IMG/VR virus record: IMGVR_UViG_3300036806_000187
Location: 1-35,251 of that record
Source of the DNA: a virus
Strand: one strand, 5' to 3'
DNA: 35,251 bases
Positions 1 through 35,251 of the stretch are shown here, piece by piece. The stretch's first letter is position 1, and the number at the start of each line of letters is the position of its first letter. The notes under the pieces were generated by a model. It was not told the origin of the DNA, did not search any database, and worked only from the letters and a program-made list of their open reading frames with translations. A program made the translations under genes and the position numbers.

Positions 1-127
1 CATGGTAACGTTGCTGTAATTCTAGCAGCAGGTGGCGTATCTGGTTCAGGAGCAAATTCACCCCTTGGAAATGGCGGCCAATCCGTATGGTACAGTGGAG
101 CTAATTCGAATGGCGCTGTTGGAACAG
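1..127. repeat. Left copy of exact 127-bp terminal overlap
   Basis: Bases 1-127 are identical to 35125-35251. The fibre gene reads in frame across the joint, so the linear record is a circular contig opened at an arbitrary point. An overlap of 127 bases equals a common assembler k-mer size, so it is more likely an assembly overlap than a biological terminal repeat. A circular assembly is what a headful-packaging, circularly permuted P22-type phage gives. Confidence 0.95.
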
Positions 128-231
128 GTTATGGCTCTGGAGGCAGTGGCGCTGTAGCGGTAGGAACAGCAGGCTCACAAAATGGTGGCGCAGGCGCAAG
201 TGGAGTAATCATAATTTTAGAATATGTCTAA
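1..231 (+). CDS. Glycine-rich tail fibre protein, C-terminal part (continues from 35251)
   Basis: This is the last 76 codons of a 261-aa protein whose first part lies at 34570-35251. After allowing for the 127-bp overlap, the frame is continuous and ends at TAA 229-231. The segment is very rich in Gly, Ala, Ser and Asn, with many GG and GSG pairs, and finishes in a short hydrophobic strand (VIIILEYV). Glycine-rich distal domains of this kind are common in phage adhesins. Only three bases separate the stop from the next start. Confidence 0.85.
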   Translation, partial: HGNVAVILAAGGVSGSGANSPLGNGGQSVWYSGANSNGAVGTGYGSGGSGAVAVGTAGSQNGGAGASGVIIILEYV

Positions 232-234
232 CAT

Positions 235-651
235 ATGATATTTCTAAAATCAGGCCATATATCCGAAGCAACCATACATAAAACCGTCATGGATTGGGTA
301 AGGTTGCACGATATTCTTAATGGCCTAGTAATCCATATCCCAAACGAAGGACGTCGTAGTGAGCGTTATGGACGCCTTCTGCGCGATATGGGTATGCGAG
401 CTGGTGTTTCGGATTTATTTATTTGTATGGCAAAACATGGGTTTCATGGGGCGTGGATTGAGCTAAAATCTGCACGTGGGCGTATATCAACAGAGCAGGC
501 TTTATTTCAACTAGATATGGCAAACCAGGGTTATTTCACCATGGTTTGCTATAGTATAGATGAGGCTATCAAAACGATATCCTGGTATACAGGGATTGAT
601 CAAAAATTAATATCGTCATCAACAAACCCATTCCCGTTTTGTAATACTTGA
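235..651 (+). CDS. VRR-NUC family nuclease
   Basis: A 138-aa protein matching the phage VRR-NUC (PD-(D/E)XK superfamily) fold. It has an N-terminal helix (about residues 9-25), then HIPNEGRRS (34-42), GMRAGVSDLF with Asp60, and IELK with Glu76 and Lys78, the expected catalytic triad, followed by Gln88. Such small nucleases are thought to cut branched DNA in phage recombination or replication. The gene follows the fibre gene with 3 bp between and no clear ribosome site. Its 3' end overlaps the opposing SSB-like gene by 52 bp, so the two transcripts are antisense there. Family assignment is firm; the substrate is inferred. Confidence 0.85.
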   Translation: MIFLKSGHISEATIHKTVMDWVRLHDILNGLVIHIPNEGRRSERYGRLLRDMGMRAGVSDLFICMAKHGFHGAWIELKSARGRISTEQALFQLDMANQGYFTMVCYSIDEAIKTISWYTGIDQKLISSSTNPFPFCNT

Positions 652-1073
652 CCGTCTTTAATATAGTCATCTATCTTGTTTTTATCTGGGTATTTTGTTC
701 CTACGGGCTTCCCGTTTAGTTTATCATCAGGTATGGGCGAACCCTCCTCGACAGTGACTTTTACTTTTACGCGCTTTCCTACAACTATGTCAGAACAGAA
801 CTTCTGCTCTTCATATTCCTTGACCACATTGGCTGACTCGGCACAGTGTACGACCTTCCACATCATCTTAGGTGTAAACACCAGAAAGTCACGGACATTA
901 TGTTCCATACCATTATCATCATAGACGGCTAATGTCATGTCCATCATAGGATTACCTGAGGATGACGTTTTATCGGTTGAGAAGTTTATTACGGCGTCAT
1001 ATATACCTTCTTTGAGAAGGTTATAGCGCTCCTGCATTGCTTGGGCTTCTGTGAATACTTGATAATTAAACAT
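600..1073 (-). CDS. DUF669-type single-stranded DNA-binding protein
   Basis: A 157-aa protein of the DUF669 phage group, regarded as OB-fold ssDNA-binding proteins. Visible signs are the N-terminal FNYQVFTEAQA segment, a beta-rich middle (NPMMDMTLAVYDDNG, VRDFLVFTPKMMWKV) and a C-terminal tip ending FVDDDINF. The tip closely resembles the DDDIPF tail with which bacterial SSB recruits repair proteins. The start ATG overlaps the stop of the upstream Sak4-like gene by one base (TAATG), indicating translational coupling and a shared job in strand annealing. The 3' end overlaps the opposing nuclease gene. Confidence 0.82.
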   Translation of the reverse strand: MFNYQVFTEAQAMQERYNLLKEGIYDAVINFSTDKTSSSGNPMMDMTLAVYDDNGMEHNVRDFLVFTPKMMWKVVHCAESANVVKEYEEQKFCSDIVVGKRVKVKVTVEEGSPIPDDKLNGKPVGTKYPDKNKIDDYIKDGQVLQNGNGFVDDDINF

Positions 1074-1921
1074 TATGCAGCTCCTTTAATTTTTGAGTTA
1101 AGAAAATCAATACATTTTTGTATGGCGTCCATTGGCATTTCTTCCCAGCGTTCAGAATTAGATTTATCAAGCCATTTTTGATAAACTTCTTCTGGTACTT
1201 TAATCAGGTCAATTAGCCGTACAATCTCTCTTATCTGTTGCTCACTAGCTAATTCTTGGGCAACTGCATCCCGTTCTAGTACTTCTTTACCATAACGGGC
1301 TGCTATTTCTTTGTATGAGAATGGGAAAGTTTCACCATCAGGGAATGCTTCGATGCGTGATTTTTTAACGATGCCTATACGGTCTTTACCGCGTTTTTGT
1401 ATTTCAAATACTAAATCAAATAAATAATCCAGCTTTTTATAACAATCAAATGTAGATCCAATGACAGACATATTTTGCCCGTATTCATTTTTTGCATGAC
1501 TTGTGATAATTACATTCATATCGAGACGCAATAATAGGTTTAATAAATGTTTAATCTGTTTGTTCGCTTCCGAGTAATGTCTGCCAAATTCTGTACCATT
1601 TTTTATTGCTGATTTGTCTAACAGATCGTTATATAGCGTAGTTAAAGGATCGATGACTAAAGTCTTATATTCATGTTTTTCGGTTAACAAGCTCTTTACC
1701 TCATTCATAAGTTCATCAAAATCTGATGTTTGGAACACTGCGCCACCATTTTTTTGAAGTAGTCGCACGTATTGGTCGTTTTCTATTCCGCGTTCTGTAT
1801 CGACAAAATACGGCCTAGGGAACGATGCTGCTGCTGTTGATTTACCAACACCTGCTGCACCATAGAATAACGCCTTTAGTCGTTTTTCAACTGATTTAGG
1901 TTGTATCGCTCGTAAAGCCAT
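1073..1921 (-). CDS. Sak4-like RecA-fold ATPase (phage recombinase)
   Basis: A 282-aa protein of the AAA_24/Sak4 type. Walker A is GAAGVGKST (residues 21-29), Walker B ends LVIDP with Asp91, and a sensor-like strand IITSHAKN carries His142. Sak4 proteins promote ssDNA annealing and work with a phage SSB, usually encoded next door, as the SSB-like gene is here. The start is set by AGGAGA seven bases upstream of ATG. The C-terminal 60 residues are helical and variable, as in relatives. It belongs to the leftward early operon driven from 2944-2972. Confidence 0.85.
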   Translation of the reverse strand: MALRAIQPKSVEKRLKALFYGAAGVGKSTAAASFPRPYFVDTERGIENDQYVRLLQKNGGAVFQTSDFDELMNEVKSLLTEKHEYKTLVIDPLTTLYNDLLDKSAIKNGTEFGRHYSEANKQIKHLLNLLLRLDMNVIITSHAKNEYGQNMSVIGSTFDCYKKLDYLFDLVFEIQKRGKDRIGIVKKSRIEAFPDGETFPFSYKEIAARYGKEVLERDAVAQELASEQQIREIVRLIDLIKVPEEVYQKWLDKSNSERWEEMPMDAIQKCIDFLNSKIKGAA

Positions 1922-1982
1922 ATTTACATCTCCTATATTTACTAGTTATTATGGCCATTTAAGGCCTGCTGATAGTTTCCCG

Positions 1983-2001
1983 ATGCGCACAGTATGCGCA
2001 T
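1983..2001 (-). other. Inverted repeat (7-bp arms) between zinc-protein and Sak4-like genes
   Basis: ATGCGCA and TGCGCAT are perfect inverted arms around a 5-base loop in the 87-bp gap between two leftward genes. No T run follows on the minus strand, so it is more likely an mRNA hairpin or a protein-binding site than an intrinsic terminator. A weaker GGCC/GGCC inverted pair lies at 1954-1967. Confidence 0.5.
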
Positions 2002-2008
2002 GAGGAAG

Positions 2009-2191
2009 TTATCGGCTATCTTTGAAACAATCGATATGACAATACCAGTTTCCGCAAGTTGTAGTTCTTGAATTGTTATCAAATGTATCATCGGTCCACC
2101 CTTCATTTTCAGCTAATTCATCAGAAGTTATTCCACATCCCGAGCATTCTAATCCCGAAAAATCTATTAATAATGGTTTTATAGAGTTCAT
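2009..2191 (-). CDS. Small zinc-binding protein A (duplicate of the next gene upstream)
   Basis: A 60-aa protein with CSGCG near residue 16, then CGNWYCHIDCFKDSR at the C terminus. The paired cysteines and histidine predict one bound zinc. The C-terminal pattern CGxWYCHxDCxxDSR is shared with the product of 2193-2411, so the two genes are a tandem duplication. The start lies 1 bp beyond the stop of that paralogue. Function is unknown; nucleic-acid or protein binding is only a guess from the fold. Confidence 0.7.
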   Translation of the reverse strand: MNSIKPLLIDFSGLECSGCGITSDELAENEGWTDDTFDNNSRTTTCGNWYCHIDCFKDSR

Positions 2192-2192
2192 T

Positions 2193-2411
2193 TTATCGGC
2201 TATCCCTATAGCAATCTGTATGGCAATACCATAGGCCGCATTCTTCTGTTTTAGATTCCCATTCTAAGTCTTCATAAGTACAGGAGTCTTCCTTAACGAT
2301 TTGGTGACAATCTCTACCGCAACCTGCACATTCACGGTTATAAAAATCCTCATTGGTTGCTACTTTAAATACCAAACGCTGCTCTGAAGTTATATAGTCT
2401 TTCATAATCAT
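2193..2411 (-). CDS. Small zinc-binding protein B (paralogue of 2009-2191)
   Basis: A 72-aa protein with CAGCGRDC near residue 29 and a C-terminal CGLWYCHTDCYRDSR, giving a likely zinc site. It ends one base before its shorter paralogue starts. The 3' ends of the two genes are also alike at DNA level (both begin TATCGGCTATC on the plus strand), so the duplication is fairly recent. An AAGGAGAA site (plus strand TTCTCCTT) precedes the start; a second Met at codon 3 could also be used. Function is unknown. Confidence 0.7.
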   Translation of the reverse strand: MIMKDYITSEQRLVFKVATNEDFYNRECAGCGRDCHQIVKEDSCTYEDLEWESKTEECGLWYCHTDCYRDSR

Positions 2412-2435
2412 GCTTATTCTCCTTATGGGTAATAG

Positions 2436-2909
2436 TTAGCGCCACACCACATCGCCGTGTTCTGTATCGATGTATGCGTATAGGCCGTTCTCATTGTTAA
2501 CGTGCAATAAATAATCATTACAGGCGTCATTTAGTACGTCTTGTAATTGTGATTTGTAATAGGTGATTATGTTTTTGCGTGTAATGTCTGCAAAGCGCTC
2601 ACGGGTTTCATGACAATCGTTTTGTAACATCGCAAGCAGAGCGCAGGTGTAATCGTTATTGATTGATAGGTCGTTACCGTTAACGCATTCACATAGGTCA
2701 CGGTCTGTGTATTCGACATAAAGACGTGCAAGCTCATTCTGATCTGAATCAGATAAGTCACATAGGTTTAAACTGTAGCCGTCTGCATCATAGTCAGCAT
2801 GATGATGGACGAGCTCTTCTGCATATAGTTCTAGAGTCCGTTTGTGGTTCATTGACAATCCTTTGCCAACATGTGAATTCAGTATGCCATAGTTATATAG
2901 TTTTTGCAT
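2436..2909 (-). CDS. Unknown early protein, first gene of leftward operon
   Basis: A 157-aa acidic, Asn/Asp-rich protein I do not recognise. Residues 20-60 are helical (NHKRTLELYAEELVHHH). The C terminus (NNENGLYAYID, then GDVVW) looks like a small beta unit. Two starts are possible: the first ATG with AGGGG nine bases upstream, and Met20 with AAAGGA upstream. It sits where lambdoid phages have the first leftward gene beside the switch, but I see no helix-turn-helix, so it is not an evident CI repressor. Confidence 0.65.
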   Translation of the reverse strand: MQKLYNYGILNSHVGKGLSMNHKRTLELYAEELVHHHADYDADGYSLNLCDLSDSDQNELARLYVEYTDRDLCECVNGNDLSINNDYTCALLAMLQNDCHETRERFADITRKNIITYYKSQLQDVLNDACNDYLLHVNNENGLYAYIDTEHGDVVWR

Positions 2910-2931
2910 TTTTATTATCCCCTATTTTGTT

Positions 2932-2944
2932 TTATCTAGGATAA
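2932..2944. promoter_or_regulatory. Candidate operator TTATC-TAG-GATAA
   Basis: A perfect 5-bp inverted repeat around a 3-bp centre, abutting the -10 box of the leftward promoter. Its position downstream of two divergent promoters and beside two Cro-like genes makes it a reasonable binding site for one of those proteins. Confidence 0.4.
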
Positions 2945-2972
2945 TAATATAAATTATTTAATAACAAGTCAA
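2944..2972 (-). promoter_or_regulatory. Leftward sigma70 promoter (PL-like)
   Basis: On the minus strand, -35 TTGACT (2972-2967), a 17-bp spacer and -10 TATTAT (2949-2944) are near consensus. The predicted transcript begins about 30 bases before the first leftward gene and would serve the whole operon down to the SSB-like gene. Confidence 0.8.
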
Positions 2973-2993
2973 GAATAATTTACTAAAAAAGAT

Positions 2994-3023
2994 TTGACAT
3001 TAAATGTTACGGATACTTATACT
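2994..3023 (+). promoter_or_regulatory. Rightward sigma70 promoter (PR-like)
   Basis: -35 TTGACA (2994-2999), an 18-bp spacer and -10 TATACT (3018-3023), placed head to head with the leftward promoter. The start site near 3030 lies just before AAAGGAG of the first Cro-like gene. This excludes the longer reading frame that opens at 3004. Confidence 0.8.
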
Positions 3024-3045
3024 CTCCAAAAAAAGGAGACGAATC

Positions 3046-3249
3046 ATGACAATAGACGAAGTTTTGACCTATTTTGGCCATAGACAAACCAATGTGGCTC
3101 GAGCATTGGGAATTAATAAGCAAACCGTTCATTCTTGGTGGATGGAAAGAAAGATCCCCTACGATAAGCAATGTGTTATACAGGTACATACAGATGGTGC
3201 CCTGAAAGCTTGTAGAGAGAATGAGGTGATTCCCAATGACAATAGATGA
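3046..3249 (+). CDS. Cro-like HTH regulator 1
   Basis: A 67-aa protein of the lambda Cro/YdaS type: MTIDEVLTYFG, then the helix-turn-helix QTNVARALGINKQTVHSWWMERKIP (about residues 14-38). The start at 3046 is fixed by AAAGGAGA eight bases upstream and by the promoter position. It is the first rightward gene, so it probably represses one or both divergent promoters, as Cro does. Its 3' end overlaps the start of a second Cro-like gene that opens with almost the same residues. Confidence 0.82.
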   Translation: MTIDEVLTYFGHRQTNVARALGINKQTVHSWWMERKIPYDKQCVIQVHTDGALKACRENEVIPNDNR

Positions 3250-3442
3250 AGCATTAGTACATTTTAAGAGCGGTTATCAAATGGCAAAGAAACTTAACCT
3301 TGAGCCTGTTAATTTTTACACCTGGAAGAGAAAGAATTTTATCCCACTTAAACAACAATTTTTAATTAATAGATTACTTGGGTTAAATTTACCGATTGAT
3401 TATGATAAAGAGGCTATGCAAGCACGCATAGGTATGAATTAA
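3236..3442 (+). CDS. Cro-like HTH regulator 2
   Basis: A 68-aa protein starting MTIDEALVHFKSGYQMAKKLNL with the Cro-type helix-turn-helix (about residues 11-35) and KRKNFIPLKQQ in the recognition region. It overlaps the first Cro-like gene by 14 bp, and GAGGTGAT precedes the ATG. The shared opening MTIDE(V/A)L points to tandem duplication, but the recognition helices differ (NKQTVHSWW against EPVNFYTWK), so the two may bind different operators. Confidence 0.8.
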   Translation: MTIDEALVHFKSGYQMAKKLNLEPVNFYTWKRKNFIPLKQQFLINRLLGLNLPIDYDKEAMQARIGMN

Positions 3443-3468
3443 ACCATTAAAAATAAGGATCACGTACC

Positions 3469-3648
3469 ATGGATAAGGTAAAAGATATAAAAGAAGATGA
3501 ATCTTTAGCGACCCTATTGCGCGCTAATTTATCTGGACTAATTGGTCAACAAATGACTGTGGATACACTTGATAAGGTTACAACGCAGATTGTTGAATCG
3601 ATTAGATATTGGTTTGATAAGCCTGAGAAAGACGTGGAACATGAATAG
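3469..3648 (+). CDS. Small helical early protein, 59 aa
   Basis: Begins at ATG 3469 with AAGGA ten bases upstream and follows the Cro-like pair by 26 bp. The product is mostly helical and acidic (MDKVKDIKEDESL, then VTTQIVESIRYWFDKPEK). I do not recognise it. Position and a clean ribosome site support it as a real early gene. Confidence 0.6.
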   Translation: MDKVKDIKEDESLATLLRANLSGLIGQQMTVDTLDKVTTQIVESIRYWFDKPEKDVEHE

Positions 3649-3685
3649 TATTTGAGGCATAATTAGGTTCTGTGGTGGGTACATC

Positions 3686-3853
3686 ATGTATCCCAGCCAA
3701 CAAATATTTTCAACACAGCGCTTGAATCTCCCCGACCAAAGATTGATTCGAGCTATTACAACCGGATGCCATTGTTTTGGCGATGTTAACGGCTTTGAGC
3801 ATCCATTGCATAGTCCCTATGCACGAATACTACAAGGTAATCCTCAAATATGA
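3686..3853 (+). CDS. Possible small ORF, 55 aa
   Basis: An open frame from ATG 3686 to TGA 3851-3853 (MYPSQQIFSTQRL, ending ARILQGNPQI). The ribosome site is poor (GGTGGG), and the start lies within a near-palindrome GGGTACAT-C-ATGTATCCC (about 3677-3694). It occupies most of the 286 bp between the 59-aa gene and the replication gene, where nothing else fits. Coding status is uncertain. Confidence 0.35.
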   Translation: MYPSQQIFSTQRLNLPDQRLIRAITTGCHCFGDVNGFEHPLHSPYARILQGNPQI

Positions 3854-3860
3854 GCAGTAA

Positions 3861-3882
3861 ATAAAAACGACAACCGAGGCAA
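3861..3882 (+). repeat. 22-bp direct repeat, copy 1
   Basis: The 22-base unit beginning ATAAAAACGACA occurs again at 3906-3927, so start-to-start spacing is 45 bp. Both copies end in CCGAGGCAA, and similar ATAAC bases follow each. Copy 2 contains the ribosome site of the replication gene, so this may be a duplicated leader; the alternative is a binding site upstream of the initiator. Confidence 0.8.
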
Positions 3883-3905
3883 CGATAACCGATTTAATTA
3901 AGCAC

Positions 3906-3927
3906 ATAAAAACGACAACCGAGGCAA
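3906..3927 (+). repeat. 22-bp direct repeat, copy 2 (carries ribosome site of replication gene)
   Basis: Identical to 3861-3882. Its GAGG (3921-3924) is the only Shine-Dalgarno-like element in front of ATG 3935, ten bases away. A protein bound to both repeats, or an RNA pairing with them, could therefore control initiator synthesis. Confidence 0.8.
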
Positions 3928-3934
3928 TTATAAC

Positions 3935-4903
3935 ATGAACGATCATACAAGCAACACTTATAAGTCCGCATTTTTCATAGTTCCATCATATTTACTAGAC
4001 TTACCTGATATTTCATTAGGATATTTAAAGGTTTATGAATCTATATTTCAGTTTTGGAATCATAATAAATCTTGTTTTCTTTCCGAAAAATCCTTATGTG
4101 ATCGCACAAATCTTGGCAGGTCCCAAGTTTACGCTGCCCTTGCATACTTTGAATCCCATAATGAATTACGACGCATAAAAAGAAATGGTAAGCGTTATCT
4201 TGTTCGCCCAGAAAGAGCCCTTGAAACGGATTTATTGCCCTTAAATGAAACGTCCGCTTCACCGGACATCAGTACAAATGTAAACCAAATATGCGATTTC
4301 GACGTCCGGCCGAGCGGACGTACAACGTCCGGCCGAGCGGACCATAATATAAAGAACTTAAATAAAGAAAAAGATAATAAATATATTGTCGATTTTGAAA
4401 AATCGACTAACAAGAAATCGACTGTTTCAAAATTAAAAGATTATAGAAAAGACGTGCGATTTATTAAATTTTATCTCGCTTACCCAAGACATGAAAAACC
4501 ATTGGATGCTTGGAAGGCATTTAAATCAATCATCGGTGATGATGATTCATTACTCGATTTGGTTTTGAAAGATATAGCTCTTAGAAAAGAGAAACACACC
4601 CAATGGCAAGATAAGAAATTTATCCCTTTGCCTGCTAGCTATTTACGTTCAGGTGCATTTGAAGGGGAAATATTTAACGAAGCAGAAGAATTAAAACTAA
4701 AAAAAGAAAAAGAACAAGCTTTAGCCAACGAACGCTTGGATTTACAAGAAAAGGCTTCTAAAGAGCGCTCACAAAGAGAACTCCAATTTCAAATTGAAAA
4801 ACAAACTGATGCTATTGCTTACAAGAAAACAATAAAACAAATCCCCACGCAATTAACTATCGATGCATTAAGAAATATTCGAAGCTCTTTAGGCTCTATA
4901 TGA
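3935..4903 (+). CDS. Replication initiation protein, lambda O-like
   Basis: A 322-aa protein with the layout of phage replisome organisers. The N-terminal winged helix (about residues 25-95; SEKSLCDRTNLGRSQVYAAL is the recognition region) would bind the origin. Next is a low-complexity linker (about 100-170). The C-terminal domain contains FYLAYPRHEKPLDAWKAFKS and WQDKKFIPLPASYL, typical of O/DnaD-like proteins, and the tail is a Lys/Glu-rich helix. The linker-coding DNA holds three interrupted palindromes and an AT-rich stretch, matching lambda, where the origin lies inside O. The next gene starts at an ATGA overlap. Confidence 0.8.
   Translation: MNDHTSNTYKSAFFIVPSYLLDLPDISLGYLKVYESIFQFWNHNKSCFLSEKSLCDRTNLGRSQVYAALAYFESHNELRRIKRNGKRYLVRPERALETDLLPLNETSASPDISTNVNQICDFDVRPSGRTTSGRADHNIKNLNKEKDNKYIVDFEKSTNKKSTVSKLKDYRKDVRFIKFYLAYPRHEKPLDAWKAFKSIIGDDDSLLDLVLKDIALRKEKHTQWQDKKFIPLPASYLRSGAFEGEIFNEAEELKLKKEKEQALANERLDLQEKASKERSQRELQFQIEKQTDAIAYKKTIKQIPTQLTIDALRNIRSSLGSI
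4252..4445. other. Probable replication origin inside the O-like gene
   Basis: Three copies of GTCCG-N6-CGGAC lie at 4252-4267, 4304-4319 and 4327-4342. The last two share the same spacer, GCCGAG, and copy 2 extends to a 7-bp arm (ACGTCCG/CGGACGT, 4302-4321). About 100 bp of A/T-rich sequence follows, with a 20-bp palindrome at 4388-4407. Iterons plus an AT-rich unwinding region within the initiator gene is the lambda ori arrangement. The palindromic array is seen directly; origin function is inferred. Confidence 0.7.
4388..4407. repeat. Palindrome GTCGATTTT-GA-AAAATCGAC with an extra half-site
   Basis: Perfect 9-bp arms around a 2-bp centre. The half-site AAATCGACT recurs at 4415-4423, 15 bp after 4400-4408. 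It lies in the AT-rich side of the proposed origin and may be a second protein-binding element or part of the unwinding region. Confidence 0.6.
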
Positions 4904-5124
4904 AATACACAACTAATCACTTTAAGAAATTTTTAATTGATGAAATTATTAAAAAGAGCAACGCTAGCGCTAAAGATGCACTTCGCGAGGTAAATAACTT
5001 TTCTATGAATGATAGATTTAATCATACATACAATAACTGGGTGTTATTACAAAAACAAAAAGATTTTGTAAAAATCGGAAGACCTAAATTGATAAAAGAA
5101 ATTTTATCTGGATTATTTCAATGA
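4900..5124 (+). CDS. Unknown small protein after the replication gene
   Basis: A 74-aa basic, helical protein (MKYTTNHFKKFLIDEIIKKSN at the start, GRPKLIKEILSGLFQ at the end). It overlaps the O-like gene by ATGA and the next gene likewise, so all three are translated as one unit. The slot is that of a helicase loader (lambda P, DnaC-like), but it is far too short and has no Walker motif. Function is not recognised. Confidence 0.6.
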   Translation: MKYTTNHFKKFLIDEIIKKSNASAKDALREVNNFSMNDRFNHTYNNWVLLQKQKDFVKIGRPKLIKEILSGLFQ

Positions 5125-5354
5125 GAACAAAAGAGGAATGCAAGAAGATATTATTTAATCTTGGAATAGAATTGGGAGTATCTCCAAACCTCGTAGTAAC
5201 GCGTCTGTTGAGCGATCAGGACAAAGTTGATATGTTAGCAGGGTATTTACCGATCGAGTCGCTACGAGCTCATGTGGAGGTTTGGCGAGATAGTGGGATG
5301 CCTGATTATGCCCATGGTAAGTTTGAACCCATGAGCAATGAGATTTTTAGGTAG
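5121..5354 (+). CDS. Unknown small protein, end of rightward replication operon
   Basis: A 77-aa protein joined to the preceding gene by ATGA. It begins MRTKEECKKILFNLGIELGVSPNLV and ends KFEPMSNEIFR, with a helical N terminus. The gene ends five bases before a convergent minus-strand gene, so transcription from the two sides meets here. Function is unknown. Confidence 0.6.
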   Translation: MRTKEECKKILFNLGIELGVSPNLVVTRLLSDQDKVDMLAGYLPIESLRAHVEVWRDSGMPDYAHGKFEPMSNEIFR

Positions 5355-5358
5355 CCGT

Positions 5359-5508
5359 TTAGGTGATGGGATTAATTGCATAATCTTCTAGCGCCTCATG
5401 AGCACCTTTGTCATAGGCCCATATGATTAGGTCTGCTAGCTCTTGTGTGCGTGCATCTGTTTCATCCATAATTTCTTTTAGATATTCTAGTGCGTCTTTT
5501 GTTGTCAT
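5359..5508 (-). CDS. Small acidic protein, 49 aa
   Basis: ATG at 5508 is preceded by AAGGGG six bases away on the minus strand. The product (MTTKDALEYLKEIMDETDAR, ending YAINPIT) looks like a single two-helix unit. It is the last of three leftward genes and begins 10 bases after the stop of the second. Not recognised. Confidence 0.6.
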   Translation of the reverse strand: MTTKDALEYLKEIMDETDARTQELADLIIWAYDKGAHEALEDYAINPIT

Positions 5509-5518
5509 TTAATACCCC

Positions 5519-5698
5519 TTATTGTTTTTCAATAATTTGTCTATGTTTTATTTTTTTTAATAGTTCAGTTGATAATTTAATCACATAATCGCTTATTTTG
5601 TCCGCTAGATAATATTCTCCCTCATTTTTTAATGCCTCTATTTCTGTATTTAGATTATCTAGGCGCTTTAATATTTGTATGTCTCTTTTATCTATCAT
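5519..5698 (-). CDS. Small coiled-coil protein, 59 aa
   Basis: Starts at 5698 by ATGA overlap with the upstream gene, with AGGAGAT before it. The sequence is a heptad-like helix (MIDKRDIQILKRLDNLNTEI), then KNEGEYYLADKISDYVIKL and a Lys-rich end, so it is probably a small oligomerising protein. Middle gene of the 5919-to-5359 operon; no known family recognised. Confidence 0.6.
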   Translation of the reverse strand: MIDKRDIQILKRLDNLNTEIEALKNEGEYYLADKISDYVIKLSTELLKKIKHRQIIEKQ

Positions 5699-5919
5699 TT
5701 AATATCTCCTGCTCTTGTATATGCGTATTTCTTCATGTCTTCTGATAGTTTATGAAAGGCATCTGCTAATTCAATCCACTGAGTAAACGTCATATTAGTG
5801 TGCTCACCATGAACGGCTAATGTTAGTGAGGAGTCGCTGCCTTTATCAAAGGCAAATCCGTGATATGGATTAGTTACAAATAATTCATATAGGTTCATTT
5901 CATCTTTTGTCATTTTCAC
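5695..5919 (-). CDS. Unknown small protein, first gene of minus operon
   Basis: A 74-aa protein: MKMTKDEMNLYELFVTNPYH, then a beta-like stretch (SSLTLAVHGEHTN), and the helix TQWIELADAFHKLSEDMKKYA. GGGGTG lies just upstream of the first ATG, and the second Met (codon 3) is a better-spaced alternative. It has a strong promoter at 5948-5976. Function is unknown; a small regulator or host-takeover protein would fit the position. Confidence 0.6.
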   Translation of the reverse strand: MKMTKDEMNLYELFVTNPYHGFAFDKGSDSSLTLAVHGEHTNMTFTQWIELADAFHKLSEDMKKYAYTRAGDIK

Positions 5920-5947
5920 CCCAGTTTATTATCAATCTATGGAAGTA

Positions 5948-5976
5948 ATTATATATAATTTAAGTTATATAGTCAA
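5948..5976 (-). promoter_or_regulatory. Sigma70 promoter for the 5919-5359 operon
   Basis: On the minus strand, -35 TTGACT (5976-5971), a 17-bp spacer and a perfect -10 TATAAT (5953-5948). It is expected to be strong, giving a leader of about 25 bases. Confidence 0.8.
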
Positions 5977-5993
5977 TGGTATGTATAATATAT

Positions 5994-6022
5994 TTGCTTT
6001 TTTTGTGTTATGACACTAATAT
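5994..6022 (+). promoter_or_regulatory. Candidate rightward promoter with internal GTGT-TATG-ACAC operator
   Basis: -35 TTGCTT (5994-5999), a 17-bp spacer and -10 TAATAT (6017-6022). An inverted repeat GTGT/ACAC (6005-6016) sits in the spacer, where a repressor would block polymerase. It is weaker than the opposing promoter. Together they make a second divergent control region. Confidence 0.45.
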
Positions 6023-6043
6023 TTATATTTTATAGGGGTTTAA

Positions 6044-6316
6044 ATGCAAAATTGTGATAATTCTACTGTGGATGATAGCTCAAATAATATAAAGTTGAGA
6101 GAGCATCTACGTGAGTGTATAGCTTCATTTGTTGGTGAGCATGAAACTTACTTTCGTGATATTATTGATGCTCTGGCTTTTAATATCATTTTAGCCTTTA
6201 GTAAAGTGCATGATAGTGATAACAGAACTCGGGAAATTAATTTCTTATGTGGCTATTTGAAAGCGCAAGTAGGTTTATTGAGTCAATATGAAGGTGCTAA
6301 TGAAAAAGTGTTATAG
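6044..6316 (+). CDS. Unknown helical protein, 90 aa
   Basis: Starts MQNCDNSTVDDSS with AGGGG upstream. The rest is helical (LREHLRECIASFVGEH, then a hydrophobic ALAFNIILAFSKV about residues 43-56 that is too short and charged at its ends for a sure membrane segment). It heads a rightward group of small genes and overlaps the next one. Not recognised. Confidence 0.6.
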   Translation: MQNCDNSTVDDSSNNIKLREHLRECIASFVGEHETYFRDIIDALAFNIILAFSKVHDSDNRTREINFLCGYLKAQVGLLSQYEGANEKVL

Positions 6317-6542
6317 GTGCAATGATACAGGCATGTATTTAGGGAATGGTATGATTATGACCGATTGCCAATTATGTGCACAGGATGATAATCATTACAA
6401 TAAAATATGTGCTCCCACACTTGACAAGATTGATAGACGTAGTAAAGAATATAGAGATGCGATTAACGAGATTATGCGTACATCTGAATGTAATCGTGTA
6501 AAAGCTACTCAGATATTTGATAAAACTTATAGTAAAAGCTAA
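6300..6542 (+). CDS. Small zinc-ribbon protein
   Basis: An 80-aa protein with CYRC at residues 4-7 and CQLC about 15 residues later, resembling one DnaJ-type zinc knuckle, and a helical C terminus (EYRDAINEIMRTSECNRVKATQIFDK). ATG 6300 is preferred over the in-frame 6288 because AAGGTG lies six bases before it. It overlaps the upstream gene by 17 bp. Exact role is unknown. Confidence 0.6.
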   Translation: MKKCYRCNDTGMYLGNGMIMTDCQLCAQDDNHYNKICAPTLDKIDRRSKEYRDAINEIMRTSECNRVKATQIFDKTYSKS

Positions 6543-6557
6543 AACTGTATAGCTTTT
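6534..6557 (+). terminator. Possible weak hairpin over the stop of the zinc-ribbon gene
   Basis: AAAAGCT (6534-6540) and AGCTTTT (6551-6557) form a 7-bp stem with a 10-base loop; the 3' arm supplies four U. It could attenuate transcription before the small-terminase gene. Confidence 0.35.
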
Positions 6558-6580
6558 CGGAATTATAAAAGAGGTAAACT

Positions 6581-6958
6581 ATGGCTGCGCCTAAAACTGG
6601 ACCAACAGCACCTCACGTTCCCACCGATAGATTAAGAGGCGAAGTAAGTGCTTTAACCAGCTTCGGAAACACTCAAGAAGAAATTGCTAGACATCTTGGA
6701 ATAGATGAAGATACCCTTGCTAAATATTATCGCGATGAACTTGATAATAGTGTTCTGCGTGCGAACTCAAAAGTAGCTAAAGGTCTATTTAAGAAAGCTA
6801 CTGAAGATGAGGATTTATCTGCTCAAATATTTTGGCTAAAGACACGTGCAAGATGGCGTGACCGTGATAGCGTTAATGAACCTGACACTAAACAGGTCAA
6901 TGAAGATTGCAAGAAACGCATGCAAGAGCAAGATGAAAAAAACAAAAAACCATATTAA
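6581..6958 (+). CDS. Probable terminase small subunit (HTH protein)
   Basis: A 125-aa protein: TQEEIARHLGIDEDTLAKYYRDEL (about residues 32-55) is a homeodomain-like helix-turn-helix, and SAQIFWLKTRARWRD follows. This is the pattern of many phage small-terminase or packaging-associated HTH proteins. The C terminus is a charged helix. The small subunit selects the DNA start for packaging. Here it is 4.8 kb from the large subunit, with accessory genes between, which is less usual. A general DNA-binding protein is the alternative. An intrinsic terminator follows directly. Confidence 0.6.
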   Translation: MAAPKTGPTAPHVPTDRLRGEVSALTSFGNTQEEIARHLGIDEDTLAKYYRDELDNSVLRANSKVAKGLFKKATEDEDLSAQIFWLKTRARWRDRDSVNEPDTKQVNEDCKKRMQEQDEKNKKPY

Positions 6959-6963
6959 AGAAT

Positions 6964-7015
6964 AAACCCGCAAAACATGAGCCCCTATTTTCTTGTGTTT
7001 ATAGTGCGGGTTTTT
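6964..7015 (+). terminator. Rho-independent terminator
   Basis: AAACCCGC (6964-6971) pairs with GCGGGTTT (7006-7013), and the U tract runs to 7015. The 34-base loop contains a further AAACA/TGTTT-type stem. It ends the small-terminase transcript. Confidence 0.75.
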
Positions 7016-7052
7016 ATTTGTAGAAAACAACAAATAGGACTCGCAGCTGTTT

Positions 7053-7376
7053 ATGAATATGAAAATTAAATATATATTGTTTGTTATTTTAGCTTTATCT
7101 TTTTCTCAAGGTTGGGCCTCATTTGTAGTTGGCTATGCTTCCGGTGTTTCTGCGGGGTCTTCTACCAATTCAAGTAATTCTGGTGGAGATGTCTTTATTT
7201 CACGAAAATTTGATTACATGATTGCTTGTGATTTGAAATACACAAAAATTGAGGATGGCAATTATGAATACTTTTGTTTTAATCCGCCTAAGAAAGATGA
7301 GATTTTATTTATGAGTACAATTTTTGGTGATAATCATTGGCCATCAAAAATTATTTATTATATGGGTTTTAAATAA
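7053..7376 (+). CDS. Exported small protein with signal peptide
   Basis: A 107-aa protein. Residues 1-23 (basic start, hydrophobic FVILALSFSQ, then WA|SF) are a good Sec signal peptide. The mature part opens with a Gly/Ser-rich segment (VGYASGVSAGSSTNSS) and ends in a beta-rich domain with a cysteine pair (Cys about 58 and 73). It lies alone after a terminator, which suggests an accessory gene acting in the periplasm or envelope. Superinfection exclusion is possible but unproved. Ribosome site is weak; Met3 is an alternative start. Confidence 0.6.
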   Translation: MNMKIKYILFVILALSFSQGWASFVVGYASGVSAGSSTNSSNSGGDVFISRKFDYMIACDLKYTKIEDGNYEYFCFNPPKKDEILFMSTIFGDNHWPSKIIYYMGFK

Positions 7377-7414
7377 TTAACTCATCTATCATAGCGTGTA
7401 AGAAAGGATTATTG

Positions 7415-7651
7415 ATGACAGATATTGAAACACTTGCTGAAAATTATAACAAGCTTGCAATTGAATATGATATTCTTAAAACTAGATTAAATAATATAGA
7501 ATATAAGTTTCAGCAAGTAATATACCCGCTTCCTACTTTAAGAGAATTAGAGTCCCAAGTTGAATCTCATTCTGAAAGATTAGCCATGATTGATAATTGG
7601 CTTAAGAGGGGTATTTTTGATGTCACATCGAACCCAAATGCTAGATATTAG
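7415..7651 (+). CDS. Coiled-coil protein, 78 aa
   Basis: ATG 7415 has AAGGA six bases upstream; the TTG at 7412 is not preferred. The first 35 residues form a heptad-rich helix (ENYNKLAIEYDILKTRLNNI), a proline break follows, then a second helix (RELESQVESHSERLAMIDNWL). It resembles the coiled-coil halves of the XhlA-like peptides elsewhere in this genome but has no membrane segment. Function is unknown. Confidence 0.55.
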   Translation: MTDIETLAENYNKLAIEYDILKTRLNNIEYKFQQVIYPLPTLRELESQVESHSERLAMIDNWLKRGIFDVTSNPNARY

Positions 7652-7671
7652 ATTTTTATCAGTACAAAGAA

Positions 7672-7818
7672 CTCAATCAGCCTAGGTAATGGTTGAGAGG
7701 CTAATCCCGACGGCCATAAGCGGAAGTAAATCTTCTGGGGGACTGCGACAGTCGGCAGTAGTAGAGGCTGTGGGAGGGTGAGAGGCCCTCTTATATTTAC
7801 TTTGGCCGACGATATTAG
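7672..7818 (+). ncRNA. Structured RNA of unrecognised class
   Basis: A 264-bp gap without a convincing gene (7652-7915) is clearly more G/C-rich than its neighbours and folds well by eye. CTCAATC (7672-7678) pairs with GGTTGAG (7691-7697). A long helix is built from CTAAT/ATTAG (7701-7705 with 7814-7818), CGGCCA/TGGCCG (7711-7716 with 7803-7808) and AAGTAAAT/ATTTACTT (7724-7731 with 7795-7802). It encloses GACTG-CGA-CAGTC (7741-7753) and GAGGG/CCCTC (7774-7778 with 7786-7790). I see no tRNA, tmRNA or RNase P signature and no obvious group I core. It may be a leader element of the following genes or an independent phage RNA; strand is assigned from neighbouring genes. Confidence 0.6.
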
Positions 7819-7873
7819 GTCTTACTCATAATAAAGCAGCAATTAACTGTCCTAAAAGAGCCAGCGCCGACCG

Positions 7874-7910
7874 TGAGAAAATAGGCCGCCATTATCTCAT
7901 TATTTTGAGG
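7874..7910 (+). promoter_or_regulatory. Possible alternative-hairpin switch at a ribosome site
   Basis: TCTCA (7895-7899) can pair upstream with TGAGA (7874-7878; the stem extends by AAT/ATT past one mismatch). Its CTCA part can instead pair downstream with TGAG (7906-7909), which is part of the GAGG ribosome site of the next gene. The two pairings exclude each other, as in riboswitch expression platforms. Pairing is seen; switching is inference. Confidence 0.4.
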
Positions 7911-7915
7911 ATGAT

Positions 7916-8206
7916 ATGCAAATTGTAGGTGAAAAAGTCCAGGGCTATAATCATTCGGAAATGCCTGAAGCAGGTGAAACAATAGCTGATTCATGGGATT
8001 TAGATATTCTATTACCTATGATTCGTAGCGCTTCTTATTATTTTAGAAGCCCTCAAGATTGCCCATTCGCTAGGGGAAATTGGCTTTTGGATATCAGGAT
8101 GAAAGATGGTCAATTGCTTTGTTTTAAATTTCCTAAAGAAATGACTGAAAAGAGATTTATTGAATTCTTGCAGCCCTTGTTGTTAAAAATGAATAAAGGA
8201 CCTTAA
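7916..8206 (+). CDS. Unknown protein downstream of the structured RNA
   Basis: A 96-aa protein that begins MQIVGEKVQGYNHSEM, contains DSWDLDILLPMIRSASYYF, and ends in a helix (EKRFIEFLQPLLLKMNK). Its GAGG ribosome site lies in the hairpin at 7896-7909. It starts a run of seven tightly packed accessory genes. No family recognised. Confidence 0.6.
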   Translation: MQIVGEKVQGYNHSEMPEAGETIADSWDLDILLPMIRSASYYFRSPQDCPFARGNWLLDIRMKDGQLLCFKFPKEMTEKRFIEFLQPLLLKMNKGP

Positions 8207-8449
8207 TTGATTGAAGAACTAATAAAATGGCTTGATTTTATGATAGAAAATCAGGAAGAAATAAAACTAGAGTATGCGTATATACCACAACATTATCCAG
8301 ACTGGAATAAGGGTTATCACGAAGCGCTGATTGATATGAAAAAACAAATAGATTTGATCAAAAAAGATATTTTTGATGGGCGCTTGAAAAAGTCATCGTT
8401 GTCCGTTGGTAATTCTGATTTTGAAGACGCACATTATAAAGGTGATTAA
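8207..8449 (+). CDS. Unknown helical protein, TTG start
   Basis: An 80-aa acidic helical protein (IEELIKWLDFMIENQEEI, then GYHEALIDMKKQIDLIKKDI). The start is TTG directly after the TAA of the preceding gene, with AAGGA six bases before it; the first in-frame ATG would remove the opening helix. The stop overlaps the next ATG as TAATG. Function unknown. Confidence 0.55.
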   Translation: MIEELIKWLDFMIENQEEIKLEYAYIPQHYPDWNKGYHEALIDMKKQIDLIKKDIFDGRLKKSSLSVGNSDFEDAHYKGD

Positions 8450-8778
8450 TGTCTTATTATTACTTGAACGATGACCATACAATTAGACCATGTACGAAGG
8501 AAGAATGGATTGACCAATGTCATGAAATGTATGAAGGAAAAACAAGCAAACATGTAGCTGATGACGAAATAAATGGTTATCGCGTATCTACTGTTTGGCT
8601 GGTTATTAATCATAATTTTTTTAAAGAGGGGACACCGTTATTATTTGAAACCATGGTTTTTGATGGCAAAGATGAATCTATATACTGCGAACGCCATTCA
8701 ACCTGGGATGAAGCCGAAGAAGGTCATAAGAAGGCTATGCAGTGGGTGAAAGATGGGCGTAATGATGAAATGGCTTAG
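8449..8778 (+). CDS. Conserved phage accessory protein
   Basis: A 109-aa protein with a pattern I have seen in many phage and prophage accessory proteins: a YYYLNDDHT opening, GYRVSTVWLVINHNF, TPLLFETMVF, and STWDEAEEGHKKAMQWV at the end. No activity is known to me for the family. Translation is coupled to the upstream gene by TAATG, and the 3' end overlaps the next gene. Confidence 0.65.
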   Translation: MSYYYLNDDHTIRPCTKEEWIDQCHEMYEGKTSKHVADDEINGYRVSTVWLVINHNFFKEGTPLLFETMVFDGKDESIYCERHSTWDEAEEGHKKAMQWVKDGRNDEMA

Positions 8779-8950
8779 TGTAATCATGGATAAATTGGCA
8801 GATAGGCTTTGCCCTAATGTTAAAGCTACCTGCATTCATGAACCAACTGATGACTCTTTAATCGTGGGTAAAATGTATAAAGACTTGTCAGGCGAACCTT
8901 TTCAGATAACTCATTATTCCTGTAAGAAATGTGGAGAGTTTTATAGATGA
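8753..8950 (+). CDS. Small zinc-binding protein (shares module with 10460-10684)
   Basis: Up to 65 aa. Met1 at 8753, Met4 at 8762 and Met5 at 8765 are all possible, and the ribosome site is weak at each. From Met5 it reads MKWLSV, nearly the same opening as the next gene. The C terminus has CIHE and then CKKCGEFYR, a probable zinc site also found as CNHE and CVKCREFY in the protein of 10460-10684. Ends by ATGA into the next gene. Function unknown. Confidence 0.55.
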   Translation: MGVMMKWLSVIMDKLADRLCPNVKATCIHEPTDDSLIVGKMYKDLSGEPFQITHYSCKKCGEFYR

Positions 8951-9138
8951 AATGGCTTAGCATCAAAGAACATACTCCTCCAAAAGATGGCTACTACATC
9001 GTAAGACTTGCATCTAACGAAGAAAATAGCGGTGATTTCATTTATGATGGCGAGTGGTTTGCAAATGGTCAGTGGATTCCATATATATTGAATGAGAACT
9101 GGCAAAGGACCCATTTCATTATTCCGGGCCCAGTATAA
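8947..9138 (+). CDS. Small DUF551-like protein
   Basis: A 63-aa protein: MKWLSIKEHTPPKDGYYIVR resembles the opening of DUF551 phage proteins (W-x-S, then PP-x-DG-x-YLV), and GEWFANGQWIP follows. The first 14 bases of the gene (ATGAAATGGCTTAG) also occur at the start of the preceding gene, a trace of duplication. ATGA overlap. DUF551 proteins are common phage accessory products without known activity. Confidence 0.55.
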   Translation: MKWLSIKEHTPPKDGYYIVRLASNEENSGDFIYDGEWFANGQWIPYILNENWQRTHFIIPGPV

Positions 9139-9143
9139 TCATA

Positions 9144-9395
9144 ATGAATATTACAGAACAGGATGAAGATGAAATCATAGCCATACAAATTGGAAGTGAT
9201 ATTTATTTTGGCCAAGCTGCAATTGATAAGTGCATTGAAGTACAACGCTTTAATCAATTACATCCACGCTCTACATTCAAATTTATAGCTGAACTAGATT
9301 TAGACCCAAAATGGGTTGAATATGCAGAATACCCAACAATATTTAAACTATCTGAAGTTGATAAACTATTTCGTGTTACCGAAAATATAAAATAA
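9144..9395 (+). CDS. Unknown acidic protein, 83 aa
   Basis: Begins five bases after the previous stop. The N terminus is strongly acidic (MNITEQDEDEIIAIQIGSDIYFG). The remainder has one helix (AIDKCIEVQRF) and a mixed C terminus. Not recognised; kept as a gene because of its operon position and lack of competing frames. Confidence 0.55.
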   Translation: MNITEQDEDEIIAIQIGSDIYFGQAAIDKCIEVQRFNQLHPRSTFKFIAELDLDPKWVEYAEYPTIFKLSEVDKLFRVTENIK

Positions 9396-9433
9396 GTTAC
9401 ACAAATTTATTAGAGTCTAATATAGGTGACATA

Positions 9434-9856
9434 ATGAATGATTTTACGAAAGAAGATTTAAAAATAATGTTATCTTGGCGCAATGATATGGTTTATACGA
9501 AAAAGCCAACGTCTCAAATGATTGTTAGCAACGAAAGATTAGGCAAAAAAATACAATCCATGATTGATAACTATGCGAGCATGACGAAAATGATTTGGAA
9601 TAATGTAAAAGATAAATTACCACACCATAATCAAATCGTCTTAGTCTTTGCAAAAACAATCCGTAGTGTAGATGGATACGGGGTTGCAACTTTCATAGAC
9701 TCTATAAAAATGAATGAAGAGTTATCTAAAGGCCCTTATGCTAATGAATGTGTAGATGTAAATAAAAATCCATATTATTTCGTTTCACAAGAAGTGAGGC
9801 AGCATATATTCAATAATGTTTCACACTGGATGCCTTTGCCGGAAGCTCCTGAATGA
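9434..9856 (+). CDS. Two-module protein: KIQSMIDNY helix plus DUF551
   Basis: A 140-aa protein. Residues 1-47 (FTKEDLKIML, ending KKIQSMIDNY) match the N-terminal module of the minus-strand protein at 10460-10684. Residues 58-140 are DUF551: IWNNVKDKLPHHNQIVLVFA, then HWMPLPEAPE at the C terminus. This fusion and its neighbours look like shuffled pieces of one family set. ATGA overlap with the next small gene. Function unknown. Confidence 0.7.
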   Translation: MNDFTKEDLKIMLSWRNDMVYTKKPTSQMIVSNERLGKKIQSMIDNYASMTKMIWNNVKDKLPHHNQIVLVFAKTIRSVDGYGVATFIDSIKMNEELSKGPYANECVDVNKNPYYFVSQEVRQHIFNNVSHWMPLPEAPE

Positions 9857-10008
9857 AAATCAGTGAAAAACAAATCATGCAGTTGATTAATTTAGTATAT
9901 GAATATAGAACATATAATGTTTTAAAAAATGAGCCTATAGCTCATATTAATGAAACATTATATGAAATAGAAAATCAACAATCCGAAGAATTAAAGGTAA
10001 TTGAATAG
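9853..10008 (+). CDS. Small helical protein, 51 aa
   Basis: ATG 9853 overlaps the preceding stop as ATGA. The product (MKISEKQIMQLINLVYEYRT, ending SEELKVIE) is one or two helices. It is the last gene of the rightward accessory operon and faces minus-strand genes across a 185-bp gap holding a 10-bp inverted repeat. Not recognised. Confidence 0.55.
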   Translation: MKISEKQIMQLINLVYEYRTYNVLKNEPIAHINETLYEIENQQSEELKVIE

Positions 10009-10129
10009 ATTATTCACAAGATTATCTATAATTATACTATTTCCTAGTATTTAATTTAACCATTCTGTTAGTGTATCTTTTATACATCCCCCTAATAACA
10101 ACACCTCTTGATTTTATTGGGTTTTGGTC

Positions 10130-10163
10130 ACTAAGTCTGATTATTACAGTAACCAGACTTAGT
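10130..10163. terminator. Likely bidirectional hairpin between convergent operons
   Basis: ACTAAGTCTG (10130-10139) and CAGACTTAGT (10154-10163) are perfect 10-bp inverted arms with a 14-base loop, in the gap between convergent genes (stops at 10008 and 10194). Neither side has a strong U run, so termination efficiency is uncertain. The rest of the gap is AT-rich and holds nothing else I can name. Confidence 0.5.
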
Positions 10164-10193
10164 TATTACATAAAACATTCTTGAAGTCATTCA

Positions 10194-10460
10194 TTAATAA
10201 TTTCCAGAAGTTCCACGTATTATAATTCTGTCTATATATAGTCTTTTTATATTATTATCTAGTAATTCAAATTTAAACCCTTTTTCAATTAACTCATTTG
10301 CCAAATGCTGTATGCCCATTCCAAGTCTTGCATAGACGCAGTCCTCTGATTCCATTTTTTTTATAAGATTTAATATTTCTTTTTCCGAGGCTGTGCTTTT
10401 GAAGTTGAAATATTCTTCATAATGCCCATTATTGGCATCAACAAATACGTAATCGTTCAT
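10194..10460 (-). CDS. Unknown protein, 88 aa
   Basis: Starts at 10460 by TAATG overlap with the upstream gene. It begins MNDYVFVDANNGHYEEYFNF, then a helix (SEKEILNLIKKMESED) and a mixed alpha/beta end (NELIEKGFKFELLDNN, IDRIIIRG). Last gene of the minus-strand accessory operon. No family recognised. Confidence 0.55.
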   Translation of the reverse strand: MNDYVFVDANNGHYEEYFNFKSTASEKEILNLIKKMESEDCVYARLGMGIQHLANELIEKGFKFELLDNNIKRLYIDRIIIRGTSGNY

Positions 10461-10684
10461 TAATAAAATTCTCTACATTTTACACATTTATTTTTAGGTG
10501 GATTGCTTGTATATATCAGGCCATCACTTTCATGATTACACTTATAGTTATCAATCATGGATTGGATTTTTATTATAATACTATCACACATTTCCTGATA
10601 TTTCTTACCTACATGTACGCATCGCGGGAGATACTCAATCCCGTTCTTTAATGCGATTAGTTCTTTTTTCGTGAATGGATTCAT
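10460..10684 (-). CDS. Two-module protein: KIQSMIDNY helix plus zinc tail
   Basis: From ATG 10684 the product is 74 aa. Its N-terminal half (MNPFTKKELIALKNG, ending KIQSMIDNY) matches 9434-9856; its C-terminal half (CNHE, then CVKCREFY) matches 8753-8950. ATG 10684 is chosen because GAGGAAGGA lies just upstream; the longer frame would need a TTG inside that site. Similar two-part proteins are frequent in phages of gammaproteobacteria. Function unknown. Confidence 0.65.
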   Translation of the reverse strand: MNPFTKKELIALKNGIEYLPRCVHVGKKYQEMCDSIIIKIQSMIDNYKCNHESDGLIYTSNPPKNKCVKCREFY

Positions 10685-10698
10685 ATTTAAATCCTTCC

Positions 10699-11463
10699 TC
10701 AATAATAATCATCTTTATCGTATATTTTATAAACATCACTAAAATGTTCCCTTAAAACTTCAGCATCATGACTTTTTGAATAAGTGCCGCGAAGATTCAT
10801 GATATTATCAACAGATACATAATTAGATTTTCTAGGTCTACGATAAGATGTTAGTGGGTCCCCATATCTTACAGTTCTCTGATAATGCTTATCGCACATG
10901 CCTTTTGATCTGGCAAGATTTTCACAATCATCCACATCACATACTCGTTTTCCATTCCCTTGAAGTCGTGTAGAAGGAATTTTTAATACAATTTCTCTAT
11001 AATGTTTATAGCAATACCCTTGAGTACGTTTATTAGCAGTACAGCCATAATGTCTGCATTCTTTTCTAACTAATATCTTTGGCAATAATTCAGGAGTGCC
11101 GTTAGCCATCCATCGAGTATAATGTTTTAGGCAATAACCCTTGCATTTGTAAGGTTCTTGGCAATCTTTCACAGAACATTTTTTATCATTAGGCGCTTTC
11201 TCTCGTGGGATTGCTTTATGAGGGGCACCATATTTCGTTATTTGATTATAATGATTAGAACACCATCCTTTTGCCCGATGAGCATTCGTACATCCTTCAA
11301 AGGAGCATTTTCTATCGGATTTATGCAATCCTTTGGCTTTAGATCCCCCTAGTTTTCCTATAACATGAAGTTCTTCACCATTATTCCACATATTGTAATG
11401 AACCTTACAATATCCTTTTGCGACGTGCTTCCTATCGCAACCCTGAAATGTACATGTTTTCAT
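10699..11463 (-). CDS. Protein of five tandem zinc-knuckle repeats
   Basis: A 254-aa basic protein made almost entirely of five repeats of the pattern C-x4-C-x(6-7)-KG(Y/W/M)C-x2-HY, at about residues 4-23, 53-72, 95-114, 136-155 and 175-194; four are followed by a short G-x-P or similar turn. Each repeat supplies three Cys and one His, predicting one zinc each. The repeat resembles the KGYCxxHY elements often attached to phage HNH nucleases, but no HNH core is present. The last 55 residues lack repeats. Nucleic-acid binding is the simplest inference. Confidence 0.65.
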   Translation of the reverse strand: MKTCTFQGCDRKHVAKGYCKVHYNMWNNGEELHVIGKLGGSKAKGLHKSDRKCSFEGCTNAHRAKGWCSNHYNQITKYGAPHKAIPREKAPNDKKCSVKDCQEPYKCKGYCLKHYTRWMANGTPELLPKILVRKECRHYGCTANKRTQGYCYKHYREIVLKIPSTRLQGNGKRVCDVDDCENLARSKGMCDKHYQRTVRYGDPLTSYRRPRKSNYVSVDNIMNLRGTYSKSHDAEVLREHFSDVYKIYDKDDYY

Positions 11464-11523
11464 TGTCGTCCTTGATGTGTTAATTATTAATTATTCATGC
11501 ATCCTGCATATGTACTTATAATA

Positions 11524-11552
11524 AAATTATGACACAATATAATAAAAGTTAA
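11524..11552 (-). promoter_or_regulatory. Candidate promoter for the zinc-knuckle operon
   Basis: On the minus strand, TTAACT (11552-11547), a 17-bp spacer and TAATTT (11529-11524), about 60 bp before ATG 11463. Both boxes are imperfect, so confidence is modest. Confidence 0.4.
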
Positions 11553-11568
11553 ACTATTAAGGAATATA

Positions 11569-11610
11569 ATGAGATTTAGTGTTATAGCGAAAGCTTCGAA
11601 ATGGTTTTGA
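11569..11610 (+). CDS. Possible 13-codon leader peptide
   Basis: AAGGA then five bases then ATG 11569, reading MRFSVIAKASKWF and stopping at 11608-11610. The next gene begins two bases later and has no ribosome site of its own, so the peptide would bring ribosomes to it. It is short, so the evidence is positional only. Confidence 0.45.
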   Translation: MRFSVIAKASKWF

Positions 11611-11612
11611 TT

Positions 11613-11801
11613 ATGAAAACAAAAATAGGGATGTTAAAGAAATACGTAGAACGCCAAGCGTTCGATCATGGATTATGGCAGGACCACGATGAGGTATCAA
11701 AGGCATATTTACAACAGGAACTACGCCGCATTACCTGGATGATAGAAGATGCTACAATTCAGCAAATTACTGATGAGATAAAACGATATGACGTGCGTTG
11801 A
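11613..11801 (+). CDS. Small helical protein before the large terminase
   Basis: A 62-aa protein (MKTKIGMLKKYVERQAFDHG, then a helical ELRRITWMIEDATIQQITDEI). An upstream in-frame ATG at 11601 lies within the leader peptide and has no ribosome site. Its 3' end overlaps the large-terminase start by 14 bp. It occupies a slot where a small terminase is often found but has no helix-turn-helix that I can see, so the role is open. Confidence 0.6.
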   Translation: MKTKIGMLKKYVERQAFDHGLWQDHDEVSKAYLQQELRRITWMIEDATIQQITDEIKRYDVR

Positions 11802-13329
11802 CAAAGATGATATCGCATCTCGTTTGCGTTCAAGCTTTATAGAATTTACAAAATTCTTTTACCCAATTCTTACGGGTAGACAATTCATTATATCAAATCC
11901 TGTAGGACGCGAATCCCATCACATCATTATTGCAAGAGCATTATCATCTGCATGTAGGCTTGAAATTCCTAACCATAAGCTTTTAATAAACGTCTCTCCT
12001 GGTTCTGGTAAGTCGACAATGCTGGCTATGTGGGTGGCGTGGACTATGGCAACATTTCCTGATTCACGTTTCCTTTATATCTCCTATTCAAAGGTATTGG
12101 CGGCAAAGCATACAGAAACCATAAAGCGCATTATGCAGCTTTCCCACTATCAATTTTTGTTCAATGTAAGGATTAGACATGACTCGAAAGCAAAAGAGTA
12201 TTTCCAGACAACCAATGGTGGAGCCGTTGCAGCATTTGGTAGCGGAGGTGCAATTACTGGTCAAGACGCTGGCCTACCAGGACTTGAACGATTTTCAGGT
12301 GCGGTCATTATTGACGACGCTCATAAACCAGATGAGGTTCACTCTGACACTATTAGACAATCAGTTATTGACAATTATAGGGAAACAATCCAACAGCGTG
12401 CTCGAGGAATCAATGTCCCATTTATCTTCATTGGACAACGTTTGCACGAAGACGATTTAGGCGCTTATCTCATTGAAGGGAAAGATGGCTATCAATGGTA
12501 CAAGGTAATCCTAAAAAGCATCGATGAGGCAGGTAACGCGCTTTATCCTGAAGTCGATACCCTACAAAAGTTACTAAAGAAACAAGAAACTGACCCCTAT
12601 GTATTCTCATCACAATACCAACAAGATCCAATTCCCTCAGGAGGTGCATTATTCAAGCCCGAATGGTTTGTTATGCTTGACGAGGAACCTCAAATATTGT
12701 ATAGCTTTATCACTTGCGATACGGCAGAAACCGCTAAAAGCTACAATGATGCGACGGTATTCTCATTCTTTGGTATTTATGAAATTGATTCTTATGGTGT
12801 TAAAACTGGACAATATGGTTTACACTGGATTGATACATTAGAATGCAGAGTTGAGCCAAAGGACCTTAAACCAACATTCTTAGAGTTTTGGTCGCAATGT
12901 ATGCGTTACAAGCGTCCACCACAAATGGTTGCAATTGAGAAGAAATCTACCGGTGGAACATTACTTAGTTTGTTAGATGAAATACGCACAATACGTATAA
13001 CGGATATTCCAAGAACTAGGGAGCAGGGAAATAAAACTAAACGCTTTTTGGAGGTGCAGCCTTATATTGCCGAGCGCCGTGTATCTTTCCCAACAATGGG
13101 TAGACATGTTAAACTATGCATTGACCACATGAGTAAGATTACTGCTAATGAGACCCATAGATGGGACGATATTTGCGATACAGCTGCGGATGCTATTAGA
13201 ATGGCATTGATTGAAAAGACTTTAATATCTGCTAATGTGAATGCACCAAATTATGAGGAAATCGGCAAGAGCTTAAGAGGTACTACTAATACGATTAATA
13301 GATTACGGAAAAATGCTTATGTCAGATGA
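11788..13329 (+). CDS. Terminase large subunit
   Basis: A 513-aa packaging motor. The N-terminal ATPase has Walker A SPGSGKST (70-77) and Walker B AVIIDDAH with Asp176-Asp177, followed by a coupling strand PFIFIGQRLHEDD. The C-terminal RNase H-like nuclease opens at FITCDTAETAKSYNDATVF, with acidic residues again at VAIEKKS and near DDICDTAADAIRMAL. Walker B has DD where many terminases have DE. It pumps DNA into the prohead through the portal and makes the headful cut. First major late gene; its end overlaps a small ORF by 11 bp. Confidence 0.93.
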   Translation: MTCVDKDDIASRLRSSFIEFTKFFYPILTGRQFIISNPVGRESHHIIIARALSSACRLEIPNHKLLINVSPGSGKSTMLAMWVAWTMATFPDSRFLYISYSKVLAAKHTETIKRIMQLSHYQFLFNVRIRHDSKAKEYFQTTNGGAVAAFGSGGAITGQDAGLPGLERFSGAVIIDDAHKPDEVHSDTIRQSVIDNYRETIQQRARGINVPFIFIGQRLHEDDLGAYLIEGKDGYQWYKVILKSIDEAGNALYPEVDTLQKLLKKQETDPYVFSSQYQQDPIPSGGALFKPEWFVMLDEEPQILYSFITCDTAETAKSYNDATVFSFFGIYEIDSYGVKTGQYGLHWIDTLECRVEPKDLKPTFLEFWSQCMRYKRPPQMVAIEKKSTGGTLLSLLDEIRTIRITDIPRTREQGNKTKRFLEVQPYIAERRVSFPTMGRHVKLCIDHMSKITANETHRWDDICDTAADAIRMALIEKTLISANVNAPNYEEIGKSLRGTTNTINRLRKNAYVR

Positions 13330-13471
13330 TGATAAATATATGGAAAATTTTACACAAATCTACATAGAAGAATTTTCCAGAGAAATCGAAAAAGAAGTTT
13401 TAAAAGTAATCGATGATAATGTGCAATTATATAGAGAAATTGAAGAAATAAATTTTGAGTCAGCTAAATAA
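13319..13471 (+). CDS. Small acidic protein, 50 aa
   Basis: ATG 13319 to TAA 13469-13471, overlapping the terminase end by 11 bp. The product is very acidic and helical (MSDDDKYMENFTQIYIEEFS, ending EINFESAK). Ribosome site is weak (GGA nine bases upstream), so translation may depend on terminase. Not recognised. Confidence 0.5.
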   Translation: MSDDDKYMENFTQIYIEEFSREIEKEVLKVIDDNVQLYREIEEINFESAK

Positions 13472-13511
13472 ATTGATAAGACTTTAATGAATAATAGTTA
13501 ATAGTACTAAA

Positions 13512-13530
13512 AAGAGAAAGGATTTCTCTT
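13512..13530 (+). promoter_or_regulatory. Hairpin just upstream of the portal ribosome site
   Basis: AAGAGAAA-GGA-TTTCTCTT is a perfect 8-bp stem with a 3-base loop, two bases before AAGGAG of the portal gene. It could protect the 5' end of a processed late mRNA or act as an RNase III-type site; no U run makes a terminator unlikely. Confidence 0.5.
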
Positions 13531-13545
13531 CAAGGAGCTACAACA

Positions 13546-15648
13546 ATGAGGGACGTAGCGCAGCGTTATCAAGATAATCTTGCTCGCATTAAGAAATCTG
13601 TACGTAATGCACACGATTATTTTAAATCAAACTACGATAGATACACAGAATTTAGAAAATTCGTTTTCGATTCGTCATTAACCAATGATGAAATCACACT
13701 ACTTATGACGATGAATCGTCCTCAGCTTGAATTCAATGTTCTAGAAGCTTATATAAGTCGTCTATTGGGTGAATTCTCAAAGCAAGAGCCAGATATTGCC
13801 GTCAATGCTTACGATGAGGATAAAGCAGATCCTATCACCATAAAAGTCGTAGAGCAACACCTAAAACACGTGTTCATGGATGCCGATAATGAGCATCTAC
13901 GCTACGAGGTATATAAAGACCTACTTTCCGGAGGCTTTTCGGCCGTTAAAGTATTCACAGAATACGAACACCCAATGTCTATGAACCAAATTATTAAATT
14001 CACCAAGTGTGAGCCCACACTCACAGGATTTGATAAACTCGCTCGCTTCTCACATAAGGGTGATGGCCAATTTTGCTTCGAACTTTACCCTAAAAATAAG
14101 GATGAATTCCTAGAGGAGTATCCTAACATTCCTGTAAATACTTTGTCATTCAGGCGAGATTTTGCAGGGTTCAACTGGTCTTATCAAAATGACAATAGCC
14201 AGATTATCGTTGTTGCCGATTACTACGAGAAACATCGTAAAGAAGAAACCATAGTTCAAGTTCGAGACGGCAAGGTGATGACGAGGCACGATTATAATAA
14301 GATGATTGATACATGGAATGACATTACCGTCCCGCCATCAATCGTCGGTAAGCCACGAAAGACATTCGTTGATAAAATTGTAAGATATAGATTAATTGAA
14401 AATCAGGTTTTAGAGTACGAAGAAACGGATTTCTCACATTTACCACTGGTCTTTATCGATGGCAGCTCAATCATGATAAAGACGCCCCTAAATGGGAACA
14501 TTAGACAGGTAACGAGGCCCTATGTTTATCATGCAAAAGGTGCGCAACGTCTTAAGAATTATGCGGGTATTTCCCTTGCTAATGAAATTGAAAATACGGT
14601 ACAGCATAAATTCATGGTGGCAAAGGAAGCTTTACCTAAAGAGGAGATTTATCTTGATGCCTATAAGGATGTACAAAAGGAAAATGTACTTGTCTTTAAT
14701 TCCGTACATGAGGCCAATCCAGAGATGCCTATTAATAACCCTATACGCGAAGTTCAGCGTATTCCAGCTCCTCCAGAAATTGCGCAAGCCTTTACAGGCG
14801 CAGATTCCCTCATCCAAAATGTATTGGGTTCCTATGATGCTAGCCTTGGCATCAATAACAATCAGCTGTCTGGGATTGCCATCGTGGAAGGGGCTTCTCA
14901 GTCAAACGCTACTGCTATGCCTTATGTTGTGGGTTGCCTACAAGGCTTTCAAAGGCTAGCACAAATCTATGTTGATTTGATGCCCAAATACATGGTCACA
15001 CCTAGAACCATACCAATATTAGATGAAGATGGCATGCGTCACTATGTGCGTATCAACCAAGAACAGGGTTTGCCTATGGACTTTGATACGAATGTATTGA
15101 ATGTCGTCGTCAGAGCAGGCGCAAGCTTCCAGGTCCAAAAATCACGTACGATTATGATGGTGAAAGAAATGATGGGTATGTCCCCATTGTTTGGCCAATT
15201 TATGGCAGAGAAGGGCTTGAATTTTATTCTTGATAACATGGAAGGCAAGGGCATCGAAGAACTTAAGGCTCTTACGAAAGAATGGGTGGAGCAATACCAA
15301 CAAGAAAAAGCCCAAGCGCAACAAGCTGCTCAACAAAACCCACAGGCTATGAAGACCCAATTGGACATGGCTAAGATGCAACAACAAGGCCAGAAAGACC
15401 AGATGGGATTTCAATTAGATATGGCGAAATTACAACAAGATGAAAAGAAAATAATTGCTGACTTGCATTTAGGAAAAGAATCTGCAAATGTACAATTAGT
15501 TAAGGCATTAACCGAACGATTTGCAAAACAGGTTGATTTAGAACTTAAGGGCCATGACATGAAGCACAGGCATACAAAAGAAGCCATAGAAACGCATCAC
15601 ACTATTAAGAAATCAGCAAATGAAAAGCACGGACACGCTGTACATTAA
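13546..15648 (+). CDS. P22-type portal protein
   Basis: A 700-aa portal, close to the 725 aa of P22 gp1. The N-terminal stem/wing regions contain NRPQLEFNVLEAYISRLLGEF and the P22-like PDIAVNAYDED. The C-terminal 110 residues are a Gln-rich coiled coil (QEKAQAQQAAQQNPQ) followed by a His/Lys-rich tail, which would form the barrel inside the head. Twelve copies form the ring through which DNA is packed and ejected. A clear AAGGAG precedes ATG 13546. A small ORF begins inside its 3' end. Confidence 0.92.
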   Translation: MRDVAQRYQDNLARIKKSVRNAHDYFKSNYDRYTEFRKFVFDSSLTNDEITLLMTMNRPQLEFNVLEAYISRLLGEFSKQEPDIAVNAYDEDKADPITIKVVEQHLKHVFMDADNEHLRYEVYKDLLSGGFSAVKVFTEYEHPMSMNQIIKFTKCEPTLTGFDKLARFSHKGDGQFCFELYPKNKDEFLEEYPNIPVNTLSFRRDFAGFNWSYQNDNSQIIVVADYYEKHRKEETIVQVRDGKVMTRHDYNKMIDTWNDITVPPSIVGKPRKTFVDKIVRYRLIENQVLEYEETDFSHLPLVFIDGSSIMIKTPLNGNIRQVTRPYVYHAKGAQRLKNYAGISLANEIENTVQHKFMVAKEALPKEEIYLDAYKDVQKENVLVFNSVHEANPEMPINNPIREVQRIPAPPEIAQAFTGADSLIQNVLGSYDASLGINNNQLSGIAIVEGASQSNATAMPYVVGCLQGFQRLAQIYVDLMPKYMVTPRTIPILDEDGMRHYVRINQEQGLPMDFDTNVLNVVVRAGASFQVQKSRTIMMVKEMMGMSPLFGQFMAEKGLNFILDNMEGKGIEELKALTKEWVEQYQQEKAQAQQAAQQNPQAMKTQLDMAKMQQQGQKDQMGFQLDMAKLQQDEKKIIADLHLGKESANVQLVKALTERFAKQVDLELKGHDMKHRHTKEAIETHHTIKKSANEKHGHAVH

Positions 15649-15793
15649 TGGCATAGACTTACTGAAGGAAGGCATGGAAACCATTAGGTTCAGCAAATTT
15701 ATTGAAGAGGTATTAGGCGCACAATTAGAAGAAATTTACAAAGATTATATTATAGAGGATGATAATAATAATGAGCAAGGTGAGCTGGAATGA
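15620..15793 (+). CDS. Small acidic protein after the portal, 57 aa
   Basis: Frame from ATG 15620 (28 bases before the portal stop) to TGA 15791-15793: MKSTDTLYINGIDLLKEGME, ending DDNNNEQGELE. No clear ribosome site; Met19 has GGAAGG almost touching it. It overlaps the next gene by 23 bp. Coding is plausible from codon use and packing but not proved. Confidence 0.45.
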   Translation: MKSTDTLYINGIDLLKEGMETIRFSKFIEEVLGAQLEEIYKDYIIEDDNNNEQGELE

Positions 15794-15944
15794 TTTATTT
15801 AGCGCAACATTTAAAGAGCTTAAGAAGACTTATAAACTATCTGATAGAGCGCTTGAACAAGCCGTGGGTAAGCACCTAGATGGTGCGAATGCTTCTGAGA
15901 AGCGACAAATGTATCACACTGTTTGGGATAAGAGGGATAAATAA
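15771..15944 (+). CDS. Small phage protein, 57 aa
   Basis: MSKVSWNDLFSATFKELKKTYK, then LEQAVGKHLDGANASEKRQMY. ATG 15771 is chosen over ATG 15759 because AGAGG sits 12 bases before 15771 and would touch the other. One of a chain of tiny genes between portal and head genes; product helical and basic, possibly a minor virion or DNA-condensing protein. Not recognised. Confidence 0.55.
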   Translation: MSKVSWNDLFSATFKELKKTYKLSDRALEQAVGKHLDGANASEKRQMYHTVWDKRDK

Positions 15945-15946
15945 TC

Positions 15947-16099
15947 ATGCCACTTAAAAAAGGTGCCAAACCAGGCAGTAGTGGATTTAAAGATAATATT
16001 AGAGCAGAAATAGCAGCTGGGAAGCCACAAAAGCAGGCGGTTGCTATAGCTTACAGTGAATCCGGTGAGCTAACGAATAAAAAGAAAAAGAAACGATAA
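15947..16099 (+). CDS. Small basic protein of the KQAVAIA type
   Basis: A 50-aa protein: MPLKKGAKPGSS, NIRAEIAAGKPQKQAVAIAYS and a poly-Lys end. The PxKQAVAIAxS motif is frequent in tiny phage proteins encoded near head genes (DUF6496-like). It has an AGAGGGAT site upstream and starts two bases after the previous stop. Activity is not known; the basic tail suggests DNA contact. Confidence 0.65.
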   Translation: MPLKKGAKPGSSGFKDNIRAEIAAGKPQKQAVAIAYSESGELTNKKKKKR

Positions 16100-16122
16100 C
16101 CAAAACCGACAAGGAGTCACAA

Positions 16123-16308
16123 ATGAAACACCATGAAGAGCATAAGAAAGAGCATCACAAAAAAGAACATCACAAGGTTCATGAACATAAGCATGAAGCT
16201 CATAAAGAGATGCATCATCACCACAAAGAGATGCATAAGCACCATATGTCTGAGGCCAAAAGACATGAAAAGATGATGCACAAACATCACCATGGTAAAA
16301 AAAAATGA
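16123..16308 (+). CDS. Histidine-rich small protein
   Basis: A 61-aa protein with 23 histidines and many Lys/Glu in short KEHH, HKEMH and HHHH units, with no hydrophobic core. A strong AAGGAG precedes the ATG, so it is certainly translatable. Such a sequence would bind Ni, Zn or Cu and be positively charged at low pH, but the phage role is unknown. It joins the next mini-gene by ATGA. A similar His/Lys pattern ends the portal protein nearby. Confidence 0.7.
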   Translation: MKHHEEHKKEHHKKEHHKVHEHKHEAHKEMHHHHKEMHKHHMSEAKRHEKMMHKHHHGKKK

Positions 16309-16376
16309 GTCATCCAGATGAGAAACAAAATAAGGAATTGGTTAAAAAAATGGTTAAAAAAGCTTGTCTTAAATGA
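16305..16376 (+). CDS. Mini-ORF of 23 codons
   Basis: Linked by ATGA to genes on both sides: MSHPDEKQNKELVKKMVKKA then CLK. It may act mainly to carry ribosomes between the flanking genes. Basic and helical; not recognised. Confidence 0.4.
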   Translation: MSHPDEKQNKELVKKMVKKACLK

Positions 16377-16534
16377 ATTACAAGCTCGATGACATCCAAT
16401 TAGAGCTTAGTAGAATCAGTGCTGAGCTTGATTTGGCAACTGAATTCTTTATTGAAACTCTGAACACTTTTAATAATAGGCTAGAGAGGGCCGAATTATG
16501 GATAGAAGACCTAAAAAAGCGGATGTTAAACTAG
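16373..16534 (+). CDS. Small helical protein, 53 aa
   Basis: Starts by ATGA at 16373. The product is a continuous amphipathic helix (MNYKLDDIQLELSRISAELD, then FIETLNTFNNRLERAELWI). It overlaps the following gene by 37 bp in another frame. Probably a coiled-coil protein; not recognised. Confidence 0.5.
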   Translation: MNYKLDDIQLELSRISAELDLATEFFIETLNTFNNRLERAELWIEDLKKRMLN

Positions 16535-16761
16535 ACAAGAGCCCTTATAATAGACGTGAGGAAGCGTCCATGGACAAGGCTTTTAAATCAGTCGAAAGAG
16601 GAGTTAAACCCGTGGCTAAAGATACGAATAAAACACGCAGAAAGACTACTAAAGCAAGAACCGTTGGCGCTACTGTTAAAAAAGTAAAACCAGCACCTAA
16701 TATTGAAAAAGTTATGAAGCGTAAGATTAATACAAGTAGAAAGGGTAGTATTTATGACTAA
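16498..16761 (+). CDS. Lys/Arg-rich basic protein
   Basis: An 87-aa protein starting MDRRPKKADVKLDKSPYNRR and rich in Lys, Arg and Thr throughout (KTRRKTTKARTVGATVKKVK), without hydrophobic segments. Ribosome site GAGAGGG is 8-14 bases upstream. Likely disordered and nucleic-acid binding, perhaps packaged in the virion. Function is inferred from composition only. Confidence 0.6.
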   Translation: MDRRPKKADVKLDKSPYNRREEASMDKAFKSVERGVKPVAKDTNKTRRKTTKARTVGATVKKVKPAPNIEKVMKRKINTSRKGSIYD

Positions 16762-16773
16762 TTGGAGCATAAT

Positions 16774-16953
16774 ATGAGTCTATTTAGCTCTATTATCTTG
16801 CCTCAACTGGAAAAAGAATTAATAGCGGCAAGTCCTGAGATTTCTGCTTTTATCATTAAGCAATTAGGAAGCATTGCTATGGAAGTGATGCATTGGGTTA
16901 ATGAAAAATCCAATGATAAATCTAAAATAGATAGAAATCACAAGGAGGAATGA
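16774..16953 (+). CDS. Small protein, 59 aa
   Basis: ATG 16774 has TTGGAG seven bases upstream; the TTG inside that site is not a likely start. MSLFSSIILPQLEKELIAAS, then AFIIKQLGSIAMEVMHWVNE and a charged tail. Amphipathic helices, possibly membrane-associated but without a clear transmembrane segment. Not recognised. Confidence 0.55.
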   Translation: MSLFSSIILPQLEKELIAASPEISAFIIKQLGSIAMEVMHWVNEKSNDKSKIDRNHKEE

Positions 16954-16955
16954 CT

Positions 16956-17138
16956 ATGACTGAAAAATGGATACAAAAGATGCATATGAAAAAAGGTGCG
17001 CTGCATAAGTCTTTAGGCGTTCCAGAGGGTAAAAAAATTCCTGAGAAGAAGTTAGAGCGTGCAGAGCACAGTAAAAATCCTACTTTGAGAAGAAGGGCAA
17101 ATTTAGCAGCGACACTTTCGAAACTTAGAAAGCACTAA
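16956..17138 (+). CDS. Conserved tiny phage protein, 60 aa
   Basis: MTEKWIQKMHMKKGALHKSL, then GVPEGKKIPEKKLERAEHSK and NPTLRRRANLAATL. The GALH-x-x-LGVPEGKKIPEKKL block is widespread in small basic phage proteins encoded near portal and coat genes. ATG 16956 is preferred over 16950 because AGGAGG lies seven bases before it. Role unknown. Confidence 0.65.
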   Translation: MTEKWIQKMHMKKGALHKSLGVPEGKKIPEKKLERAEHSKNPTLRRRANLAATLSKLRKH

Positions 17139-17169
17139 TAACAATAATCATTATAATAAGGACATCAAA

Positions 17170-17379
17170 ATGAGCAGAAAACACGAATACCCACCTATGC
17201 ATGGTATGATTGATAACCGCATGGTTCATGATAATCACCAACAGGGAATAGAGCGCGTTAAGCAACGCCGTAGTGAGCGAAATCCAGATGACTGTGATGG
17301 CCACTATGGAAAAATGGGACCTGGCGATAAAGCGCACTGGAATCGTAATCGCGGTTCTTTAACTCCCAAAACAGCATAA
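17170..17379 (+). CDS. Small polar protein, 69 aa
   Basis: MSRKHEYPPMHGMIDNRMV, then QQGIERVKQRRSERNPDDCD and GKMGPGDKAHWNRNRG. Polar, rich in His, Arg and Asn, and probably unstructured. AAGGACATCAAA precedes the ATG. Last of the tiny-gene chain before a large structural gene. Not recognised. Confidence 0.6.
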   Translation: MSRKHEYPPMHGMIDNRMVHDNHQQGIERVKQRRSERNPDDCDGHYGKMGPGDKAHWNRNRGSLTPKTA

Positions 17380-17404
17380 CGCTTTATTTTAAAGGACTAT
17401 TATA

Positions 17405-18385
17405 ATGACTAGTATAATTCAGTTTCCCGTACCGATACCTGTTACGAACGGCAATCTACCACAATTTAAGTTTGCTATTTTTGGCGACAATCTAGCAACA
17501 GTTACTACAGCAGGATACCTTACATCAGCTGCAATTGCATCAGGAATAGCATTGTCCAATGCTGATGTGATTATGGCTTTATACAGTTTTAATATTCAGA
17601 CACAATCAGGCACATTTGGTATATTTACAGTAAGTATTTCATCGAGCACGGGACAAATTACACTGTCTCAATGGGCAAACTCGGGTGACGCGGTACTCCC
17701 AACAACGGCTAATTATCTGGCGCATTTTACTAATACCACAGGTACTATTTCTTCCGCTGCAGGTAATGTGATTCAACCTGGTAATATATCAGCAGGTTTA
17801 GCGGCTGGAGGTACAGCAGGAACACTGGCTTCATTCCCCGCAACAGGTTCTAAGGGCTCATTAATCCTTGCGGCCGTTGCTAATACCGGTAATACCAATA
17901 CCACAATAAGCAATGCAGCAATGGGTCAGGCTTCTGTAATTAGTATTCCAGATCCTGCTGGGGCTACCGCTGATTTTGTGATTGCTCCTGCGGCTTTGGT
18001 AAATAACAATTTAGTGAAAGCAAGCGGTACGGCGGGACTTGTGGCTGATGCGGGCATTGCTGCCAGCGCTGTTGCAACCTATACTGGCTCTACAGTAATT
18101 GGTAATCTTGTGAAGGCATCCAGTACCACGGGACAAATTACAGATGCAGCATTTGCGTTACATGCGGCAACCACAAGCGCTTATGCTGGAGGTGGTACAA
18201 GTAATGCGTTTACTACCACCAACATGACAGCAAGCAGCATTGTTACAGCGACCATCTTAACCCAGACCAATACAGCTAGCATTGTGAAAGCAGTTCCAGG
18301 AACTAATACACTGACAGTAACCTTCAGTGCCGATCCAGGTGCAAATACAACGATTAGTTGGATTTCTGTAACCCCTGCTGGATAA
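17405..18385 (+). CDS. Phage structural protein, probable fibre/decoration type
   Basis: A 326-aa Ala/Thr/Ser-rich protein of beta character, with repeating VKAS, TGT and ITDA units and no charged clusters. The C terminus (VPGTNTLTVTFSADPGANTT) resembles a beta-sandwich end domain of virion surface proteins. AAAGGACT precedes the start and a strong terminator follows the stop, so the upstream late transcript largely ends here. The exact location on the virion cannot be told. Confidence 0.6.
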   Translation: MTSIIQFPVPIPVTNGNLPQFKFAIFGDNLATVTTAGYLTSAAIASGIALSNADVIMALYSFNIQTQSGTFGIFTVSISSSTGQITLSQWANSGDAVLPTTANYLAHFTNTTGTISSAAGNVIQPGNISAGLAAGGTAGTLASFPATGSKGSLILAAVANTGNTNTTISNAAMGQASVISIPDPAGATADFVIAPAALVNNNLVKASGTAGLVADAGIAASAVATYTGSTVIGNLVKASSTTGQITDAAFALHAATTSAYAGGGTSNAFTTTNMTASSIVTATILTQTNTASIVKAVPGTNTLTVTFSADPGANTTISWISVTPAG

Positions 18386-18402
18386 AAGAGTTGTTTCCCC
18401 CT

Positions 18403-18436
18403 GGGCGGGTTTACTCCAATTTCCCCGCCCCTTTTT
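18403..18436 (+). terminator. Rho-independent terminator
   Basis: GGGCGGG (18403-18409) and CCCGCCC (18424-18430) form a strong stem, followed by five T (18432-18436). It stops rightward transcription before the scaffold/coat block. The reverse strand has no U run. Confidence 0.9.
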
Positions 18437-18437
18437 A

Positions 18438-18632
18438 TCACTGACTTGATCTCATATTATTCTCAAACCATTCGTTTACTTCTTCTTCTTTGTAGTAAGC
18501 CTTACCATGTAACTTATGGTACTTAGGGCACTTGCCCTCATAGCGTGCACGCCTAAACCATTGCGTCGATAAACCATATTTTTTTGATAATTCTTTCTCA
18601 AGCAAATAATTTACCCCTGATATTGTTATCAT
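18438..18632 (-). CDS. AlpA/excisionase-like HTH regulator
   Basis: A 64-aa protein with a MerR/AlpA-type winged helix: LEKELSKKYGLSTQWFRRAR, then KCPKYHKLHGKAYYKEEEVNEWF, where the tyrosine/EVxxWF end is typical of HTH_17 excisionase-like proteins. It is alone on the minus strand inside the late region, with AAGGA before the ATG and a near-consensus promoter. No integrase is present, so excision is unlikely; a regulator of late genes or the neighbouring structured RNA is more plausible. Confidence 0.75.
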   Translation of the reverse strand: MITISGVNYLLEKELSKKYGLSTQWFRRARYEGKCPKYHKLHGKAYYKEEEVNEWFENNMRSSQ

Positions 18633-18654
18633 TTTAATTATCCTTAATCAAATG

Positions 18655-18683
18655 TTTATAACTCCACTCATAGTTTATCTCAA
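18655..18683 (-). promoter_or_regulatory. Sigma70 promoter for the AlpA-like gene
   Basis: On the minus strand, TTGAGA (18683-18678), a 17-bp spacer and TATAAA (18660-18655): five of six matches in each box. The start site would be about 17 bp before the gene. Confidence 0.75.
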
Positions 18684-18696
18684 AAGGTAATTGATA

Positions 18697-18725
18697 TTGA
18701 ACAATTATCTTCACTTACATAAAGT
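18697..18725 (+). promoter_or_regulatory. Weak candidate promoter for the scaffold/coat block
   Basis: TTGAAC (18697-18702), 17 bp, TAAAGT (18720-18725). Only four of six bases match in each box, but a new promoter is expected after the terminator at 18403-18436. It lies 43 bp before the structured RNA. Confidence 0.3.
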
Positions 18726-18767
18726 CGTACTGTGAGCTCGGCAATATCTTATCTATATCGGTTAAAA

Positions 18768-18907
18768 CCCCATAAGTAAGTGTTGTCAATGGTGCTAAGG
18801 ATAGCAATTTCACCGAGACCCACGCGTTATGTGGGGCGAAATTTAAGCGTGATGGCGTTAATAATCCGAGACCTGTGCGTGACGCAGAGGAACTTACCGT
18901 GGCGGGG
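18768..18907 (+). ncRNA. Three-hairpin structured RNA in the scaffold gene leader
   Basis: The 294-bp gap before the scaffold gene contains a multi-branched fold. The closing helix pairs CCCCA and GTAAG (18768-18780) with CTTAC and TGG-c-GGGG (18893-18907), with short internal loops. Inside are GCTA-AGGA-TAGC (18794-18805); AATTTC/GAAATT plus CCCAC/GTGGG (18806-18843); and CCT-g-TGCG-TGA-CGCA-g-AGG (18872-18890). CCGAGACC occurs twice, at 18813-18820 and 18866-18873, each entering a hairpin. No known RNA class recognised. A leader RNA controlling the scaffold/coat genes or an RNA with a virion role are both possible. Confidence 0.55.
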
Positions 18908-18926
18908 CAAAAGCTAGAAGGGACTT

Positions 18927-19637
18927 ATGGATAATAGTGTTATGGATAACGCGTCTGATAATCAGACTCAGGTTGAATCATTACCCCAGGCAACTGAGAA
19001 GATGATTCCGCAATCTCAGGTAAATGATATTGTTGGTAATGCAAAGCGTGAAGCGGCAGAGCGTGCAGTTGAGGCCTATAAACGGCAGAATCAACAAGCA
19101 CAAGCTCAATCGCCACAACATCAAGAGCCAGTGTCACATCGCAATATGTCGGAAGATGACATAAAACGTATGACGGATGATAGGATTAAGACTCACTTTA
19201 CAGAACTTGAGCAACAAGCTCAAGAACGTGCAAATGTTGATGCTGCTAATCGTATTGTTGGCATGTTTCGTGACAAGATTGTAGCTGGGAAAGACAGGTA
19301 TGAGGATTTTGAGAACGTGACCGGCAATGTTGCGATGCAATATTACCCCAATGTTGTTCAGCTTTTGGCGGAGCAAGTGGATAATAGCGCTGACGTACTG
19401 TATCACTTGGCTAAGAATCGAGACAAGCTTTATAGGCTTGAGGGACTTAGCTCTCACAATTCATCGGATGCCATCTACGAGATTAAACGCTTGTCTGAAT
19501 CAATAAAGGCAAACGCTGAAGGCTCAAAAATGAAAGATACCCATGCACCATTATCACAACAAAGACCTTCTAACACCGGAACGGATTCGGGTGGTTCTTT
19601 GTCTATGACGGATTTGAAACGTAAATACAGGGCATAG
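18927..19637 (+). CDS. Scaffolding protein
   Basis: A 236-aa acidic, Gln-rich helical protein directly before the coat gene, the P22 gp8 position. The N terminus is disordered (DNSVMDNASDNQTQVES). The middle is coiled-coil (RMTDDRIKTHFTELEQQAQE), and the C terminus ends LSMTDLKRKYRA, a small basic helix like the coat-binding end of P22 scaffold. It would direct coat assembly and then leave the prohead. AGAAGGG lies upstream. The start follows the structured RNA by 19 bases. Confidence 0.8.
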   Translation: MDNSVMDNASDNQTQVESLPQATEKMIPQSQVNDIVGNAKREAAERAVEAYKRQNQQAQAQSPQHQEPVSHRNMSEDDIKRMTDDRIKTHFTELEQQAQERANVDAANRIVGMFRDKIVAGKDRYEDFENVTGNVAMQYYPNVVQLLAEQVDNSADVLYHLAKNRDKLYRLEGLSSHNSSDAIYEIKRLSESIKANAEGSKMKDTHAPLSQQRPSNTGTDSGGSLSMTDLKRKYRA

Positions 19638-19650
19638 AGCGCCTTCGAAT

Positions 19651-19675
19651 CCTAACTTAAAGGACTAAAGTTAGG
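19651..19675 (+). promoter_or_regulatory. Hairpin partly covering the coat ribosome site
   Basis: CCTAACTT (19651-19658) and AAGTTAGG (19668-19675) are perfect 8-bp arms with a 9-base loop. The 3' arm includes the first bases of TTAGGAG, the ribosome site for ATG 19686. Folding would reduce coat translation unless coupled or opened. Confidence 0.55.
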
Positions 19676-19685
19676 AGTACTTAAC

Positions 19686-21002
19686 ATGGCAGTTTTCCCC
19701 ACTAATATTTTACAACAGGTACAAACCTATCAACGCTCAGGTTTGGCTCTATTACAAAACTTATGTTGTCATATTTCAACATTCAATACCAAATTTAAAG
19801 ACTTTGATAAAATTCAAGCAAACTTAGGTTCTATTGTAACCTTCGACTTGCCACCACGATTTACAACAACAGCAGGTCTTGTTGCAGCATTCCAGCCCGC
19901 CGTACAGCGTGTGCAATCATTAGCGTGTGACCAAGCTAATAACACATCATTCGCCGTAACCTCACAACAACGTATCTTCAACTTAGAAAAAGGCGAAGAA
20001 GATTACATGCGCGTGTTTGGTAAGTCTGCCATTGCAGAACTTGCAGCGTTAGTTGAAGGCAATATAGCACTTAACTGGGCGTCAGGTGTTGTAAGCCAAT
20101 TAGATGGCACAACCAATGTATTTTCAGGTCCCTATAGATATTATGGTAATGGAACAACTGCTATAGCCTCATACCAACAGCTCGCCCAAGCCATTATGTT
20201 CTTCAAGAACTATGGTGCCGTATCTGAAGGCATTAAAGTGTACTTACCTGATACCGTAGTCCCTGCCGTTGTTGGTAATGGTCTAAACCAATTCGTTCCC
20301 CATCGTAACGATGAAATCGCAATGTCTTGGGAAGTAGGGGATTTTGGTACGCCATTAGTAAGTTATTACCAGTCTAACTTAATGCCGATACACGTATCAG
20401 GTAATACAGGTATATTGCAGCAAACTTTAACCGTGGTTTCAACCAACGATCCAACTGGTCAGAACGTTACACAAATCACTGTAAGTGGTGCATCTGCATC
20501 TGATACCAGTGCGGTACTTGCAGGAGACTTGTTTAGCTTCCAAGATGGCGTCAGTGGTCAACCAAATATGCGTTATTTGACATTTATTGGTCACTTCCCA
20601 TCTGCTAACCCTGTTCAATTTAGAGCAACTGCAAACGCTGCCTCTAATTCATCAGGTGTTGTCACAATCAATATTACACCTGCATTAAACTGGGCTGGTG
20701 GTCAAAACCAAAACCTCAATAACCCAATTGCAGCTGGTATGCAGATTCTTGGCCTGCCATCTCACAGATGCGGTGGTATTTTGGGTGGTGATGCGGCTTA
20801 TTTAGCAATGCCTCAATTACCAGAACAAAGCCCGTACGATACGGCTAATGAATACGATGAAACAACAGGCGCTTCATTACGTCTGACCTACGGTTCTTTA
20901 TTCGGTCAAAACCAAACCGGTATGATTTATGATGAAACTCATGGCTCAGTGATTGTTCCTGAGTATTCCATGCGTTACGTCATTCCATTATCACAAGGTT
21001 AA
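19686..21002 (+). CDS. Major coat protein, P22 gp5-like
   Basis: A 438-aa protein, close to the 430 aa of P22 coat, in the expected place after scaffold. Family-like features are MAVFPTNILQQVQTYQRSGL, IVTFDLPPRF, SQQRIFNLEKGEEDYMR and, near the end, SLFGQNQTGMIYDETHG with EYSMRYVIPL. It builds the HK97-fold shell. A domain rich in Thr, Ser and Asn (about residues 230-335) probably corresponds to the extra surface domain of P22 coat. A hairpin follows the stop. Confidence 0.88.
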   Translation: MAVFPTNILQQVQTYQRSGLALLQNLCCHISTFNTKFKDFDKIQANLGSIVTFDLPPRFTTTAGLVAAFQPAVQRVQSLACDQANNTSFAVTSQQRIFNLEKGEEDYMRVFGKSAIAELAALVEGNIALNWASGVVSQLDGTTNVFSGPYRYYGNGTTAIASYQQLAQAIMFFKNYGAVSEGIKVYLPDTVVPAVVGNGLNQFVPHRNDEIAMSWEVGDFGTPLVSYYQSNLMPIHVSGNTGILQQTLTVVSTNDPTGQNVTQITVSGASASDTSAVLAGDLFSFQDGVSGQPNMRYLTFIGHFPSANPVQFRATANAASNSSGVVTINITPALNWAGGQNQNLNNPIAAGMQILGLPSHRCGGILGGDAAYLAMPQLPEQSPYDTANEYDETTGASLRLTYGSLFGQNQTGMIYDETHGSVIVPEYSMRYVIPLSQG

Positions 21003-21010
21003 CAATAGGG

Positions 21011-21038
21011 CCTACACCTCTGGGTAACTACGTGTAGG
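21011..21038 (+). terminator. Hairpin after the coat gene
   Basis: CCTACAC (21011-21017) and GTGTAGG (21032-21038), a 7-bp stem with a 14-base loop. The tail is only TTGTCT, so it is probably a partial terminator or an mRNA 3' stabiliser that keeps coat mRNA abundant. Confidence 0.55.
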
Positions 21039-21067
21039 TTGTCTAAATAAGATTGAGGATATAAAAA

Positions 21068-21934
21068 ATGGCTACTCCACAAATCCAAAATGAAACAATT
21101 TATCCATTACCACGCCTCTATATACAGGGCCTACAATTATCAGCAGCAACACCAACTGCGGCTACTGTTATTGCGGTATCCCCCGGGGCTGCTCGTGACT
21201 CTACCAATAGCATTGATATGGTTGTTGGTCTTAACAACTATTTTGAAATTGATAACCCAGCAGTACAATTCCAAGGTTATCAAGCAGGCTTATTTGTTAA
21301 CTCTGCTATAAATGGTGTTAATGGCCTTGATACAGGAACAATTGCTGCAAGTACCCAATATGCAGTTTACTTGATTGGTGATTCACGAAACTATAAAAAC
21401 ACTGCAGCTGTTCTTAGTTTAACTAGTAATACTGCTCCATTGTTGCCATCAGGCTATGATTCTTATCGGCTCATAGGTTTCTGGGCAACGGATGGTTCTA
21501 GTCATTTTGTATACGCTACTAATAAACCACAAAATATTGGGGGACTGTTAACTTATTTTAACTCCCCTGCTGTGTCTGTGCTTTCTGGTGGTACTGCTAC
21601 AAGCTTCACCGCTATAGACTTAACTACTAATAGCGCAATTCCTACAACTACGCTTCAAAATATAATCGTGACCTTACTGGTTACTTTTACACCTGCAGCA
21701 GTTGGAGACACTGTACAGTTTAGACCTACTGGTTCTAGTGCAACAGGCGGTTTAGCTACGATTACAGGATTGGTTGCAGGCTTTGCTCAGACGCAGTACA
21801 TCCAGGTAATAGCAGGCGTTGGTTCATCTAAGCCTGAGATTGATTACAAGGTAACCTCTGGTTCTGACGCTGTATCTGTAGCTGTAGCTGAATGGGCAGG
21901 TGTTTCTAATAGCGCATACCCTGCATTGGTGTAA
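21068..21934 (+). CDS. Head decoration or minor structural protein
   Basis: A 288-aa beta-rich protein: RLYIQGLQLS near the N terminus, ASTQYAVYLIGDSRNYKN and LPSGYDSYRLIGFWATDGS in the middle. The last pattern is common in proteins encoded just after phage coat genes and thought to decorate the shell. The C-terminal third (about 190-288) is a separate beta domain. GAGGATATAAAA precedes the ATG. Role assigned by context. Confidence 0.6.
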   Translation: MATPQIQNETIYPLPRLYIQGLQLSAATPTAATVIAVSPGAARDSTNSIDMVVGLNNYFEIDNPAVQFQGYQAGLFVNSAINGVNGLDTGTIAASTQYAVYLIGDSRNYKNTAAVLSLTSNTAPLLPSGYDSYRLIGFWATDGSSHFVYATNKPQNIGGLLTYFNSPAVSVLSGGTATSFTAIDLTTNSAIPTTTLQNIIVTLLVTFTPAAVGDTVQFRPTGSSATGGLATITGLVAGFAQTQYIQVIAGVGSSKPEIDYKVTSGSDAVSVAVAEWAGVSNSAYPALV

Positions 21935-21954
21935 TTTAACAAGGAGCGGTAATT

Positions 21955-22737
21955 ATGGGCCAAACAGCACAGCAATTAATTACTCGCTCCTGGTTTTTAT
22001 CAGGAATTATTGCAAGAAACCTACAGGTTCCTACTGGCGACCAAATCTATGATGGTTTACAAATGCTCAATGATTTGCTTAATTTCAAGCAAATTGAGAC
22101 GGATTTAATACCTTATTGGCAATACATTACATTTAATGCAGTTCCTCAACAGGAGTTTTATTTCCTGCCTAATGTTGCGGCTATTGAAGAGTCTACATTT
22201 AATATAAATGTCGTCCGATACCCTATGGTATCAACCTCCCGAAGTAACTATAAAGGCTCATCACGGGTTGATAACATTTATACGCTACCTTTTTCTTGGA
22301 ACTATGAGCGCGGTGTTGGCGGTGGTACATTTGGCATGTACTTCATACCAGACCAGCCTTATCCAATTAAGATGATGGTTAAAATTTTCTTAGTTGATGT
22401 CACTTTACAAACGGATTTACAAGATGTTACGGCTACTTTTACTAACCCTTACAATGTGCCTAATTATACTGCTTATAGTTTTATAAATAATGGGATACAG
22501 GGCTATGATACTTCGTATATTGAATACTTACGCTATAGTTTGGCGCGATATATGTGCAGTGAATATGGGATTATATTTAATCCTGAATCAGAAAAAATAT
22601 ACCAATCCATGGCTCGTAAATTGATGTATATGGATCCACCTGATTTGTCCGGGAAAAAGTTATCGATATTGTATGCGGATGGTGGGCCAGGTTATAATTG
22701 GGGTGATGTAAATTTGGGCAGAGGGTGGAGACCTTGA
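21955..22737 (+). CDS. Tail accessory factor, P22 gp4-like
   Basis: A 260-aa protein. The opening GQTAQQLITRSWFLSGIIAR with GDQIYDGLQMLNDLLNFKQ is the helical start typical of gp4-type head-completion proteins; EYLRYSLARYMCSEYGIIFN and a long C-terminal segment follow. It is longer than P22 gp4 (166 aa). In P22, twelve copies attach below the portal and give a platform for gp10. The gp10-like gene is next but separated here by cargo genes. Confidence 0.75.
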   Translation: MGQTAQQLITRSWFLSGIIARNLQVPTGDQIYDGLQMLNDLLNFKQIETDLIPYWQYITFNAVPQQEFYFLPNVAAIEESTFNINVVRYPMVSTSRSNYKGSSRVDNIYTLPFSWNYERGVGGGTFGMYFIPDQPYPIKMMVKIFLVDVTLQTDLQDVTATFTNPYNVPNYTAYSFINNGIQGYDTSYIEYLRYSLARYMCSEYGIIFNPESEKIYQSMARKLMYMDPPDLSGKKLSILYADGGPGYNWGDVNLGRGWRP

Positions 22738-22781
22738 CCATATTGTTTGTTATTTATACTTATATGATGCTCATTTATACG

Positions 22782-22810
22782 TTGACACAGAATAGAATTA
22801 TAAATATAAG
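22782..22810 (+). promoter_or_regulatory. Sigma70 promoter for the cargo gene
   Basis: TTGACA (22782-22787), a 17-bp spacer, TATAAG (22805-22810). The start near 22817 excludes ATG 22811 for this transcript and supports ATG 22835. A strong promoter inside the late operon marks the following gene as separately expressed. Confidence 0.75.
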
Positions 22811-22834
22811 ATGGTTTCTAACAAGGAGCCGATA

Positions 22835-23161
22835 ATGATAGAAGTTGAAATAAAAGGTAAATGTTTGAGTTGTGACGAAACTTCAAACGATGATCAACTT
22901 CATGTCTATTGTAGTAATTGTTCAAATGAATTGTATAAATTAGAAGATATAGAATATGCCATAGAATCTATAACGACGAATGACTATCATTGGACTGACC
23001 GTGAATTTTATGTCGGATTTAAAGATGAAGAAGAAAAAGATTTATTTTTGCGTGGTATAAAGAAAGGATTTAGTGATGCATTGTTCCATTTGTGTGACTA
23101 TTTCGGAACCATGCATATTTTTGACGATTTTTGTAAAAAGTATTATAAAGAAAAAGAATAA
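22835..23161 (+). CDS. Zinc-finger cargo (moron-like) protein
   Basis: A 108-aa acidic protein with CLSC near residue 10 and CSNC near 27, a likely zinc site, then a helical C-terminal domain (DLFLRGIKKGFSDALFHL, FDDFCKKYYKEKE). ATG 22835 is set by CAAGGAGC eight bases upstream and by its promoter. It lies between two tail genes that are normally adjacent, has its own promoter, and lacks virion features, so an accessory host-directed role is likely. Not recognised. Confidence 0.65.
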   Translation: MIEVEIKGKCLSCDETSNDDQLHVYCSNCSNELYKLEDIEYAIESITTNDYHWTDREFYVGFKDEEEKDLFLRGIKKGFSDALFHLCDYFGTMHIFDDFCKKYYKEKE

Positions 23162-23180
23162 TATTTAATCAAGGAAGGTC

Positions 23181-23378
23181 ATGATAGAGAATCAAGCAAT
23201 TATAGACAAACAACTTATACTCGAATCACGCCTAACAAGGGTTGAAGCAAGTACTTTATATATTCAGGATGAACTTAAGGACATCAAAAATAGTATACGC
23301 TGGTTAACGGGGCTCGTGTTTACGATGAATTCCACCATTTTAGGCGTAGTTACGAAAGGATTTGGTATTTTGGGATGA
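23181..23378 (+). CDS. XhlA-like coiled-coil/one-TM protein 1
   Basis: A 65-aa protein: coiled coil (QLILESRLTRVEASTLYIQD), then the KDIKNSIRW linker, then a hydrophobic end (LTGLVFTMNSTILGVVTKGF). This resembles the XhlA haemolysin/holin-associated family and two peptides at 29483-29933. AAGGAAGG precedes the ATG. A lysis accessory role is possible, though the end is only weakly hydrophobic. Confidence 0.55.
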   Translation: MIENQAIIDKQLILESRLTRVEASTLYIQDELKDIKNSIRWLTGLVFTMNSTILGVVTKGFGILG

Positions 23379-23524
23379 AGATCGGAAAAGTATGGGCACC
23401 TGAGACGCCTACAAATGAGTTATCTCAAATCGCGATTCGTGAATTGCGAATACTAATAGAAAAGATTTTCTCTTACAGGAAAAAGGATTTTCCCAAAAAT
23501 GATAACAAGAGGCCCGAACTTTAA
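23375..23524 (+). CDS. Small basic protein, 49 aa
   Basis: ATGA overlap with the preceding gene. MKIGKVWAPETPTNELSQIA, then a helix RELRILIEKIFSYRKK. It ends at 23524, overlapping the relic start of the gp10-like gene (23499). Not recognised; possibly the partner of the upstream membrane peptide. Confidence 0.5.
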   Translation: MKIGKVWAPETPTNELSQIAIRELRILIEKIFSYRKKDFPKNDNKRPEL

Positions 23525-23567
23525 ACGAGTTGTAGATGAACAAAATTGTAATTTGTACAAAACATGA
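23499..23567 (+). pseudogene. Relic 5' end of the gp10-like gene
   Basis: ATG 23499, preceded by AAAAGGA, reads MITRGPNFKRVVDEQ and stops at 23565-23567. The intact gp10-like gene at 24093 opens MITRGNNFKTFPLNL, with ATGATAACAAGAGG identical at both starts. The endonuclease gene lies exactly between. The relic therefore looks like the original start, cut off when the endonuclease gene entered, or a duplicate made during that event. Confidence 0.7.
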
Positions 23568-24096
23568 TGTAGAAAAAAGAAAAGTTGGTAAGAGTGAAAA
23601 ATTTAGATGTCATATTTGTCATAATGAAAAATCGAAACGAAGGTATTTCGAAAAAAATAAAGACAAGATATTGGCCAAGATAAATTTATCTACAGAAGAA
23701 AAGAAAGAGAGATTCAAGCAGAGAGATAGAGATTATAAGAAGAAAATATATTATGAAAATAAAGAACCTTTTATTCAAAGGGCAAAGAAATGGTACGAAA
23801 AAAATAAGGAAAAACGAAGAAAAACTAGATTACTAAAAGATTATGGAATCACATTAGAGGAATATACTTTAATGTGTAAAGAACAGAATAATAAATGTTT
23901 AATATGCAATAAAGAGGAAATTGTGCTTTCTAATAAAACAAAAAATATCAAAAGATTATCTGTTGATCATTGTCATGCTACCAAAAAGGTAAGAGGTCTT
24001 TTATGTAGTAAGTGTAATTGTGTCATAGGATATGCTGGGGAATCTATTGAAATATTAGAAAATGCAATCGAATATTTAAAAGGGAATAAGCCATGA
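23536..24096 (+). CDS. Recombination endonuclease VII-type HNH nuclease
   Basis: A 186-aa protein of the T4 endonuclease VII (Endonuclease_7) family. Zinc-binding CLIC (121-124) and CSKC (157-160) flank the active site LSVDHCHATKKVRGLLC with DHCH at 144-147. The N terminus holds another Cys pair (CHIC, 25-28) and a long Lys/Glu helix. The gene is very A/T-rich and Lys-rich compared with neighbours, a sign of separate origin. It overlaps the gp10-like start by ATGA and sits between two copies of that start, as free-standing homing endonucleases do. Confidence 0.88.
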   Translation: MNKIVICTKHDVEKRKVGKSEKFRCHICHNEKSKRRYFEKNKDKILAKINLSTEEKKERFKQRDRDYKKKIYYENKEPFIQRAKKWYEKNKEKRRKTRLLKDYGITLEEYTLMCKEQNNKCLICNKEEIVLSNKTKNIKRLSVDHCHATKKVRGLLCSKCNCVIGYAGESIEILENAIEYLKGNKP

Positions 24097-25796
24097 TAAC
24101 AAGAGGAAATAATTTTAAAACATTTCCTCTTAATTTGGTGGGAAGCTCGGTATTCGGAAGATATCCCAAAATAAATATTGAGAAAACTGTAAATTTATTT
24201 ATCTCAGACAAATTCATGGTTCCCTATGCAGGCTATACCGTAGGAATACCGTCTAGTGAATTTAATGGCGGTACTGTAGGACGGGCCATATTCACGAGTA
24301 CAAAATTTGGTAAATTAGTAGTGGTTATCGGTGCTAATGTTTACTTAGTGACTATATTTTACGATCAACAACAAGAAAAAGTAACCTCATTCCAGGTCAT
24401 ACCAATTGGAACATTGCAGACTACAACAGGCGTTGTATACATTGCGGAGAATAATAAACCAGGTGGGGCACAGATTGGGATATCTGACGGGACTGCGTTT
24501 TATATTTATGATCCAACGCAATCGCCATCATTTCAAGCAATATCAATCGATTTCACACCAGGATATCTAACTTTTCATGATACTTATTTCATCATGCCGG
24601 CCATTGGCACGAGTAATTGGCGCTTGTCATTAACTAATGACGGTACAAGCTGGCCTGCTGATAAAAATCATATAGGGGCTCTACAAACAAAGCCTGACAA
24701 TGTACAAGCGGTTGTACGATTCCCGTCAAAAGGCAATATGATTTTTGTGATGGGAAGTATTGTAACGGAAGCTTGGTTTGATACTGGTGCCGCTATATTT
24801 CCTTATCAGCGATTGAATCAGTTTAATATTGACTACGGATGTGTGCAACCTGCAACCGTTGCTTACATGGATGAATATGTCGTATGGCTTGCTCAAAATG
24901 AAAAATCTGGCCCTATTATTATGTATTCAAACGGCGGTATGCCTAAGAAAATTACAACTGATGGTATCGATTATGTGTTCTCGCTGTTGCAACATCCAGA
25001 AGATTCACAAGGATTTATTTATCGTCAGGATGGCCATTTGTTTTATCATATTAATTTCTATTCTGATAACCTATCCCTTTTTTATGATTTCAATACAGAT
25101 AAGTTCTATCACGCATGTGACCAAAACCTCAATTACTTCATCGCCTCCGAAGTATCATACATAGATAATCAATACTATTTTATATCAAAAAATAATGGCA
25201 ATTTGTTTTCATTTGATACGGTGTTTACAACCTATCAAGACACCAATGCAATTACAGGGGCACTAGAGACGCATGAGATACCACGCATTAGGTCTTGTGC
25301 TAATGTACGCACCCCTGGTCAAGATTACATGATCATTAATGATGTAGGTTTCACGATTGAATCAGGCGAAACAGACTACGAGCAACAACCCTTAGGTGAA
25401 ATCATACTCATTACCCAGGATGGGCATCCATTGATTACCCAGGGTGGATTCTTAGGCCTTATGACCCAGGATGAGGAGCAGCTGATAAGTCAGGATGGGG
25501 TATTGCTGGTATCACAACAAAATAAATTAGGCTCACAAGCTCTGTTAATAGCCCAACAAGGGGCGAACACTGGCATAAGTAACTTATCACTGCCTCATGT
25601 AGATCTCTCCATATCAGACGATGGTGGCGCTTCTTTCGGTAATGAATGGGCATATTATCTTCCAGCCATAGGACATAGAAAGAATCGTCTCCTATGGTGG
25701 CAATGCGGAATTGCCAATGACTTTGTGGCACAGTTTAAGTTCTGGGGTATGGGTAGATTTGTTGCAACTGATGGCGAAGTGAATGTGCGTATTTAA
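24093..25796 (+). CDS. P22 gp10-like packaged-DNA stabilisation protein
   Basis: A 567-aa protein in the gp10 family: FPLNLVGSSVFGRYPKINIE and KTVNLFISD near the start, then repeating beta segments (GVVYIAENNKPGGAQIGISD; SIVTEAWFDTGAAIFPYQRL), with RFVATDGEVNVRI at the end. In P22, six copies plug the tail under gp4. It is longer than P22 gp10 (472 aa), partly because residues about 438-493 form a Gln/Asp-rich repeat (ITQDG, ITQGG, MTQDE, ISQDG, VSQQ, IAQQG). Its start appears to have been regenerated after endonuclease insertion. Confidence 0.85.
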   Translation: MITRGNNFKTFPLNLVGSSVFGRYPKINIEKTVNLFISDKFMVPYAGYTVGIPSSEFNGGTVGRAIFTSTKFGKLVVVIGANVYLVTIFYDQQQEKVTSFQVIPIGTLQTTTGVVYIAENNKPGGAQIGISDGTAFYIYDPTQSPSFQAISIDFTPGYLTFHDTYFIMPAIGTSNWRLSLTNDGTSWPADKNHIGALQTKPDNVQAVVRFPSKGNMIFVMGSIVTEAWFDTGAAIFPYQRLNQFNIDYGCVQPATVAYMDEYVVWLAQNEKSGPIIMYSNGGMPKKITTDGIDYVFSLLQHPEDSQGFIYRQDGHLFYHINFYSDNLSLFYDFNTDKFYHACDQNLNYFIASEVSYIDNQYYFISKNNGNLFSFDTVFTTYQDTNAITGALETHEIPRIRSCANVRTPGQDYMIINDVGFTIESGETDYEQQPLGEIILITQDGHPLITQGGFLGLMTQDEEQLISQDGVLLVSQQNKLGSQALLIAQQGANTGISNLSLPHVDLSISDDGGASFGNEWAYYLPAIGHRKNRLLWWQCGIANDFVAQFKFWGMGRFVATDGEVNVRI

Positions 25797-25938
25797 TAAT
25801 AATAAATTATATATTTAAATATTTTATTATTGTTATTAGTAAGCAGTAAAAAATGTATATTATTTGAAAAATTAATATTTACAATTACTTGCGATGATTA
25901 ACAAGCTATGGATTAATCATACAAAACGTGAATATTAT

Positions 25939-25967
25939 TTGTGTATATCTTTTGGAATTACTATAAA
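25939..25967 (+). promoter_or_regulatory. Candidate promoter for the ejection-protein block
   Basis: TTGTGT (25939-25944), a 17-bp spacer, TATAAA (25962-25967), within a very AT-rich 211-bp gap (25797-26007) that holds no gene. Moderate support. Confidence 0.5.
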
Positions 25968-26007
25968 TCTAATGATATGAACAGTTTTTGTTAAAGGAAT
26001 TAACAGG

Positions 26008-26379
26008 ATGCCAACAGTTATAGATAATCCATTCTCATTGTTCCCTGATTTACCAAGGGAGTCTCCAGCTGTAACCCCTGATGGGAATTTTTCTTTTCTG
26101 TGGGCATTAGGATTTGCGAATTTGTTTCAAGCTTTGCAAGAGAATTTTTCTAATGAGGGTATTAAATTCCCGAATTTAAGTGCGTCACAGATTGCAGCAA
26201 TACAAGCTGTTTATACGCCTTACATTGGTACACCATTGCCCGATAATTTATCTGACATTAGTGGTCAGGCAGTGTTTGATACAGACAATAGAGTTTCAAA
26301 ACAATTTGTAATAACATATGATGGAGCTACACCGCCAAATATTGTAACGGCACAGTGGCGAACGTTTATGTACGTATGA
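26008..26379 (+). CDS. Phage structural protein, tail or head completion
   Basis: A 123-aa protein: MPTVIDNPFSLFPDLPRESP, a short helix, then a beta-rich C-terminal half ending AQWRTFMYV. It lies between the gp10-like gene and the ejection proteins, where P22 has gp26 and gp14; the sequence does not show the gp26 coiled coil. AAAGGAATTAACAGG precedes the start. Virion role is inferred from position. Confidence 0.5.
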   Translation: MPTVIDNPFSLFPDLPRESPAVTPDGNFSFLWALGFANLFQALQENFSNEGIKFPNLSASQIAAIQAVYTPYIGTPLPDNLSDISGQAVFDTDNRVSKQFVITYDGATPPNIVTAQWRTFMYV

Positions 26380-26394
26380 TTAAGGATAATCATT

Positions 26395-27000
26395 ATGAGC
26401 TGGTTTAGCGAAATATTTGGAGGCGGTCATAATCCCGCCAATGCTGCAATGCCCTATATCAATCAAATACCTGGGGCTACTAACCAGTATATGCAGCCTT
26501 ATTTTCAGGCAGGAACAAACGCCTTACCTGGTTTACAAGACCAGTATAAGAACCTATTAAACGACCCAGGTGGAATGACTAATAAGATTGGTCAGGGCTA
26601 TCAAGAATCCCCAGGCTTTAAATTTGCCCTACAACAGGCTTTAAACGCTGGTAACAATGCGCAAGCTGCAGGTGGTATGTCAGGTACCCCACAGCATCAA
26701 TTTCAGGCTATGCAAGAGGCTACAGGGCTTGCTAATCAAGATTATGGTAATTGGATGAATCGGGCACTTGGTCTTTATGGTAGCGGATTAACTGGACAGC
26801 AAAATATGGCTGGGATGGGGCAACAGGCTGGTAGTAGCTTGGCTAATATGATTGCCCAAACATTGGCTCAACAAGGTAATATAGCATTCCAAGGTGACCG
26901 CCAACAAAATCAAAATAGAAACGATGCATTTAGTAATATATTTAATACTATTGGTGCTTTTGCTGGGTTTAATCCATGGCATATGTTGGGAAATATTTAG
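26395..27000 (+). CDS. Ejection (DNA-transfer) protein 1
   Basis: A 201-aa protein rich in Gly, Gln, Asn and Ala, with MSWFSEIFGGGHNPANAAMP at the start and Gln/Gly tracts (LTGQQNMAGMGQQAG) later. Composition, the small-residue-rich helices and the WHMLGNI end match the first of the three pilot proteins (P22 gp7/gp20/gp16 type) that leave the capsid to form a channel in the cell envelope. AAGGATAATC precedes the ATG. Exact orthology is not certain. Confidence 0.65.
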   Translation: MSWFSEIFGGGHNPANAAMPYINQIPGATNQYMQPYFQAGTNALPGLQDQYKNLLNDPGGMTNKIGQGYQESPGFKFALQQALNAGNNAQAAGGMSGTPQHQFQAMQEATGLANQDYGNWMNRALGLYGSGLTGQQNMAGMGQQAGSSLANMIAQTLAQQGNIAFQGDRQQNQNRNDAFSNIFNTIGAFAGFNPWHMLGNI

Positions 27001-27009
27001 GGGTGAGAC

Positions 27010-28131
27010 ATGACATTTACATTCACTAATTATGCGGGCATAGAACCACAAAGATCTCCTTTTCATGATTTGATTGGAAAGATTTTAAGTGGTTATGGCG
27101 GAGCTGTTAATGCTAGATATATGCCGCGTGAAAAAGAGGCTGATATTTTTCATAAACAGATATCGCCATTAGCCATGCTTGCAAGCAGCCCCTATTTTTC
27201 TTCGTTACATCCTGAACAACAACAACAAATTGCAGGTTATGTTCAGCAAATGCTATCAAAACAAATGCAAGGTAGCCCTTTATTTCAAGGTATGAGTGGC
27301 ATTCAAGGTATTCCACAAGGACAAGCTAATGCAATTCCACAAAATCAGTCATCTGGTTTTGGAGCTCCTAATATGCAAATGCCACAAATGGGGAATCCAG
27401 ACCAATCATTAGCACCTCAAAATGCAGCTGAACATTTTACTAAGAAATTTACTCAAAGTTCTTTGGCTCCTGGTGCACCATTTAGGGGTGCAAGTGGGGA
27501 AACCGTGTATACCCCCCCTTCTGGTGCCGTATCTGAGGGTATTAATGTTCTAACAAATACTAAAGGTTTAAAGAAATTATTCGATCAGTATGCATCTACG
27601 TTGCCAGAATTAGCTAATGCACCAGAAGTACAAAAATCATTGTCTAGAGGCGCTAGCGAAGTAGAAAAATTAGGAGAAAGATTTAATCTTCCATTTACTA
27701 AGCAAATATCTAATATTTTAGGTGGAAATAAATTATCACAGCAACAGGCAAGCATAGCATCCCTAAAGGCTCAAATGGGCCCATCATTACGAGCTTTACA
27801 TTTCAATAATGATGAAATTAACGATATGTTTAGTATTCATCCTGGTGAAAATAGAAAAAATGTTAAAGACAGACTGATGTCTATATGGCCAGTAATCGAG
27901 AAAAGAATAAATTTACATAGGAAAAATTTGGAAGAGGGGGTTAACGTAAGTAAACGACCTTTATCTTCTAATGATATGAATATGAACAATGAATCATCTG
28001 AGGGCGTGCCATTGTCACAAGCTAATGGTGGTCATGTATTATTAATGGCTCCTGATGGTACAAGAGGATGGGTGCCAGCTGATAAAGCCTCTGAGTTGAT
28101 TAGATTAAAAAATTTGAAGAGGGTTAGTTAA
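27010..28131 (+). CDS. Ejection protein 2
   Basis: A 373-aa protein. Its N terminus is MTFTFTNYAGIEPQRSPFHD and DLIGKILSGYGGAV; a Gln/Met/Pro-rich central region (about 75-135) is low complexity, and the C-terminal part is helical. It ends with a small conserved-looking unit GHVLLMAPDGTRGWVPADKA that may be an independent SH3-like or cap motif seen at the end of other phage proteins. GGGGTGAG precedes the ATG. Assigned by place and composition. Confidence 0.6.
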   Translation: MTFTFTNYAGIEPQRSPFHDLIGKILSGYGGAVNARYMPREKEADIFHKQISPLAMLASSPYFSSLHPEQQQQIAGYVQQMLSKQMQGSPLFQGMSGIQGIPQGQANAIPQNQSSGFGAPNMQMPQMGNPDQSLAPQNAAEHFTKKFTQSSLAPGAPFRGASGETVYTPPSGAVSEGINVLTNTKGLKKLFDQYASTLPELANAPEVQKSLSRGASEVEKLGERFNLPFTKQISNILGGNKLSQQQASIASLKAQMGPSLRALHFNNDEINDMFSIHPGENRKNVKDRLMSIWPVIEKRINLHRKNLEEGVNVSKRPLSSNDMNMNNESSEGVPLSQANGGHVLLMAPDGTRGWVPADKASELIRLKNLKRVS

Positions 28132-28132
28132 A

Positions 28133-29194
28133 ATGTCTAGGGAAAAATTTGATTGGTCATCCGTTGGAGGTTATCCAGCTGATGAAGCACATATGACACC
28201 ATCTATAAATCAACCAAATCAATCATCATTATTAGACAAAATAGCTGAATCTTTATCTGGAGCAGGATTAGGGCTTGCACAAGGTGGGAGTGATATCGGC
28301 GCTAACATTGCTCATTTTCCTAGTGATGTTTACACATATTTTACTGGTAAACCTGGTTATGATACCCCAAAACCAGATTTAAGATCGTGGGGACCGCAAT
28401 CAGATGTTGGTAAGGGAGCAGAATCACTGGGTGAATTTGCTGCCCCTTTTGCACTCTCTCCTGGGTTAGCCCTAGAAACACAATTAGGAAAATCATTATT
28501 TGGTGGGAAGCTGTTACCTAGAGCAGCTCTAGAATCTTTACTTGGTAGCTCTGAATCAGATAATAGGGGTCTAGGTTTAGGCCTAGGTGCATTAACTCCA
28601 GCTGTCGGAAAGGCAATTAGATTTGTCAAAGAAACTCCTTTAACAAGGAGTGGGGCCATTAAAAAGATGAATAAAGCCAGCGAATTAGCTGGAGAGGAGC
28701 CATTGGGTATCCCTATGAATATGGATTTTATTAGAAATTTAGAATATCAAATGGGGTCGAATCATTTAAAACCTAGTAGAATGGCTATTAATAATTTATT
28801 AGGAGAGGCTGCAAAAGGTGATTATCAATCTTATCATAAATTACAATCTGCCTTGGGGGATATAAGCAGAGAACTTATACATCCTGAACCACAAACAGGA
28901 AAAGGTTTTTTTAATATGATTGGTAATCTTTTTAGTAGGCCACAAACGACAGCATCCGAAAGACTCACTGGAAATCAATTAAACGAGCTAAGAAATCAAT
29001 ATGTAAAAGAAGCTATGGAGCATTTAGAAAAAACTGGAAAGGGTAAAATAGCTAATCTGGCTACTCAAGGAAAGAGAGAGTATGCAAATTATAAAAACTT
29101 TAAACCATATCGTAATGCACTTATGGCAGCCATAGCCGGAAGTGCTGGCGTTCCAGGTTATGGCTTAATAAAACATATTTTCAGTCATGAATAG
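28133..29194 (+). CDS. Ejection protein 3 with hydrophobic centre
   Basis: A 353-aa protein. A Gly/Ala-rich, partly hydrophobic stretch (SGAGLGLAQGGSDIGANIAH, then LGLGLGALTPAVGKA at about 145-160) precedes a helical, Lys-rich C-terminal half (ASERLTGNQLNELRNQYV) that ends in a short hydrophobic AIAGSAGVPGYGLI. Such proteins of podoviruses cross the inner membrane during DNA entry. I see no lytic transglycosylase glutamate motif. GAAGAGGG precedes the ATG, which follows the previous stop after one base. Confidence 0.6.
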   Translation: MSREKFDWSSVGGYPADEAHMTPSINQPNQSSLLDKIAESLSGAGLGLAQGGSDIGANIAHFPSDVYTYFTGKPGYDTPKPDLRSWGPQSDVGKGAESLGEFAAPFALSPGLALETQLGKSLFGGKLLPRAALESLLGSSESDNRGLGLGLGALTPAVGKAIRFVKETPLTRSGAIKKMNKASELAGEEPLGIPMNMDFIRNLEYQMGSNHLKPSRMAINNLLGEAAKGDYQSYHKLQSALGDISRELIHPEPQTGKGFFNMIGNLFSRPQTTASERLTGNQLNELRNQYVKEAMEHLEKTGKGKIANLATQGKREYANYKNFKPYRNALMAAIAGSAGVPGYGLIKHIFSHE

Positions 29195-29195
29195 A

Positions 29196-29336
29196 TTATT
29201 CATATGATTTTTTTTCAGGGTTCCACTTTGGATTATAGTCGTTGACGTTTGGATCATCAGACGAAAAATAAGTTATAGAGGAAATGATGATACTTAACCA
29301 AAATATGATACCGAAAAAACAAAGAACACCTGCCAT
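29196..29336 (-). CDS. Small membrane protein on the opposite strand, 46 aa
   Basis: ATG 29336 has TAGGAG upstream on the minus strand. MAGVLCFFGIIFWLSIIISS forms a clear membrane helix, then a polar Asn/Pro-rich tail (NVNDYNPKWNP) probably outside or in the cytoplasm. It has a consensus promoter (29392-29363) while everything around it is transcribed the other way, so it is likely expressed before the late stage. Candidates are superinfection exclusion or membrane-acting host control; none is proved. Confidence 0.6.
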   Translation of the reverse strand: MAGVLCFFGIIFWLSIIISSITYFSSDDPNVNDYNPKWNPEKKSYE

Positions 29337-29362
29337 AATTTACTCCTAGTTAGTTTGGATAA

Positions 29363-29392
29363 ATTATAAGCAAATGTATAACTTAATGTCAA
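29363..29392 (-). promoter_or_regulatory. Consensus sigma70 promoter for the small membrane protein
   Basis: On the minus strand, TTGACA (29392-29387), an 18-bp spacer and TATAAT (29368-29363): both boxes are perfect. One of the strongest promoters in the window. Confidence 0.82.
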
Positions 29393-29428
29393 TAGTTTTA
29401 ATAATTGAATGGAAAATTTATAAGCATG

Positions 29429-29437
29429 TGATATAAT
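29429..29437 (+). promoter_or_regulatory. Extended -10 promoter for the XhlA-like pair
   Basis: TG-A-TATAAT is a perfect extended -10. A weak TTGAAT lies further upstream (21-bp spacer), so the promoter probably relies on the TGn element. With 29363-29392 it makes a third divergent promoter pair. Confidence 0.6.
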
Positions 29438-29482
29438 TAGTTCATATAACATATACTTTTTGCAGAGAATAGGAACTAACTA

Positions 29483-29647
29483 ATGACAATTGATACATTA
29501 AATGAGAAATACATTGACCATGAAGTAAGAATTAGATTACTAGAAAAAACGGTAAGTGATATTAAAAAACTAGGATTTTGGATATTAGGTACAATTATTG
29601 TAGGTATAGCGCTACCAATAAGTTTACATTCATATGGATTAATTTAG
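29483..29647 (+). CDS. XhlA-like coiled-coil/one-TM protein 2
   Basis: A 54-aa protein: MTIDTLNEKYIDHEVRIRLL, then EKTVSDIKKLGFW and a membrane helix ILGTIIVGIALPISL. The ordering (acidic coiled coil, DIK linker, C-terminal TM) is that of XhlA-type phage peptides linked to lysis in Bacillus phages. TAGGAAC precedes the ATG. With the next gene it may form a two-component membrane complex. Lysis role is inference. Confidence 0.6.
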   Translation: MTIDTLNEKYIDHEVRIRLLEKTVSDIKKLGFWILGTIIVGIALPISLHSYGLI

Positions 29648-29681
29648 ATTAAAGCCAAGGATGGCTCAAAAGGAGCCAAGA

Positions 29682-29933
29682 ATGAGTGAAGATAATGTTG
29701 TAAGTATAAAAGATTTTTATAATCATGAGACAAGAATATCCATAGTAGAAAATGCGATACTTGGTATTGAGAAACGCTTTGATAAGATTGATAATGATTT
29801 AAAGGAAATAAAATCGGACATGAAGTCTGATTTTAGATGGATACTAGCCATAATAGGTAGCTGTATGTTGTTCATCACTGGTGCAATTACTGGTCTTACT
29901 GCTATAATAGCACATGGATTTCACTGGTTTTAA
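29682..29933 (+). CDS. XhlA-like coiled-coil/one-TM protein 3
   Basis: An 83-aa protein: NHETRISIVENAILGIEKRF (coiled coil), KEIKSDMKSDFRW, then the membrane helix ILAIIGSCMLFITGAITGL. ATG 29682 is chosen over 29661 because AAAAGGAG lies seven bases before it. It is the most typical XhlA-like member in the genome and shares the HE(T/V)RI and IK(S/K)xxKSD-type positions with its neighbour. Possible holin or holin accessory. Confidence 0.65.
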   Translation: MSEDNVVSIKDFYNHETRISIVENAILGIEKRFDKIDNDLKEIKSDMKSDFRWILAIIGSCMLFITGAITGLTAIIAHGFHWF

Positions 29934-29965
29934 ATAAATTTGTACAATGATAAAAGGATTTATCA

Positions 29966-31993
29966 ATGTCAACATTTACAGGGAATGTAAATAAATTAGT
30001 CGCAGCAGCTATTTTACAAGATAGTTTTGTGGACAAAGACGGCACACCTATGTCCAATGGTGCTGTCACTTGCTACCATGATAATTCACGAACGACTCTA
30101 AAGAACTGGTACTATCAATCAGGTACACCAGGAAATTATACCTACATCGCCCTACCCAACCCATTAACCTTAAGTGCTGCTGGAACCATTTGCGATATTA
30201 ACGGCGTAGATACGATACCATTCTTTTACCCATGGTCAGAAACAAATCAGAATGTGGCAGATCCATATTACATCACCATTGTGAATTTCGCCAACACAAA
30301 CCAAATCACTCGGGCTAATTTCCCATTTCAAGGTACAGCTGGAAGCAACCCTATAACTACGACAGAGGCTAACCTTAATAATGCCATTATTAATACAGGT
30401 TTCTGGCGCAATATAGCACCTAACCAGACGACAGCTGCCTCATACACAAGCTTTACCTATAACTCCGGTAATATGCCAGTCCCATCAGGTGGAACAATTC
30501 CTGCTATTATTGTAGCGCCAAGTCAACACGATGGCTTTAGGATGCCGGACATACAATTCCAAAAAACCAATTTCTCAGGTACGGATGTTGCAACATTTAC
30601 ACCTTTCCCATTAAGTATATCCCAGCCAATACTTAATAATATTGTACCTGAATATTATGTTAACCATGTATCAGGCGCGGGGTCCGCCGTTACACAAAAA
30701 TGTTATCAATTTCCAATATCATTACACGTTAATACATTAGCAAATGTGCCTTTCACCTTTTCTATCATGGCCCAAAATGATCCACTGACAGGAACAATAA
30801 CAGGCGGCGGAAATGTTATTAAGATTTACATTCTCCAAGATACGGGAACGGGGGGGGCTACAGTTCCAGTGGGGATACCTCTTGCCACATACACACTAAA
30901 TAATAACTGGACTCTCTACACGGCCACAGGAATTTTCCCATCAACAGCAGGACTCATACTTGGAAAAGGTGGCGATGATGCTCTATATCTGCAAGTACAA
31001 TTACCACTGAACGTTGCTTGTGGCATTAACTTTACAAACCCAAGTATTTACTTAACCCAGAATGCAATAATACCTGCCAATAATTTCACAACTTACGATC
31101 AAGTGGATGCTATTATAAATAGTCCACGCACAGGCGATATAAGAACAAGTTTAAATAGCTTCTATTATTTTGGATGGCTGCCTATGAATGATGGCACCAT
31201 AGGTAATTCATCATCCAATGGTACAGCTAGAGCCAATAATGACACCTGGCAATTATATAATCTCATATGGAATGCTTGCGCCCCATTTAGCGCCTCGGGA
31301 GCAGGTACGACAAATCCATTAGCACAGATGTATACAAGCACAGGAACACCAGTAGGCTATGGGCCAAATATTACATCGCCAACAACAGCGTACGCAGATT
31401 TTAATGCTGGGAATCAACTAACATTAACAGCTGCCATGGGTAGTGTAATATTAGGAACCGTTCCATTAGCGACGCTATTAGCTGCCACTCCGACCTTAAT
31501 AGGTTATAAGTCTGTTGTTACTGCATCAAGCTCTGGTGGCGTATTGTTTACTACTTCTGCATCGAATTTATTAAATCTCTTCACCGGAAATACGGTTACT
31601 TTTACAAGCACAACATCCCTAGTAAATGTTGCGGCAAATACCATTTACTATATCATTCCAGTTACAACTACAACTTTCCATATAGCGACATCATTTGCAA
31701 ATGCATTGGCTGGGACTGCTGTTTCTTATACCGGTGCTGAAACAGGCACAGTAACAGCTTACCTACAGCAAACAGCGTCTTACGAGGGCGAATATGCTCA
31801 TACGCAATTGTTGGCAGAATTAGCCACACACGATCATGGCTATACGCACACAATAACAAATCTTCTTGCTCCCAACACCGGAGCGACTGGACCTGTAACA
31901 ACAACTAACGCTGTTACGGATCCTGCTGGAAGTAGTACGCCATTTAACGTCACGCAACCAGGAACATTTTATAATATGTTTATTAAGCTTTAA
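29966..31993 (+). CDS. Tail fibre/spike with C-terminal collar-like domain
   Basis: A 675-aa protein. The N terminus (about 15-130: DSFVDKDGTPMSNGAVTCYH, then LSAAGTICDINGVDTIPFFY) matches phage tail proteins with a short head-binding beta domain. Residues about 130-400 resemble a carbohydrate-binding beta sandwich. The C terminus (TQLLAELATHDHGYTHT, then NVTQPGTFYNMFIKL) has the H-x-H and N-x-x-QP-x-x-x-x-x-x-x-IK signs of the tail-collar/short-fibre family. It is probably the main receptor-binding protein. AAAGGA precedes the start. Confidence 0.75.
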   Translation: MSTFTGNVNKLVAAAILQDSFVDKDGTPMSNGAVTCYHDNSRTTLKNWYYQSGTPGNYTYIALPNPLTLSAAGTICDINGVDTIPFFYPWSETNQNVADPYYITIVNFANTNQITRANFPFQGTAGSNPITTTEANLNNAIINTGFWRNIAPNQTTAASYTSFTYNSGNMPVPSGGTIPAIIVAPSQHDGFRMPDIQFQKTNFSGTDVATFTPFPLSISQPILNNIVPEYYVNHVSGAGSAVTQKCYQFPISLHVNTLANVPFTFSIMAQNDPLTGTITGGGNVIKIYILQDTGTGGATVPVGIPLATYTLNNNWTLYTATGIFPSTAGLILGKGGDDALYLQVQLPLNVACGINFTNPSIYLTQNAIIPANNFTTYDQVDAIINSPRTGDIRTSLNSFYYFGWLPMNDGTIGNSSSNGTARANNDTWQLYNLIWNACAPFSASGAGTTNPLAQMYTSTGTPVGYGPNITSPTTAYADFNAGNQLTLTAAMGSVILGTVPLATLLAATPTLIGYKSVVTASSSGGVLFTTSASNLLNLFTGNTVTFTSTTSLVNVAANTIYYIIPVTTTTFHIATSFANALAGTAVSYTGAETGTVTAYLQQTASYEGEYAHTQLLAELATHDHGYTHTITNLLAPNTGATGPVTTTNAVTDPAGSSTPFNVTQPGTFYNMFIKL

Positions 31994-32069
31994 GGCAGTG
32001 TCGACGCTGTAGATATGATGTCGTGATGTGTCGATAAATAAGAGATTTTTAAATATAAGGATATATTTA

Positions 32070-32432
32070 ATGACTATCAGCACGGAACTAGTATTCGGTC
32101 GTGATGAACAAGGCTATAACGCCTATGCACCGAAAGACTCAACCAATAAATACACCGCGGAATTAACGAACGGCAATGCTACCAGCATTACTGTGCCCTC
32201 CAACTATCAAGTATGGATTGCGGCTTTCAGCATTGAGCCAGGTGCTAATGTCTGGGTTGACTTTACAACCACAGCAGCCGTACCAGCCGGAGCAACATTA
32301 GCCGCATCAACAGCGTCCCTAAACCCAGGTCAGCGTACCGTTCTTGCAGGCTCTACCATTAGCATGATTACGGCAAATACGACTGCAAACGTTGGAATTG
32401 AACTTTGGGCTATATCGAGGCTTGCGCAATGA
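32070..32432 (+). CDS. Small virion-associated beta protein
   Basis: A 120-aa protein from ATG 32070 (TAAGGA upstream; the longer frame from 32028 lacks a ribosome site). [20 protein letters not shown], then a Thr/Ala-rich beta sandwich ([20 protein letters not shown]) ending [12 protein letters not shown]. Similar small beta proteins occur next to fibre genes in podoviruses, as fibre tips or adaptors. Joined to the next gene by ATGA. Confidence 0.6.
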
Positions 32433-32620
32433 GTCTGCCAATAGATTCGTATTCACATGGATTTAAATTTCAATGGGTTCGAATTGCTACCGATAACGTG
32501 GCAGGACAGGTCATACAGCCAGAATTTGACCCAACGCCACCGCCTGAGGAAGGGTATTTTTTATTGTTAGATGGAACTCATTTTAAGTTACTTAACGGAC
32601 AGGATTTGACACTGCTATGA
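32429..32620 (+). CDS. Small fibre-cluster protein, 63 aa
   Basis: [19 protein letters not shown], then a Pro-rich piece [10 protein letters not shown] and [22 protein letters not shown] 32429 overlaps the previous stop as ATGA and follows CGAGG; a TTG further upstream is unlikely. The ending LLDGTxFxLLxGQ is a beta repeat common in short phage tail adaptors. Ends by ATGA into the next fibre. Confidence 0.6.
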
Positions 32621-33678
32621 GCATGAATATAGATCAAGTTTTTATTGCGAATCCGATTACATCAAACGCCGGAACGGATTTGATGTATTTCGGTCAATCG
32701 CCCTATGGTGCCGGTAATGATGCTGCGATGACCTATACAAATTTTTCGGCACAGTTTGGCGCACCTTATACGGCGTCTGCCTTAACGAGCACTTCTGATA
32801 CAAATGTTACTATAACGCTAGGAGGAGCGCCCACAACGGCATTATTGCATGCTGCTTCTATAACTATGGGTTGGACTGGATTATTAAGCGGTACGCGTGG
32901 AGGCACAGGTGTTAATAATGGTTCAAATACAGCAACGTTTGCAGGAAATCTAAACTTTGCCAATTCGTTTACGACGTCTGGTAATTTTGCAGTCACCCAG
33001 ACTTATACGAATACCACAAATGTAACTTTCCCAACATCAGGCACATTAGCAACCACCTCACAAATACCTACTGGGGTTGCTCTTACGGAGGCTAATGATA
33101 CTAATGTGACTTTGACTCTCGGAGGAAGTCCAAGTACAGCTCTCGTTAATGCAGCATCAATCACTGCAGGTTGGACAGGAACGCTTGCGGTAGGTCGAGG
33201 AGGTCTAGGTATAGGAACGACACCTACAAATGGCCAAATACCTATAGGAAACGGTACGAATTATACCGCTGCAGCAATTACTGCAGGCACCGGCATATCA
33301 GTCACTAATGGCTCAGGTTCGGTAAGTATTGCAATTAACGGTGCCGATCAATGGGTTGATGAAACAGGCTCAAGTGTGACCATGACGACTAATACTGGGT
33401 ATACATCCGATGACGGTGCAAGTCTAGTTACCTTTACCTTGCCAACTACATCAGCCATAGGAGACTGGGTAGAAGTGAATGGCAAAGGCTCTGGTCTTTG
33501 GAAGATAGCTCAAGCAACTGGCCAACAAATTCATATTGGTACATCTGCGACAACATCCGGCGCAACAGGAAGTCTAGAGGCAGTAAATCAATTCGATAAT
33601 GTAAGGTTACGTTGCTTAACAGCTAATACAATTTGGACAGTAGTTTCACAACAGTCCTCAGGTTTAACAGTCGTTTAA
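32617..33678 (+). CDS. Tail fibre protein A with shared C-terminal module
   Basis: A 353-aa Thr/Gly-rich protein. Two internal repeats run from (S/A)DTNVT(I/L)TLGG through AASITxGWTG to the next GG(T/L)G (about residues 60-98 and 157-200). The last 110 residues (WVDETGSSVTMTTNTGYTSD, then GDWVEVNGKGSGLWKI, ending QSSGLTVV) match the end of the next protein. GGTG motifs are typical of phage fibres. Probably a distal adhesin or side fibre. Confidence 0.75.
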   Translation: MSMNIDQVFIANPITSNAGTDLMYFGQSPYGAGNDAAMTYTNFSAQFGAPYTASALTSTSDTNVTITLGGAPTTALLHAASITMGWTGLLSGTRGGTGVNNGSNTATFAGNLNFANSFTTSGNFAVTQTYTNTTNVTFPTSGTLATTSQIPTGVALTEANDTNVTLTLGGSPSTALVNAASITAGWTGTLAVGRGGLGIGTTPTNGQIPIGNGTNYTAAAITAGTGISVTNGSGSVSIAINGADQWVDETGSSVTMTTNTGYTSDDGASLVTFTLPTTSAIGDWVEVNGKGSGLWKIAQATGQQIHIGTSATTSGATGSLEAVNQFDNVRLRCLTANTIWTVVSQQSSGLTVV

Positions 33679-33687
33679 GGAAATACA

Positions 33688-34557
33688 ATGGCCACAGAAG
33701 AAATGTTTACATCATTGCCCTCGGTAAGCAATGCAATGATGTCCGATATAATATGCGCAGTACAAGGCTACGTTAGCCCATCGAATCTTGGATTGTCCGT
33801 ACAGGAAACATTGCAGCAAGTGTATAACCTGTTTCAATCCAATATTATTTTATTTTATCCAGGCAATCCAAACGGCAATGTTGCAGGAACAACGTACCAA
33901 TTCTGCTGGGATACAGTGGATATGGTCCTGTACATTTGTACAACTACCGGCACAGCGTCAACAGCTGTATGGACGGCTGTTTCCAGTGGCTCTGGTGTTA
34001 TTACACCTGCCCACGGTGGTACTGGTGTTGCAAGTCCGACCGCTCATACTTTGCCTGTTGCTGAAGGCTCTAGTAATTTTAACTTCTTAGGTCCATTAAC
34101 CAATGGACAATTATTAATTGGTTCAACAGGACTAGATCCCGTTCCAGCAGTATTAGCGGTATCTGGAACTGGGTTATCAATTACAAATGCACCTGGAAGT
34201 ATCACAATAAATAGCACAGGTCTTGCCGGCTTTAGCTGGACTGTTGTTTCTGGAACATCACAAGCCATGCTATCTGGGAATGGATATATATCTAATAATG
34301 CTGGTCTTGTAACCCTAACCCTTCCCGCAACAAGTGCTGTTGGCGATGAAATAGACATCATTGGAAAGGGTGCAGGAGGATGGCTTGTACAGTGCGGTGC
34401 TGGTCAAACGATTGTCGTTGGAAGCTCCACAACAAGTATTGCAGGCTCCGTTGCTTCTACAAATAGAAGGGACTCGTTTTACATGATTTGTACGGTTGCC
34501 AATTTAGAATGGACAGTAGGCTCCGCTCCCCAATCATCTGGATTAACTATTGTATAA
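33688..34557 (+). CDS. Tail fibre protein B with shared C-terminal module
   Basis: A 289-aa protein. Residues 1-85 are a separate N-terminal domain (MATEEMFTSLPSVSNAMMSD, LQQVYNLFQSNIILFYPGN), followed by TPAHGGTGVASPTAHTLPVA and a beta region. Residues about 180-289 are paralogous to the end of fibre A: SGNGYISNNAGLVTLTLPAT, GDEIDIIGKGAGGWLV, ending QSSGLTIV. Shared ends on different N termini suggest recombination between fibre genes. AAGGAAAT precedes the ATG. Confidence 0.75.
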   Translation: MATEEMFTSLPSVSNAMMSDIICAVQGYVSPSNLGLSVQETLQQVYNLFQSNIILFYPGNPNGNVAGTTYQFCWDTVDMVLYICTTTGTASTAVWTAVSSGSGVITPAHGGTGVASPTAHTLPVAEGSSNFNFLGPLTNGQLLIGSTGLDPVPAVLAVSGTGLSITNAPGSITINSTGLAGFSWTVVSGTSQAMLSGNGYISNNAGLVTLTLPATSAVGDEIDIIGKGAGGWLVQCGAGQTIVVGSSTTSIAGSVASTNRRDSFYMICTVANLEWTVGSAPQSSGLTIV

Positions 34558-34569
34558 GGATATAACGAA

Positions 34570-35251
34570 ATGGCTACTAATAATGCAGTTAACGTTGGCC
34601 TGTCAGGGTCTTCCGGAACCGGTTCCTTTGCCGGCACCACAAGCCCCACATTTGTGACACCTGTGTTGGGCACCCCAGCCAGCGGGAATCTTGTGAATTG
34701 TACTGGGTTTCCAGGAACAGCAGTTGTAACTCAGCAAACATTTACTTCGGGATCTGGAACCTATACGCCCACAGCAGGTACGCGTTATATATGGGTAAGA
34801 GCTCTTGCAGGCGGCGGTCAAGGTGGAGGGTGCACTTCAACCACGGGACAGGTTAATAATGGCGGCGGTGGTGGTGCTGGCGGTTATGGAGAATACATAG
34901 GCGCTGCCGCAACATTTGCTTATTCTGTTGGTGCTGGTGGTTCTACAGGTACAACCGGTACTGGGCAAACAGGTGGTTCAACAACTTTTGGAACAGCTGG
35001 CGCTCAAATAAGTTTAGCGGGTGGTGTTGGTGGTCAAGCAGGTACTTCGTCCGCAACTTCTGCAAGTGGCGTGGGAGGAGCTGGCGGCGCAGCTACCACC
35101 GCAACCATAGGTATAGCGGGCGGTCATGGTAACGTTGCTGTAATTCTAGCAGCAGGTGGCGTATCTGGTTCAGGAGCAAATTCACCCCTTGGAAATGGCG
35201 GCCAATCCGTATGGTACAGTGGAGCTAATTCGAATGGCGCTGTTGGAACAG
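34570..35251 (+). CDS. Glycine-rich tail fibre protein, N-terminal part (continues at 1)
   Basis: ATG 34570 is preceded by AAGGATATAACGAA. The frame is open to the window end and continues at 1-231 for a total of 261 aa. Residues 1-50 include SPTFVTPVLGTPASGNL, a motif frequent where phage fibres attach to fibre-associated domains. A beta unit (VVTQQTFTSGSGTYTPTAGT, RYIWVRALAGGG) comes next, then a long glycine-rich domain. Third in the row of fibre genes. Confidence 0.8.
   Translation, partial: MATNNAVNVGLSGSSGTGSFAGTTSPTFVTPVLGTPASGNLVNCTGFPGTAVVTQQTFTSGSGTYTPTAGTRYIWVRALAGGGQGGGCTSTTGQVNNGGGGGAGGYGEYIGAAATFAYSVGAGGSTGTTGTGQTGGSTTFGTAGAQISLAGGVGGQAGTSSATSASGVGGAGGAATTATIGIAGGHGNVAVILAAGGVSGSGANSPLGNGGQSVWYSGANSNGAVGT
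35125..35251. repeat. Right copy of exact 127-bp terminal overlap
   Basis: Identical to bases 1-127 and in the same reading frame of the fibre gene, so one copy should be removed when the genome is closed. Confidence 0.95.

What the first reader, a model, noticed from the sequence alone, without database searches (positions are those of the whole stretch)
7672..7818. Unclassified structured RNA in the accessory region
A G/C-rich island in a low-GC genome forms nested complementary helices: 5+6+8 bp in the long arm, a 7-bp hairpin before it and two hairpins within. The lengths and nesting are hard to expect by chance, no protein frame fits, and I cannot match it to known classes. It may be a phage-made regulatory RNA, a decoy or a ribozyme.
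Basis: partly seen in the sequence, partly recalled or inferred. Interest (0 to 1): 0.78.

Follow-up and report, generated by a model that had tools for sequence, protein, structure and literature searches.

The report
New tRNA-linked phage RNA family
The window holds a member of a previously unnamed family of small, intricately folded phage RNAs that often sit directly behind tRNA genes and appear to pair with a second copy of themselves; the fold is supported by many compensating mutations, but what the RNA does is still unknown.

Summary
The RNA runs from about 7668 to 7792 on the + strand. A covariance model built here finds 38 copies (37 distinct) in IMG/VR phage contigs; no Rfam family reaches its cut-off. 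The conserved structure has hairpin P1, helices P2 and P4 whose loops form two pseudoknots (P3, P5), and hairpin P6 with a strict T-loop signature. Of 1061 pair cells 96.9% are paired; 25 of 29 pairs carry double compensatory changes; 0 of 500 shuffles match. Two features stand out. The P1 loop carries a self-complementary hexamer that switches repeatedly on the tree yet stays palindromic, implying a kissing-loop homodimer. In 12 copies the RNA starts at the 3' end of a tRNA gene (Asn, Tyr, Met, Pro, a Leu-like one); six more start at a tRNA relic or tRNA-like end. Best reading: a discrete trans-acting phage RNA, released by tRNA maturation and working as a dimer, like a small counterpart of GOLLD and ROOL. 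Target, transcription and host are untested.

The parts
7668..7792 (+). the RNA as defined by the conserved model R1 (about 125 nt here, 106-150 nt in relatives)
   Evidence: model match 103 bits, E 1e-25, positions 1-129; window and L002 are 93% identical over this stretch with no comparable flanking match
7672..7697 (+). P1 hairpin, 8 bp: 7672-7679 with 7690-7697
   Evidence: all 8 pairs have double compensatory changes, 95.1% of cells paired
7681..7686 (+). self-complementary hexamer CCUAGG in the P1 loop, proposed kissing-loop dimer site
   Evidence: 20 of 26 distinct loops hold a 6-nt palindrome against 3.2 expected, maximum 9 in 5000 shuffles; all 3 pairs covary; repeated switching on the tree
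7699..7715 (+). P2: 7699-7701 with 7713-7715, enclosing the 5' strand of P3
   Evidence: 91.0% of cells paired; extended in some relatives (GGGUU/AACCC, GGAAU/AUUCC)
7705..7742 (+). P3 pseudoknot: 7705-7708 with 7739-7742 (UCCC/GGGA here)
   Evidence: all 5 family pairs covary, 96.8% paired, although P3 was not in the model used for alignment A4
7721..7737 (+). variable hairpin with GUAAAU motif between P2 and the 3' strand of P3
   Evidence: sequence; absent in short members such as L003 and L018
7743..7758 (+). P4: 7743-7746 with 7755-7758 (CUGC/GCAG)
   Evidence: 99.3% paired, 3 of 4 pairs covary
7748..7771 (+). P5 pseudoknot: P4 loop 7750-7753 with 7766-7769 (6 bp here, 7748-7753 with 7766-7771)
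   Evidence: all 4 pairs covary, 99.3% paired; not in the model used for alignment
7774..7790 (+). P6: 5-bp hairpin with 7-nt T-loop-type loop (UGNRANN)
   Evidence: 99.5% paired, 4 of 5 pairs covary; loop U, G and A invariant in 38 of 38
7799..7893 (+). second, separate element directly 3' of the RNA; not part of the conserved family
   Evidence: nhmmer match to L071 7970-8067, E 2e-6

Best explanation
A phage-encoded, discrete, trans-acting non-coding RNA of 106-150 nt. Shown: a conserved double-pseudoknot core with a T-loop hairpin, a self-complementary P1 loop in most members, same strand as terL wherever a terL is in reach, non-conserved downstream genes, and a unit that can be shared while its flanks differ. 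Inferred: (1) it is transcribed as the 3' tail of a tRNA, or inside a tRNA cluster, and its 5' end is freed when the tRNA 3' end is matured; (2) two copies pair through the P1 loops into a homodimer; (3) the T-loop hairpin and stacked pseudoknots form a rigid platform that binds a target in trans. Given the tRNA neighbourhood, the likeliest target is the translation machinery or a tRNA-directed host nuclease, where the RNA would act as a decoy. Step 3 is a guess. In effect it would work like a much smaller counterpart of the GOLLD and ROOL phage RNAs.
For: Covariation: 96.9% of 1061 cells paired, 25 of 29 pairs with double changes, 0/500 shuffles, slid controls 34-44%; 97.3% on a MAFFT alignment not fitted to the structure. 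P3 and P5 were not in the covariance model, yet are 96.8% and 99.3% paired. Homodimer: palindromic loops in 20 of 26 distinct loops against 3.2 expected, covariation 0/500, 14 state changes on a tree built without the loop. tRNA junction: an ARAGORN tRNA ends within 1 nt of the RNA start in 12 copies of at least four isotypes; tRNA relics or tRNA-like ends in 6 more (read by eye); L033 has a tRNA-Pro starting 5 nt after the RNA. L091 carries a divergent tandem copy starting at a tRNA-Met end. Trans action: of the window's neighbouring genes tested, none lies directly downstream of the RNA across relatives; RNA 93% identical between window and L002 with unrelated flanks.
Against: No transcript data. 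No tRNA next to the window's own copy. One clade (L012, L021, L024, L026) and L032/L110 lack the palindrome, so dimerisation is not universal. The palindrome covariation rests on few rare states. The target and host are unknown. Several relatives have an ORF starting 25-60 nt downstream, which a leader RNA would also show. Sub-threshold similarity of the 3' part to Twister-sister and Ocean-VII, and the cross-match to a cobalamin riboswitch, leave other functions open.
Confidence: 0.6

Rival explanations
1. A cis-regulatory leader or riboswitch that senses a ligand and controls the next gene.
For: Compact pseudoknotted core with invariant loops; P6 plus the AGGGA stretch resembles the P4/L4 part of a cobalamin riboswitch (model R1 hits one in L125 at 35.8 bits); some relatives have an ORF starting shortly after P6.
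Against: No conserved downstream gene among those tested; RNA sits between two tRNAs in L033; no Cobalamin match in the family members scanned to E 10; in the window the next ORF is 124 nt away; no conserved expression platform seen.
Confidence: 0.15
2. A packaging RNA like phi29 pRNA, assembling by loop-loop pairing on the terminase motor.
For: Same strand and 0-4 kb upstream of terL in all 19 loci with both; self-pairing loops.
Against: Close terminase relatives lack it in the DNA held (L004, L005, L007, L009, L023, L036, filters off); it behaves as accessory cargo in a variable region.
Confidence: 0.07
3. A self-cleaving ribozyme that separates itself from the upstream tRNA.
For: Sub-threshold full-length Twister-sister alignments in seven records, best 23.1 bits, E 3.8e-5; double pseudoknots occur in known ribozymes; exact junction with tRNA ends.
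Against: All below the 34-bit cut-off; the closing P1 helix of Twister-sister would use non-conserved flank and has mismatches; 8 of 14 control genomes also ring at that lax E limit; the matching GCAAGG is not conserved (GCGACAG in the window).
Confidence: 0.08
4. The first reader's nested long-arm hairpin is the functional fold, at least in this lineage, as an alternative conformation.
For: Duplex energy -23.5 kcal/mol, z -3.75 in the window and z -2.3 in L002, -2.5 in L014, -2.9 in L032.
Against: Most of the 28 loci show nothing; it is incompatible with P2 and P3; each case pairs different sequences.
Confidence: 0.05

Closest known systems
GOLLD and ROOL RNAs (PMC12286853)
   Same: phage or prophage encoded, near tRNA islands, pseudoknots, homo-oligomers built partly through kissing loops, non-coding, function unknown
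   Different: those are several hundred nt and form nanocages; this one is 106-150 nt, often starts exactly at the tRNA end, and does not match their Rfam models
T4 stable RNAs rnaC and rnaD (species 1 and 2)
   Same: small stable phage RNAs in a tRNA cluster; rnaD starts 2 nt after the tRNA-Arg end
   Different: model R1 finds nothing in the T4 stretch (L090); rnaC carries a tRNA-like T arm
Ocean-VII RNA (RF03092)
   Same: AGUA..AGGGAUC.GAG followed by a hairpin; aligns full length with the 3' end of many members, best 18.2 bits, E 3.1e-5; marine carriers show a P1-like hairpin and a GUCAC/GUGAC pairing that swaps in L114
   Different: far below the 53.5-bit cut-off; its long-range helix looks nested rather than pseudoknotted; loop differs; P4 and P5 not recognisable
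Cobalamin riboswitch (RF00174), P4/L4 part
   Same: GGGA followed by a short hairpin with a UGNAA loop
   Different: the later helices and closing helix of the riboswitch are absent; no Rfam Cobalamin match in scanned members
Twister-sister ribozyme (RF02681)
   Same: GCAAGG...CG and the GGUG.AAGCC hairpin in some members
   Different: closing P1 helix not supported; score below cut-off
phi29 pRNA
   Same: loop-loop self-assembly, near terminase genes (comparison from general knowledge)
   Different: no homology found; not universal among close terminase relatives

Membership tests
New family proposed here (model R1) | six helices P1-P6 with two pseudoknots, supported by compensatory change | tested here: met
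   25 of 29 pairs, 96.9% of cells, 0/500 shuffles; window 103 bits
New family proposed here (model R1) | self-complementary P1 loop | tested here: met
   window CCUAGG; 20 of 26 distinct loops; not met in 6 of 26
New family proposed here (model R1) | tRNA 3' end directly upstream | tested here: not met
   frequent in the family (12 of 38 with a tRNA, 6 more with a relic or tRNA-like end) but no tRNA in the window; so an association, not a defining feature
GOLLD / ROOL | match to the Rfam model | tested here: not met
   no family at gathering cut-off in the window
GOLLD / ROOL | homo-oligomer in solution | not testable with these tools
   only the covarying palindrome supports it
Twister-sister ribozyme RF02681 | score above cut-off of 34 bits | tested here: not met
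   best 23.1 bits, 0 of 38 over cut-off
Twister-sister ribozyme RF02681 | closing helix P1 around the cleavage site | tested here: not met
   non-standard pairs at that helix in L069 and non-conserved flank
Ocean-VII RF03092 | score above cut-off of 53.5 bits | tested here: not met
   best 18.2 bits, 0 of 38 over cut-off
Ocean-VII RF03092 | common descent with this RNA (shared 3' module and order of helices) | tested here: inconclusive
   R1 gives only 9.5-11.4 bits in Ocean-VII carriers
Cobalamin riboswitch RF00174 | match of the Rfam model to family members | tested here: not met
   no match to E 10 in window, L069, L071 or L094
T4 rnaC / rnaD | sequence or structure similarity | tested here: not met
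   no R1 match in L090
phi29-type packaging RNA | required by the terminase of its phage group | tested here: not met
   not found near terL in close terminase relatives

The most novel reading that the evidence does not exclude
A widespread class of small phage RNA machines is born as the 3' extension of tRNAs, cut free by tRNA maturation, and works as a kissing-loop homodimer. Different lineages keep changing the palindrome so that only sister copies pair. The marine Ocean-VII RNAs, so far known only as a 41-nt hairpin motif, would be the 3' end of distant members of the same class.
Probability: 0.3. Interest if true: 0.85.

Novelty: new variant of a known kind. Interest (0 to 1): 0.72.

Why it matters
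Phage tRNA islands are known to carry stable RNAs of unknown function (T4 rnaC and rnaD, GOLLD, ROOL). This adds a family with a well-supported secondary structure that is small enough for crystallography, in vitro assembly and genetics. It gives a sharp testable link: tRNA 3' maturation would make the RNA 5' end, and a single hexamer would control dimerisation. It may also explain an orphan Rfam family (Ocean-VII).

Tried and rejected
Long arm 7711-7731 with 7795-7808 as the functional fold: not conserved. Known Rfam family: none at cut-off in the window, only sub-threshold hits. Close DNA relatives in named phages or plasmids: none. Protein neighbours as a way to homologues: none for the adjacent ORFs; the large terminase worked. 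Bacterial genomes: 6 pattern hits in GTDB contigs judged chance; 369 genomes of the class of G003, 385 of the class of G001 and 395 of the phylum of G004 gave no family member; L112 and L126 look like coding sequence and L125 is a cobalamin riboswitch. Host by terminase: no hit. Pattern hits L073, L099, L100, L106, L108, L109, L121, L123, L124 are judged chance. Promoter and terminator scan: not above chance. A gene specific to carriers: only lineage-level correlations, so not interpreted. Literature on this RNA or Ocean-VII: nothing in the held library.

Full report
Observation. The window is a viral contig (IMG/VR record) with P22-type portal and terminase genes. It is G/C rich and not covered by a + strand ORF. 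Rfam gives nothing at cut-off. Folding energy alone is unremarkable (z about -1.9 to -2.0), so the claim could only be settled with homologues.

Finding homologues. DNA searches in named phages and plasmids found none. Searching viral contigs with the large terminase gave 65 loci, and nhmmer found 18 loci with E below 0.01 upstream of it. Pattern scans and a covariance model, R1, raised this to 38 copies, 37 of them distinct, 16 of them not used to build the model. The window scores 103 bits.

Structure. On the MAFFT alignment of 22 sequences, 97.3% of pair cells are standard and 19 of 29 pairs have double changes. On all 38, 96.9% of cells and 25 of 29 pairs, with 0 of 500 shuffles reaching the observed values on any measure and slid controls at 34-44%. 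The pseudoknots P3 and P5 were not part of the model that made that alignment, yet are 96.8% and 99.3% paired, for example UCCC/GGGA in the window, AUUAUCC/GGAUAAU in L018, GUUGC/GCAAC in L077, GAUAA/UUAUC in L030. Frequent G-U pairs point to RNA rather than DNA structure and to the + strand. P6 has a 7-nt loop with invariant U, G and A and a purine before the A in all 38, the T-loop signature; this label rests on general knowledge of that motif.

The long arm. It uses bases of P2 and P3, and its 3' strand lies outside the conserved unit. In L071 the downstream stretch is conserved but its would-be partner has changed.

Dimer loop. The P1 loop holds a perfect 6-nt palindrome in 20 of 26 distinct loops (3.2 expected, maximum 9 in 5000 shuffles). 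The sequence differs between lineages (CCUAGG, CCAUGG, GCUAGC, CGUACG, CUAUAG), all three pairs covary, and on a tree built without the loop at least 14 changes of state are needed. A hairpin loop cannot pair with itself in cis at this spacing, so pairing between two copies is the simplest explanation. Exceptions: the clade L012/L021/L024/L026, L032/L110, and L078 (CCCAGGG).

tRNA junction. In 12 copies an annotated tRNA ends within one nucleotide of the RNA start: Asn (L011, L020, L048), Tyr (L019, L069), Met (L010, L103, L104), Pro (L032, L110) and a tRNA with an 8-nt anticodon loop, probably Leu (L022, L081). L010/L103 and L032/L110 are near duplicates. In L030, L033, L078, L083, L102 and L105 the same place holds an unrecognised or degenerate tRNA 3' end or a tRNA-like end (read by eye). 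In L033 a tRNA-Pro starts 5 nt after the RNA. L091 has tRNA-Asn, tRNA-Met, a divergent second copy (15.9 bits over the whole model, loop palindrome CUGCAG) and then the RNA, all in a row. These neighbours bound the RNA as a discrete unit about as long as the model. The window itself has no tRNA.

Context. In every locus with both, the RNA is on the terL strand, 0-4 kb upstream. None of the window's neighbouring genes that were tested recurs directly downstream of the RNA in relatives. Window and L002 share the RNA at 93% identity over its length, with no comparable match in the 400 bases on either side. Close terminase relatives can lack it. It is accessory cargo.

Comparison. GOLLD and ROOL are phage RNAs near tRNA islands that form homo-oligomers through kissing loops and other contacts, with unknown function (PMC12286853). 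This RNA is like them in kind, but is far smaller and does not match them. T4 rnaD similarly starts 2 nt after a tRNA, without detectable similarity. Twister-sister matches are below cut-off and lack a sound closing helix. A cobalamin riboswitch in L125 is hit by R1 at 35.8 bits through its P4/L4 region, which suggests a shared T-loop module, not membership. Ocean-VII aligns full length, below cut-off, with the 3' end of many members. In its carriers, phages with genes such as ribonucleotide reductase and DNA ligase, the DNA upstream of the 41-nt motif shows a P1-like hairpin and a GUCAC/GUGAC pairing that swaps to GUGAC/GUCAC in L114. This is suggestive of common descent, not proven.

Mechanism. 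Shown: conserved fold, palindromic loop, tRNA junctions, sharing as a unit. Inferred: release by tRNA maturation, homodimerisation, trans action. Guess: the partner is part of the translation machinery or a tRNA-directed nuclease. No expression data exist here.

Noticed in passing
window 7799-7893; L071 7970-8067; L002 about 1160-1215: A second conserved element directly 3' of the RNA (TGGCCGACGATAYTAGG...ATAATAA...AGGCCRCCA), E 2e-6 between window and L071; the L002 likeness is by eye; a pattern scan found no further carrier.
   Followed up: partly
L014 9101-9179, L025 9097-9174, L105 minus 277-206: Another short stem-loop element (TCTGGCCAC..CC...GAACGTACA with complementary flanks); in L105 it starts directly after a tRNA-Gln 3' end. 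RNAs joined to tRNA ends may be a general habit of these phages.
   Followed up: partly
L094 minus 1841-1727; L022 2692-2779; L007 8060-8136: A further structured-looking element closed by GAUGGUAA/UUACCAUC in L094; also in L007, where R1 finds no copy of the RNA; no Rfam family.
   Followed up: partly
L091 6745-6893: A divergent tandem copy of the RNA, starting at a tRNA-Met end, with its own loop palindrome CUGCAG.
   Followed up: partly
L113-L120 and L122: The Rfam family Ocean-VII (41 nt) looks like only the 3' end of a longer RNA of about 180 nt with a P1-like hairpin and a covarying long-range helix.
   Followed up: partly
L010 6866-7126, L014 8659-8883, L020 6815-7030, L033 7785-8006 and others: A small protein of about 75 aa (MKDINKMRLGVLRELKNV...) in the same accessory region of 12 of 28 oriented loci; not in the window.
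   Followed up: no
window 10699-11463, minus strand: HNH endonuclease with repeated segments just upstream of terL, possibly a homing endonuclease.
   Followed up: no
L083 minus strand, about 70 nt before the RNA: A tRNA-like sequence ending in CCA with a 7-bp acceptor-like helix (GUGGCAA/UUGUCAC) but no normal cloverleaf, directly joined to the RNA.
   Followed up: no
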